Positions 1 to 49,147 of a stretch of 49,147 nt of DNA are shown in pieces. Position 1 is the first letter of the stretch; each line of letters begins with the position of its first letter. Made by a program: the position numbers and the translations under genes. The notes below the pieces were generated by a model. It did not search any database and was not told the DNA's origin. It saw only the letters and a list, made by a program, of their open reading frames with translations. The stretch is from Bacteroidales bacterium (GTDB taxonomy: Bacteria; Bacteroidota; Bacteroidia; Bacteroidales; VadinHA17), in NCBI GenBank assembly GCA_029932855.1, contig JAOZPG010000004.1:1-49147 (forward strand), in the 5' to 3' direction.

Positions 1-1269
1 ATGAACGTTTTAATTCTTGGATCTGGTGGCAGGGAGCATGCATTAAGCTGGAAGATTGCCCGGAGTCCTCTTTTGAGTAAGCTGTTTATTGCTCCCGGAA
101 ATGCCGGAACCATTCAGCATGGTAAAAACATTTCCATAGATATTTCCGATTTTAAGGCCGTGGGTAATTTTGCTCTTGAGAAGGGAATAGATATGATAGT
201 TGTTGGTCCCGAGAACCCCCTGGTTAATGGAATACATGATTATTTTCTCGAAGACGAAAGACTAAGCAGCATAAAAATAATCGGACCGGCCAGAGATGCT
301 GCATTGCTTGAAGGAAGCAAAGAGTTTGCAAAGGAGTTTATGAAAGAGAATAATATTCCAACGGCAGCATTTGGCACATTTGGGAAAGAAGAATATAAGA
401 AAGCATGTGAGTTCCTGAAGACATTTTCAGCTCCCTATGTATTAAAGGCAGATGGACTGGCAGCGGGTAAGGGGGTGCTCATACTGGATGATTATGATGA
501 TGCCTGCAGGCAATTGCTTGAGATGTTTAAAGGCAAATTTGGCCTTGCCGGTGAAAGGGTGGTAATTGAGCAGTTCTTAAAAGGCACTGAATTATCAGTA
601 TTTGTGCTTACAGATGGTGATTCTTATTTATTGTTGCCGGAAGCAAAGGATTATAAGAGGATAGGAGAAGGTAATATGGGGCTAAACACAGGAGGCATGG
701 GAGCCATTTCACCAGTCCCCTTTGCAGGTCCTGATTTTATGCGAAAGATTAAGTTGCGGATAATAGAACCTACTATGAGTGGCATAAGAAAGGCGGGGAT
801 GAACTTCAAAGGCTTTATCTTCTTCGGTCTTATTGAGGTAAACGGAGATCCTTTTGTTATAGAATATAATGTAAGAATGGGCGATCCTGAAGCAGAAGTG
901 GTAATACCACGTATTAAGTCAGACCTGCTGGACCTGTTCAGTGCAGTTGCAGAAGGCAGACTTAAAGAGAGAACTCTTGATATAGATGAAAGGACCGTTT
1001 CAACAGTAATGCTGGTTTCAGAAGGCTACCCTGGGGCATATGAGAAAGATAAGCAAATTACAGGCTTTGAAAAGATAAAGGATAGCATAGTATTTCATGC
1101 GGGGACAAAACCCGATGCAGGGAAAGTTTATACCAACGGGGGCAGGGTAATAGCAATGAGTTCGTATGGAAGTAACATGAAAGAAGCTCTCCGAAGTTCT
1201 TACAAGAGCGCCGGGCTGATAAGCTTTGAAGGAGCCTCTTACCGTAAAGACATAGGCTTTGACCTGTAG
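1..1269 (+). CDS. purD: Phosphoribosylamine-glycine ligase (GAR synthetase)
   Basis: ATP-dependent ligase that joins phosphoribosylamine and glycine in de novo purine synthesis, in the cytoplasm. The N-terminus carries the family's opening motif VLILGSGGREHAL. The ATP-grasp domain shows LKADGLAAGKGV from about residue 148, and the metal-binding stretch EYNVRMGDPEAE starts near residue 288. At 422 aa it has the usual full length. The ATG is the first base of the window, so the upstream region is not visible, but the motif position fits a true start. The DUF6427 gene follows after 24 bases and is probably cotranscribed. purQ lies about 6.8 kb away, so the purine genes here are scattered and not in one operon. 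Confidence 0.97.
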   Translation: MNVLILGSGGREHALSWKIARSPLLSKLFIAPGNAGTIQHGKNISIDISDFKAVGNFALEKGIDMIVVGPENPLVNGIHDYFLEDERLSSIKIIGPARDAALLEGSKEFAKEFMKENNIPTAAFGTFGKEEYKKACEFLKTFSAPYVLKADGLAAGKGVLILDDYDDACRQLLEMFKGKFGLAGERVVIEQFLKGTELSVFVLTDGDSYLLLPEAKDYKRIGEGNMGLNTGGMGAISPVPFAGPDFMRKIKLRIIEPTMSGIRKAGMNFKGFIFFGLIEVNGDPFVIEYNVRMGDPEAEVVIPRIKSDLLDLFSAVAEGRLKERTLDIDERTVSTVMLVSEGYPGAYEKDKQITGFEKIKDSIVFHAGTKPDAGKVYTNGGRVIAMSSYGSNMKEALRSSYKSAGLISFEGASYRKDIGFDL

Positions 1270-1293
1270 TACATAAGAAAAGAACAGTAATAA

Positions 1294-2292
1294 ATGCTTT
1301 CATTATTCAGAACTAACAAACCACAGGTGGTAATCCTTTTCTTTTTTACCGCCCTGGCACTTTGGATCCCTTATTATATTGATCCTGAACCATACCTTGG
1401 CAGCCTGGTTTTTATGCCTCAGCCCATAGATATTATGAGCATCATAATGACATGGAACAGCTATATGATTATTTCTATGAGCTTGGTTCTATGGCTATTA
1501 CTTGCCCTCATGGTAAGTTATATTAACCTTCATAACCAATTAATAAGCCAGAGGAATTATTTGCCGTCTTTTTTCTTTTTTCTTATACTGGCGTGGATTC
1601 CTGATATAAGACTTAATATCAATTCGGTAATTGCTTTATTTTTTATTCTGCTTGCAGTTCACAGGATATTCCTGTCATATAATTCAAAAACCGGTATATC
1701 TGCTTTTTTTGAAACAGGAATGCTGATATCTCTGGCAGGTTTTTTCTATACGGCTTTTCTGGTTTTCATGATTATTCTCTGGATAGCTATTGTTATTTTT
1801 CAACGGTCAGGTTTTAGGAATTTTTTGATCTCTGTACTCGGGATTATTGCTCCCTGGTGGATATATTTCGGCCTTTATTATTTTATTAAAGGCAGTGTGA
1901 CAGAATTGATAAATATTATAGGATTGTCTTTATTCAGAAATAATGCCAGCAGGGAAATATACACAGTTGAATGGATATTAACGGCGATAAGCCTGGTAGT
2001 ATTAATAATTGCAAGTGTTTATTATATTAATAAAGTTTCTCAGCTGAAAATACGGGAAAAGAGATTCTTCACAATTTTCCTGTGGATCTTTATTATTATT
2101 CTTGGCGGATACTATATATTCCCGGTTCATGAGGACTGGATCCTCCTGGGTCTTTTACTTCCTGTTTCCTTTCAGTTTGCACGTTTTTTCTCTATGATAA
2201 GGGAAAGCTGGAAGGGGAATTTAATTTTTGCGGTATTTTTCTTTTCTATGCTCCTGGCCCAGTACCTTTTTGTTTTAGGCTTATATGTTTAG
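1294..2292 (+). CDS. DUF6427-like polytopic membrane protein
   Basis: A 332-aa, very hydrophobic protein with roughly eight to ten predicted membrane segments and almost no soluble domain. From memory it resembles the DUF6427 family of Bacteroidota, which is often found beside purD or upp; no function is known to me. Aromatic-rich helices and short polar loops dominate, and I see no catalytic motif. It starts 24 bases after purD. Its TAG stop overlaps the stop of the convergent secreted-protein gene by a few bases, so there is no room for a separate terminator between the two. Confidence 0.75.
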   Translation: MLSLFRTNKPQVVILFFFTALALWIPYYIDPEPYLGSLVFMPQPIDIMSIIMTWNSYMIISMSLVLWLLLALMVSYINLHNQLISQRNYLPSFFFFLILAWIPDIRLNINSVIALFFILLAVHRIFLSYNSKTGISAFFETGMLISLAGFFYTAFLVFMIILWIAIVIFQRSGFRNFLISVLGIIAPWWIYFGLYYFIKGSVTELINIIGLSLFRNNASREIYTVEWILTAISLVVLIIASVYYINKVSQLKIREKRFFTIFLWIFIIILGGYYIFPVHEDWILLGLLLPVSFQFARFFSMIRESWKGNLIFAVFFFSMLLAQYLFVLGLYV

Positions 2293-2738
2293 GGGAGAGA
2301 CTTTTTTACATAGGAGAGAATGCCTACAGTACTGCCTTTCTTTCCCTCTTTAAAGGATATGAAAATAGTGTAGGGTCCCGATTTGGCACAGCTGAAATTA
2401 AATGATTTATATGTTTTTCCGGTTTTGGGATTATATGAACTCCCAACCATCCGGCGGGTATCAAACAATTGAATGATCCCTTCTCCTTCTGAATCCTCAC
2501 GGTTGCATATAGTAAAGCGATATGTTATATTTTTTCTGAGTAGTATTGACTTTTTTGAAATAGGAGGTCTGTCTCCCGCCGAAACGCCAGGCAATTCTAC
2601 AATAAAATCCTGAAGATATATAACATCATCCCCGGCCTGCTTAAAACACTCGTTTACAATATCCTTGTCTGTCTGTGAATAAACAGGGAATACGTTTAAG
2701 CTAACTATAATTACAAATATCAGTTGAGAGAATTTCAT
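2289..2738 (-). CDS. Small secreted protein, function unknown
   Basis: A 149-aa protein with a clear Sec signal peptide ending around VFPVYSQ. The mature part is mostly beta-strand-like, with three cysteines (in NECF, TICN and FSCAK). The pattern of a hydrophobic strand, a cysteine and then an IQLFD-type strand is reminiscent of PPC-like beta-sandwich domains, but this is a weak resemblance. It is the last of three minus-strand genes after the ABC transporter and the lipoprotein, so it may be a periplasmic or surface partner of that transporter. I do not recognise a named family. Confidence 0.7.
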   Translation of the reverse strand: MKFSQLIFVIIVSLNVFPVYSQTDKDIVNECFKQAGDDVIYLQDFIVELPGVSAGDRPPISKKSILLRKNITYRFTICNREDSEGEGIIQLFDTRRMVGSSYNPKTGKTYKSFNFSCAKSGPYTIFISFKEGKKGSTVGILSYVKKSLP

Positions 2739-2774
2739 AATTTAAAGTACAAGGGATCAGCGTGTATTTTAGAC

Positions 2775-3695
2775 TTATAAATTTAATAAATGATTTCGGA
2801 TATTAAATGTTCTGTCTTTTATTCTTTTAAGTTGTTCTTCAGTAATGTTTACAATGCTTTCCTCATTTTGTATTATCACAAGCATACCGTTTTCATCTTC
2901 TGTCATTTCAGGTTCTCCCTCGGTATAACTTATTTCCACACTACTAAATTCTTTTTTTAATAACTCAAGTTCTTTTATCAAATCCGGGAATCCAGGATCA
3001 TTCTTATGAGTTTTAAGAACAGAGAACAAGTCTTCCATTATTATTTTTTGTTCACCTATGCTTTCGTTAAGAAGGGGATCGTCAGTTTTAGCTGCAACCT
3101 GTGTGGCCAGGTACATTCCTTCCAGCCAGAGGCCGGTGATGATTAAAGAGCTTACAGAGGATCTTTTGCTTTTTTCCAGATAGCTGTTCATCTGATTGAA
3201 ACTGTAAACAGAAACAAACATCAGGGAATCAAGGTCGTGTTTGTTTTCGGATAATCTTTTTAATGTATTAAAATCGAAAAATTGTCCTACAGCCAGTTCA
3301 TCTGCAAGTGATTTTATTGAAGATATATAATCTATGATCCGTGTATTTTTCTCATAAATGTTAAGATATCCAAGATCGGCACTGTAAGCTCCTAGCATTA
3401 ACGCCTGCTCAAAGCTTGTATTCAGGTTTTTTGTGTTCTCAGGAGGTGCAAGCAGGTTTCCGTAATAAGGAACGCCAAGGTCATGCAGCATGGCTGCAAC
3501 TTCTACGGGAGAGCCCAGGTTATCTATGATATTGAACATTGCCTCCTCATGAATAGCAATGGCCGGGTCTGTTAGTAATGAATCGGGAATATCGAAAGAC
3601 TGAGTTGCAGGCTTGTTACTTCCTGAGTTGCAGGCAGAGACCATGTTAATTATAAGTATACCGGTAATCAGGATGTTTATATATTTCATTTTCAT
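2775..3695 (-). CDS. Predicted lipoprotein, function unknown
   Basis: A 306-aa protein with a lipoprotein signal (MVSACNSG; lipidated Cys near residue 22), so it is probably anchored in the inner or outer membrane. The mature part is largely alpha-helical with many Leu/Glu/Lys stretches, and its middle contains YGNLLAPPENTKNLNTS. The end is rich in acidic residues and then basic (LKRIKDRTFNIRNHLL). The start could also be the second ATG, two codons in. It lies 23 bases downstream of the ABC transporter gene and is very probably cotranscribed with it; I infer an accessory role in transport or envelope maintenance. No named family is recognised. Confidence 0.75.
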   Translation of the reverse strand: MKMKYINILITGILIINMVSACNSGSNKPATQSFDIPDSLLTDPAIAIHEEAMFNIIDNLGSPVEVAAMLHDLGVPYYGNLLAPPENTKNLNTSFEQALMLGAYSADLGYLNIYEKNTRIIDYISSIKSLADELAVGQFFDFNTLKRLSENKHDLDSLMFVSVYSFNQMNSYLEKSKRSSVSSLIITGLWLEGMYLATQVAAKTDDPLLNESIGEQKIIMEDLFSVLKTHKNDPGFPDLIKELELLKKEFSSVEISYTEGEPEMTEDENGMLVIIQNEESIVNITEEQLKRIKDRTFNIRNHLLNL

Positions 3696-3718
3696 TCGGT
3701 TTTGAATGTTTAAAAGTA

Positions 3719-6700
3719 TTAAATTTTTGAAAATGTTTTACTGTTAATTAAATTTCTGATCCTGATATTTTCGATAAAGCTTATTGTTTTTGCCAGAACG
3801 TCGAAATAAAGGAATATAAACAAGATCAGAGTCATGCTCCATATAACGGAAATATTAAACCAGAAAGTGTTGAAATACACGCCGAAGAGATGCTTGGTGG
3901 GAGAAAAGAAATGAGACCGGAAGTTCAGGAATCCTGCTGGCTCGGGATCCTGATATATTGGATGATATTGTTGTATCAGTTCATCATTAAATTCAAGAAT
4001 CCTGTGTCTTTCAAATCGTTTCTTAACCATGTCCGCAAGTCTTTCATTATAATAAGTATCCTTCAGCCCATAATAAAGTTCTCTGTTTTCGGAAAGCATA
4101 TATTGAATGATATCATCTTTTTTCCGTTCGGCAGCAGCAAGTATGATCCCATAATGATCTTCGATCTTAAATAAATATTCTGAGATCAAAAAGGCAATGT
4201 CGGAGTCAAAAGCTGAAATGTTAAGATTATTCAAGGCTTCAAACTTAAACTGGGGGAGCTTTGCCTGGTATTTTTCTATCTCATTTCTTAGTAATGAGAA
4301 TTTTGTCTGTATATTTTTTCCTGATTCGCCCGAGTTGAAAATAACAATAAGTTCAGACAGGTTTTTTCTTAAGGCAGGAATTTTCTGAGATATTTCAAAA
4401 TCAGCCTCGCTTTCTTTCTTTTCATATTCATAAAAGTACTTTTCAAATTTATTTTCCTTAAACTGGTGAACCATAAGAGCCTCATATGACCATTTTGTTG
4501 CCATCAGTTCGGCAATCAGTGGAGTATATTTCACATTGCCAATATCCCGGTTAAGCTTATCGAAGCTGAACATGGCACCGCTTAACACCATCATTGGTAT
4601 TATAAGTAAAGGAATAATAATATATATTGTAATTGCAGAATTGAATGAGGCTGAAATATTAAGTCCAAGCATAGCAGCAAATGCAGAGGTAGAGAATAAG
4701 GCTGCCCAGTAAAAGAAATACATTCCCTTGATACCAAGTATGGAATTACCAACCAGAACAAACAGAAATGCTTGCACTGCAGATATCATTAGAAGTATCG
4801 ATATTTTGGCAAAAAGATAACTGAGTCTGCTTAGGTTCAGGAATTTCTCTCTCTTAAGTATTTTCCTGTCTTTATAAATTTCTTCAGCACTTAGGGTTAA
4901 TGCCAGAAACAGGCCAACAATAAGGCTCATGAAGATGTAGATGGGGATATTCTCATTTTCCCTGAATATATAGGTCTCTGATTCAGGATCGGCTATATAA
5001 TGTATGATATAGGCCAGAATAAATCCCAGCACGGGTGCTTCTAGCAGGTTAATAGCTATATATTGCCGGTTATAGATCTTGGCTATTACATCCCTCTTCA
5101 GGAATATTACAAATTGCCTGAATCTTCCGGGAATATTAAGTGAAGAAGGCAGAGGTGCCGTCGGAATTTCCGGCTTTTCCTCTTTTTGCTGCCTGATAAA
5201 ATACTGCTCCCACTCTTTCGGTCTTAACTTTCTCTTTTTTGTATATCTTCCGTATTCATCAAGCTCTTTTTTTTCAACTATGTTAAAAATTATTTCCTGG
5301 TTTACATTTCCACAACACTCGCATTCTCCTATGTCACTGTTTATTTGGTGATCCAGTTTTTTAAAATGGATTATTGACTCAATTGGATTTCCATAATATA
5401 TTTTTACGCCTCCCTCATCAAGAAGGAGGATATTGTCGAACATCTTAAACAGGTTGGATGAAGGCTGGTGGATAACCACAAAGACCAGTTTCCCTTTAAG
5501 GGATAATTCACGTAGCAAGTCCATTACATTTTCGGAATCTCTTGAAGATAATCCGGAGGTTGGTTCATCAACAAACAGGACAGATGGTTCTCTTATCAGC
5601 TCAAGGGCAATATTGAGTCTTTTCCTTTCTCCCCCACTGATTATCTTTTTGCTATAAGAACCAACCTTCAGATCTTTTTTTTCTTCAAGTCCCAGGTTAC
5701 TTAAAAGTTGAATGATCATGGAATGAAACTCCTCTTTGCTTTTATCTTTAAAACAAAGTTTGGCACTATACGAAAGATTCTGGTAAACTGTAAGGTCTTC
5801 GTTGATAAGATCATCCTGGGGGATATATCCTATTGAACCCAATATGCCTGAGTCCTCTTCGTGCAGGTTGATACCATTAATAAGTACATTTCCCCTGGAT
5901 GGTTTTTCAATACCACATAAAACATTCAGTAAAGTAGTTTTTCCTGACCCGCTGGACCCCATTATCCCAACCAGTTTTCCCTGTGACTCTGAGAAAGAGA
6001 TATTCCTGAGGCCCAATGTTTTATCCTTAAAATGGAAAGAGATATTGTTTGCCTCGAAATGTATTTTATTTATATCGCTGCTCTCTCTGAATTTTGTTAC
6101 TGCATCACTGTAAAAGAAGGGTTTACCGGTTTGCAACCTGAGGCTGCTGCCATTAGAAAAGATGTAGATCTTTCCGGGACGGGAATTCAATCCGTTAAGA
6201 AATACTTCTGACTTATGATTATGTTTAAAAAAATATTCATCCACGCTTTCAATCCATAGGATATTCAGGAATTTATTTTTTTTAGTATTTCTGTGTCCGG
6301 GCAGGAATTGAGCATTTCCTATCTGCAATATTTTTGGACTTAATTCCAATTCTTTTTTATCATCCTTTGCGAAAGCTTCTATATAATGAAAATCCTCCTT
6401 AGAAATGGCAAAAACTTCACTCACCGTATATATGATATTCATCTTCTCAGAATTATATCTTTTCGATATAGTATAGAGCTCAAATAACCTTACAAGAACA
6501 ATGACTTTTTGCTTTTGTACTAATGTGCGGTTTATCTTTTTGCAGATAGCGAATATTTTAACGGAATCTTTTACCGAAGTGCCTTTTCCCTTTTTCAGAT
6601 CTTTATCAGGTAAATTCAATCCGGCATATTCTTCAAACAGCAACATATGTTCCTTTACAGATGCCTTGTTAAGCTGCTGTGAAAGGTAATCCCTTACATA

Positions 6701-6787
6701 TTCTATCTCTTTTTTATCTACTTCACCTCCCTGCTTTGCTATCAAAGCAAAAAGTTGCATAAGGGCTTTTAGTATCTCTTCACTCAT
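3719..6787 (-). CDS. ABCG-like ABC transporter with N-terminal TerB-like domain
   Basis: A 1022-aa fused ATPase-permease of the inner membrane. Residues 1-150 are helical and resemble TerB-like domains. About 155-240 form a small beta-rich domain that could be FHA-like. The ATPase has Walker A GSSGSGKT at 277-284, Q-loop Gln324, signature ISGGE at 383-387, Walker B VLFVDEPT at 403-410 and the H-loop in VIHQPSS. A Cys cluster, ECECCG (near 487-492), lies between ATPase and permease. The ABC2-type permease starts near 560; a long charged helical insert of roughly 200 residues separates its last two membrane helices. The nucleotide-binding domain comes first, as in eukaryotic ABCG proteins. The substrate is unknown. 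The lipoprotein and secreted-protein genes follow within about 1.5 kb on the same strand. Confidence 0.88.
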   Translation of the reverse strand: MSEEILKALMQLFALIAKQGGEVDKKEIEYVRDYLSQQLNKASVKEHMLLFEEYAGLNLPDKDLKKGKGTSVKDSVKIFAICKKINRTLVQKQKVIVLVRLFELYTISKRYNSEKMNIIYTVSEVFAISKEDFHYIEAFAKDDKKELELSPKILQIGNAQFLPGHRNTKKNKFLNILWIESVDEYFFKHNHKSEVFLNGLNSRPGKIYIFSNGSSLRLQTGKPFFYSDAVTKFRESSDINKIHFEANNISFHFKDKTLGLRNISFSESQGKLVGIMGSSGSGKTTLLNVLCGIEKPSRGNVLINGINLHEEDSGILGSIGYIPQDDLINEDLTVYQNLSYSAKLCFKDKSKEEFHSMIIQLLSNLGLEEKKDLKVGSYSKKIISGGERKRLNIALELIREPSVLFVDEPTSGLSSRDSENVMDLLRELSLKGKLVFVVIHQPSSNLFKMFDNILLLDEGGVKIYYGNPIESIIHFKKLDHQINSDIGECECCGNVNQEIIFNIVEKKELDEYGRYTKKRKLRPKEWEQYFIRQQKEEKPEIPTAPLPSSLNIPGRFRQFVIFLKRDVIAKIYNRQYIAINLLEAPVLGFILAYIIHYIADPESETYIFRENENIPIYIFMSLIVGLFLALTLSAEEIYKDRKILKREKFLNLSRLSYLFAKISILLMISAVQAFLFVLVGNSILGIKGMYFFYWAALFSTSAFAAMLGLNISASFNSAITIYIIIPLLIIPMMVLSGAMFSFDKLNRDIGNVKYTPLIAELMATKWSYEALMVHQFKENKFEKYFYEYEKKESEADFEISQKIPALRKNLSELIVIFNSGESGKNIQTKFSLLRNEIEKYQAKLPQFKFEALNNLNISAFDSDIAFLISEYLFKIEDHYGIILAAAERKKDDIIQYMLSENRELYYGLKDTYYNERLADMVKKRFERHRILEFNDELIQQYHPIYQDPEPAGFLNFRSHFFSPTKHLFGVYFNTFWFNISVIWSMTLILFIFLYFDVLAKTISFIENIRIRNLINSKTFSKI

Positions 6788-6823
6788 TTATACAATGAAG
6801 TTTTTTGTCGGTAAGTATAATAG

Positions 6824-7876
6824 CTACTGCAGCTTAATTGAACTAAGTACCGGTTGGTGATCTGAATTCTGGAAATCGAGATCTATTGATCTTGAACTGA
6901 CTGACTGAATATTCGGAGACACAAGAAAGAAATCCAGTATAGTGCTTGTTGTGCTTTCCTTGTTATAGGGAGCTGAATTTGATCGGTTAGTAGTGGTAGC
7001 CGGATCATATATCCATTTCCATCCCGAGGGCAGGAAATCTTCATTTATGGTTTTAAGCACAAAGTTTTCATAACCGGAATTCTTATTGAATTGCTTGTCT
7101 TCAAAGCCCGGAGGATTCTGGTTCCAGTCACCTCCCACCAGGATATAATTTCCTTTTTCATATTCTTCTAACACAAAATCCCGGAGGCAGGCCATTTCCT
7201 GTTCCTTCAGTATTCCTCCGTCGAAGGCTGAATTATGTGTATTTATTATTAATAATGATTTGCTGTTTGAAAGGGCAAATCTATTTACCATAAAACAGCG
7301 GTCAAGCATGAAAAGCCTTTTAGGCCATGAATAATTACCGGGGTAATCATATCTTTCAACCATAAATGGTTTAATTTTGCTTAATGACATCAGTCCGCTG
7401 TTAACTTTACCCATGGGTTCAGCAGGAGGAACAGGAACAAAAAATGACTTATAGTTAGGGGCAAAATACGAATAGGGATATTTAAGCAGCTTTGAGAACT
7501 TGCTGAACTGGTCATTATGATACGTCCTTTTTGAGTTAATATCAACTTCCTGCAACAATATGAACTCAACAGAATCATTGTTTGCCAGAAACCTCCCTAT
7601 GGCCCCGGTGTTTTTGAGGGTATTTTCCCTGCTTGCCCTTACATTTTTCCCTCCATCAAAGAAGAAATCCATCTCAGCACCCAATCCGCAATAACCAACA
7701 TTCCAGCTTAGGATATCCAGGCGGCTCTCAGTAAGGATAGTGTCAGGCGAAGAATCTTCAAATAATACCAGGCGTTTATCGGGATCATAGTCGGAAATAG
7801 TTGCAGTGACAAGGAATATAAGGAACAATCCTATAAGCAATATGATCAGGTAAAGAAGATATTTTATTATACGCAT
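6824..7876 (-). CDS. Endonuclease/exonuclease/phosphatase (EEP) family protein, membrane anchored
   Basis: A 350-aa protein beginning with one strong membrane segment (about residues 4-26), followed by an EEP-fold hydrolase domain. The motifs visible are DILSWNVGY (Asn), ILLQEVD (metal-binding Glu), GGDWNQNP (Asp/Asn) and the C-terminal SDHQPVL with the catalytic Asp-His. All core residues are present, so it should be an active phosphodiesterase or phosphatase acting outside the inner membrane. The substrate (nucleic acid, sphingomyelin-type lipid or inositol phosphate) cannot be told from sequence. It lies 36 bases upstream of the ABC transporter on the same strand, so the four minus-strand genes from here to 2289 may form one operon. 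Confidence 0.88.
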   Translation of the reverse strand: MRIIKYLLYLIILLIGLFLIFLVTATISDYDPDKRLVLFEDSSPDTILTESRLDILSWNVGYCGLGAEMDFFFDGGKNVRASRENTLKNTGAIGRFLANNDSVEFILLQEVDINSKRTYHNDQFSKFSKLLKYPYSYFAPNYKSFFVPVPPAEPMGKVNSGLMSLSKIKPFMVERYDYPGNYSWPKRLFMLDRCFMVNRFALSNSKSLLIINTHNSAFDGGILKEQEMACLRDFVLEEYEKGNYILVGGDWNQNPPGFEDKQFNKNSGYENFVLKTINEDFLPSGWKWIYDPATTTNRSNSAPYNKESTTSTILDFFLVSPNIQSVSSRSIDLDFQNSDHQPVLSSIKLQ

Positions 7877-7974
7877 TTTGTAAGTTTATTATTTAAACCT
7901 GCCATTAAAACAATATACAAGTTTAATAAAAAACATTTTAATAAGATCCTGAAGCTAAAAAGCTAAATGGATTA

Positions 7975-8005
7975 TTGGCACTATAGTGATTTATCTATAT
8001 CTTTG
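7975..8005 (+). promoter_or_regulatory. Bacteroidota-type promoter of purQ
   Basis: TTGG at 7975-7978 is followed after 19 bases by TATCTTTG at 7998-8005. This fits the TTTG / 19-20 bases / TAnnTTTG pattern known for the Bacteroidota primary sigma factor, with one mismatch in the -33 element. Transcription would start near 8012, about 29 bases before the purQ ATG. I see no purine riboswitch-like structure in this short leader. Confidence 0.6.
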
Positions 8006-8040
8006 AAGGCAGCAGCATTGCGGCATTAAATTTTAAGATT

Positions 8041-8754
8041 ATGAAGTTTGGAGTAGTTGTTTTCCCGGGGTCTAATTGTGATCATGATACAGTTTATACT
8101 CTAGAGAATATACTTGAACAGGAGGTTGTAGAGATATGGCATAAGGACGATGATTTGCAGGATGTGGATGCTATAGTCTTACCCGGAGGCTTTTCATATG
8201 GTGATTACTTAAGATCCGGAGCCATAGCCAGGTTCTCACCTATAATGAAGCAGGTAATAGAATTTGCAAACCGCGGGGGGCTGCTTATTGGAATATGCAA
8301 TGGCTTTCAAATACTTTGCGAAACGGGTTTATTGCCAGGAGCATTACTGCACAATAATAATCAGAAATTTATCTGTAAAAATATCAATATAATACCTGAC
8401 AATAATGATTCGGCAGTGAATGCCACCCTTAATAAGGACAAAGCCCTGAAGATACCTATTGCCCATGCAGAGGGCAGGTATTTTGCTCCTGAGGAGGATT
8501 TGTCAAAGATGAGGCAGAACGGACAGATATTATTTCGTTATTGCGATGAGTCGGGAGTAGTTTCAAGAGAACACAATCCGAATGGTTCTGTCGAGAATAT
8601 TGCTGGGGTATGCAATGAACTGAAAAATGTATTCGGAATGATGCCTCATCCTGAAAGAGCTGCAGATGATGAGCTTGGGAATACAGACGGAAGGCTGATA
8701 CTGGAGTCACTTATCAAAAGTTTTGAAGAAAAAAGAGTGAGTTCATATAATTAA
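8041..8754 (+). CDS. purQ: Phosphoribosylformylglycinamidine synthase, glutaminase subunit
   Basis: Class I glutamine amidotransferase that supplies ammonia to PurL in purine synthesis. The triad is visible: Cys86 in GICNGFQ, and His203 and Glu205 in MPHPERA. The family motif GGFSYGDYLRSGA is intact. At 237 aa it is the small, separate-subunit type and not part of a fused 1200-1300-aa PurL, which predicts separate purL (and probably purS) genes elsewhere in the genome. It has its own promoter and is followed after 37 bases by an unrelated M1 peptidase. Confidence 0.96.
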   Translation: MKFGVVVFPGSNCDHDTVYTLENILEQEVVEIWHKDDDLQDVDAIVLPGGFSYGDYLRSGAIARFSPIMKQVIEFANRGGLLIGICNGFQILCETGLLPGALLHNNNQKFICKNINIIPDNNDSAVNATLNKDKALKIPIAHAEGRYFAPEEDLSKMRQNGQILFRYCDESGVVSREHNPNGSVENIAGVCNELKNVFGMMPHPERAADDELGNTDGRLILESLIKSFEEKRVSSYN

Positions 8755-8791
8755 GTCCGGAACACCATGCTGACACTCTAATTGGCATAAA

Positions 8792-10843
8792 ATGTTTAAA
8801 AGCAAGCTATTTTTAATTCCCGGATTACTGATAATAATGGGTCTATTTGCTATTGCAGCAGGCCCTGCTGAGGGAGACCGGAGCCATAATAATAGGGGCA
8901 TTGACATCCTTCATTATACACTGCAGCTTGATCTAAGTGATATAAATAAAGGAGAAATAGCCGGAATTGCCGACCTGCAGATTAAAATACTGACTAAAGA
9001 GCTTCAAACAATAACACTTGATCTGAGTTCAATGAATGTTGACTCGGTCTGGATAGATGAGGCATCTGTTAATGATTGGAAATATTCCGGAGATCTGTTG
9101 AGCATTCCACTTAAAGCAGATGAGATTAATGGCGGCACATTGCTGGTCACTGTATTTTATCATGGGAAACCTCTTAAAGATCCTGTCTGGGGAGGTTTCT
9201 ATCTGTTTGCGGATAATGCTTTTAGTATGGGAGTGGGAATGGGCTCTGATCCACTTGCAGTGGGCAGGTTTTGGTATCCTTGTTACGATAGTTTTACCGA
9301 GCGGGCCAGCTATGAATATTTTATTACGGTAAAAGATGATTTGGCAGTTGCCTGTCCGGGAACCATGTCAGAGATATTTCAAAATGCTAACGGAACAACA
9401 ACCTGGCACTGGATGATGAATAACAGTATTCCCACCTATCTCTCATCAGTGGCTGTTGCAGATTATGTAAGAATTACCAATACCATTATTGGTAAAGACA
9501 GGAATATTCCTGTTGAACTGTTTGTTTCGCCAGGAGACAAGGAGAATGCATTAAAAAGCTTTGAAAAACTGGGAAACTGGCTTTCGTGTTTTGAAAATAT
9601 GTTTGGTCCCTACAGATGGGAAAAGATAGGCTATGCCTCGGTTAATTTCCCTCACGGTGCCATGGAGCATGCTACAATGATACATATACCAAGCTATTCA
9701 CTAAAAAATCCGGCTGGCTTTCAGGATCTGTTTGTACATGAGTTTGCCCATAGCTGGTTTGGCAATCTTATTACCTGTGCCTCGCCGGCAGATATGTGGT
9801 TCAACGAAGGATTTGCCAGTTATTGTGAAGCATTATACCATGAATGTTCTGAAGGTGAGCAGGCTTTCAGAGATTATATGCGTATAAATCATCTGAAATC
9901 ATTGCATGCTGCTGAAGCAGATGATGGCTTCAGGGCAATATACGGGAACCCTCCTGAGTATACTTATGGCAGCACTGTATATGATAAGGGAGCCGATGTA
10001 GCCCATACATTGAGAAGTTATCTTGGTGATAAGAAGTTTTTTCCGGCCATGAAAGCTATGTTCGATAAATATGCATTCAATAATATTTCAAGCCGGGAAT
10101 TACAGATTTTTCTTGAAAAGGAAACAGGAACACAACTTGATGATTTTTTTAATTTTTGGGTAGAGAGTCCCGGTTTTCCGCACTTCTCGGTTGATTCATT
10201 TTCAGTTGAGGCTGCTGAAAGCGGGTATAGGGTAAATGTATATGTTGAGCAGAGGCTTTTTGGGGCCACGGACTATTCATATTCAAATAGGATTGATCTA
10301 ATGTTTGTGAGTCCTTCATGGGACACAAGTATTAAAAGCTTTGAGTTTTCAGGTCCCTATGGGAAAGAAGATTTTATGCTTGGGTTTAAGCCCGAGCTTA
10401 TAATAATTGACCCCTATGAAAAAATTGCCGATGCTACTCTTGATGAGATAAAGATCATTAAGGCTGCAGGTGAATATTCATTTGATGAATCAGGATTCAT
10501 CCTTAATGTTGAGGAAATTACTGATTCAGCTTTTTTCCGTATTACAAAGCATATGGTACCGCCTGTTTCTTTGGATAAAAGCCTGACATTGCCTGAAGAT
10601 ATTTACTGGACCATGGAAAGCCTGGCGGCGAAAGATTTTAAAGCAAGTGCTATATTTGTTATTCATATGCCGGAATCTGCAGGATTGAAGAACAGGCAAC
10701 AGTTTCTCAGGCTTTTATATCGTGGTGGGCCGGGACAAAATTGGAATATTATTCCATCTGTGGCCATGCAGGAAAATGAGGCTTACTATTTAACATCCTC
10801 TGTAATAAAAAAGGGGGAATATTGCATTGCTTTTATTAAGTAA
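8792..10843 (+). CDS. M1 family metallopeptidase (aminopeptidase N-like), exported
   Basis: A 683-aa zinc peptidase with a hydrophobic N-terminal signal segment (about residues 1-22), so it probably acts in the periplasm or on the cell surface. The zinc site is complete: His316-Glu-Phe-Ala-His320, then Glu339 in NEGFASY, which is the correct M1 spacing. The substrate-recognition motif reads GAMEH (289-293) where aminopeptidase N has GAMEN; many bacterial M1 members carry this variant. The N-terminal beta domain (residues 30-230) and a C-terminal beta-rich region are present. Likely role: trimming amino acids from extracellular peptides. It lies 37 bases after purQ and could be read from the same promoter. 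Confidence 0.93.
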   Translation: MFKSKLFLIPGLLIIMGLFAIAAGPAEGDRSHNNRGIDILHYTLQLDLSDINKGEIAGIADLQIKILTKELQTITLDLSSMNVDSVWIDEASVNDWKYSGDLLSIPLKADEINGGTLLVTVFYHGKPLKDPVWGGFYLFADNAFSMGVGMGSDPLAVGRFWYPCYDSFTERASYEYFITVKDDLAVACPGTMSEIFQNANGTTTWHWMMNNSIPTYLSSVAVADYVRITNTIIGKDRNIPVELFVSPGDKENALKSFEKLGNWLSCFENMFGPYRWEKIGYASVNFPHGAMEHATMIHIPSYSLKNPAGFQDLFVHEFAHSWFGNLITCASPADMWFNEGFASYCEALYHECSEGEQAFRDYMRINHLKSLHAAEADDGFRAIYGNPPEYTYGSTVYDKGADVAHTLRSYLGDKKFFPAMKAMFDKYAFNNISSRELQIFLEKETGTQLDDFFNFWVESPGFPHFSVDSFSVEAAESGYRVNVYVEQRLFGATDYSYSNRIDLMFVSPSWDTSIKSFEFSGPYGKEDFMLGFKPELIIIDPYEKIADATLDEIKIIKAAGEYSFDESGFILNVEEITDSAFFRITKHMVPPVSLDKSLTLPEDIYWTMESLAAKDFKASAIFVIHMPESAGLKNRQQFLRLLYRGGPGQNWNIIPSVAMQENEAYYLTSSVIKKGEYCIAFIK

Positions 10844-10860
10844 ATTGAATCCTGTGAGAG

Positions 10861-10969
10861 CATTCCCCGTAGCTTGCTGCGAGGGTAGCGAGCGCAATAT
10901 AAATAATCAATAAGGATCGATGATTGGCTTCGCCGAGTGGAAGGTTCCTTGTAGCTTTGCTGCGAGGAG
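10861..10969. repeat. Pair of REP-like hairpin repeats
   Basis: Two similar units lie between the peptidase gene and the tRNA: 10863-10884 (core CCCCGTAGCTTGCTGCGAGG) and 10945-10967 (core CCTTGTAGCTTTGCTGCGAGG with one extra T). Each can fold on itself, CCCCGTAGC against GCTGCGAGG, with two mismatches. A short GGCTTCGCC hairpin lies between them at about 10926-10934. From memory, similar CGTAGCTTGCTGCG elements recur between genes in Bacteroidota genomes. With the tRNA, terminator and palindrome, this accounts for the 352-base stretch from 10844 to 11195. Confidence 0.65.
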
Positions 10970-10990
10970 AGTTAATTAAACAATTTTTAT

Positions 10991-10998
10991 TATTTTTG
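10991..10998 (+). promoter_or_regulatory. Candidate -7 element of the tRNA-Ala promoter
   Basis: TATTTTTG exactly fits the TAnnTTTG -7 pattern and lies 13 bases before the mature tRNA 5' end. I see no good TTTG at the expected -33 distance, so the promoter call rests on the -7 box and its position. Confidence 0.4.
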
Positions 10999-11011
10999 TC
11001 GCCTGAACTCC

Positions 11012-11085
11012 GGGGGCATAGCTCAGTTGGCTAGAGCGTTTGACTGGCAGTCAAGAGGTCAGGGGTTCGATTCCCCTTGTCTCCA
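11012..11085 (+). tRNA. tRNA-Ala (anticodon GGC)
   Basis: A full cloverleaf can be drawn: acceptor GGGGGCA / TGTCTCC, D-stem GCTC / GAGC, anticodon stem TTTGA / TCAAG with loop CTGGCAG (anticodon GGC at 11046-11048), and T-stem AGGGG / CCCCT with loop TTCGATT. The acceptor has the G3:U70 pair that is the main alanine identity signal, and the discriminator is A. The 3' CCA is not encoded, so it must be added after transcription. It reads GCC and GCU codons. Confidence 0.95.
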
Positions 11086-11090
11086 CAAAA

Positions 11091-11132
11091 GCAGGTTGGT
11101 TTAATTACCGGCCTGCTTTTTTATTTTTTTTT
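11091..11132 (+). terminator. Rho-independent terminator after tRNA-Ala
   Basis: GCAGGTTGGT pairs with ACCGGCCTGC (two G-U pairs) around a TTAATT loop and is followed by a long T-rich run (11117-11132). It begins six bases after the tRNA and isolates the tRNA unit from the glycosidase genes. Confidence 0.85.
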
Positions 11133-11178
11133 GATCTCATACGAATTGCAACTAAAATTGACTATTTTGTATAAGCTT

Positions 11179-11197
11179 ATGCAATTGGTAATTGCAT
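11179..11197. promoter_or_regulatory. Perfect inverted repeat before the glycosidase pair (operator candidate)
   Basis: ATGCAATT, a GGT spacer and AATTGCAT form an 8+8 perfect palindrome. Its right arm runs into the first possible ATG (11196), which suggests that translation really starts further in, at 11226. There is no T-run, so a transcription-factor site is likelier than a terminator. A lone half-site (AATTGCA) occurs a little upstream at about 11145. The binding protein is unknown. Confidence 0.45.
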
Positions 11198-11225
11198 GGA
11201 TTTAATTGTAATCGATATAGTAAAA

Positions 11226-13355
11226 ATGGCTATCTCAGTTGTGAAAAAAATAAATGATCTGGTATACGGATTGCTAGTGCTGGTGGTGATTATTTCAGTT
11301 TCATGTAGCGCTGAAAAGAATACAGACAGGCTCAAAATTGATGTTAAAGCAGGGGAACCAATATATACAACTTATGCTGCATCACTTGAGAGTTCTGAGT
11401 ATATCATTGACCAGGCTTATGAGTTTATTTATGATAATATGGAAGAGCCGCTTTTATTCAGCTCATCTGCCGGAGGTTCAATAGGTTTTGGTTTTATATA
11501 TGACAGCATCTACATTGATTCACCGGGAGAAATGTACTCTACACCCGTATTGAAATACAGCTTTCCGGATATGTGTGTTTTTGAATTTGAACCGGTGAAA
11601 GACATCTTTTGCATGGGCCAGTTTGTTGTAAGCAGTTCAACTTCTGTTATTACTGAACTGGAGTTGTTTAACAGGTCTGAAGAGGAGAAACAAATCAGCC
11701 TGGTCTCATATATTGAAAGCAGTGAGAGTTTTTTTTCAAATGTAGATTGCGACACTGGCCGTTTCAGTTTCATTAGTGAAAAGTATCCTGACAACTGGAC
11801 CCTGTCACATGATCTTCCATACTTCGACAGCCTGCTGAATATTTTTGTTTTCAGTCCTGATGCTGCAGATATGGAAGTTTGTATGACCGATACAAATGAT
11901 TTACGCCAGCTGGGAAAAGATTGTATTAACAGTCCTGCTTTAGTTGCAAATAAACTATGGTTTAAGAAAATCCTGGATCTTTCCCCCGGAGAAAGTAAAA
12001 AAGTTCGTTTTGTGAGAAAGACAGGCTCATACAGAGGTGATCCTGAAAAATTAATTACTGAAACCGGCCGGCTGATGAAAATTGATCTGACTGCCTGGTT
12101 TGATAAAAATGTGGAACTTTTTAGTGGAGTCCTGCCCTTTCTGTCATCATCACGGGAACAGAATCTCTTAATACTTAGCTCATTTAATATGATGAGGCAG
12201 CAGATGTATCCTCCCGAGGGGAAATCTTCTTTTAATTATTATGTTTTTTCCCGTGAACCTGTATGGGGCTGGGGGCACGGGGGGCAGGTATTTCATGAAA
12301 GCATTGCTATGCTGGCATATGCCCTGTTGTTCCCCGAAAGTGCAATGAATTCTCAAAGGGTCTATTCTGAAAGGCAGTATGATAATGGATATATCAATTA
12401 CCGTACCGGCTCATACCTGGATGAGATAATAGAGTATAATGGAGAATTAACTTCTTCAGCTCCCTGGTATTCCTGGTTAAACTGGGAGATATATATGATG
12501 ACCGGAGACCGTGATTTCCTGGAAGAGATGTATGTGTCATCTAAGAAATTTTATAATTTCTATGTCTCTACCCGCGATAAGGACGGAGACGGTCTGTGCG
12601 AATGGGGAGGTCATGCAGTACTTGAATCGGTAAGGGATGGACTGGTAGCTGTATGGGACGAGGTGGGATGGCCTTCGGAATTTGAAGGAGTGGATATTAA
12701 CAGTATGCTTGTTAAAGAGGCTAAATCACTTGAACAGATGGCTCTTGAGTTAGGTCTTAGCGGAGAAGCCCTTCAATGGAAAGAAGATTATAGCAGAAGG
12801 ACAGAGTTAATAAATAAAGTGTGCTGGGATGAGATCGATGGCTTTTATTTTAATGCTGACAAGAGGGATAATGATTTTTCATACAAAAAGAATAATGATC
12901 TTAAAAGGGAAGAAATAATTGGATTTTTACCTCTCTGGGCCGGAATAGCATCTGAAGAGCAAGCATCTGAGTTGGTAGATAAACTGACGGATACTGCTAA
13001 GTTCTGGAGGGAATACGGAGTCCCTTCACTATCAGCTTCCGATTCTTACTACAATGATAAGGGTTACTGGAACGGACCTGTATGGGTTGAATGGAACTAC
13101 CTGGTGGTAAGAGGGCTACTGGATTATGGATATGAGGAGGAAGCACAGGAGCTTGTGAAGCGAGTATCTGCTATTATGATAAAGAGGCTTGCGGAGGACC
13201 ATAATTTATGGGAGTTTTACAGTCCCGACGACAACTGGGGAGGATATCATAAGACTTATATATGGGCAGGTATTATTGTTCGTATGCTTCTCGATACGGG
13301 GCTTATAGATAAAAAGCAGGAGCTTATGATCAGCGCAGATAAAGTTTTAGATTAG
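11226..13355 (+). CDS. MGH1-like/GH63-type glycoside hydrolase, lipoprotein
   Basis: A 709-aa predicted (alpha/alpha)6-barrel glycosidase. An ATG also exists at 11196, but that start overlaps a palindrome and puts ten residues before the signal peptide, so I prefer 11226. The lipobox VIISVSC predicts a lipoprotein. The first 300 residues are beta-rich. The catalytic half has WGWGHGGQVFHES, then DKDGDGLCEWGGHAVLESVRD, then GYWNGPVWVEWNY and LWEFYSPD, a pattern seen in GH63/GH37-like trehalase or glucosidase relatives. The acidic catalytic residues probably lie in the EWGG and WEFYSPD regions; this is inference. It is followed after 18 bases by a clear paralogue. The substrate is unknown; alpha-glucosides or mannosides are typical. 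Confidence 0.82.
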   Translation: MAISVVKKINDLVYGLLVLVVIISVSCSAEKNTDRLKIDVKAGEPIYTTYAASLESSEYIIDQAYEFIYDNMEEPLLFSSSAGGSIGFGFIYDSIYIDSPGEMYSTPVLKYSFPDMCVFEFEPVKDIFCMGQFVVSSSTSVITELELFNRSEEEKQISLVSYIESSESFFSNVDCDTGRFSFISEKYPDNWTLSHDLPYFDSLLNIFVFSPDAADMEVCMTDTNDLRQLGKDCINSPALVANKLWFKKILDLSPGESKKVRFVRKTGSYRGDPEKLITETGRLMKIDLTAWFDKNVELFSGVLPFLSSSREQNLLILSSFNMMRQQMYPPEGKSSFNYYVFSREPVWGWGHGGQVFHESIAMLAYALLFPESAMNSQRVYSERQYDNGYINYRTGSYLDEIIEYNGELTSSAPWYSWLNWEIYMMTGDRDFLEEMYVSSKKFYNFYVSTRDKDGDGLCEWGGHAVLESVRDGLVAVWDEVGWPSEFEGVDINSMLVKEAKSLEQMALELGLSGEALQWKEDYSRRTELINKVCWDEIDGFYFNADKRDNDFSYKKNNDLKREEIIGFLPLWAGIASEEQASELVDKLTDTAKFWREYGVPSLSASDSYYNDKGYWNGPVWVEWNYLVVRGLLDYGYEEEAQELVKRVSAIMIKRLAEDHNLWEFYSPDDNWGGYHKTYIWAGIIVRMLLDTGLIDKKQELMISADKVLD

Positions 13356-13373
13356 TAATATAAATTATCACGA

Positions 13374-15545
13374 ATGAAAAGAGTTCTTAGCCTATTCCTT
13401 TCTGTCATGGTATCCTGGCTTTGCCTTAACGGACAGGAAATGCACATATCTGATGATTATCTCCTGCTTAATGCCGGGCAGGACGATCCTCTTTATACTA
13501 CCTATACAGCACGGATGTCGCGTTCAAGATTATACGGAGATAAGGGATATAAGATGTACTATAAGAGCCAGTCACATCCGCTGAGATATAGCAGTGATAT
13601 GGCGGGTTCAAGTTATAATGTATTTGTAATAAACTCGGTGGCAATTAAATCGCTAAGTGAGTACTATCTCAAGCCTGTTATTAAGTATTCTTTTCCGGAT
13701 ATGGCGGTAATGGAATATGAGCCTTACAAGGATGTTCATGTGGAAGAAACATTTTTGGTTTACAGTTCAAAATGTTCTGTGGTTAATATGTTAATTACCA
13801 ATAAGGGACGGGAGAAAATAAAAATAAGTACTTATCCGGTTTATGAATTAGCTAATGATTCGCTTTTTGTTGAAAGATTTGACAGCTCAAGCAACTCATA
13901 TATTACCACCAGGCATGAAACGCTAAAAAGGCTTTATAGTAACTTGTATGCAACTGAACCATATCCCGTTAACTGGAGGGAGGTATTTACAATTAGCAGC
14001 AAACCAAATACTTATGGGGCATATTCAGGTAATATAGATGATTTTTATCTTAAAATTAAAACTGATCATTATGCTGAGGACAAGTATAATGACAGCCTGA
14101 ATTGCCAGGTCTCGTCTTTTGTTGATTATATTAGCCTGCAGGCAAAGTTTGAATTAGAACCGGGAGAAAGCAAAAGTGTAAGGTATATCCGCGGGGCACA
14201 GGGCATAAATGAGAATACAGATGACTTAATTGAGGAATGCAATAAGCTAAAGACCATTGATTTATTGTTGCTTCTAAAGGAAAATGAAAGTCTTTACGCT
14301 AATATTCCGCATATAGACTTTGATAATAAAGAAGAAAAGCAGGTATATATAAGTGCTTTCAACCTTGTACGGGGCAGCATGCTCCCTCCATCCGGGAAAA
14401 CATTGCATAACTTTTATGTCTTTTCCAGGCATCCCTTGTGGGGTTGGGGACACGGGCACCAGGTTTTGCACGAGTCATTATCAATGATGGCCTATGTATA
14501 TCTTGATCCTGTATCTGCTCAGGAATCGCAGAGGGTGTATATAGAACAACAGAGGGATGATGGGTTGATAGCATACAGGCATGGCCCCCGTGGCCTGCAG
14601 GATTATCCGCATTACAGCAAGGTCTTAAAGAGGGATATGTCAACAACATCAGCCCCTTTCTATAGCTGGATAAACCTGGAGCTGTTTAAGGTCTCAAAAG
14701 ACATAGACTTCCTGACTGAAGCATATTCATCAGGAGTTAAGTATACAAACTGGCTGATAGAAAACAGGGACCTGGATAATGATGGTACATTTGAGTGGGG
14801 CCCCTATGGCATCATTGAAAATGTTAGGGACTGGTATAATGCGGTATTCCAGGTGTCGGGTGAAAGATACCTTGATATTGATAAGGAAGATATTTCGGAT
14901 GAGCTGGAGTGTCTTGACCTGAGTGCAATGATGGTTAAGGAGATGAGATCTCTGTCTGAGATGGCTGCTATGCTTGGGAATAAGAAGGATGCCAAAAAAT
15001 GGAACAAGAAGGCAAATGAACTTTCAGGCCTTATTAACGAAAGGATGTGGGATGATGAAACCGGGTTCTATTATTCGATAAATAAGGGAGACCATAGCTT
15101 TAAATTCATGTCCAGGGACCTTCGGAGACCTGAGATAATAGGCTTCCTTCCCTTGTGGGCAAATATCGCAACAGAGGAAAGGGCTGAAATGATAATTAAG
15201 AACTACCTGCTTGATCCGGAAAAATTCTGGAGAAGATATGGTGTGCCCACACTGGCTGCAGATGATGAATGGTACAGTGCAGATGTAGATTACTGTTGTA
15301 AGTGGAACGGGCCGGTATGGCTGCTCTGGAATTATATGGTATATGAAGGCTTGTTGAATTATGGTTATACGCGGGAAGCGGATATGCTGGCAGACAAATT
15401 GATGCTGGCAGTATCAGTACAGCTCTCAAAAAACCATAACTTTTGGGAATCATACAGTCCCGATAAAGATGTGCTGAACAGTCCATCCAACTATATATGG
15501 GACGCAATTATTGCAAGGATACTTATTGAAAAGTACCGTCCTTAA
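13374..15545 (+). CDS. MGH1-like/GH63-type glycoside hydrolase, secreted paralogue
   Basis: A 723-aa paralogue of the preceding gene, with the same domain order and matching blocks: WGWGHGHQVLHES, ESQRVYIEQQRDDG, NDGTFEWGPYGIIENVRD, KWNGPVWLLWNY and FWESYSPD. It has an ordinary Sec signal ending near LNGQ and not a lipobox, so this copy may be periplasmic while its neighbour is membrane bound. It also has an insertion (SGERYLDIDKEDISDELE) absent from the first copy. The 18-base gap indicates one transcript. There is no SusC/SusD pair or sugar transporter nearby, so this is not a standard polysaccharide utilisation locus. Confidence 0.82.
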   Translation: MKRVLSLFLSVMVSWLCLNGQEMHISDDYLLLNAGQDDPLYTTYTARMSRSRLYGDKGYKMYYKSQSHPLRYSSDMAGSSYNVFVINSVAIKSLSEYYLKPVIKYSFPDMAVMEYEPYKDVHVEETFLVYSSKCSVVNMLITNKGREKIKISTYPVYELANDSLFVERFDSSSNSYITTRHETLKRLYSNLYATEPYPVNWREVFTISSKPNTYGAYSGNIDDFYLKIKTDHYAEDKYNDSLNCQVSSFVDYISLQAKFELEPGESKSVRYIRGAQGINENTDDLIEECNKLKTIDLLLLLKENESLYANIPHIDFDNKEEKQVYISAFNLVRGSMLPPSGKTLHNFYVFSRHPLWGWGHGHQVLHESLSMMAYVYLDPVSAQESQRVYIEQQRDDGLIAYRHGPRGLQDYPHYSKVLKRDMSTTSAPFYSWINLELFKVSKDIDFLTEAYSSGVKYTNWLIENRDLDNDGTFEWGPYGIIENVRDWYNAVFQVSGERYLDIDKEDISDELECLDLSAMMVKEMRSLSEMAAMLGNKKDAKKWNKKANELSGLINERMWDDETGFYYSINKGDHSFKFMSRDLRRPEIIGFLPLWANIATEERAEMIIKNYLLDPEKFWRRYGVPTLAADDEWYSADVDYCCKWNGPVWLLWNYMVYEGLLNYGYTREADMLADKLMLAVSVQLSKNHNFWESYSPDKDVLNSPSNYIWDAIIARILIEKYRP

Positions 15546-15591
15546 TTTTGGACTGATTTTTGTGGTTTATAATATAACTGCATTTATATTG

Positions 15592-15599
15592 TATTTTTG
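15592..15599 (+). promoter_or_regulatory. Candidate -7 element before the TonB gene
   Basis: TATTTTTG matches TAnnTTTG and lies 70 bases before the ATG of the TonB-family gene. The upstream region has only TTTAT (15566-15570) about 21 bases away, so the -33 element is poor. Confidence 0.35.
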
Positions 15600-15669
15600 G
15601 AAAAGTAATCTGGGAAATTTTGATTTTATATTGAGAAATCCTTATTTTTAGCCCATAAATCATTAAAAA

Positions 15670-16353
15670 ATGAAACCAAAAAAATCAGATCAGGCAAATC
15701 TCGAGAAAAGAAAAGGGATCTTTTTTGAGTTGGGACTTGTAATTTCTATCTCTTTAGTATTAATTGCTTTCGAATGGACAAGTGGCGGACTGGGCGATAA
15801 TGCTTTCGATGCGGGTTCATCAGAACAGATTGAAGAAGAGATGATTCCTATTACTCACGAGAAACCACCTGAACCTCCCAAACCACCTGAACCACCTAAG
15901 GTTACTGAGGTGCTGGAGATTGTGGATGATGATGTTGATATTGAGGATGAGCTTATACTTGAAGATTTTGATGTGGATCAGGACACTGAAGTTGAGATAA
16001 TGGAATTTGACGATGAAGCAGAAGAGGAAGAAGCTGAGATCTTTTTCATTGTTGAGGACATGCCCAGTTTTCAGGGAAAAGGACAGGACGGATTCAGGGC
16101 CTATATCGGACAGAATCTGAGGTATCCTGAGATTGCTGCAGAGAACGGAATAAGCGGAAGGGTATTTGTACAGTTTGTTGTGGAGCCCAACGGCAGGGTT
16201 ACTAATGTTAAAGTGGTGAGGGGTGTTGACCCTGCACTTGATGCTGAAGCAGTACGTGTTGTTAAGTCCTCGCCAAAATGGACACCGGGAAAACAACGCG
16301 GTAAACCGGTAAGGGTATCATACACCTTCCCTATTAATTTTGTACTTCAGTAA
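15670..16353 (+). CDS. TonB family energy transducer
   Basis: A 227-aa protein with one N-terminal membrane segment (about residues 16-36), a periplasmic proline-rich spacer (EKPPEPPKPPEPPK), a strongly acidic stretch (about 80-125) and a C-terminal TonB domain (about 135-227; GRVFVQFVVEPNGRVTNVKVVRG and VRVSYTFPINFVLQ). It would transmit proton-motive-force energy from ExbB/ExbD to TonB-dependent receptors in the outer membrane. No exbB/exbD or receptor gene is near, so it stands alone, as is common in Bacteroidota with several TonB copies. It has its own terminator. Confidence 0.92.
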   Translation: MKPKKSDQANLEKRKGIFFELGLVISISLVLIAFEWTSGGLGDNAFDAGSSEQIEEEMIPITHEKPPEPPKPPEPPKVTEVLEIVDDDVDIEDELILEDFDVDQDTEVEIMEFDDEAEEEEAEIFFIVEDMPSFQGKGQDGFRAYIGQNLRYPEIAAENGISGRVFVQFVVEPNGRVTNVKVVRGVDPALDAEAVRVVKSSPKWTPGKQRGKPVRVSYTFPINFVLQ

Positions 16354-16375
16354 GAAATTACATTGAATATTATAT

Positions 16376-16412
16376 AAGACCATCCTGTACAGGGTGGTCT
16401 TATTTTATTTTA
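16376..16412 (+). terminator. Rho-independent terminator after the TonB gene
   Basis: AAGACCATCCT pairs with AGGGTGGTCTT (one T-G pair) around a GTAC loop, followed by TATTTTATTTTATTT. It is 22 bases after the TonB stop codon. Confidence 0.85.
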
Positions 16413-16450
16413 TTTATCTTTAAGGTAGAATCCTCTAAATCTTAAGAGAT

Positions 16451-17623
16451 ATGAAAAAAATTATTTACTTATTTATTGCAATTTTTCTTGTTTCCGGCTG
16501 TGGATCATCGAAAAAGCAACTTCAGAAAGGGAATTATGATGCCGCCATACTGAAGGCAGTTAAGAAGCTGAAGAAAAATCATAATAGCAATAAAGACATT
16601 GAAGTTCTTGATCGATCTTATATGCTTGCCAATGAAAGAGATAATGACAGGATAAAATATCTGAAGAGAGAAGGGAAACCTGAAAACTGGGAAGAAATAG
16701 TTCAGACATATGAGCGCCTGTTAAGAAGGCAGCAAGCAGTAAGGACGGTGTTGCCATTGGAGATGGACGGACGCACTATCAATTACCCCCAGCATGATTT
16801 TGACCGCGAAATAATAGAAGCCAGACATCAGGCTGCCAGCTTCTTCTTTTCACATGGCAAAAAACTTATGGCTAATAATAATAAGGGATCATACAGGCAG
16901 GCTCATTACGAATTCTTGAAGGTTAAGCAATATTGGGGAGATTATGAAAATATCGATGCTCTTATAAACGAATCGAAATACCTGGGGATGAGCAGGGCAA
17001 TTGTTACTGTGGAAAACTATACACAGCTGAACCTGCCAAAGGAGTTCACAGATCAGTTGCTGGCAGTAAGTCCGCAGGACCTCGATACCGAATGGCTGGA
17101 GTTTTATTATAAAGACATGGATAAAAGTATAAGCTACGATTATCATATAAAAATCAACCTGAGAGTAATAGCTGTATCACCAGATGATGTGCAGGAAACC
17201 GACAGGCTGGAGAAGAAATCTATTGAGGATGGATTTGATTATGCTCTTGATGCCAATGGTAATGTTATGAAGGATACCTCAGGCAATGATATTAAAATAG
17301 TAAGGTATAAGGAAATTTCATGCTCAGTGATTGAAACGGCACAGCATAAATCAGCTCATATAGAAGGGGATGTTGAAATATACGAGCTTGAACCTGTTAA
17401 CAAATTATTGAGGAAGGATCCCATAGGTGCCGACAGTTATTTTGAGAATTTCTCCGCCAGGGCAATAGGAAATACAGATGCCCTTAGCGAGGAATCAAAG
17501 ACTATGATTGAAACAAAAGCGGTAGTCTTTCCAACTGATGATGAGATGATATTCCGGTGCAGTGAGGCACTTAAAGGAGCAATTGCAGGCATATTGCAAC
17601 AAAACAAGCAGTTTTTATTTTGA
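16451..17623 (+). CDS. Predicted lipoprotein with TPR-like helical start, function unknown
   Basis: A 390-aa protein with lipobox VSGCGSS (Cys at about residue 17). Residues 20-175 are helical and look like TPR repeats (GNYDAAILKAVKKLKKN is typical). The second half is more beta-like, with DYALDANGNVMKDTSGNDIKI and a conserved-looking tail on a helix (EALKGAIAGILQQNK). It is probably an outer- or inner-membrane lipoprotein. Its stop codon overlaps the start of hflX by four bases, so the two are translationally linked, although a functional connection is not obvious. No named family is recognised with certainty. Confidence 0.75.
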   Translation: MKKIIYLFIAIFLVSGCGSSKKQLQKGNYDAAILKAVKKLKKNHNSNKDIEVLDRSYMLANERDNDRIKYLKREGKPENWEEIVQTYERLLRRQQAVRTVLPLEMDGRTINYPQHDFDREIIEARHQAASFFFSHGKKLMANNNKGSYRQAHYEFLKVKQYWGDYENIDALINESKYLGMSRAIVTVENYTQLNLPKEFTDQLLAVSPQDLDTEWLEFYYKDMDKSISYDYHIKINLRVIAVSPDDVQETDRLEKKSIEDGFDYALDANGNVMKDTSGNDIKIVRYKEISCSVIETAQHKSAHIEGDVEIYELEPVNKLLRKDPIGADSYFENFSARAIGNTDALSEESKTMIETKAVVFPTDDEMIFRCSEALKGAIAGILQQNKQFLF

Positions 17624-18807
17624 CAGTGAAACGATCTTATGGAGATCCGAGGGCAGTTCTGGTTGGGATATCTTATCCTGACAGGCCCTCAGGGGAGGCA
17701 AAGGAATATATTGATGAGTTGGCTTTCCTGGCGGAAACGGCAGGAGCTATTCCCGTGAAACATTTTATTCAGAAGCTTGAAAAGTCACATCCAAAATATT
17801 TTGTTGGTTCAGGAAAGCTGGAAGAGATTAAGGAGTATATCATCAGTGCAAATATTGAGTTGGTGATCTTTGATGATGAATTAAGTCCCGGCCAGCTTAA
17901 GAATATTGAGAAAAAGCTTGACAGGCGTGTTCTCGACAGAACAAATCTTATTCTTGATATTTTTGCCAAGAGGGCTAAAACAGCGCATGCGAAAGTTCAG
18001 GTTGAGCTGGCCCAGTATCAATATTTGTTACCCAGGCTTACGCGTATGTGGACTCACCTTGAAAGACAAAGAGGAGGAATAGGCCTTAGAGGCCCTGGTG
18101 AGACGGAAATTGAAACAGACAGGAGGATAATACGTGATAAGATTTCCCGCCTGAAAAAGCAGTTAAAAACTATTGACAGGCAAAAGGCCGTACAGCGTAA
18201 AAACAGGGGGAAGATGGTGAGAGTGGCACTCGTGGGTTATACCAATGTTGGAAAGTCAACAATAATGAATATGCTTAGTAAGTCTGAAGTGTTTGCAGAA
18301 AACAAGCTTTTTGCCACATTGGATACTACAGTGAGAAAGGTAGTAATTGAGAATATTCCTTTTCTTTTATCCGATACGGTAGGCTTTATCCGAAAACTGC
18401 CTCACCACCTGATTGAATCGTTTAAATCAACCCTTGATGAAGTGAGGGAAGCAGATTTACTTATACATGTAGCTGATATATCACATCCTGGCTTTGAGGA
18501 GCAGATAGAGGTTGTAAGAAATACACTGCTGGAGTTAGATTCGGCTGACAAACCGGGTTTCCTGGTTTTTAACAAGATAGATGCATATTCATATATTGAA
18601 AAAGATGAAGATGATCTAAGTCCCAAAAACAAAGAAAACTATAGCCTTCAAGAGCTTATGAACAGCTGGATAGCAAGAGATAATAGTCCTTGCATTTTCA
18701 TTTCAGCAAATAAAAAGGGAAATATTAAGGAATTTAAAGATTTGATCTATAAGAATGTAAAGGAGATACATTCTCAAAGATATCCCTACAAGGATTATCT
18801 TTTTTAA
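17620..18807 (+). CDS. hflX: Ribosome-associated GTPase HflX
   Basis: A 395-aa GTPase that in other bacteria binds the 50S subunit and splits stalled ribosomes. The N-terminal HflX domain (1-190) contains GGIGLRGPGETEIETDRR. The G domain has Walker A GYTNVGKST at 206-214, DTVGF and the specificity motif NKID. There is no ATG at the expected place: the start is a TTG at 17620 overlapping the previous stop, or a GTG two codons later (17626). A rare start plus overlap suggests translational coupling and low expression. Nothing downstream appears cotranscribed; a 159-base gap precedes the next gene. Confidence 0.95.
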   Translation: MTVKRSYGDPRAVLVGISYPDRPSGEAKEYIDELAFLAETAGAIPVKHFIQKLEKSHPKYFVGSGKLEEIKEYIISANIELVIFDDELSPGQLKNIEKKLDRRVLDRTNLILDIFAKRAKTAHAKVQVELAQYQYLLPRLTRMWTHLERQRGGIGLRGPGETEIETDRRIIRDKISRLKKQLKTIDRQKAVQRKNRGKMVRVALVGYTNVGKSTIMNMLSKSEVFAENKLFATLDTTVRKVVIENIPFLLSDTVGFIRKLPHHLIESFKSTLDEVREADLLIHVADISHPGFEEQIEVVRNTLLELDSADKPGFLVFNKIDAYSYIEKDEDDLSPKNKENYSLQELMNSWIARDNSPCIFISANKKGNIKEFKDLIYKNVKEIHSQRYPYKDYLF

Positions 18808-18966
18808 TCTGCTTTAAGCAAAATTTAAAGCTGCTTTCTAATCTCATCAAACTTACAGAGCAACCAGTATCTTGTTACTTCAAAAGGGAGAAAGATATTT
18901 TCTGCTTTTAAAATTATTTTGTATATTCTTGCTTCATAATCTGATGATTAGGGAAATTAAATTAAC

Positions 18967-21645
18967 ATGGTATTCTCCAGATCCCTTGTTTGCAGCTTAT
19001 TATTAAAGCTTTCTCTTTTTTTATTGATACCTGTATCAGTTTTCGGACAGCTAAGTGAAAATTTTGAGAGTGGAAAAATAGAGAGGTGGACCGAAAGTAT
19101 TGAGGGGCACTGGGAGCTAAGTAATATAAATCCTCTTGGCGGAAACTTAAGTCTTCACCATGCTTTTGATAATAGTACTTCCGGGAGGGACCAGATATCT
19201 ATTCCTTTGTTGGGATTAAGACCGGAGGAGGGTGAAACAATATGGAGATTTAAGATCAGGCATACATATAAACCATCAGCATTTAACAACTGGGCTGTTT
19301 TCCTGATGTCTGATTCCGATTCAAGGGACATGTATCCGCAAGCCTTATCCGAATCAGTGGTCTTAGGGGTAAACTTTACAGGTTCTGATGATAATATCAA
19401 GGTGTGGAGCTGCAGGAACGGGGATAATGATATTATTCTTGACACGGAATTTGACTGGGAGGAGAATCTGCTTACCGATTCTGTAGTTTGTTTTGAAGTG
19501 AACAGAACATCTTCGGGTGAGTGGTACATCTACTATTCAATGGGAAATGGACCCAGTAGCCCCCAGTTACTTGGCTCATTCAATAATGCAGATATTTATG
19601 CTCAGTCTTTTTTCGGGCTATATTATGAGTATTCCTCTGCAAATGACAGGAAACTGTGGTTTGATGATCTTAGCATTGAGGGGGTATTTATTCCTGATAC
19701 TATCCCTCCTTTACTTACAGATATAAAACCCGAATTTAACAATCGTTTGGTTCTTACTTTTTCTGAAGCTATTATGACTCCTTCAGCAGGTGATGAGTTG
19801 AATTTTTATATTGATAATGACCTTGGAAACCCGGCACAGCTGGTAAAAATATCAGCCAGTCAGTTAAGGCTTGAGTTTGATAATGAATTTTTAAATGAAA
19901 GGCTTTATAAACTAAGTGTTTCTTCTGTAAAAGATATTACGGGAAATGAGATGTTACCGCTTACAACATCCTTTTTTTATTACAGGGCAAAGCCATACGA
20001 TTTGGTAATAAATGAAATAATGGCAGACCCGCTACCGGCAGTTGGCCTTCCTGAGATAGAATTTGTTGAGCTACTAAACAGAACGGAATATGACTTAAGT
20101 ATAAGCGGCTGGCTGTTTGGTGCAGGTAGCCGGGAACTGGATATTCCTGATATTATGATTGCTGCGGGTGAGTATGTGATATTATGTGATGAAGATAATG
20201 TTAAGGAATTAGATAATTATGGCCGGACAGTAGCCATAGCTTCTTTCCCGGCAATAAATAATTCAGGACAGTCTTTATATCTCAGGGATTCTGCGGCAAA
20301 CATTATAAGTCATGTCGATTATGATATATCATGGTATGGAGATAATTATAAATCTGAAGGAGGCTGGTCGCTTGAACAGATTGATCCCGATAATAAATGT
20401 TCGGGCAGAAATAACTGGGAGGCTTCACGGTCATCCACAGGAGGGAGCCCCGGATCGGAAAATTCGGTATTCCGGATTAATCCCGACCTGGTTTCACCTT
20501 ATATCAGAGGAGCTGTGATAGTTGCTGATACTGTATTAAGACTTAGCTTTAGCGAGAGTTATGACAGGTTAACTGCAGGTGATCCCTTTTCTTATTATGT
20601 TGATAACAATATGGCCAATCCTTACAGGATAGAGTTTTCAGAACCCTGTTTTAATGAATTGTTTTTGTATTTTTCTAAACACTTCGAAAAGAATAAGCAA
20701 TATTACTTAAGGCTGGACGGGGATATAAGCGACTGCGCAGGCAACCTGCTTGATAATACTTATCCTGTAGTATTTGGTATTCCTGCTGATCCCGACAGCT
20801 TATCTCTTGTAATAAATGAAATACTTTTTAATCCCCTGCCAGGGGGAGTTGATTTTATTGAGTTATATAACAGGTCCTCACAGCTTATCAATTTGGCTGA
20901 TCTGAGGATAGCCAACAGGGATGAAACAAGCCTTGAGCTTAAATCAATAAGTCCCTTGTGCAATGATGCGCAATTGATACTGCCTGGCGGGTATCGCGCA
21001 TTTTGTACCAATCCAGGTATTTTACTTGAACAATATCCGCAGGCCATGGAAAGGCGAATAGTGGAGGTGGAGGCATTCCCTTCCTTTCCGGACAAGAATG
21101 GGCGGCCCGTATTGCTGGACAAAAGCCTGAATATAATTGATGAGATAAGCTATTCGGATAAGATGCATTTCCCATTGCTTGTTACAAGCGAGGGAGTCTC
21201 CCTTGAGCGTATAAATCCGAATCAGGCGGGAATGGACAAAAGTAACTGGCATTCAGCTTCAGAAGCTTGCAATTTTGCTACGCCCGGAGAAAAAAATTCT
21301 CAATACCGGGAGGATGTGGCTGAAGTGGATCCGGTAAAAGTTGAACCCGAAGTGTTTTCGCCGGATAATGACGGTTATAATGATGTTTGCAGTTTTAATT
21401 ATTCATTTAATAAGGCCGGTAATGTTGCCAGCCTTATTATATTTGATGCCAGCGGACGCAGGATAAAGATACTTGCAGAAAACGAATTACTGGGCAGTAC
21501 AGGTAGTTTTATATGGGATGGCAGGAATACTGCAGGGGAAAGGGCTGGCAGAGGAATATATGTTTTCTTCATGAAGGTCTTTAACCTGGATGGAGAAGTA
21601 AAAATTTTTAAGAAGATCTGTGTTCTGGCATTAAAACTTCACTGA
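18967..21645 (+). CDS. Large secreted protein with two lamin-tail domains and T9SS/gliding-like C-terminus
   Basis: An 892-aa protein with a Sec signal (ends near VSVFGQ). An N-terminal lectin/jelly-roll-like domain (about 25-240) is followed by Ig-like Big_5-type repeats (PPLLTDIKPEFNNRLVLTFSE and a second at about 510). There are two lamin-tail domains, recognisable by LVINEIMADPLP and LVINEILFNPLP. The C-terminal 100 residues begin VFSPDNDGYNDV and end in a FlgD-like strand set (WDGRNTAGERAGRGIYVF), like the type B C-terminal domain that directs type IX secretion in gliding Bacteroidota. It is therefore probably cell-surface and adhesive. It stands alone, with a 159-base gap before it in which I see no certain promoter, and ends convergent to the MFS gene. 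Confidence 0.85.
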   Translation: MVFSRSLVCSLLLKLSLFLLIPVSVFGQLSENFESGKIERWTESIEGHWELSNINPLGGNLSLHHAFDNSTSGRDQISIPLLGLRPEEGETIWRFKIRHTYKPSAFNNWAVFLMSDSDSRDMYPQALSESVVLGVNFTGSDDNIKVWSCRNGDNDIILDTEFDWEENLLTDSVVCFEVNRTSSGEWYIYYSMGNGPSSPQLLGSFNNADIYAQSFFGLYYEYSSANDRKLWFDDLSIEGVFIPDTIPPLLTDIKPEFNNRLVLTFSEAIMTPSAGDELNFYIDNDLGNPAQLVKISASQLRLEFDNEFLNERLYKLSVSSVKDITGNEMLPLTTSFFYYRAKPYDLVINEIMADPLPAVGLPEIEFVELLNRTEYDLSISGWLFGAGSRELDIPDIMIAAGEYVILCDEDNVKELDNYGRTVAIASFPAINNSGQSLYLRDSAANIISHVDYDISWYGDNYKSEGGWSLEQIDPDNKCSGRNNWEASRSSTGGSPGSENSVFRINPDLVSPYIRGAVIVADTVLRLSFSESYDRLTAGDPFSYYVDNNMANPYRIEFSEPCFNELFLYFSKHFEKNKQYYLRLDGDISDCAGNLLDNTYPVVFGIPADPDSLSLVINEILFNPLPGGVDFIELYNRSSQLINLADLRIANRDETSLELKSISPLCNDAQLILPGGYRAFCTNPGILLEQYPQAMERRIVEVEAFPSFPDKNGRPVLLDKSLNIIDEISYSDKMHFPLLVTSEGVSLERINPNQAGMDKSNWHSASEACNFATPGEKNSQYREDVAEVDPVKVEPEVFSPDNDGYNDVCSFNYSFNKAGNVASLIIFDASGRRIKILAENELLGSTGSFIWDGRNTAGERAGRGIYVFFMKVFNLDGEVKIFKKICVLALKLH

Positions 21646-21712
21646 TTAATCTACGGAGATAGCAGGTCGTTTCATTTAATCCTCAGGGATAGGGTCTTAT
21701 CAGGTGAATAGT

Positions 21713-22918
21713 TTAAGAGTTCTTTTTTTTCGGTAACATAAGGGCAAATGGAATAGCGAGAAAGGCAGCATAGCCAGCATACTTGTATGTAATATCCATA
21801 CCAAATTTATCTGAGAATATTCCTACCATCAAAAGCATAAGACTGTTAAGAAAGAAATTAATTGTCATATATATACTGTTGACAAAAGCCAGGTGTTTTG
21901 TATCCAGCTCATGTATTATTGCCAGCATTACAGGCCCTGGTGCTACCAGGAAGAAACCTGCAAGTATCAATACCGGAAAAAGATAGGCCCCCTGCAGATT
22001 AAGGAATAAAAACATCAAAAGCGGAGTGAGTGAGGTAATTATCAACATTGCTGTTCTTCGGCCAATACGATCGGAAATAGTGCCTGATGTAAGAGTTCCC
22101 AGTACCCCTGCAAGCTGTAGTATGGATAATGCTGCACCGGCAAACCATAAGCTATGTCCGTTTTCCTTAAGATAGACGGCAAGAAAAAGAGTAAGAGCTG
22201 ATTTCATTGCACCCCTGAAGAAAAGAGTGAACCCTAGAATAAGAAATGTTGGAAGGAATTTCTTGAAAGTTTTAAGATATGCTGTTTCTTTGTGCGATTT
22301 TCTCAGGTCCTCCCTGAGATCGATATTTCTAAGTCTGAAGAACATAATTATCGAAGCCGTAATACCAAAGGGAATCAACTTGTAGCTGCCTTCAAGTCCC
22401 CAATAACTTACTGCACCTACAATGATCAAAGGTCCCAGTGTTCTTGCCAGTTCTCCTCCAACCATGTAGAAGCTCATACCTTTGCCCAGCTTACTACCTG
22501 CAACCTGCTTGATCATGACAGGTGAGGGTATATGAAAAAGTGTTGAGCTAAAGCCTGCGACAAAAAGAAGAATGGCAAGAACAAGGAATGAAGGAGCAAG
22601 ACCTAAGAGGCTCATGGCCACTGTTGTAATTGCCGGTGCAAATATTACAAAGTACCTTACTTTCAGACTTTCTGCAGCCATACCAATAAGAGGATTGAAG
22701 AGGGAAGGAATCCTCTGAATAAATTGTAACAGGCTTACTCCCGTATAACTTAATCCCAGTTTTTCAATGAGAAGAGGTAGTATGGGGGCCAGGAATGATG
22801 AGTAAATATCGTGAAGAAGATGGGAAAGGCTGATTATGATAACATTTCCCGTTTGAAATGCCTGGTCTGAAGATTCTTGTCTTATTGGTTTTACTTCATT
22901 GCCGGTAGCCTTGGTCAT
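21713..22918 (-). CDS. MFS transporter, fosmidomycin-resistance (FSR)-like
   Basis: A 401-aa inner-membrane protein with about twelve membrane helices. The N-terminal motif SHLLHDIYSSFLAPILPLL and the following LGLSYTGVSLLQ resemble the Fsr subfamily of the major facilitator superfamily. The central loop GTISDRIGRRTAML is the MFS A-motif (G-x3-D-R-x-G-R-R). The substrate is unknown; export of small drugs or metabolites is typical. Its start codon overlaps the pnp stop by four bases (ATGA), so it is the last gene of the sppA-lpxK-pnp operon. Confidence 0.88.
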   Translation of the reverse strand: MTKATGNEVKPIRQESSDQAFQTGNVIIISLSHLLHDIYSSFLAPILPLLIEKLGLSYTGVSLLQFIQRIPSLFNPLIGMAAESLKVRYFVIFAPAITTVAMSLLGLAPSFLVLAILLFVAGFSSTLFHIPSPVMIKQVAGSKLGKGMSFYMVGGELARTLGPLIIVGAVSYWGLEGSYKLIPFGITASIIMFFRLRNIDLREDLRKSHKETAYLKTFKKFLPTFLILGFTLFFRGAMKSALTLFLAVYLKENGHSLWFAGAALSILQLAGVLGTLTSGTISDRIGRRTAMLIITSLTPLLMFLFLNLQGAYLFPVLILAGFFLVAPGPVMLAIIHELDTKHLAFVNSIYMTINFFLNSLMLLMVGIFSDKFGMDITYKYAGYAAFLAIPFALMLPKKKNS

Positions 22919-23724
22919 AATTCACAAATTAGCTCCTTCATGATCAATGTCATCTTAACTTCAGCTTTATTTGCCACCTCCTGAACAGATTCATGGCTAA
23001 CTGTTTCTATCTTTCCCGGAACACCCAGGTCGGTAATAATGGAAATGGCAAAGCAGGGAATGCCCATCTGGTGGGCAGCTATTGTTTCAGGAACTGTTGA
23101 CATTCCTACTGCATCTGAACCAATAATGCGAAAATACTTGTATTCTGCAAGAGTCTCAAAGGTGGGCCCTGTAGTGGCTGTATAAACTCCTTTTTGCACC
23201 TTTATTTCTTTCTTCTGTGCAATAGCTTCTGCTTTATCTATCAGCGAGATAGGATATGTCTCGCTCATATCGGGAAACCTGTTGCCATATTCCGGATAAT
23301 GCTTTCCAATCAATGGATTTGGAAGCAGATTAATATGATCCTTAAGTATCATCAGGTCACCGATCTCATAATCCGGATTAACACCACCACTGGCATTGGA
23401 AAGAAACAGATAACTTATACCCAGCTTTTTCATAACACGTATGGGGAATATTATTTCCTGCATATCATATCCTTCATAATAATGGAATCTCCCCTTCATG
23501 GCTATTACCTTTTTGTTTCCAAGCCTGCCAAAGATCAGTTTTCCATGATGTCCGTCAACGGTTGAAACCGGGAAGTTGGGTATCTGTTTATAGTCTATAG
23601 ATAGCAGAATATCTATCTCGTTCACAAGCCCGCCTAATCCTGTGCCGAGTACTATTCCTACTTCAGGACTGAAGTCAAGCTTTTCCTGAAGCCAGGATGT
23701 TGTCTCTTCTATTTTTTGTAACAT
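22915..23724 (-). CDS. Purine nucleoside phosphorylase (PNP-I, trimeric type)
   Basis: A 269-aa enzyme that phosphorolyses inosine and guanosine in purine salvage. Motifs: GIVLGTGLGGL near the start, GRFHYYEGY, LFLSNASGG, and the purine-binding ATTGPTFETLAEYKYFRIIGSDAVGMSTVPE region. The reading frame could open six bases earlier at a TTG, but the ATG at 23724 gives the usual MLQKIEET start. It overlaps the lpxK 3' end by 50 bases in another frame. Sitting between lpxK and an MFS transporter, it is part of a conserved-looking Bacteroidota operon and not a purine operon. Confidence 0.94.
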   Translation of the reverse strand: MLQKIEETTSWLQEKLDFSPEVGIVLGTGLGGLVNEIDILLSIDYKQIPNFPVSTVDGHHGKLIFGRLGNKKVIAMKGRFHYYEGYDMQEIIFPIRVMKKLGISYLFLSNASGGVNPDYEIGDLMILKDHINLLPNPLIGKHYPEYGNRFPDMSETYPISLIDKAEAIAQKKEIKVQKGVYTATTGPTFETLAEYKYFRIIGSDAVGMSTVPETIAAHQMGIPCFAISIITDLGVPGKIETVSHESVQEVANKAEVKMTLIMKELICEL

Positions 23725-24796
23725 AATCAACTATGTATTTGTTGAATGAGCCAGCTTCATCATTAAGAAAGACTGTTTCAATAGGTATATAATACCATGC
23801 ATCTTTAAAGTCTTTTGCAATATTATTAAATTTCTGCAAACGGGTGGAATCTTTTTCAGTGGTAATTATTAGTTTTAATGGATTTTCTATTTCATCAAAT
23901 GTTTTTTTCACCTGTTCTATATCCCGGTAGTTGTAGTTGTGGTGATCCTTGAATTTTATTTCTTGTATGTGTGGAGAAATGCTTCTTATGTGTTTTCTGA
24001 GAGACCTGGAGCTGGCAATGCCTGTAACAATAAGGATACTGTATTTCTCGGTTTTACATATCTCATCACTGAGCCTTTCTCCGCTTAGTCTGAACACAGG
24101 TTTCATCTCCAGGTATTTTATGACAGTAAAGAAAAGTTTCTGGTATGCAAAGAGCTTAAGTTCTTTAAGTATTATCCTCTGATCTATAGGCTTCATTTTT
24201 ACCGGGCATTTTGTAACGACTACTATATTTGCCCTTCTTTTCTCCACAGGGTTTTCCCTAAGCCGCCCATAGGGTAGAAAAGAATCTTCCCACAGGGGAT
24301 TATTGTAGTCAATAAGGAGTATTGACAAGCCGGGTTTTACATAACGGTGTTGAAAGGCATCATCCAACAGTACAACATTAAGTTGTGGCTTCCTTTCCAT
24401 GAGTTTTTCAATCCCGTGTACCCGCTTCCTGTCAACAGAAACAGTAATGTCGGGGAACTTTTTATGAATCTGCATTGGTTCATCACCTATTTGCCCGGCA
24501 TCTGAATTTTCATCGGCAATAATAAAACCTTTTGAATTTCTTTTATAACCTCTGCTCAATGTGGCAACATTAAAATCCTTACTCAACAGGCCTGCCAGGT
24601 ATTCAATAAAAGGGGTTTTTCCGGTTCCTCCGGCACTAAGATTGCCAACCGAGACCACAGGAATATCAAAAGCTTTTGATTTAATTATCTTAAAATCGAA
24701 CAGCATATTCCTGATCCCTGCTATAAGCCTGTATATCAGAGATAACTCCCATAACAGAATGCTTATAAATATATTTTTCCGGGCCCTGGCAGACAT
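23675..24796 (-). CDS. lpxK: Tetraacyldisaccharide 4'-kinase (lipid A kinase)
   Basis: A 373-aa inner-membrane-associated kinase that phosphorylates the 4' position of lipid A disaccharide. An N-terminal hydrophobic helix is followed by VSVGNLSAGGTGKTP (P-loop), LSRGYKR, VLLDDAFQHR and an acidic catalytic Asp pair (DDAF). Length is normal. Its last 50 bases encode the start of pnp in a different frame, an unusually long overlap, and sppA ends 14 bases upstream. Its presence shows that the organism makes lipopolysaccharide with phosphorylated lipid A. Confidence 0.94.
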   Translation of the reverse strand: MSARARKNIFISILLWELSLIYRLIAGIRNMLFDFKIIKSKAFDIPVVSVGNLSAGGTGKTPFIEYLAGLLSKDFNVATLSRGYKRNSKGFIIADENSDAGQIGDEPMQIHKKFPDITVSVDRKRVHGIEKLMERKPQLNVVLLDDAFQHRYVKPGLSILLIDYNNPLWEDSFLPYGRLRENPVEKRRANIVVVTKCPVKMKPIDQRIILKELKLFAYQKLFFTVIKYLEMKPVFRLSGERLSDEICKTEKYSILIVTGIASSRSLRKHIRSISPHIQEIKFKDHHNYNYRDIEQVKKTFDEIENPLKLIITTEKDSTRLQKFNNIAKDFKDAWYYIPIETVFLNDEAGSFNKYIVDYVTKNRRDNILASGKA

Positions 24797-24809
24797 AGTT
24801 CAGGTATTA

Positions 24810-26579
24810 TTAGTAAATATCTATGCTAAATGGCATTCTCATCTGAATATCATTAGTCTCTATGATTGCTTTCAGATCTTTATAATATTTATAGTATAAA
24901 CCCAAATCAGTTTTTAGTTTGTTTGTTTTTATCTCAGATGTCAGGGTTTTAAGTATCCTTTCCAGAGGATCTTCATATTCAGGGAGGGTAACTATCCTGT
25001 ATCTTTCCAGTCCGGCCTTTTCTGCTGCCAGGTTTATGGCTGCTCTCAGGCCTCCCTCCTGGTCAGCCAGTCCTATTTTCAGGGCATCCGTACCACTCCA
25101 TACCCGGCCTTCGGCAATTTTAATTACTTCCTCAGCAGGCATTTGTCTTCCGGCACTCACTTTGGATACAAAATCGGAATACACTTTCTCAATACTTGCC
25201 TGCAGGTATTCTTTTTCCATTGGATTAAGAGGGCGATAGACAGAGCCAAAGTCTGAATATTTGTTTGTTTTTGCAACATCAAAGCTGATACCCAGTTTTT
25301 GGTTCAGCAGTTCTCTGGCATTGGGTATGCTGGCAAAGGCACCTATAGAACCGGTAATAGTAGTCTGGTTACATAAGATGGTTCCTGCAGGGGCAAGGAT
25401 AAAGTATCCTCCCGAGGCAGCAACATTACCCATAGAAGCAATAAGGGGCTTTGTTTCCCGGGCAAGGAGGACCTCCCTCCAGATATGATCAGAAATCATG
25501 GCACTGCCACCCGGAGAATTTACCCTGAGCACTATTGCTTTTATTGCAGAGTCTTTCCGGGCAGCTCTGATTGCCTTGACAAATGTTGGGCCTCCTATTT
25601 CATATTCGGTACGCGAGCCGTTGCTTATCACTCCCGTGGCATATACAACAGCAATCTTGTTTTTTGTCAGGCCTTTTCCGTTTCTTTGTCCGGGAACCCT
25701 GGTATATTTCGAAAAGCTTACCAGCTTAAGCTTATCCGAAAGGTCAAGATCCATTATATGCAGTAATTCATCAAGTATTTCATCTCTATACATAAGGCCG
25801 TCAACCAGGCCCAGCTTAACTGCATCTTCCGGTTGTTTCACGAGCAAGTTGTCGGCGATCTGGTTTATTCTGTCAACAGGTATTCCCCTGGAGGAAGATA
25901 TTATTGAAAGCATATGATCCCAGATAGCATTTATATATGCCATTATCTGCTCTCTGCTTTCATCACTCATATTTTCCCTGGTAAAACTTTCTGTGGCAGA
26001 TTTATAGTTGCCATGTTTCACTATCTGCATTTCCACTCCCAGTTTTTCTAGAGCCTGTTTATAGAATATAAGCTCAGACCTTAGTCCCCTTAATTCAAAT
26101 ATGGCAACAGGATTGAGATATATCTTATCAGCAACAGTGGCAAGGTAATATGCCGACTGAGACATTATATCGTTACTGTAAGCTATAATAAACTTACCCG
26201 AGCCTTTAAAGTCTACAAGTGCTTCCCTTATCTCCTCCATGCTTGCTATACCAGGTGTTATAAAACCAAATTCAAGGAAAATCCCCTTTATTTTATCATC
26301 CTGTTTGGCTTTCTCAAGGTTGTCGAGGATATCATTCAGCCCCAGTTGAGTTTGTAGCTCCATACTAAAAATATCAATATCAAGAGCGTTTGACGATGAC
26401 CTGTCAGGTATGGCCTGGTTGATTTTAAGGTGAAGCACTGACTTGTCTTTAATGCTAACAGTTTTTTCCTGTGAGGCCATCATGGCTCCCAGAATGCCAA
26501 GCATTATTATGCCAAGCAGGAAAGAAGAAATAATGATCCCGGTAATAGTGGCAAGAGTATATTTTAAGAAGTTTCGCAT
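24810..26579 (-). CDS. sppA: Signal peptide peptidase SppA, 67K type
   Basis: A 589-aa membrane-anchored serine protease that degrades cleaved signal peptides at the inner membrane. The frame continues upstream, but MRNFLKYTLATITG followed by a strong membrane helix is the expected start. Two homologous halves are present. The catalytic dyad is Lys193 (in GNYKSATES) and Ser389 (in AASGGYF), with the spacing seen in E. coli SppA. It leads the operon sppA-lpxK-pnp-MFS and is divergent from folK across a 160-base spacer (26580-26739). I see no clear promoter box in that spacer. Confidence 0.93.
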   Translation of the reverse strand: MRNFLKYTLATITGIIISSFLLGIIMLGILGAMMASQEKTVSIKDKSVLHLKINQAIPDRSSSNALDIDIFSMELQTQLGLNDILDNLEKAKQDDKIKGIFLEFGFITPGIASMEEIREALVDFKGSGKFIIAYSNDIMSQSAYYLATVADKIYLNPVAIFELRGLRSELIFYKQALEKLGVEMQIVKHGNYKSATESFTRENMSDESREQIMAYINAIWDHMLSIISSSRGIPVDRINQIADNLLVKQPEDAVKLGLVDGLMYRDEILDELLHIMDLDLSDKLKLVSFSKYTRVPGQRNGKGLTKNKIAVVYATGVISNGSRTEYEIGGPTFVKAIRAARKDSAIKAIVLRVNSPGGSAMISDHIWREVLLARETKPLIASMGNVAASGGYFILAPAGTILCNQTTITGSIGAFASIPNARELLNQKLGISFDVAKTNKYSDFGSVYRPLNPMEKEYLQASIEKVYSDFVSKVSAGRQMPAEEVIKIAEGRVWSGTDALKIGLADQEGGLRAAINLAAEKAGLERYRIVTLPEYEDPLERILKTLTSEIKTNKLKTDLGLYYKYYKDLKAIIETNDIQMRMPFSIDIY

Positions 26580-26739
26580 TGCTTTGTCTTTATTGTATAG
26601 GCATGATTTGTTTTTATTCTGTAAATATACACAGACTGCATGAAACGAGCACTTGCTTAAGGCATGATGAAGTAATTTAATTTTGTGAATAGTGATAAAA
26701 TTATTCTCTTTGTTAACAGAATGGCTAAAAAGAAGATCT

Positions 26740-27240
26740 ATGATAGTACTTCTGTTGGGTAGCAATTCAGGTAAGAGGCTTGAGTTGCTTAAGAAAGCCT
26801 GTAAGCTGATTGAGGACAGGATAGCGGGGATAAAGCTCAGATCACCTGTTTATGAGACAGAACCCTGGGGCTTTGTTAGCGGAGATCTTTTTTTAAACCA
26901 GGTTATCTGTCTTGATTCAGCTCCTGAACCTGATATTCTCCTGGAACAGGTAATGCAGATAGAGAATGAGCTTGGAAGAAAGAGAACCGGAAGAATGGAA
27001 AAGAAGAAAAAATATTCATCCAGGATAATTGATATTGATATATTGTTTTACAATAATCTGGTAATCAATAGCGAAAAACTGATAATTCCACATCCAAAAT
27101 TACACCTGCGCAGATTTACATTACTTCCTTTAATGAATATATCAAAAGACATGAAACATCCTGTAATTGGTAAAACAATTGAGGAATTGCTGGAAGACTG
27201 TGATGATGAACTTAGTGTAAGCCTTTATTCAGAAAGCTAA
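26740..27240 (+). CDS. folK: 2-amino-4-hydroxy-6-hydroxymethyldihydropteridine pyrophosphokinase
   Basis: A 166-aa HPPK of folate synthesis that transfers pyrophosphate from ATP to the pterin. Motifs: LLLGSNSGKR at the start, PVYETEPWGF, and the signature RIIDIDILFYNNLVI followed by IPHPKLHLRRFTLLPL. The frame is open further up to a GTG at 26692, but ATG 26740 gives the normal N-terminus and has a purine-rich AAAAGAAG 5-12 bases upstream. It is monofunctional (no FolB or FolP fusion). It is divergent from sppA and followed by a terminator. Confidence 0.94.
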   Translation: MIVLLLGSNSGKRLELLKKACKLIEDRIAGIKLRSPVYETEPWGFVSGDLFLNQVICLDSAPEPDILLEQVMQIENELGRKRTGRMEKKKKYSSRIIDIDILFYNNLVINSEKLIIPHPKLHLRRFTLLPLMNISKDMKHPVIGKTIEELLEDCDDELSVSLYSES

Positions 27241-27283
27241 AAAATAGAGATATTGAAAGCCTGGTATTATAAGATATACTGGT

Positions 27284-27316
27284 TAAGAGATGATTAGTTT
27301 TATCTCTTATTTTTTT
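27284..27316 (+). terminator. Rho-independent terminator after folK
   Basis: TAAGAGAT and ATCTCTTA form an 8-bp stem with a ten-base loop, followed by seven T (27310-27316). It is 44 bases after the folK stop. The rest of the gap to 27418 shows nothing else. Confidence 0.75.
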
Positions 27317-27418
27317 ACTGCTTTAATTTAATGTACGACTGCAAATCCATAATTTGACAGCTGGTAATAAATATATGTCAGGATAATACAACTCGGGACT
27401 CAACTTAACACTCAAGAC

Positions 27419-28111
27419 TTATAATTCTCCTTTATCGGCAAAGCTGAAATATTCTTTATCGGCAATAATCAGGTGATCGAGTAATTGTATGTCGTGATAG
27501 CCGGCGGCCTTTTTGAGTTTTGCAGTTATGCGACTGTCGGCTTCACTGGGCTGAAGATTTCCTGAAGGATGATTATGACAGATAATAAGTGATGAGGCAA
27601 GGTTTTCAATAGCATATTTTAGAATAATACGAATATCTATAACTGTCCCTGCCACACCTCCCTGGCTTATTTTCTTTCTTTCAATAACTTTATTCGAACG
27701 ATTCAGGTATAGTACCCAGAATTCTTCGTAGGAAAGATCTTCAACAAATGAATGGAAATAGTTATAGGCATCTTTGCTGCTACTGACTTTCGTTCTTTTA
27801 ACTGTTTCGGTTTCTTTTCTGCGTCTTCCCAGTTCAAGTGCAGCTATCAGTGTAATCGCCTTAGCATCGCCTATGCCCTTTATTGTTTTAAAATCCCTGC
27901 TTGACAGCTTCCCAAGCTGGTTAAGATTATTTTTTGCCAGGCTCAGCACTTTCCTGGCAATTTCTACTACCGACTCATTTTTTTGTCCCGAGCCCAGCAA
28001 AATGGCAATGAGCTCAGCATCACTCATGCTTGCCAGTCCCCGGTTGATTAATTTCTCACGGGGCCTGTCCTCAAGTGCCCAGTCTTTAATTTTCAGGTTT
28101 TTATATTCCAT
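27419..28111 (-). CDS. radC: RadC family JAB1/MPN domain protein
   Basis: A 230-aa protein with a helix-hairpin-helix-like N-terminal part (about 20-90, with FKTIKGIGDAKA) and a C-terminal JAMM metalloprotein domain. The metal motif is complete: CHNHPSGNLQPSEAD (His-x-His, then Ser and Asp). It was historically called a DNA repair protein, but the biochemical role is unproven. The start MEYKNLKIKDWALEDRPREK fits the family. Both neighbours are separated by terminators, so it is probably a single-gene unit. Confidence 0.93.
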   Translation of the reverse strand: MEYKNLKIKDWALEDRPREKLINRGLASMSDAELIAILLGSGQKNESVVEIARKVLSLAKNNLNQLGKLSSRDFKTIKGIGDAKAITLIAALELGRRRKETETVKRTKVSSSKDAYNYFHSFVEDLSYEEFWVLYLNRSNKVIERKKISQGGVAGTVIDIRIILKYAIENLASSLIICHNHPSGNLQPSEADSRITAKLKKAAGYHDIQLLDHLIIADKEYFSFADKGEL

Positions 28112-28195
28112 TTACTTTGGAATAGGGTTAATGGAAACTAAATTTAGAAATAATTTGCAGTATTATCAATTCTCTGAAGAAAGTTTATTAAAACA

Positions 28196-28225
28196 AAAAA
28201 ACGACCCTGAATAGAGTCGTTTTTT
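28196..28225 (-). terminator. Terminator of the tRNA-Glu/rpsT unit
   Basis: On the minus strand AACGAC and GTCGTT form a stem around a roughly ten-base loop (with an inner mismatch and 2-bp continuation), with A-runs before and T-runs after on either strand. It lies about 65 bases after the rpsT stop. The symmetric A/T flanks would also allow it to work on the plus strand. Confidence 0.75.
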
Positions 28226-28240
28226 CAAATAAGTTAATGA

Positions 28241-28337
28241 GCTTTATAATTGATTCACATGCTTTGTTGGTATTACTTCAGTTTAGAAGCTTTATAATTG
28301 ATTTACATGCTTTGTAAGCTTTGCTTTCAGGTTAGAA
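28241..28337 (-). repeat. Tandem duplication of the rpsT 3' end (two 48-49-base copies)
   Basis: 28289-28337 encodes the real C-terminus of S20 (KASNLKAKLTKHVNQL and stop). Directly downstream, 28241-28288 repeats it with one missing base and several changes. The copy still starts as KASKLK, but then has a stop and shifted frame, and it ends with the same CAATTATAAAGC. It is a decayed partial duplication lying between the gene and its terminator. Confidence 0.85.
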
Positions 28338-28543
28338 GCTTTATTACTGTGAATAATATTTCTTTTCGACAGTTTGTCAAGCATTGAAGACACTTCAGGA
28401 AGTAATTTTTCAGCTTCTTTCTTATCTTCAGTATTACGCAATTTCTTTATTGCATTACGTGTGGTTTTTGCATAATACTTATTATGTTCATTCTTTTTTT
28501 CAGTTTGCCTGATTCTTTTTATTGCTGATTGATGCGTAGCCAT
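28292..28543 (-). CDS. rpsT: 30S ribosomal protein S20
   Basis: An 83-aa protein that binds 16S rRNA in the 30S body. The sequence is typical: MATHQSAIKRIRQTEKKNEHN at the start, MLDKLSKRNIIHSNKASNLKAKL near the end. It is highly basic and helical. It follows tRNA-Glu by 32 bases and shares its promoter, so the tRNA is probably cut from a tRNA-rpsT precursor. The 3' end is tandemly duplicated downstream. No SD sequence is seen; the region before the ATG is A-rich, as is usual for highly expressed Bacteroidota genes. Confidence 0.97.
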   Translation of the reverse strand: MATHQSAIKRIRQTEKKNEHNKYYAKTTRNAIKKLRNTEDKKEAEKLLPEVSSMLDKLSKRNIIHSNKASNLKAKLTKHVNQL

Positions 28544-28575
28544 TTTTTTTCGCTCTAATTTAATACTTTAATTTG

Positions 28576-28647
28576 TAGTCCGTAGGGGAATCGAACCCCT
28601 GTTACCAGGATGAAAACCTGGCGTCCTAACCCCTAGACGAACGGACC
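28576..28647 (-). tRNA. tRNA-Glu (anticodon TTC)
   Basis: Read on the minus strand: acceptor GGTCCGT / ACGGACT (G1-U72 wobble), D-arm CGTCTAGGGGTTAGGACG, anticodon stem CCAGG / CCTGG with loop TTTTCAT (anticodon TTC), T-arm AGGGG-TTCGATT-CCCCT, and discriminator A. CCA is not encoded. It is immediately upstream of rpsT and also supplies Glu-tRNA for haem synthesis if the C5 pathway is used. Confidence 0.95.
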
Positions 28648-28675
28648 CTTATAATCCCTTTTTCAGATCGGACTG

Positions 28676-28705
28676 CAAAAATAAGACTTTTTTTGTAGTT
28701 CCAAA
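28676..28705 (-). promoter_or_regulatory. Strong promoter of tRNA-Glu and rpsT
   Basis: On the minus strand TTTG (28705-28702), 18 bases, then TATTTTTG (28683-28676), both exact matches to the Bacteroidota consensus with spacing one base short of the usual 19. Transcription would start near 28669, about 22 bases before the tRNA. Confidence 0.7.
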
Positions 28706-28771
28706 GAAAAAAACACAATTGATGCAAACTTATATTCAGAAATTTGCTGTAAGTATTGATTAGAAACTAAT

Positions 28772-29581
28772 TTATTTCAGGAACATCAACAGACTCAAGG
28801 CCATTACCATCATTCCCAGAACCAGTCCGTATATAGATAAATGATGCCATCCGTATTTCTGTGCGGCAGGCAATAGTTCATCAAGTGATATAAATACCAT
28901 TATTCCGGCAACACCGGCAAAGAGAATACCAAAAACCAGTTCATTCAAAAAAGGCATTAATATGAGATAACCTATAAGGGCTCCGGCCGGTTCTGCAAGG
29001 CCTGAAAGGAAAGAATAAACAAATGCTTTTTTCCTGTCACCGGTTGCAAAATACACAGGTACCGAAACAGCTATTCCCTCTGGTATGTTATGGATAGCAA
29101 TGGCTATGGCAATGGGGATACCCAGCGAGGGGTCGGAAAGAGCTGCAGTAAAAGTAGCAAGTCCCTCAGGAAAATTATGGATTGCTATTGCCAGGGCAGT
29201 GAATAAGCCCATTCTCATTAATGACTTCTCCTTTTCCTGTGTTGAATACATATCTTCCACATCCTTTAACTCATGTGGGTTTTCAGGTGAAGGAATTAAT
29301 TTGTCTATAATTCCAATAAGAAATACTCCTCCGAAAAAAGATGCTACTACTATCCACCAGCTTTGCTTAAATTCTATGACAGAGTTAACAGTGAGCTGTG
29401 CCTGGGGAATAATATCCATAAATGATACATATATCATTACACCTGCAGAAAAACCCAAAGCCAGGGAAAGAAACCTGGTGTTAGTTCGTTTAGAGAAAAA
29501 TGCAATTGTGCTGCCAATCCCCGTTGAGAGTCCGGCGAACAATGTAAGGCATAAAGCAAATAAAACATTTTCAGATAGCAT
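28772..29581 (-). CDS. zupT: ZIP family metal transporter (ZupT-like)
   Basis: A 269-aa inner-membrane protein with about eight helices that takes up zinc or other divalent metals. The two family metal-site helices are complete: [12 protein letters not shown] and [13 protein letters not shown] loop of acidic and His residues ([16 protein letters not shown]) lies between helices 3 and 4. No Fur or Zur box could be recognised upstream. It is divergent from the MBL gene; the 212-base spacer (29582-29793) holds hairpins described separately. Confidence 0.9.
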
Positions 29582-29683
29582 AATTAGTATTTATAGCCTT
29601 GTTGCAGCAGGCTAAAATAAACAAAATCCGTATTATTAAATTATGGATTTCAGGAAAAACAATTATAAATTTATAGCTCTGAT

Positions 29684-29725
29684 TATATTTGTTGATACAA
29701 TAGCCCGGGAAGGCTATTTTATTTA
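29684..29725 (+). promoter_or_regulatory. -7 box followed by a 5' hairpin in the MBL gene leader
   Basis: TATATTTG at 29684-29691 fits TAnnTTTG. The expected transcript start (about 29698) falls at the foot of a 7-bp hairpin, AATAGCC / GGCTATT (29699-29718), followed by TTATTT. It could be an mRNA-stabilising 5' hairpin or an attenuator; the stem is too short and the T-run too broken for a confident terminator. Confidence 0.4.
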
Positions 29726-29743
29726 ATGACTTTTCCAGTTAAA

Positions 29744-29766
29744 CAGGAGGAAATATTTCCTGCCTG
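29744..29766. promoter_or_regulatory. Long dyad upstream of the MBL gene (operator or RNA hairpin)
   Basis: AGGAAATATTTCCT is a perfect 14-base palindrome (29748-29761), extended by CAGG on the left and CCTG on the right with one bulged G. It ends 27 bases before the ATG. It includes an AGGAGG, but too far from the start to serve as a ribosome site. Confidence 0.45.
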
Positions 29767-29793
29767 ATAGAATTATAATATATAATACATTAT

Positions 29794-30651
29794 ATGAGCA
29801 ACAATAAGATTTTTTCATTAAACGTTTCAAATTTCAAGCTTGATGGTGGTGCTATGTTCGGGGTGGTTCCAAAGTCAATATGGCAGAAATATTACCCTGC
29901 AGATGAGAACAATCTTTGTACCTGGTCATTGAGGCTTCTGCTGGTAGATACCGGGGAAAGAGTTATACTTATAGATAATGGCATAGGTGACAAGCAAGAT
30001 GAAAAGTTCTTTAGTTTTTTACATATGAGCGGGGGCGAGGGACTGGTTGAAGGCCTAAAAAAACGTGGATATAAGCCTGAAGATATTACCGATATGGTAT
30101 TAACCCACCTTCATTTTGATCATTGCGGGGGAGGGGTTTGTTACAATGCTGACAGGACAGCTTATGAACTGGTTTTTCCGAATGCTGATTACTGGGTAAG
30201 CAGGGAACAGTGGGATTGGGCCATGGATCCTAATAACAGGGAAAAGGATTCTTACCTTGAGGAGAACCTCCTGCCTATGAAGGAAAGCAAAAAGCTGAAA
30301 TTTGTTGAAAGGGATATGCAGCTTGTGCCGGGAGTTGAACTACGTTTGTTTTACGGGCATAGTGAGGGACAGATAATCCCTTTTATAAAGCATAATAACA
30401 GCACTATTGTATATATGGGTGATCTTATTCCTTCATCTGTGCATGTACCTCCTCATTATGTTATGGCTTATGATATTAAACCCCTTGTTGCTATGAAAGA
30501 GAAGGAATTGTTTCTGGAAGAGGCACTGGAAGGAAACTATCTCTTGTTTTTCGAGCATGACCTCTATAATGAATGTTGTACTCTCAAAGAAACGCCCAAA
30601 GGAATAAGGCTTGATAAAACTTATAGCTTAAAGGAGTATTTTAAGGAATAA
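29794..30651 (+). CDS. MBL-fold metallo-hydrolase
   Basis: A 285-aa cytoplasmic metallo-beta-lactamase-fold hydrolase. The metal motif HLHFDHCGG (about residues 107-115) gives the H-x-H-x-D-H set; later metal ligands are in YGHSEGQ (His) and MGDLIPS (Asp), and a further His occurs in FEHD near the end. The overall layout resembles the lactonase-like or glyoxalase-like branch. No signal peptide is present. The substrate is unknown. It stands alone with a structured leader upstream and an imperfect repeat array downstream. Confidence 0.9.
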   Translation: MSNNKIFSLNVSNFKLDGGAMFGVVPKSIWQKYYPADENNLCTWSLRLLLVDTGERVILIDNGIGDKQDEKFFSFLHMSGGEGLVEGLKKRGYKPEDITDMVLTHLHFDHCGGGVCYNADRTAYELVFPNADYWVSREQWDWAMDPNNREKDSYLEENLLPMKESKKLKFVERDMQLVPGVELRLFYGHSEGQIIPFIKHNNSTIVYMGDLIPSSVHVPPHYVMAYDIKPLVAMKEKELFLEEALEGNYLLFFEHDLYNECCTLKETPKGIRLDKTYSLKEYFKE

Positions 30652-30670
30652 GGCTTTTTATTAATTCAAA

Positions 30671-30807
30671 GCCGGATAAGTTATCAGTTAGCACTTGCCA
30701 CCATTATTGTTAACCGGAATTGTCAGACAATATGTCCGGCCAGAATTATCAGTCATTATTGATAACCGGGATTGTCAGTCTTTTCTTATTGTTTACCGAA
30801 ATTTCAG
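30671..30807. repeat. Imperfect tandem repeat, about 26-base unit
   Basis: Four or five units end in a form of ATTGTCAG: 30703-30726, 30729-30752, 30753-30778 and 30779-30807, with a more diverged one ending at 30687. The shared core is ATTGTTAACCGGAATTGTCAG, each copy with 2-6 differences. It fills the gap between the convergent MBL and DUF2752-like genes. The units are too variable and have no spacers, so it is not a CRISPR. Confidence 0.65.
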
Positions 30808-30815
30808 TTTGTCTC

Positions 30816-31268
30816 TCAGATTTTCAGGCTCAGGAACGGCAATAGCAGCAATTGTCTGAAGCATAAAAGGAATAACAATATTGAGAGTATTGTATCTGTC
30901 CATACAAGGGTTTTTAAGCTGAGACGTGAGCGTAAAAGGAATAATGAAGTAAATATTCTCATAAAAAGCTGGAGAAGGAAGAAAAGAAAAAGAGGAATAC
31001 CATTTTTGTTCCAGCCTGCAGCTTCTTTGAAGTTTCCCCTTATTATTTCAGAGAAACTTCTTGACAGGCCTGAGCTGGGGGATCGTTCTCCGCTAAGTAA
31101 TTCATAATAAGAAGGAATGGGATGATTGTTTTTCCGGACTGAAAATACAGCTGAATAAAGGAAAATAAAAAATATCATCGCAGCAAAACTGACATTCAGT
31201 ACCAGGTATGGCCTGATAGTTTTGTTAATTGCCGCTATCCTCAATGCTGTCACCTGCTTCAGTTTCAT
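30816..31268 (-). CDS. DUF2752-like small membrane protein
   Basis: About 150 aa with two or three membrane helices. The middle, SYYELLSGERSPSSGLSRSFSEIIRGNFKEA, followed by NKNGIPLFLFFLLQL, resembles the DUF2752 pattern of a small soluble turn and an Asn-Pro/Gly-led helix. The cysteines often found in that family are absent here. The start is uncertain: ATG codons at 31271 and 31268 have AGGA just upstream, but all choices overlap the DUF4190 gene by about 45 bases. Function unknown. It is coupled to the DUF4190 gene, as such pairs often are in Bacteroidota (from memory). Confidence 0.6.
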   Translation of the reverse strand: MKLKQVTALRIAAINKTIRPYLVLNVSFAAMIFFIFLYSAVFSVRKNNHPIPSYYELLSGERSPSSGLSRSFSEIIRGNFKEAAGWNKNGIPLFLFFLLQLFMRIFTSLFLLRSRLSLKTLVWTDTILSILLFLLCFRQLLLLPFLSLKI

Positions 31269-31740
31269 CATAGTCCTGAGTGCCGGCATCCAGGCTATCA
31301 GCTTTTTCCATCTCTTCAAGCTTTTGCTCCAGGTCTTCTTCCCTTACTTCCTCATCACCTATTGTGATCTCAATAGATTCTTTGCCTTCAATTTCACCGG
31401 AAATGTCTTGAATTATTTCTTCAAGCACGTTTTCAAAATCAGGTTTATCAGAGATCTCTTTCAGCAGGGCACCCCCTGCAGAAAAGAACATAAGCCATAT
31501 CCCTGCCAGAGTAGTTCCGAGTATTGATATTATCAGTCCGGCAATTATTACACCTTTTGCCCCATTTGCTTTACTGGCCTGGGAAAGACCTATTATAGCC
31601 AGGATAATGGCGATAATACCCGGAATAAGAGCAAACAATCCAATACAGGGGATCAATGCCACAAGCAGGGCAATGATTCCAAGAATTAATGAAGCTATTC
31701 CAAATCCCTGTCCGGCGGAGGTTTTTACTTGTTCATCCAT
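31225..31740 (-). CDS. DUF4190 domain membrane protein with acidic tail
   Basis: A 171-aa protein. After GQGFGIASLILGIIALL come two or three Gly/Ala/Ile-rich membrane helices, with GLSQASKANGAKGVIIAGLIISILG between them; this is the DUF4190 pattern. From about residue 95 the tail is highly acidic (ISGEIEGKESIEITIGDEEVREEDLE and similar) and ends in SIEDSGN. Function unknown. It lies 14 bases after the thioredoxin-like gene and overlaps the DUF2752-like gene, so all three are probably one transcript. Confidence 0.8.
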   Translation of the reverse strand: MDEQVKTSAGQGFGIASLILGIIALLVALIPCIGLFALIPGIIAIILAIIGLSQASKANGAKGVIIAGLIISILGTTLAGIWLMFFSAGGALLKEISDKPDFENVLEEIIQDISGEIEGKESIEITIGDEEVREEDLEQKLEEMEKADSLDAGTQDYDETEAGDSIEDSGN

Positions 31741-31754
31741 AAAGAGTTATATTT

Positions 31755-32279
31755 TTAGGGTTTACCCAAAGATAGTAAATTATACAAATCTTCTTCCATG
31801 CTGTTTACCGGACTTTCTATTATCCTGCCTATCTCTTTTCCTGACCTGTAAATAATGAATGTGGGAACGAAATTTATTTTTAGTTCACTAATATCTATGC
31901 CCGGAGATTTTTTTAGGCGGTTTACACAGATGATTGTTATTTTCTTTTCTGAAAAACCAGTTTCATCCATTACTTTATAAAATGCAGGTACTTCTCTTCT
32001 GCTGTCTGAGCACCATGTCCCCAGTACAACTTTTATTATAATATTATCTGTATTCAGGGATGTCAGTTTTTCTATAATTTCCTTGTTGGTGTTATATGCT
32101 TCATAAGCAGCATCAAACCAGCCTTGAAATTCTTCATGTGCAAAGCCATCCCTGTTGCAATAGCCCAGCAAAATATTACTGTTGGTTCTTTCAGAATAAA
32201 CGACCTGATTAAATTCCTGTGCATAGTTTTGAACAATCAATAACATGAGAACCAGAATTGAGATGATATTTCTTTTCAT
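31755..32279 (-). CDS. Thioredoxin-fold periplasmic protein, single active-site Cys
   Basis: A 174-aa exported protein (signal ends near VQNYAQ). The thioredoxin-like part carries VVLGTWCSDSRREVP, so the active site is C-S-D-S and not C-x-x-C, with the cis-Pro loop FVPTFIIY. With one Cys it cannot do normal dithiol exchange; a monothiol or peroxiredoxin/reductase role is possible. Two other Cys are in NRDG-flanked YCNRDG and IICVN. It leads the small group with the DUF4190 and DUF2752-like genes. Confidence 0.85.
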   Translation of the reverse strand: MKRNIISILVLMLLIVQNYAQEFNQVVYSERTNSNILLGYCNRDGFAHEEFQGWFDAAYEAYNTNKEIIEKLTSLNTDNIIIKVVLGTWCSDSRREVPAFYKVMDETGFSEKKITIICVNRLKKSPGIDISELKINFVPTFIIYRSGKEIGRIIESPVNSMEEDLYNLLSLGKP

Positions 32280-32361
32280 ATTTTTGTAATTATTAATAGA
32301 GATTTCATATTTATTTGATATTCAGCAGGCGAATTTTAATTTGGGTGCTGTAAATATATTA

Positions 32362-34509
32362 TTAACTGATATTATGTATAAGCAATTCAAGGATCTTTAC
32401 TGCAGCAATTGCCACAGAGGTTCCAGGTCCGAAAATTGCAACTACTCCTGAACGGTAAAGATACTCATAATCCTGTGCAGGGATTACTCCTCCTGCAATA
32501 ACCATTATATCTTCCCGCCCAATTTTCTTTAACTCTCCGATAAGCTGTGGGATAAGTGTTTTATGTCCACCTGCAAGACTTGAAACCCCAAGTACGTGAA
32601 CATCATTCTCTGCTGCTTGCTTTGCTGCTTCAGCCGGAGTCTGGAAAAGGGGTCCGATATCCACATCAAAGCCCATATCGGCATAGCCTGTTGAAACGAC
32701 CTTTGCTCCCCGGTCGTGTCCGTCCTGGCCCATCTTGGCTATCATAATTCTTGGCTGTCTTCCTTCCAGGCCTGCAAATTTGCCTGCCAGTTGTCGTGCA
32801 TGTTCAAAATCAGGATCTTTACCCGACTCAGTTGAATAAACTCCCGAGACAGACCTTATTACTGCCTTGTACCTGCCTGCTACTTTCTCTATAGCTTCAG
32901 ATATTTCGCCCAGGCTTGCCCTTTCTTTTGCAGCTATTACCGAAAGTTCAAGTAGGTTTCCCTTCCCGCTTTTTGCAGATTCCTCTATTTTTTTCAGGAC
33001 TTGCTGCACTGCTTTTTCATTTCTTTCCTTTCTTAATATTTTCAGTCTTTTTATTTGTGTTTCTCTAACCATGCTGTTATCTACTTCAAGAATATCCAGG
33101 GGGTCTTCTTTTTTCAGCTGATATTTATTAAGGCCAACAATTGTGTCTTTCCCTGAATCAATACGTGCCTGCTTCCTGGCTGCTGCTTCCTCTATGCGCA
33201 TCTTGGGTACACCGGTCTCTATTGCCTTGGCCATGCCTCCCAGCTCTTCCACTTCTTCAATAAGAGTCCATGCTTTTTCAATCAGCTCATGAGTAAGTGT
33301 CTCTATATAATATGAACCACCCCAGGGATCAACACTGCGCCTTATCTGGGTTTCTTCCTGCAGGTGAATTTGTGTATTCCTGGCTATACGTGCAGAGAAG
33401 TCCGTAGGGAGTGCAATAGCTTCATCAAGGGCATTTGTATGCAGCGACTGTGTATGACCAAGGGCTGCGGCAAGAGCCTCTATACTTGTCCTGGCCACAT
33501 TATTGAACGGGTCCTGCTCGGTAAGGCTCCATCCCGAAGTCTGACAGTGAGTCCTTAATGCCAGTGATTTTTCATTCTTTGGATCAAATCTTTTTACTAT
33601 CCTTGCCCATAATAACCTTGCAGCCCTGAGCTTTGCAATTTCCATAAAGTGATTCATGCCTATGCCAAAAAAGAATGATATTCTTGGAGCGAAAGAATCA
33701 ATATCAAGACCGGCTTTTATCCCTGTCCTCAGGTATTCCAGTCCGTCGGCCAGTGTATATGCAAGTTCAATATCTGCAGTGGCTCCGGCCTCCTGTATAT
33801 GGTAGCCCGAAACACTTATGGAATTGAAGCGTGGCATATTCTTAGAAGTGTATTCAAAAATATCTGCAATTATCCTCATCGACATGGCCGGTGGATAGAT
33901 ATAGGTGTTTCTTACCATAAATTCTTTAAGGATATCATTTTGGATAGTCCCGCTAAGCTGGTTCAGGTCAACATTCTGTTCAAGAGCGGCAACAATATAA
34001 AAAGCCATAATGGGTAAAACTGCTCCGTTCATGGTCATTGAGACCGACATTTTATCCAGGGGGATCTCATTAAACAATATCTTCATGTCCAGCACTGAAT
34101 CAATGGCAACACCTGCTTTTCCAACATCTCCAACAACCCTTTCATGATCTGAATCATAGCCCCGGTGAGTTGCAAGGTCAAAGGCCACAGATAATCCTTT
34201 CTGTCCTGAAGCAAGATTCCTGCGATAAAAAGCATTGGATTCTTTAGCTGTAGAGAATCCGGCATACTGCCTTATTGTCCATGGCCTTGTAACATACATT
34301 GTTGAATAGGGTCCCCTCAGGAAAGGTGCCTTACCTGCTATAAAGTTCAAATGATTATATGATGCTGTATCGGCGGCTGAAAAATTGCTTTTCAGTTCAA
34401 TCTGTTCAGGACTTTGCCATTTCTTTTTTGTGGCCTGCTTATTAGTCTCAGCAGGCATTTTAATAGCTTTCAGCTCATGAATATTTATCTTTTTAAAGTC
34501 TGGTTTCAT
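32362..34509 (-). CDS. Methylmalonyl-CoA mutase, large (alpha) subunit
   Basis: A 715-aa adenosylcobalamin enzyme that interconverts succinyl-CoA and methylmalonyl-CoA, used for propionate formation or degradation. The N-terminal CoA-binding barrel contains [18 protein letters not shown] and [15 protein letters not shown]. The C-terminal cobalamin domain has the base-off motif D596-x-H598-x-x-G601 (QDGHDRG), then SSLAGGH and GGVIPAQDY. All cofactor residues are present. The gene follows the small-subunit gene by 12 bases. No epimerase or MeaB chaperone gene is nearby. A propionate pathway using B12 is implied; no B12 riboswitch was seen upstream. Confidence 0.96.
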
Positions 34510-34521
34510 GTTAGGGTTTTC

Positions 34522-36366
34522 TTATTGTGGAAGCTTAATGCCTGAATCTCTTAAGATATGACTTAAAGAACTGTATAAGTTCGATTTGATATGGATAAAA
34601 TGTGTGACTCCGGCTTTTACCAGTTCTTTATTTGAGTCAACAGGATTACCTGCTATAACAAATACAGTTTTGCCTGTAAGTTTTTTAATAATGGAAGGCA
34701 CATATTGTGCATATTCATTGTCAGAACTGCAAAATACAATGATAGCCGGGTTAAGTTCATTACATTTTTTTATGCCTTCCTCTATATCTTTGATGCCTGT
34801 CAGGTCTGTTTGCCTTATCCCGCTGCAGCCAATAAAGTTTGAGGAAAATGTTATCCTTGCAGACCTGGTGGACGTATCTCCAAAGGGAAAAAGAACAGCA
34901 GTTTTCCCCCCTGAAAGGCTAACGGCATCTCTAAGTTTTTCAATATCGCCAGCTCCTCTGAAGCCATGGAATCTTTTGTTAATATCATATCCGCTTCCAT
35001 CTCCGGCAGAACTGTCCGGATCAACAGATAAAAGATGGTTTTCAGAGATGTCGGGATAATTATTTGTTCCTAGCAGTATTTCTTTGCGTGAATTAATATT
35101 ATCCAGTCTTGAACTATGGCTCTTTTCAATTATTTCTTTTATCAGACCATTTTTCAATGCTTCAATAAATCCACCTTTTGCTTCAATATTAAGGAAAACG
35201 TTCCATGTTTCATTTGCTATCAGGCTGGTTAATTCTTCAATATAATATGATCCGGCAGCAGGGTCATTTATTTTATTTATATAAGATTCTTCTTTTAGGA
35301 TGATCTGTGTATTGCGGGCTATCCTTTCTGAAAAAGCACCTGAAGTTTTAGCTACAGAGTTAAAGGGGAATATATTTATTGAATCGGCACCCCCTATAGC
35401 TGAAGAAAGTGCTTCGGTGGTATATCTGAGCATATTTACATAAGGATCGAGAATAGTTTTGTTAAAACTTGAAGGAATAGCCTGTATATGAAGCTTTTGT
35501 GCCAGCGTTTTATTTATTGAAAAAGCATTTGTGAGTACAAGCCATAGCCATCTTAGTGCTCTTATTTTAGCAATCTCAAAGAAATAATTTGAACCCGTTC
35601 CAAGCTTAAACTGCATCTTTGATGCTATATCGTTGGCTTCCAATCCCATTTCAGACAGAACAGAAATATAATCTGAAGCCATTGCAAGGCTAAAGCCAAG
35701 CTCTTCGGTAATGTTAGCGCCCATATTAGCAAAAGCAAATCCGGATATGCTGATTGACCTGATGCCTGTTCCCAGGGACTTTTTTACAAGATCACGGGTA
35801 ATTATTATTTCTTTCTCCGGAAAGTCTTTTAAGCCTGTTATTAAATATTCTTCCAGGGGATCATATTCAATGCCAGCGTTTAAATTAGCGGACGGAATCT
35901 TTTCATTTTTCAGCCATCTCATGAAATTTTCCAGTATTTCTGGCGATGAATCCCCGCCTGAGAAGCACAGACGATGTTTCGTGGGGTCAAGGCCATTCAG
36001 TAATTTCCCGGGATCAAATCCTTTCCTGCCATCAGTGAAGAAGAACCCCAGCTCATTAACACCCAGCCTTGCCAGTGACTTTGCTTTTTTGTTTGCTTCA
36101 TTCTCATTTGAGACAAGAATGTCCTGCCTTACATACCAGTCATTTGTTTCCGGATCATGTTGTCGCAGGTATGGGAGCATCTTAGAAAGCGGAACAGCAA
36201 AACTAAGATCCTTAGTTGTCTCAGAAGTGTAAAAGGGAGCTACCTCAATGCCTTCGGGAGATTTCCATGTCAGTCTTGAAATATCTTTTCCCTTGAGGTC
36301 TTTGATTATCTGTTCTTTCCAGGCTTCTGAAGATCCGCGTACAAAGTCATTTTTCATGTCTTTCAT
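34522..36366 (-). CDS. Methylmalonyl-CoA mutase, small (beta) subunit
   Basis: A 614-aa homologue of the large subunit that stabilises the heterodimer and is not itself catalytic. The barrel part (FKLGTGSNYFFEIAKIRALRW, NTQIILKEESYINK) matches. The C-terminal B12-like domain lacks the D-x-H-x-x-G motif (it reads SNFIGCSGIRQTDLTGI), as expected for the beta subunit. It leads the two-gene operon. The 196-base upstream gap (36367-36562) shows a weak ACAGG/CCTGT hairpin but no promoter box I would call. Confidence 0.93.
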   Translation of the reverse strand: MKDMKNDFVRGSSEAWKEQIIKDLKGKDISRLTWKSPEGIEVAPFYTSETTKDLSFAVPLSKMLPYLRQHDPETNDWYVRQDILVSNENEANKKAKSLARLGVNELGFFFTDGRKGFDPGKLLNGLDPTKHRLCFSGGDSSPEILENFMRWLKNEKIPSANLNAGIEYDPLEEYLITGLKDFPEKEIIITRDLVKKSLGTGIRSISISGFAFANMGANITEELGFSLAMASDYISVLSEMGLEANDIASKMQFKLGTGSNYFFEIAKIRALRWLWLVLTNAFSINKTLAQKLHIQAIPSSFNKTILDPYVNMLRYTTEALSSAIGGADSINIFPFNSVAKTSGAFSERIARNTQIILKEESYINKINDPAAGSYYIEELTSLIANETWNVFLNIEAKGGFIEALKNGLIKEIIEKSHSSRLDNINSRKEILLGTNNYPDISENHLLSVDPDSSAGDGSGYDINKRFHGFRGAGDIEKLRDAVSLSGGKTAVLFPFGDTSTRSARITFSSNFIGCSGIRQTDLTGIKDIEEGIKKCNELNPAIIVFCSSDNEYAQYVPSIIKKLTGKTVFVIAGNPVDSNKELVKAGVTHFIHIKSNLYSSLSHILRDSGIKLPQ

Positions 36367-36522
36367 ATACAGGGGATTTAGTCCTGTAAAGTTAGTCTAT
36401 TTTGAAAAATATGCAGTATGATTTATATTAAACAAAAAAGCTCTGAAAACAGCAAATATTCGTGGAAAGACAAATTGTATTATTTACATACATTATTAGT
36501 AGGTTTACTTTTTGGTAAATCA

Positions 36523-36530
36523 TATTTTTG
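36523..36530 (+). promoter_or_regulatory. Candidate -7 element before the DUF5916 gene
   Basis: TATTTTTG fits TAnnTTTG, 33 bases before the ATG. A TTTG lies only 8 bases upstream, so the -33 element is unclear. Confidence 0.3.
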
Positions 36531-36562
36531 ATTTTTTTTGCCATTACTGAATATTTTGAAAA

Positions 36563-38620
36563 ATGAAAGGATACTTATTAGCAAATATATTTTTTCTCCT
36601 ATTACTTATTGTGGTACAGCCGGCATATAGCCAGAAGGCTGTTAGTGCCTGCAGAATAACGGAGGATATTATTATTGACGGATTTCTTGATGAGCCGGCC
36701 TGGCAATTAGCCGATTCTGCAGTAGATTTTGTTCAGATGGAACCTGCAAAGGGAGAAATGGCCACAGAAAGGACAGTGGTCAATATTGCTTATGATGATG
36801 AGAAGATTTACTTTGGAATACATTGTTTTCAAAAAGACCCTTCAACGATAGTTGCTGGCAATCAAAGTCGCGACCAGCTGTCAAAGACTGATGATCTGAT
36901 AGCGATAATCCTGGATACTTATAATGATAACAGGAGTGGCATGGTTTTCTTTGTTAACCCCCTGGGTGTTCAGATTGATATGAAAGTGGCTGATGACGGG
37001 CGCAGTATTGACCTCAACTGGGATGCTGAGTGGGAATCGGCAGTTGCAATAACAGATAGAGGCTGGTCGGTTGAACTGGCTATTCCTTTTCAGTCACTGA
37101 CATATAATAAAGAGCTTAACAGCTGGGGGTTTAACATTGGAAGGCTTATCCGTAATAATATTGAGACTTCATACTGGGCAGGACCCGCAAGTGGTGATTT
37201 CAGGATCTCGCAAAGTGGTATTCTTACAGGCCTGGAAACTCCCGATAAAAAAAAGATAATTGAATTAACGCCTTATTTCACATTAAAATATGAGGATAGT
37301 GATGAAACAGGAAATCATAACAAAATTCTTCCGCAGGCGGGACTTGATGCTCATATAAATATCTCATCAAATGTAGTCTCTCATTTGACTTATAACCCTG
37401 ACTTTGCTACTGTTGAGGGAGATATGGCAAGAATAAATATGACTCGTTGGGAACTAAGTTTCCCTGAAAAAAGATTATTCTTCCAGGAAGGTAATGAACT
37501 GTTTAAGACAAGGATAAAAACATTTTACTCAAGGAGGATAGGGGATATAAATTTTGGGGGGAAGATTAACGGCAAGATAAAAGATTTTAATTTTTATGTA
37601 ATGGATTCCCAGACAAAGGCAGATGATTCTATGGGTATTCCTTCGGCTAATTATACGGCAGTAAGAGTTAAAAAAGATATACTTAATTCTTCGAGCCTGG
37701 GCTTTAGCTATGTAGATAAGAAAACTGATACCAGCTATGTGTCATCAGCCAGTATTGATTATATGTTGAATCTGGGTAAGACATGGAAGATAACAGGACA
37801 AATGGTTGCAAGTTTTCCTGAAGTAACAATGCCTGCAAGTGCATATTTTGTTCGTGTGGCAAAAGAAAACAATATATATCATGTGCATTTACGCTATTCA
37901 TATACGGGAGAGCAGTTTAAGGACAGGGTGAATGAGACAGGTTTTATCAGGGATGATGATATGAAGGAACTGGATAGCGATATCAATTACATGTGGTGGT
38001 TTAAAGATAATGGCATTAAGTATATCAGTGTTTCTAGCTGGTGGAATGTTTTCTGGAGCACAGAAAATGTTATGCGCAGCTGGGGTCTAAGTCAGGAGGC
38101 ACGTATGTACTTGCAGAACCGGTTTAGTCTGGATGTCAGGAACAGCAGGGACTTCAAACTTTATGAGAAAGTGTTTTACAATTATAAGACTGGCATGGTA
38201 CTGGGATATAATTCTGATGAATGGTCAATGGGCATTATTGCCTACTACAAAGGTCGAAACTTTGATGATGATTTTAGCTGGTTACAGGGAGATATACGGC
38301 TTAAGCTTTTTAAGAAGCTATCTATCTATTATTCATTGAATAAGCTTGATTACAGTCCGGATAAAAGCAGGTCCACCCTGCTGAATATTATATCGGTGGA
38401 TTATAACTTTACAAACAACCTGTGGATAAGGGTTTTTGCCCAGAATAATACCAGGGATGACAGGACATACTTTTATGGTAAGTTCGGCTGGCGTTTTCAG
38501 CCACCATTCGGGGCTGTTTACTTCATCTATACGTCCGACACATTTGAAGATCCCCTGCTTGCAGGAAAGAGTTATAATGATATAGCCTTTTTGAAATTCT
38601 CTTACAGAGTGGGGTTTTAA
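36563..38620 (+). CDS. DUF5916 outer-membrane protein with CBM9-like N-terminal domain
   Basis: A 685-aa exported protein (signal ends near PAYSQ). Residues 25-210 form a carbohydrate-binding CBM9-like domain (DEPAWQLADSAVDFVQMEP). Residues 210-685 are the DUF5916 region, with alternating hydrophobic strands and a final aromatic residue (FSYRVGF), so it is probably an outer-membrane beta-barrel. The family is very common in Bacteroidota, function unknown; a role in glycan or membrane-anchored binding is inference. The downstream gene is convergent with only 3 bases between stops. Confidence 0.85.
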   Translation: MKGYLLANIFFLLLLIVVQPAYSQKAVSACRITEDIIIDGFLDEPAWQLADSAVDFVQMEPAKGEMATERTVVNIAYDDEKIYFGIHCFQKDPSTIVAGNQSRDQLSKTDDLIAIILDTYNDNRSGMVFFVNPLGVQIDMKVADDGRSIDLNWDAEWESAVAITDRGWSVELAIPFQSLTYNKELNSWGFNIGRLIRNNIETSYWAGPASGDFRISQSGILTGLETPDKKKIIELTPYFTLKYEDSDETGNHNKILPQAGLDAHINISSNVVSHLTYNPDFATVEGDMARINMTRWELSFPEKRLFFQEGNELFKTRIKTFYSRRIGDINFGGKINGKIKDFNFYVMDSQTKADDSMGIPSANYTAVRVKKDILNSSSLGFSYVDKKTDTSYVSSASIDYMLNLGKTWKITGQMVASFPEVTMPASAYFVRVAKENNIYHVHLRYSYTGEQFKDRVNETGFIRDDDMKELDSDINYMWWFKDNGIKYISVSSWWNVFWSTENVMRSWGLSQEARMYLQNRFSLDVRNSRDFKLYEKVFYNYKTGMVLGYNSDEWSMGIIAYYKGRNFDDDFSWLQGDIRLKLFKKLSIYYSLNKLDYSPDKSRSTLLNIISVDYNFTNNLWIRVFAQNNTRDDRTYFYGKFGWRFQPPFGAVYFIYTSDTFEDPLLAGKSYNDIAFLKFSYRVGF

Positions 38621-38623
38621 AGC

Positions 38624-39346
38624 TTAGAAATAGCTGACTATCCCGAGTGTGATATTCATAGCTGTAACCGGTATCTCAATGCTTCTCTTATTATTATCAG
38701 CCCCCGAACCCTGGTCAAAGCTGTAGTTCAGGTCAACGACAGACTTAGTTGAAAAATAGTCGGCTCCAAGGCGAAGCCCCATCTTAGCATTGTTTTTATA
38801 TATTATGCCTGCACCGGCCAACCAGCCAAACTTCAAACTCTGGCCTTCGCCATGGCTTTTTAAGCTTGTGTTAGTATATGTAATTAGGAGGTCTCTTTCA
38901 GGAGGCATGGTAAAGCTCATGCCTGCCATAGCTCTGACCTGGAAAATAAACCTGGAAACAGGCAGGCATATTGTTGGTCCAAGCATCAGATTTACATAAT
39001 TCCACTGGCTTATAAGGTAGGTCACTTCGGCATCAGCAGGCAGGGTGAAAAGCGGGTATAATTCCTTAAGATCATTTATAAGGTCGTTTTTAAGTTCCTC
39101 GGCCGAAACGCCATTCATACCATAGTTGGCAATGCCCGACAGGCTCAGGTAGGGAGATAATGAATAATTCCCCTCGAAGCTTAATGCAAAGCTTGGCAGA
39201 GCATAACCGGCAGTGCCGTCATCTCCATCACTTGCATATTCTGCAAGGGGGACAGATGCACCCATTAACAGGCTTACACTATGATGTTGTGCAAAAGAGA
39301 AAGAAGTAATAAAAATGGCAGTTATTATAGCATATATTTTTTTCAT
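38624..39346 (-). CDS. Small outer-membrane beta-barrel protein
   Basis: A 240-aa exported protein (signal ends at TSFSFAQ). It has eight or so amphipathic strands, with SVSLLMGASVPLAEYA, a plug-like loop and the terminal strand ITLGIVSYF with aromatic end. It resembles OmpA/OprF-like porin or outer-membrane beta-barrel families (outer_membrane_bbrl-like). Function unknown. Separated from fumC by 191 bases that hold a long hairpin. Confidence 0.75.
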   Translation of the reverse strand: MKKIYAIITAIFITSFSFAQHHSVSLLMGASVPLAEYASDGDDGTAGYALPSFALSFEGNYSLSPYLSLSGIANYGMNGVSAEELKNDLINDLKELYPLFTLPADAEVTYLISQWNYVNLMLGPTICLPVSRFIFQVRAMAGMSFTMPPERDLLITYTNTSLKSHGEGQSLKFGWLAGAGIIYKNNAKMGLRLGADYFSTKSVVDLNYSFDQGSGADNNKRSIEIPVTAMNITLGIVSYF

Positions 39347-39462
39347 CTTTTTTGATTGAGATATATTTTGAGGAATAAAGAATACTAATTAATGACTTCT
39401 AAATTAGAAAAAATTAAGGACACATCTGAGATCATAGCTAAACAACGGGACCTAATGTCTTA

Positions 39463-39503
39463 ATAATACCGGAAGCAGGAATTATTTTGCTTACCGGTAT
39501 TAT
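39463..39503 (-). other. Long hairpin downstream of fumC
   Basis: ATAATACCGGTAAGCA on the minus strand pairs with TGCTTCCGGTATTAT across a ten-base loop: a 15-bp stem with one bulge. No T-run follows it in either direction, so it is unlikely to be a simple rho-independent terminator; it may protect the 3' end of the fumC transcript or pause RNA polymerase. The rest of the 39347-39537 spacer shows nothing else. Confidence 0.7.
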
Positions 39504-39537
39504 ATGAGTTTATATGATGAATTTAATGGCTTAGCTA

Positions 39538-40929
39538 CTATAAAGATCCTATCATTTTTGAAGGATCTACCCATTCGTCAAATTGCTCTTCAGTTAGCAG
39601 TCCGCTTGCCAGGGCTGATTCTTTCAGTGTAAGTCCTTCGTTATGAGCTTTCTTGGCGATCTTAGCTGCATTCTCATATCCGATATGAGTATTTAATGCG
39701 GTAACAAGCATAAGTGAATTTTCCAGGTTCTTCTTAATATTGGCCATGTTGGGCTCTATACCAACCACACAGTTATCATTGAAAGAAACACAGGCATCAC
39801 CCAGTAACCTCGCTGACTCCAGCAGGTTTGCCACCATAACAGGTTTAAATACATTTAGCTGGTAATGTCCCTGCATGCCACCTACTGCAATAGTCATATC
39901 ATTTCCCATTACCTGGGCACAAACCATTGTTAATGCCTCATTCTGGGTTGGATTTACCTTGCCTGGCATTATTGATGATCCCGGTTCATTGGCAGGCAGG
40001 TTTATTTCACCAATACCACAACGTGGACCTGAACCCAAAAGCCTGGTGTCATTTCCTATTTTCATCAGGCTGACAGCAAGTGTTTTGAGGGCCCCTGATG
40101 TTTCAACAATAGCATCGTGGGCAGACAGGGATTCAAACTTATTTTCAGCGGTAATAAAAGGATTACCGGTAATTTCAGCAATTTTCTTAGCAACAAGTAC
40201 ATCATATCCTTTCGGAGTATTCAGTCCCGTGCCAACAGCTGTACCTCCCAGGGCAAGTTCTGATAAGTGGGGAAGAGTATTCTTAAGGGCTTTAAGTCCA
40301 TGATCAAGCTGAGACCTGTAGGCTGAAAATTCCTGTCCTAATGTTAGCGGGGTGGCATCCATAAGGTGAGTCCTTCCGGTCTTAACAATATCTTTATAAT
40401 CTTTTTCTTTAAGGGCCAGGCTGTCTCTTAGCATGCTTATCCCGGGAACAGTAACCTTCGAGATCATGTCATATGCGGCAATATGCATGGCAGTAGGGAA
40501 GGTGTCGTTTGATGACTGTGATTTGTTAACATCATCGTTGGGATGAATAAATTTTTCTCCTTCTCCAAGTTTAGCTCCTCTGATAACATGTGCCCTGTTT
40601 GCCACAACCTCGTTCACATTCATGTTTGACTGGGTACCTGAACCGGTTTGCCAGACAACAAGCGGGAAATGGTCGAGGAGCTTTCCCTCGATTATCTCGT
40701 CACAGACCCTAATTATCAGCTTTGCCTTCTCTTCGGGCAGAACCCCCAATTCCATGTTTGCCATTGCGGCAGCCTTTTTCAATACCCCAAATGCCTTAAT
40801 TATTTCTTTAGGCATTGTGCCATCGCCAATCTTAAAATTGTCTTTTGATCTTTGTGTCTGGGCTCCCCAATACTTGTCGGCAGGGACCTTTACTTCGCCC
40901 ATAGTGTCTTTTTCTATTCTGTAATTCAT
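39538..40929 (-). CDS. fumC: Class II fumarate hydratase
   Basis: A 463-aa oxygen-stable fumarase that hydrates fumarate to L-malate in the citric acid cycle. The signature [16 protein letters not shown] (family motif GSxxMPxKxN) and the active-site stretch [18 protein letters not shown] are intact, with [13 protein letters not shown] near residue 97-109. Full length, tetrameric type. It starts 31 bases after the ArsC-like gene stop and appears to be the last gene of a minus-strand group that begins at prmC or prfB; a metabolic link with those is not obvious. Confidence 0.96.
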
Positions 40930-40960
40930 TTTATTTGGTATTAATATTGAGGAAATAAAA

Positions 40961-41302
40961 TTACAATAATTTATCTATATTTTCAGGTGGTTGGCCCAAT
41001 ACAGCTTTATGTTCTTTAACAACTATTGGCCTTTGAAGTAGTTTGGGGTTTTCAAGGAGGGCCTGAACCCATTCTTTGTGTGATAGTTCTTTCCCTTTAA
41101 ATGCTTTTTTATAAATATCTTCCTGTTTTCTTATTAGTTCAAAGGGAGCTATTTCCAGCTTTTGTAATAATTTTTCCAGTTCTTCAGCAGTCAGGGGTTC
41201 TTTCATGTATTCCCTGATAATAATATTATTGCTTTTTTCCTGCAGGTATTTAAGTCCGGCCCGGCTTTTCCTGCATCTTGGGTTGTGGTATATAGTAAAC
41301 AT
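40961..41302 (-). CDS. ArsC/Spx-family reductase-like protein
   Basis: A 113-aa protein of the ArsC/Spx thioredoxin-like family, opening with [19 protein letters not shown] (catalytic Cys9, CRKS). The C-terminus has [26 protein letters not shown]; the arsenate reductase arginine triad appears partly replaced. It may be an arsenate reductase of the glutaredoxin-linked type or a YffB-like reductase; arsenic context is absent. It is packed 11 bases after prfB and 31 bases before fumC. Confidence 0.85.
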
Positions 41303-41313
41303 ATTTTTGAGGT

Positions 41314-42406
41314 TTATAGTTTCCCTCCGAATTCCATAAGATAGGCTTTAATAAAATCATTCAGGTCGCCATCAAGAATAGCTTGTACATTTGATGTTTC
41401 AAAACTGGTCCGCAGATCTTTAACCATTTTATAAGGATGTAAAACATATGATCTTATCTGTGATCCCCATTCAATTTTTTTCTTTTCTCCCTCCAGTTTG
41501 GCCTGTTCTTCCAGTTGTTTCCTGAGTTCAAGCTCATATAAATGAGACCGTAGCAGCCTTAATGCATTTTCCCTGTTTTTATGTTGTGAACGGGTTTCCT
41601 GGTTTTCCACCACTATGCCTGTTGGAATATGTTTCAGTCTGACAGCTGTTTCAACCTTATTTACATTTTGTCCCCCGGCACCACTCGATCTGAATGTGTC
41701 CCAGCTGATATCTGAGGGATTTATTTCAATCTCAATAGTATCATCAACCACAGGGGCTACAAAAACCGAAGCAAAGGTAGTTTGCCTTTTTCCCTGGGCA
41801 TTGAAAGGGGATATGCGGACCAGGCGGTGTACACCATTTTCACTTTTCAGATAACCATAAGCAGAATCTCCTGTGAATTCAAGGGTGACCGATTTTACTC
41901 CTGCCTCATCTCCTGCCTGGAAGTCGAGTTCTTTTACTTTGTAATTATTTCTTTCTCCCCATCTGAGGTACATTCTCATAAGCATCCCTGCCCAGTCAAG
42001 ACTTTCTGTTCCACCGGCTCCCGAATTAATTTTCACTATAGCTCCCAGGGAGTCTTCTTCCTTGCGCAGCATATTTTTTAACTCAAGCTCCTCTATAGCT
42101 TTATGGCTTATCCTGTATTGTTCATCCAGTTCTTTTTCAGAAGCTTCTCCCTCCTGGAAAAAATCCTGCATAACCAAAAGATCTTCAATACCAGTATCCG
42201 CTTTGTTAAAAGCAAGTAACCATGATTTAATACGGGAGATATCTTTAAGGAATATTTCTGCCTGTTTAGGGTCATCCCAGAAGTCTGAAGCCTGGGTTTT
42301 TACTTCCTTTTCTTTTACCAGTTTGTCTTTGTTTTCGATGTCAAAGATGCCTCCTCAGCGCATCCCGGCGCTTTACAAGATCTTTTATTTGTTCTAAAGT
42401 TGTCAT
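41314..42406 (-). CDS. prfB: Peptide chain release factor 2, made by programmed +1 frameshift
   Basis: RF2 recognises UAA and UGA and releases peptides. Translation begins at ATG 42406-42404 and gives 21 codons, ending in CAT CTT, then TGA (42343-42341). Skipping one base (T 42343) and reading GAC (42342-42340) restores the 343-codon main frame, giving 363 aa. The slippery CTT-TGA-C and upstream AGGAGG, 3 bases before CTT, match the classic prfB autoregulatory site. The main frame has RISPF (RF2 tripeptide SPF) and GAGGQNVNK with Gln246, the methylation target of PrmC; the residue at the E. coli 246 position is Ser. An annotation that starts at the internal ATG at 42177 would miss 76 residues. 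Confidence 0.97.
42337..42357 (-). promoter_or_regulatory. prfB programmed frameshift site with SD-like stimulator
   Basis: On the minus strand the order is AGGAGG, CAT, CTT, TGA, C. Low RF2 makes the ribosome pause at the in-frame TGA and slip +1; the AGGAGG pairs with the 16S 3' end to promote slippage. This gives RF2 negative feedback on its own synthesis. Confidence 0.93.
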
Positions 42407-42428
42407 TTTCGGGTTTTATCTATCCATG

Positions 42429-42436
42429 CAAAGATA
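42429..42436 (-). promoter_or_regulatory. Candidate prfB promoter -7 element
   Basis: On the minus strand TATCTTTG exactly fits TAnnTTTG; 19 bases upstream is TTTC in place of TTTG. The start would be near 42422, giving a 16-base leader before the prfB ATG. It suggests that prfB has its own promoter in the 125-base gap after recX. Confidence 0.45.
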
Positions 42437-42531
42437 TGGAAAATAGGAACAGCGGGAAACAGGAATGATGAAAGAAAAAAAACTGAGATTCCGCTTAGAC
42501 AGAAAAAAGTATTTATGCTTGTCCTATTATA

Positions 42532-43005
42532 TCATTTTACAAGAATTATGTCCAGGGCTTTATTTATTAGTTCGTATTCAAAACCTTTGCTATATGCATA
42601 ACGGCTAAGCCTGGCCCTTATATCGAAAATATTTTTTCCTTTTATATTTTTTCTTTTAGCAGATAAGACTTGGGTCAGTGTGTCGATGTATTCCTGTTCA
42701 TCAATAAGGTCTAAGGCTTCCTGTATATTTTCTTCCTTTATGTTTTTCTTTTGCAATTGAAATTTAATCTTGATCTTTCCCCATTTGTTTATAAGAAATT
42801 TATGCCGGGCAAAACTCTTTGCATACCTTGTTTCATCAATATATCTTTCCCGGATCAGGTGCATAATGATCTTCTCACTATCCCCGGGATCTGCTTTCCA
42901 TTCTGAAAGTTTTTTACTGATATCCGAGATGCATTTTTCCTGCCTCGAGCAGATATTCATTGCTTTGTTAAGGATCACAGTATATTGCTCCGGAGTTTTC
43001 GCCAT
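42532..43005 (-). CDS. recX: Regulatory protein RecX
   Basis: A 157-aa RecX that binds and limits RecA filaments in other bacteria. The three-helix repeats are visible: ICSRQEKCISDISKKLSEW, IIMHLIRERYIDETRYAKSFARHKF, and IDEQEYIDTLTQVLSAKRK. It starts 3 bases after the prmC stop, so both are one transcript. recA itself is not in the window, which is common for Bacteroidota. Confidence 0.88.
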   Translation of the reverse strand: MAKTPEQYTVILNKAMNICSRQEKCISDISKKLSEWKADPGDSEKIIMHLIRERYIDETRYAKSFARHKFLINKWGKIKIKFQLQKKNIKEENIQEALDLIDEQEYIDTLTQVLSAKRKNIKGKNIFDIRARLSRYAYSKGFEYELINKALDIILVK

Positions 43006-43008
43006 GAA

Positions 43009-43869
43009 TCAATTATTTGTAGCTTTTATGGCTTTTACCATCCTGTATCTGCCCGGGATATCCTTTTTTATTTCAATATCCACGAACTTATTTTCAGACA
43101 GCAATCTTTCAGTTTCTGCAGGGAAATTCTCATTTATTTCCAGAAACAGTTTGCCTCCGGGGCTCAGCAGTTTATAGGCTTCTGTGGTGATCTTCCTGTG
43201 ATAAAGCAGGGGGTCTGAATCGGGAACAAACAGTGCTGATGCAGGTTCCCAGTCATATACATTTGGCTTCATTTGTTTTTTTTCCGATTCCCGGACATAG
43301 GGAGGGTTACTAAGTATAATATGAAATGAGCCTTTTGGGGATATTTCCTGACTTCCCAGGATGTCGTGTTTTTGAAACTCAACAGTAACGTTATTAAGTT
43401 TTGAGTTTTTCCTTGCAATTTCCAATGCGGTTTCTGAATTATCTGTTGCAAGGGTATATGCATTTTTAAAGTGCTTTGCAAGGGCTATTGCAAGGCAGCC
43501 ACTACCTGTTCCAATATCAAGTATCCTGGGATTTTCCATATTACAGCTCTTAACTATCCAGTCAACAAGCTCTTCGCTTTCAGGCCGGGGGATCAAAACC
43601 CCGGGTTTGCATACTATTCTGCAATTATAAAACTCTGTATAACCGGTAATATATTGGATTGGTTTAAAAGCTTGTAGTTCTTTACTGTGGTTTTTCAGGA
43701 CCTTTCTGGCATTTTGTGATATTTCCATTTCCTGGTTCAGGCTGAGCTGAAAGGCTGACATTTTTAGTACATGTGACAATAAAACGGACACCAGGCTATT
43801 TGCTTCATCTCCAGGATATAATAGGGAAAGATCGGTGAAAAGCTCCTTTTTTAGTTCCTTGAGTGTCAT
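43009..43869 (-). CDS. prmC: Release factor glutamine methyltransferase (PrmC/HemK)
   Basis: A 286-aa SAM-dependent enzyme that methylates the Gln of the GGQ motif in RF1/RF2. The catalytic NPPY motif (ILSNPPYVRES) and SAM motif ILDIGTGSGCLAIAL are present, with an N-terminal helical domain (1-75). The frame also opens 17 codons earlier at 43920, but MTLKELKKELFTD is the expected start. It is followed after 3 bases by recX and, two genes on, by its substrate gene prfB. ribD is divergent across a 206-base spacer. Confidence 0.95.
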   Translation of the reverse strand: MTLKELKKELFTDLSLLYPGDEANSLVSVLLSHVLKMSAFQLSLNQEMEISQNARKVLKNHSKELQAFKPIQYITGYTEFYNCRIVCKPGVLIPRPESEELVDWIVKSCNMENPRILDIGTGSGCLAIALAKHFKNAYTLATDNSETALEIARKNSKLNNVTVEFQKHDILGSQEISPKGSFHIILSNPPYVRESEKKQMKPNVYDWEPASALFVPDSDPLLYHRKITTEAYKLLSPGGKLFLEINENFPAETERLLSENKFVDIEIKKDIPGRYRMVKAIKATNN

Positions 43870-44008
43870 TTTTAAATTATCTTCAGGCAGGTAAACATTA
43901 AGACAGTTATAAACGTACATAATGTTTGATTTTATTACAAATTATGCCGGATATTCACAAGCTGATCCTGCACATGAGCTTATTAGTTCCGGTTCCTGCC
44001 AGGAATAT

Positions 44009-44016
44009 TATTTTTG
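44009..44016 (+). promoter_or_regulatory. Candidate ribD promoter -7 element
   Basis: TATTTTTG fits TAnnTTTG and is 59 bases before the ribD ATG; there is no good TTTG at the -33 position. A short TTCCTGCCAGGAA dyad (43993-44005) overlaps the spacer. No FMN riboswitch fold is recognisable in the 43870-44075 gap, so this ribD seems not to be FMN-riboswitch controlled. Confidence 0.35.
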
Positions 44017-44075
44017 TATTATCTTTTTCAGATATAAAAGTATTGAGGAAGACAAACAGATCTTTTAGTTAAAAT

Positions 44076-45137
44076 ATGACTGCAGAACAAAGACAGCTAC
44101 ATGAACATTATATGAGGAGATGCCTGGATCTTGCTTCAAGAGCTATTGGTAACACCGGGTCTAATCCTATGGTTGGTTGTGTGATCGTTGAAAGTGGAAA
44201 GATCATTGGTGAGGGATTTCACCGGGCGTTTAGGGAAGCACATGCAGAGGTTAATGCCATTGAGTCGGTAAAAAACAGGAAATTGTTAAAGAGCAGCACT
44301 CTTTATGTTAACCTTGAACCATGTTCTCATTACGGCAAGACTCCTCCTTGTGCAGACCTGATAATAAAGAGTGGCATTCCTCATGTTGTAATTGGGATGA
44401 AGGATCCTAATTCCCTGGTTGGAGGGAAGGGCATTGAAAGAATGAAAAAAGCGGCCTGTATAGTTGAATCCGGATTACTGGAGGAAGAATGCATGTTTCT
44501 GAATCGCAGGTTTATCAGTTATCATGAAAAGAGGCGTCCTTATATTATACTGAAATGGGCCCGGTCGGCAGATGGTTTTATTGATATTGACAGAACAGGG
44601 AAAGAAAAAAGGGGGCCAAACTGGATATCCGGACCCCGTGAGAGGATGCTGGTTCATAAATGGAGATCGCAGGAACAGGCTATACTTGTGGGGACGAATA
44701 CCGCCGCTATTGATGATCCAACACTTAATGTCAGGTACTGGCCGGGAAGATCACCAATAAGGATGGTCATAGACAGGGATTTAAGATTAAATAAGGATCT
44801 GAAGATTTTTGACGGGAGTGTACCTACGGTAGTTTTTAATAATACTGAAACCCGGGAAGAGGCTAATACAAGATACTTTAAGCTTAAAGACAGGGGAAAT
44901 CCCTGGCCTTCAGTATTGGATTATATGTATGAGCAGGAGCTCATTTCTTTGTTTGTTGAAGGAGGCGCTGCAATAATAAATTCATTACTGGAATATGGAT
45001 TGTGGGATGAAGCCCGTATATTTACCTCCAGGCATGCATTAGGATCAGGGATTAAAGCACCCGGACCAATAAAACTGAAGACGGTTGACTTTAATACAGC
45101 AACTACTGATCTAAGTATTATTTATAACAGATATTGA
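44076..45137 (+). CDS. ribD: Bifunctional diaminohydroxyphosphoribosylaminopyrimidine deaminase/reductase
   Basis: A 353-aa riboflavin-synthesis enzyme that deaminates and then reduces the pyrimidine intermediate. The deaminase half (1-145) has the zinc motif HAEVNAI (His-Ala-Glu) and LEPCSHYGKTPPCAD. The reductase half (150-353) shows LKWARSADGFID, ILVGTNTAAIDDPTLNVR and LFVEGGAAIINSLLEYGL. Length is normal. It is divergent from prmC, an arrangement I recall as common in Bacteroidota. No other rib genes are in the window. Confidence 0.95.
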   Translation: MTAEQRQLHEHYMRRCLDLASRAIGNTGSNPMVGCVIVESGKIIGEGFHRAFREAHAEVNAIESVKNRKLLKSSTLYVNLEPCSHYGKTPPCADLIIKSGIPHVVIGMKDPNSLVGGKGIERMKKAACIVESGLLEEECMFLNRRFISYHEKRRPYIILKWARSADGFIDIDRTGKEKRGPNWISGPRERMLVHKWRSQEQAILVGTNTAAIDDPTLNVRYWPGRSPIRMVIDRDLRLNKDLKIFDGSVPTVVFNNTETREEANTRYFKLKDRGNPWPSVLDYMYEQELISLFVEGGAAIINSLLEYGLWDEARIFTSRHALGSGIKAPGPIKLKTVDFNTATTDLSIIYNRY

Positions 45138-45204
45138 ACCTTTTACTCCTGTTTGTCGTATAAAAAAAACAAGGCTTTTCCAGCTGCTTAAATAAGAACT
45201 AATA

Positions 45205-45236
45205 TTTGAGGTTTTTATTTAAAATAAGTAAATTTG
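45205..45236 (+). promoter_or_regulatory. Consensus promoter of the caspase-fold gene
   Basis: TTTG (45205-45208), 20 bases, TAAATTTG (45229-45236): full match to the Bacteroidota consensus. Transcription starts near 45243, which excludes the upstream TTG start at 45206 and supports ATG 45272 with a leader of about 29 bases. Confidence 0.7.
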
Positions 45237-45271
45237 TAATAATGAACAGGCAATACATAAATAGAGAAATA

Positions 45272-47617
45272 ATGAAGAAATGTAGAATTCTGGGCATCCT
45301 GATACTGAGCTTTATGTTAACTCCTGTATTTTCTAATGGTCAAAGTGCCAAGAAGATTTATAAGATAGGTGAGGAGTTTGTCGATAATCAGGCATATGCT
45401 GACGCTATTGTGCAGTTCACAAAAGCAGTAGAGATGGATCCTGATTTTGTAAAAGCTTATCTTGCCAGGGCTGATGCATATGAACGAACAGGAAAAGATA
45501 AACTTGCTGCAGAAGATTATCAAAGGGCAATGATTTTCGAACCCAAGGATGCTAACATAGCTTATCAGGCAGGAAGGTTATTTAGTAAAACAGGGGATTA
45601 TGAAGAAGCTTTAGTCATTTTAAACAGGGCAACATCAATATCCAGGAAGAACATACCGGTATACAGGGAAAAGGTTAAAGTCTTAATTGCTCTGGAGCGA
45701 TATGACAATGCTTACCGGGTTGCAGATACAGCATTAAAGCTTGATAAATGCAGTAAGAATTATTTTTACAGGGCACTGGCTTCAGAAAAAATGAAGAATT
45801 ATGCTCTGGCTGAAGCAGATTATTCCAGTTCTGTTAAAAGCAATCCTAATTTCCTGGATGCATACCTTGGAAGAGCAAGAGTTGAAGTGCCCCAAAACAA
45901 GCTTGGACTGGCAATGAATGATTGTTCAAAAGTGCTGGCAAGGGATGATAAGAACCTGGAGGCATACCTTATAAGAAGTAATATATACGTTGAGAGGCTG
46001 GATTATCCCCAGGCTATAAATGATGTATCGAGGATAATCCTTATTGACCAGGCAAATGCTGAGATGTATAAGCTTAGAGGCAAGTATTACCAGGATTTTA
46101 ATCAGCATCCTAATGCAATAAATGATTTTAGTAAAGCAATTAACCTTGATCCGGCTAATCCGGAAATTTATTTTTTCAGGGCTAAGTCGTATGAAGAAAT
46201 ACTTGATTATAAGAATGCCAGGAAAGATTATGAATCAATAGGATTGTTATCTAAATATGATGGTGAGGCTATGAGACTGAAGGATGAAGCAGAAGCCAGG
46301 CTTTTTGAGATAAACAGAGAATCAGATAAACCGGAAATTTCAATTATTGAACCGGAAATACTTATGAATAAGACAATAAACCTTCCCTTAAGCAAGGATG
46401 AGGTTCTTATTAAAGGAAAGGTAATTGATGATAGTGAAATATCGAAACTTAATGTAAACGGTGAATCTGTTCATTATGAAAAAAAGGATGAATATTATGA
46501 GTTTCTGGCAAGTATTAATGTTAAGGGAACAGATAAACTTAAGATCACTGCAACAGATATTTATGATAATGAAGGCTTAAAAGAATTTGAGATAAAACGT
46601 ACCGAGGTTAATGGTCCGGTAATAGCTATTGTTGCCCCCTATGCTTCTGATAATGGTGAGGTTTATCTTAGCGATGAAGATGATAATGTTTATGTGGAAG
46701 GGAAAATTACAGATGAAAGCCTGATAAAGAATATTATGATAGAAGGAATGCTGGCAAGTTTCAGGCCGGACATGGAAAATCCGGGTTTCTCAGCTACAAT
46801 AAATATTATGAATAAAAACCAGTTCACAGTTGTTGCAGAAGATATTTTCGGTAACCGGTCTTCAAGCACATTTCATTTGAACAGGGAGGGCGCTGTAAAT
46901 CAGGATAACCCGATGGGAAAGACATGGGTTGTATTTATTCAGAACTCTAAATATGAAACATTTGCCAGGCTGGAAGGTCCTGTAAAGGATGTAAGCCTTA
47001 TGAAATCGGCTCTTGCAAATTATCAGGTAAACAACATTATTACCAAGCAGGATATGACCAAGGAGGAGCTCGATAAATTCTTTTCAATAGAACTGAGAGA
47101 TCTCGTAAGGAGCAACCAGGTAAACAGTATTATGATATGGTATGCCGGCCATGGCAAGTTTATTAATGAAGTAGGATACTGGATACCTGTTGATGCGAAG
47201 AGGGATGATGAATTTACGTATTTCAATATAAGCACATTGAAAGCTTCACTTCAAACATATTCAAAATATGTAACCCATACGCTGGTCGTTACAGATGCTT
47301 GTGAATCGGGACCAACATTTTACCAGGCAATGAGATCGGTGCCTGAAGAAAGAAGTTGTGATGACTGGAGGGCAACAAGGTTTAAGTCGTCTCAGGTTTT
47401 TTCATCTGCCGGATATGAACTGGCAAGTGATGATTCACAGTTTACAAGGACTTTTGCCAATGCCCTTGCAAATAACCCAAATGCCTGTATTCCTATAGAG
47501 AACATTGTTTCCAAGGTTACCATGGCTGTTGCAAGAAATAATCAGCAAAGGCCACAGTTTGGCAAGATAGCAGGTATGGAGGATGAGAATGGAACATTCT
47601 TTTTTATTGCTAAATAA
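45272..47617 (+). CDS. Secreted TPR / Ig-like / caspase-fold (C14) protein
   Basis: A 781-aa exported protein (signal MKKCRILGILILSF..., cleaved near FSNGQ). Residues 25-345 are about nine TPR repeats (for example AIVQFTKAVEMDPDFVKAYLARA). About 360-540 hold two Ig-like repeats, each with a core like VYVEGKITDESLIKNIMI. About 555-781 form a caspase-like peptidase domain: HGKF after WYAG gives His627, and VVTDACESGP gives Cys677, so the catalytic dyad is complete. The start is set by the promoter (see that entry). The partial sensor gene follows after 70 bases. The protease's target and location (periplasm or surface) are unknown; the pairing with a regulator-propeller sensor is suggestive, not proven. 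Confidence 0.85.
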   Translation: MKKCRILGILILSFMLTPVFSNGQSAKKIYKIGEEFVDNQAYADAIVQFTKAVEMDPDFVKAYLARADAYERTGKDKLAAEDYQRAMIFEPKDANIAYQAGRLFSKTGDYEEALVILNRATSISRKNIPVYREKVKVLIALERYDNAYRVADTALKLDKCSKNYFYRALASEKMKNYALAEADYSSSVKSNPNFLDAYLGRARVEVPQNKLGLAMNDCSKVLARDDKNLEAYLIRSNIYVERLDYPQAINDVSRIILIDQANAEMYKLRGKYYQDFNQHPNAINDFSKAINLDPANPEIYFFRAKSYEEILDYKNARKDYESIGLLSKYDGEAMRLKDEAEARLFEINRESDKPEISIIEPEILMNKTINLPLSKDEVLIKGKVIDDSEISKLNVNGESVHYEKKDEYYEFLASINVKGTDKLKITATDIYDNEGLKEFEIKRTEVNGPVIAIVAPYASDNGEVYLSDEDDNVYVEGKITDESLIKNIMIEGMLASFRPDMENPGFSATINIMNKNQFTVVAEDIFGNRSSSTFHLNREGAVNQDNPMGKTWVVFIQNSKYETFARLEGPVKDVSLMKSALANYQVNNIITKQDMTKEELDKFFSIELRDLVRSNQVNSIMIWYAGHGKFINEVGYWIPVDAKRDDEFTYFNISTLKASLQTYSKYVTHTLVVTDACESGPTFYQAMRSVPEERSCDDWRATRFKSSQVFSSAGYELASDDSQFTRTFANALANNPNACIPIENIVSKVTMAVARNNQQRPQFGKIAGMEDENGTFFFIAK

Positions 47618-47687
47618 TGTCTCCCTGGCCAGTTTTTCTTTAAATACCGGGAGAATATAAAATATGATCTAAAATTTTTCAGGGATG

Positions 47688-49147
47688 ATGAAATCAATCT
47701 TTCGTAGCAGGAAAGAAAAAATTATTCGTCAGTTGTGGCGAATAATTTTTTTATTCAGCTTTACTATAGTAGCCCTGGGTGGCTATAGTCAGAATTATTA
47801 TTTCGATAGCTATGGAGTTGAGGAGGGACTCAATTCCTCAAAGGTCTATAACTTGTATCAGGATAGTAATGATTACCTGTGGTTAGGCACTGAAGGAGGC
47901 CTGTCCAGGTTTGACGGTAATAGTTTTAAAAATTATTCTCCGGAAGACGGACTTGCACCTGAAGGGGTTTTTAGCATTTATGAAGAACCCGGGGGAAGAT
48001 TGTGGTTTGGTCACCTGAATGGGGGCATAACAGTCTTTGACGGGGAGGAGTTTTACGAAATGACATTCGATAGCCTGGAGATAATTGGTGATATTACATC
48101 CATCAAAGGGGCCGGGAAGGATTCTGTATGGATATCTACTTCGGGCTCGGGAGTTTACCTTCTTACAGGCACAGCTTCTTATAAAGATGGTATAAGCCTG
48201 AAGCAGTATAAAGGGAATAGTGGTCTTAGCGACCAGGTATTTTCCTCTGCACTTACCCATGGAGGCGATTATTATTGTCTTGCTGATGTGGGGATAAGGA
48301 AATATAACAGGGAAAAGGATGTATTTGAGAATTTTACCCTTCCGGGACTGAGCCAGTATTTTATGAAAACCTGCATGTATGAGGACCGCAATGGGAATTT
48401 GTATTTCGGCACCTACCATGGAGGCTTATATGTATATATGATAGAAAGTGATACTATGCTTATTTATGATAAGCTGGATGTAGTGCAGAATAACTGGATA
48501 AGCTCTATTACCGAAGACAGGAACGGAAATATCTGGGTTGGAACCTTTGGTGGGGGGATTACTATGCTCAGGAAAGACGGATTTGTGAATTTTAATGTTA
48601 CTAATGGCCTGAAGGATAATGAAATAAAATTTATTATAGAAGACAGGGAGGGAAATATTCTTATTGCTACTCAAACACAGGGATTAAGCATCTATAAGGG
48701 AAGCCAGTTTATGACACTTGACAGTGACAACGGACTACTTTATGAAGATGTATGGGCAATTCAGCAAATTGATGACTCAAAATATTGGTTCGGTACTAAT
48801 GATGGGATATCGGTATATGACAGCAAGAAAGCTGAAGCAGAGAGATTTATTCATTATAACCAGAAAAACAGCAAGATACCGGGTAAGATCAGGGTGATCA
48901 AGAAAGGCAAGGATAACAATTTATGGATAGGAACTGCCGGGGGTGGCCTTTTCCAGTATGATATTAAGAATGAAAAATTTATTTACGATACTTACCTGAA
49001 CAGGGGCTTGTACAGAGACAGGATAGTTAAGGCCCTGGCGGTGGATAATAACAATAATATATGGATCGGAACAAATGCATATCTAGCTTTTTGGGATCCG
49101 CTTAAAAAGGAAGGAGCTTCATTTAGCCAAACCAGCGGACTGGCAGG
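47688..49147 (+). CDS. Two-component regulator-propeller sensor protein, cut by the window edge
   Basis: An open frame from ATG 47688 (or 47685) to the end of the window, at least 486 codons without a stop. It has an N-terminal signal or anchor segment (LWRIIFLFSFTIVALGGYSQ) and then many regulator-propeller repeats, each with a form of DRNGNIWVGTFGGG (for example SNDYLWLGTEGGLSRFDG and NNIWIGTN). This is the N-terminal half of the periplasmic sensing propeller found in Bacteroidota hybrid histidine kinases, AraC-type sensors or phosphatases; the output domain is outside the window. It begins 70 bases after the caspase-fold gene, so the two are probably cotranscribed. Confidence 0.9.
   Translation, partial: MKSIFRSRKEKIIRQLWRIIFLFSFTIVALGGYSQNYYFDSYGVEEGLNSSKVYNLYQDSNDYLWLGTEGGLSRFDGNSFKNYSPEDGLAPEGVFSIYEEPGGRLWFGHLNGGITVFDGEEFYEMTFDSLEIIGDITSIKGAGKDSVWISTSGSGVYLLTGTASYKDGISLKQYKGNSGLSDQVFSSALTHGGDYYCLADVGIRKYNREKDVFENFTLPGLSQYFMKTCMYEDRNGNLYFGTYHGGLYVYMIESDTMLIYDKLDVVQNNWISSITEDRNGNIWVGTFGGGITMLRKDGFVNFNVTNGLKDNEIKFIIEDREGNILIATQTQGLSIYKGSQFMTLDSDNGLLYEDVWAIQQIDDSKYWFGTNDGISVYDSKKAEAERFIHYNQKNSKIPGKIRVIKKGKDNNLWIGTAGGGLFQYDIKNEKFIYDTYLNRGLYRDRIVKALAVDNNNNIWIGTNAYLAFWDPLKKEGASFSQTSGLA

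Follow-up and report, generated by a model that had tools for sequence, protein, structure and literature searches.

Do a caspase-fold protease and a propeller sensor encoded side by side in a genome of the Bacteroidales form one signalling system, or are they merely neighbours on the chromosome? The question is raised by the 3' end of the window, by which we mean the whole 49,147-nucleotide stretch of DNA analysed here, where a sequence-only reading had proposed a candidate protease signalling pair.

The caspase-fold protein and the propeller-phosphatase sensor

The caspase open reading frame as called (45206-47617, 803 aa) begins with TTG. This start is unlikely because the ATG at 45272 opens a signal-peptide-like stretch, and the true start is probably this ATG. 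Numbered from there, the gene (45272..47617, + strand) encodes 781 aa with the catalytic residues at His627 and Cys677; the reading frame, Pfam and the orthologues together indicate an exported TPR-Ig-Ig-caspase protein. On the same strand follow one another a putative signal peptide (residues 1-24 approximately, 45272..45343), suggested by the sequence and its conservation, with a nearly invariant Gln24; a TPR region found by Pfam scan (residues 25-350 approximately, 45344..46321); two Ig-like repeats (residues 353-543 approximately, 46328..46900); and the caspase (C14) domain (residues 545-781, 46904..47614), in which PF00656 and alignments locate His627, Asp675, Cys677 and Arg688. The Ig-like repeats, about 95 aa each, are 28% identical to one another (E 3e-12 between the halves); Pfam named no family over them in this protein, and Glucodextran_B matched weakly over the region in five of 46 relatives. 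Pfam and the repeat self-comparison thus bear out the fusion of TPRs and two Ig-like repeats to a caspase domain described in the sequence-only reading, and the intact His627/Cys677 dyad is kept in 67 of 67 aligned sequences. Its claim of export agrees with the signal-peptide-like stretch beginning at the ATG, from which the protein is predicted to leave the cytoplasm.

Searched alone, the caspase domain matched PF00656 with 62.5 bits against a curated cut-off of 21.4, as expected of a C14 member. In whole-protein Pfam scans, C14 was matched at 58.3 bits in the 803-aa reading frame, the 781-aa protein returned TPR-type families only, and C14 appeared in 10 of the 46 full-length orthologues, which we take as an effect of the search program's pre-filter. 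Such misses are also the suggested cause for a PF00656 search of the window's own genome having passed over this gene. Because routine full-length scans find C14 in so few members, the family is probably under-annotated.

The sensor gene starts on the same strand 67 bp past the caspase stop, much as had been read (about 70 bases), and occupies 47685..49147 of the window before running on to contig position 50882 (L002:3686-6883). Extending the sequence, as had been suggested for finding the output domain, revealed a SpoIIE phosphatase: the 1065-aa protein carries propellers (Reg_prop) with two weaker propeller-type matches, Y_Y_Y, and a single membrane helix that separates the propeller half from the SpoIIE/PP2C half (PF07228, 69.7 bits, cut-off 25). 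Asp856, 873, 1002, 1055 and 1056 (first-row numbering), which make up the metal-binding motifs, are invariant in 36 of 36 sensors. Lys338 is the sole constant basic residue of the outer part in the same 36 sensors, so that no conserved Arg/Lys cleavage loop is obvious. An assignment as the T9SS protein PorZ was rejected, the NCBIfam equivalog scoring 61.9 bits against a cut-off of 260 with the 487-aa in-window part.

An exact match to TTTG-N20-TAnnTTTG, which we take to be the Bacteroidetes-type promoter consensus, lies at 45205..45236 (+ strand) and ends 35 bp 5' of the ATG; with three exact matches in the window against 2.2 by chance, it is suggestive only of a real promoter. A promoter of the sensor's own had been named as an argument against the pair. 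The intergenic gap holds no exact Bacteroidetes-type consensus, but an E. coli-type scan places a 9-of-12 site there (47639-47668); the region scanned holds 23 sites of this kind where chance would give 11. The gap measures 14 and 28 bp in the two closest named relatives.

Conservation of the gene pair

We assessed linkage in 101 regions picked by the caspase alone, with 103 judgeable type-A genes. The sensor follows directly 3' on the same strand in 79 of the 103, at a median distance of 6 bp (at most 20 bp in 64 of the 79; overlapping in five). A SpoIIE half is visible in 64 of these sensors, the adjacent reading frame is cut or split before SpoIIE in seven, and eight have the cyclase form of family f60 described below. 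Of 20 families, 15 contain the pair, which sits in about nine different chromosomal settings; flanking genes are common to 12 of 91 family pairs, ten of which represent one ribD setting. In a named gene set overlapping the 103, 75 of 78 are paired. The neighbourhood search, on which the sequence-only reading had staked its proposal, was thus passed, and gene order shows caspase and sensor kept together across families and settings. Five families (f36, f38, f54, f75 and f112) have unpaired copies only, and three genomes (G036, G005 and G107) have sensor orthologues without an adjacent caspase. Matches were found in 47 of 395 genomes of a class sample, including the window's own and nine of f60, and in one of 395 of a phylum sample, again its own, with none besides. 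Many little-known Bacteroidia carry the two-gene unit.

Pairing extends to a second, distant caspase clade, where 12 of 14 judgeable members are paired with such sensors (ten directly, two with a small reading frame between); in a third clade, with 38 judgeable members, none is directly followed by one. A single origin for the whole set of paired sensors is disfavoured, as their grouping in one clade was rejected with a p-AU of 0.0088 in a set without L250, L251 and L252. The earlier set, with a p-AU of 0.00026, had included the orphan L252, an orthologue that falls within group A, and the caspase-less group-A members L250 and L251; the value after their removal weakens the claim of repeated origin. 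Tested two by two, groups A and C were rejected as one clade (0.012), and A with B (0.116) and B with C (0.153) were not, which would allow either of the latter two combinations to descend from one ancestor; the groups had been named after the pairing was seen. The pairing may be old, with many losses. The odds of the mechanism below are unchanged, because it does not rest on repeated origin.

A proposed mechanism and its rivals

Within the caspase protein, the two halves of the caspase domain are the most conserved parts (mean pairwise identity 0.76 and 0.74 in 46 orthologues; TPR 0.39, Ig 0.43). Asp675, two residues before Cys677, is invariant in the alignment, presumably suggesting a basic P1 residue. 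Outside f60, all 71 paired genes retain the His, Asp, Cys and Arg; among 24 unpaired genes they are kept in 17 and altered in seven. In all nine f60 genomes, which belong to one genus, the catalytic Cys is replaced by Ala, the caspase ends exactly at the otherwise conserved Arg688, leaving the second half of the domain absent, and the sensor keeps its outer half with a C-terminal nucleotide cyclase in place of SpoIIE. Catalysis can be dispensed with, as this dead form shows. A lack of partner-switch genes does not account for the cyclase, as each of the nine carries strong RsbW-like matches together with three to six SpoIIE matches. The swapped output and the dead, shortened caspase single out the residue and the domain worth testing.

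By profile search, the window's genome encodes one RsbW-like kinase above cut-off and three STAS proteins, candidate partners of the sensor. Of 40 hand-picked genomes, paired or unpaired, 37 contain a strong RsbW-like match (E<=1e-19), and the paired genome G084 (90% complete) has none; such genes therefore do not single out the caspase-sensor unit.

We favour, with a probability of roughly 45%, a two-gene envelope signalling unit in which the caspase feeds the propeller-phosphatase sensor, and we infer its direction, substrate and target as follows. The outer parts of both proteins would meet in the periplasm, where stress or a ligand bound by the TPR/Ig part would activate the caspase to cut itself after Arg688, a nearby envelope protein, or both. 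The propeller would read the processed caspase protein or the cleavage product and pass the signal through the helix and a coiled coil, switching on the phosphatase; this would dephosphorylate a STAS anti-anti-sigma protein, upon which the RsbW-like kinase would release a sigma factor. In f60, the same outer half would drive the cyclase, a dead, pre-shortened caspase replacing the processed form. We hold more tentatively, as a rather doubtful refinement, that self-cleavage after Arg688 yields a TPR-Ig-p20 form (or cleavage of another protein a fragment) as the propeller ligand that switches the cytoplasmic phosphatase, and that the f60 gene, with a stop right after the Arg and a dead Cys, fixes this processed form with the same receptor rewired to a cyclase. 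Of the proposal of a protease signalling pair, the pairing has thus held well beyond one locus, and proteolytic signalling keeps the standing of a conjecture.

The caspase-fold protein could also be mainly a binding co-receptor, whose TPR-Ig-p20 part would bind the propeller and offer it the stimulus, proteolysis being secondary or lost. The persistence of the pair in f60 despite the Cys to Ala change and the missing half domain, and the retention of the sensor's outer half while the output changes, fit this reading; the intact catalytic residues of all other paired genes and the by far best conserved catalytic domain do not, nor do two minimal forms (L108 and L109) that consist of signal peptide and caspase domain, with catalytic residues retained, still upstream of a sensor. 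We regard it as fairly unlikely. A reversed order, in which the sensor governs production or activity of the caspase as an effector that, for example, clears damaged envelope proteins, is less probable still. Effector genes often adjoin the gene of their regulator, and the operon-like arrangement and predicted export would suit such a role, but a cytoplasmic phosphatase could reach an exported caspase only via expression, and the effector of f60 would lack activity.

General conservation of gene order might have kept together two merely co-transcribed genes, as the ribD-prmC-recX surroundings are also largely kept within the window's family. This is very improbable, given that the pair stays where other neighbours differ, that pairing recurs in a distant caspase clade and that distances between caspases go with those between sensors (correlation 0.91 in 32 genomes, 0.72 with the neighbours' signal removed; best neighbour-neighbour correlation 0.86). 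We give least credence to anti-phage defence or programmed death, work that caspase-fold proteases do elsewhere (PMC8195603, PMC9729208). The likeness to bacterial immunity caspases seen in the sequence-only reading found no support: PADLOC gave only a PrimPol match driven by the TPRs, the neighbours (ribD-, prmC-, recX- and release-factor-like genes) are of the housekeeping kind and divergence tracks them, and the caspase protein has a putative signal peptide.

Comparison with known systems

With orthocaspases (C14), the protein shares the PF00656 match, the His-Cys dyad and the Asp two before the Cys. Prokaryotic caspase homologues with TPRs, and others with N-terminal helices that are possibly signal peptides, are described in PMC3501461; the constant propeller-SpoIIE partner is a feature of the present family, none being named in the operon section of that paper, whose tables are in its supplement. 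The sensor has the Reg_prop and Y_Y_Y outer half of Bacteroides hybrid two-component sensors (PDB 3v9f, 4a2l; E 3e-56 to 3v9f). Unlike these, with kinase, receiver and DNA-binding output, it ends in a SpoIIE phosphatase, replaced in one genus by a cyclase, and no histidine kinase, receiver or DNA-binding domain was matched in it. SpoIIE/RsbU PP2C phosphatases (PDB 6k4e; PMC5468089) share PF07228 and the invariant Asp motifs, and candidate RsbW-like and STAS partners are encoded in the genome; here the phosphatase is predicted to be driven by a propeller beside a caspase. Craspase, the type III-E CRISPR TPR-CHAT protein, is likewise a TPR-bearing caspase-like protease, with a substrate, Csx30, that binds a sigma factor (PMC9729208), but it is of the CHAT family and RNA-guided; Pfam found no CHAT match in the caspase protein, and the scanned neighbours include no CRISPR gene. 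The match to the EACC1-type caspase conflict system falls below its cut-off (NCBIfam NF047832, 33 bits against 140). In the literature searched, which left most subscription papers and supplements outside reach, we found no description of a caspase paired with a propeller-SpoIIE sensor.

Searched against the PDB, the caspase profile matches the paracaspase MALT1 best (E 2e-5; 0.2 with the single sequence). MALT1 has Ig-like domains adjoining its caspase domain, a common feature that may be coincidence. It also has a death domain, for which Pfam gave no match here, so that the similarity is one of profile only; TPRs take its place, in what is predicted to be a bacterial envelope protein. Bacterial caspase homologues have mostly been discussed as enzymes of death or defence, and the present unit offers a concrete, testable role that does not require death, suggesting a relative of our own cell-death proteases in ordinary envelope signalling.

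The caspase gene and its sensor

The window covers positions 1-49147 of a contig of 157,891 bp, from a 2.6-Mb genome. The caspase open reading frame read from the sequence alone was confirmed at 45206-47617, with His627 and Cys677 present when residues are numbered from the ATG at 45272. This ATG is the likely start of the gene, because a signal-peptide-like stretch follows it directly and a Bacteroidetes-type promoter match at 45205-45236, weak alone (3 matches in the window vs 2.2 expected), overlies the TTG start. The 781-residue protein counted from this ATG comprises a putative signal peptide, TPRs, two Ig-like repeats with 28% identity to each other, and the caspase domain with His627, Asp675 and Cys677. 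PF00656 gave 62.5 bits with the caspase domain alone; the scan of the full 781-aa protein did not show the domain, which appeared in 10 of 46 full-length orthologues. We take this as a pre-filter effect, which would explain why the PF00656 search of the genome missed the window's gene. The other C14 gene of this genome (L003:7154-8500, contig C33; 448 aa, signal peptide, 135.7 bits) has no adjoining sensor and is located close to genes that look like those of ATP-synthase subunits. Elsewhere in the window, 36563-38620 encodes a DUF5916 protein with a CBM9-like start below the cut-off.

The 67-bp gap between the caspase and sensor genes contains a short inverted repeat (TCTCCC...GGGAGA, 47619-47653), at which the terminator scan listed no terminator. 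The sensor gene ends beyond the window edge at contig position 50882 and encodes 1065 aa. Extending the sequence, as the sequence-only reading had proposed, revealed the output domain, a SpoIIE/PP2C phosphatase (69.7 bits; cut-off 25). It follows a signal peptide or anchor, Reg_prop repeats, Y_Y_Y, one membrane helix and a coiled coil, the last two assigned by eye. Among solved structures, the outer half is closest in sequence to 3v9f and 4a2l, which are Bacteroides sensor domains, and the inner half to the serine phosphatase 6k4e. The phosphatase Asp motifs are invariant in 36/36 sensor orthologues. Another SpoIIE gene of the same genome, on a 3.2-kb contig (L256, G000:C39:60-881), is interrupted by a TAA stop.

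Conservation of the pair

We picked the regions for counting with the caspase alone as bait. Some caspase match was found in 75 of 118 relatives, in 47 of 395 genomes of a class sample at E<=1e-50, and in 1 of 395 genomes of a phylum sample, namely the window's own. We took 59 of the 65 strong places among the relatives (E<=1e-100, own excluded) and 40 of the 54 class-sample places, to which a region around a caspase-only match (L108) and the own locus were added, giving 101 regions. Conservation of the neighbourhood, set beforehand as a check, was borne out: among the 105 caspase genes of the window's type (type A) in these regions, a same-strand sensor follows 79 and is missing after 24, and 2 are cut by contig ends. 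The gap has a median of 6 bp, is <=20 bp in 64/79 and at most 283 bp, and the genes overlap in 5 cases. The SpoIIE half is visible in 64 of the paired sensors; in 7 cases the adjoining ORF is truncated or split upstream of SpoIIE, and 8 are of a cyclase form. The pair is present in 15 of 20 families (absent from f36, f38, f54, f75 and f112) and in 51/51 judgeable copies of the window's family, leaving aside five extra caspase-only genes in one genus. These genes, in genus g13 (L059, L060, L062, L063, L065), encode 258-270 aa, are ~54% identical and precede the TPR-Ig-caspase gene. In an overlapping named set, the best 80 of 329 relatives, 75 of 78 judgeable loci carry the pair, of which 60 show the phosphatase half and 15 have an incomplete sensor, and 3 do not; all 80 are MAGs by title, mostly labelled Bacteroidales, Bacteroidota, Bacteroidetes or Flavobacteriales.

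The pair was also set against general gene order. When one locus from each of 14 families was compared, any other flanking gene was common to 12 of 91 family pairs, and 10 of these lie in a single ribD setting common to f1, f8, f15, f39 and f44. From our reading of the neighbourhood comparisons, the pair occupies about nine chromosomal settings. In 32 genomes, caspase and sensor distances correlate at 0.91, above the 0.73-0.83 of either with the neighbours ribD, prmC and recX (0.79-0.86 among themselves), and at 0.72 after regression on these three. Among the 10 genomes of the window's family without any caspase match, nine have only weaker sensor matches (5.7e-101 to 1.4e-75), compared with 3.4e-109 for the family's weakest paired sensor, itself truncated at the end of its contig. 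In the tenth (G036), the sensor is present but no caspase: at its locus (L250), ribD and the sensor are found with the caspase gene missing in between. Genomes G005 and G107 likewise have a sensor orthologue with no caspase adjoining.

A natural variant and a possible mechanism

Mean pairwise identity among 46 orthologues is higher in the two caspase-domain halves (0.76 and 0.74) than in the TPR (0.39) and Ig (0.43) parts. Outside family f60, His627, Asp675, Cys677 and Arg688 are intact in 71/71 paired and 17/24 unpaired genes, so that all 7 altered genes are unpaired. Two loci (L108, L109) encode merely a signal peptide and a caspase domain (261-263 aa), with the sensor next. In the active lineages, then, what stays constant beside the sensor is the caspase domain rather than TPR or Ig. 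The altered copies (L278, L283, L285, L286, L292, L310, L314) show changes of His to Gln/Arg, Asp to Glu, Cys to Thr/Ala and Arg to Glu/Pro/Ala.

We examined all nine genomes of genus g78 (family f60) found by the class sample. The pair is present in 9/9, the two genes being 3-63 bp apart or overlapping by 44 bp. The f60 caspase keeps the His but has Ala at the Cys677 position, and it stops after FY[DE]LTR or FFDLTR, lacking the second half of the domain. Its last residue aligns with Arg688, 11 residues past the catalytic position and near the usual place of the activation cleavage site in caspases. The f60 sensor at L281 has the same propeller and Y_Y_Y families, with the nucleotide cyclase PF00211 (190 bits) replacing SpoIIE, and the remaining eight have closely similar ends. 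Loss of the partner-switch machinery does not explain this swap, because all nine genomes retain SpoIIE matches (3-6 each) as well as strong RsbW-like ones.

The invariant catalytic residues argue that proteolysis would matter where the phosphatase is the output, and the f60 variant speaks for the same receptor still being served, at least potentially, by a caspase that is short and inactive. A model joining both is that the caspase would cleave itself after Arg688, yielding the form that the propeller reads. Alternatively, the caspase might cut some third envelope protein. Direct cutting of the sensor is mildly disfavoured, since we saw no conserved basic outer cleavage loop in the sensors. 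Downstream, a partner switch freeing a sigma factor would be the natural output, given that the window's genome encodes three STAS proteins and a single RsbW-like kinase (143 aa) that passes the cut-off. However, 37 of the 40 genomes picked have strong RsbW-like matches, whether or not they carry the pair, and one paired genome, G084, has none.

Distant pairings and known systems

Divergent caspases from the search of relatives were fetched in list order (60 places), some coincidences with sensors being already visible in the match lists. A sensor-match gene lies directly next in 10 and at the second position in 3 (L198, where a 1385-aa protein matches weakly; L218 and L232, with a small ORF in between); it is absent in 43, and 4 reach a contig end. 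A tree of 74 caspase domains, made by a quick method and with some long branches, separates type A from a B+C clade and from type D, a large clade of its own. The pairing is seen in 12 of 14 judgeable B/C members, with the sensor adjoining in 10 and a small ORF interposed in 2; a sensor directly follows in 0/38 judgeable members of the type-D clade (39 rows), many of which occur in genomes that have the type-A pair. A single clade for all paired sensors was rejected in the first sensor tree with a p-AU of 0.00026, a value inflated by an orphan sensor nested in group A; without this orphan and two unpaired group-A sensors, the p-AU was 0.0088. Clades of A+B (p 0.116) and B+C (p 0.153) were not rejected. 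These results favour, short of proof, that recruitment happened more than once. A second recurring caspase neighbourhood was seen in L190-L249 (e.g. L191, L195, L209, L211): many exported type-D, and also B, caspases have upstream on the same strand a 250-290-aa protein of common look, with a signal peptide, an Ig-like start and a 'VFPGWGN/ILPGAGL' segment; FN3-like lipoproteins are often encoded nearby.

Each component is known already, be it caspase homologues, Reg_prop sensors or SpoIIE phosphatases. For their fixed combination, our searches of open article texts showed no description. The section on operons in an article covering 237 metacaspases does not name it (PMC3501461). Of 1078 Bacteroidetes sequences, 10 have been counted as pseudo-variants without the dyad (PMC6426788). 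Other caspase-fold systems have been described (PMC8195603, PMC9729208), the second of which has a link to a sigma factor, and a cyanobacterial metacaspase is reported to share an expression cluster with the gene of an RsbU phosphatase (PMC4933709).
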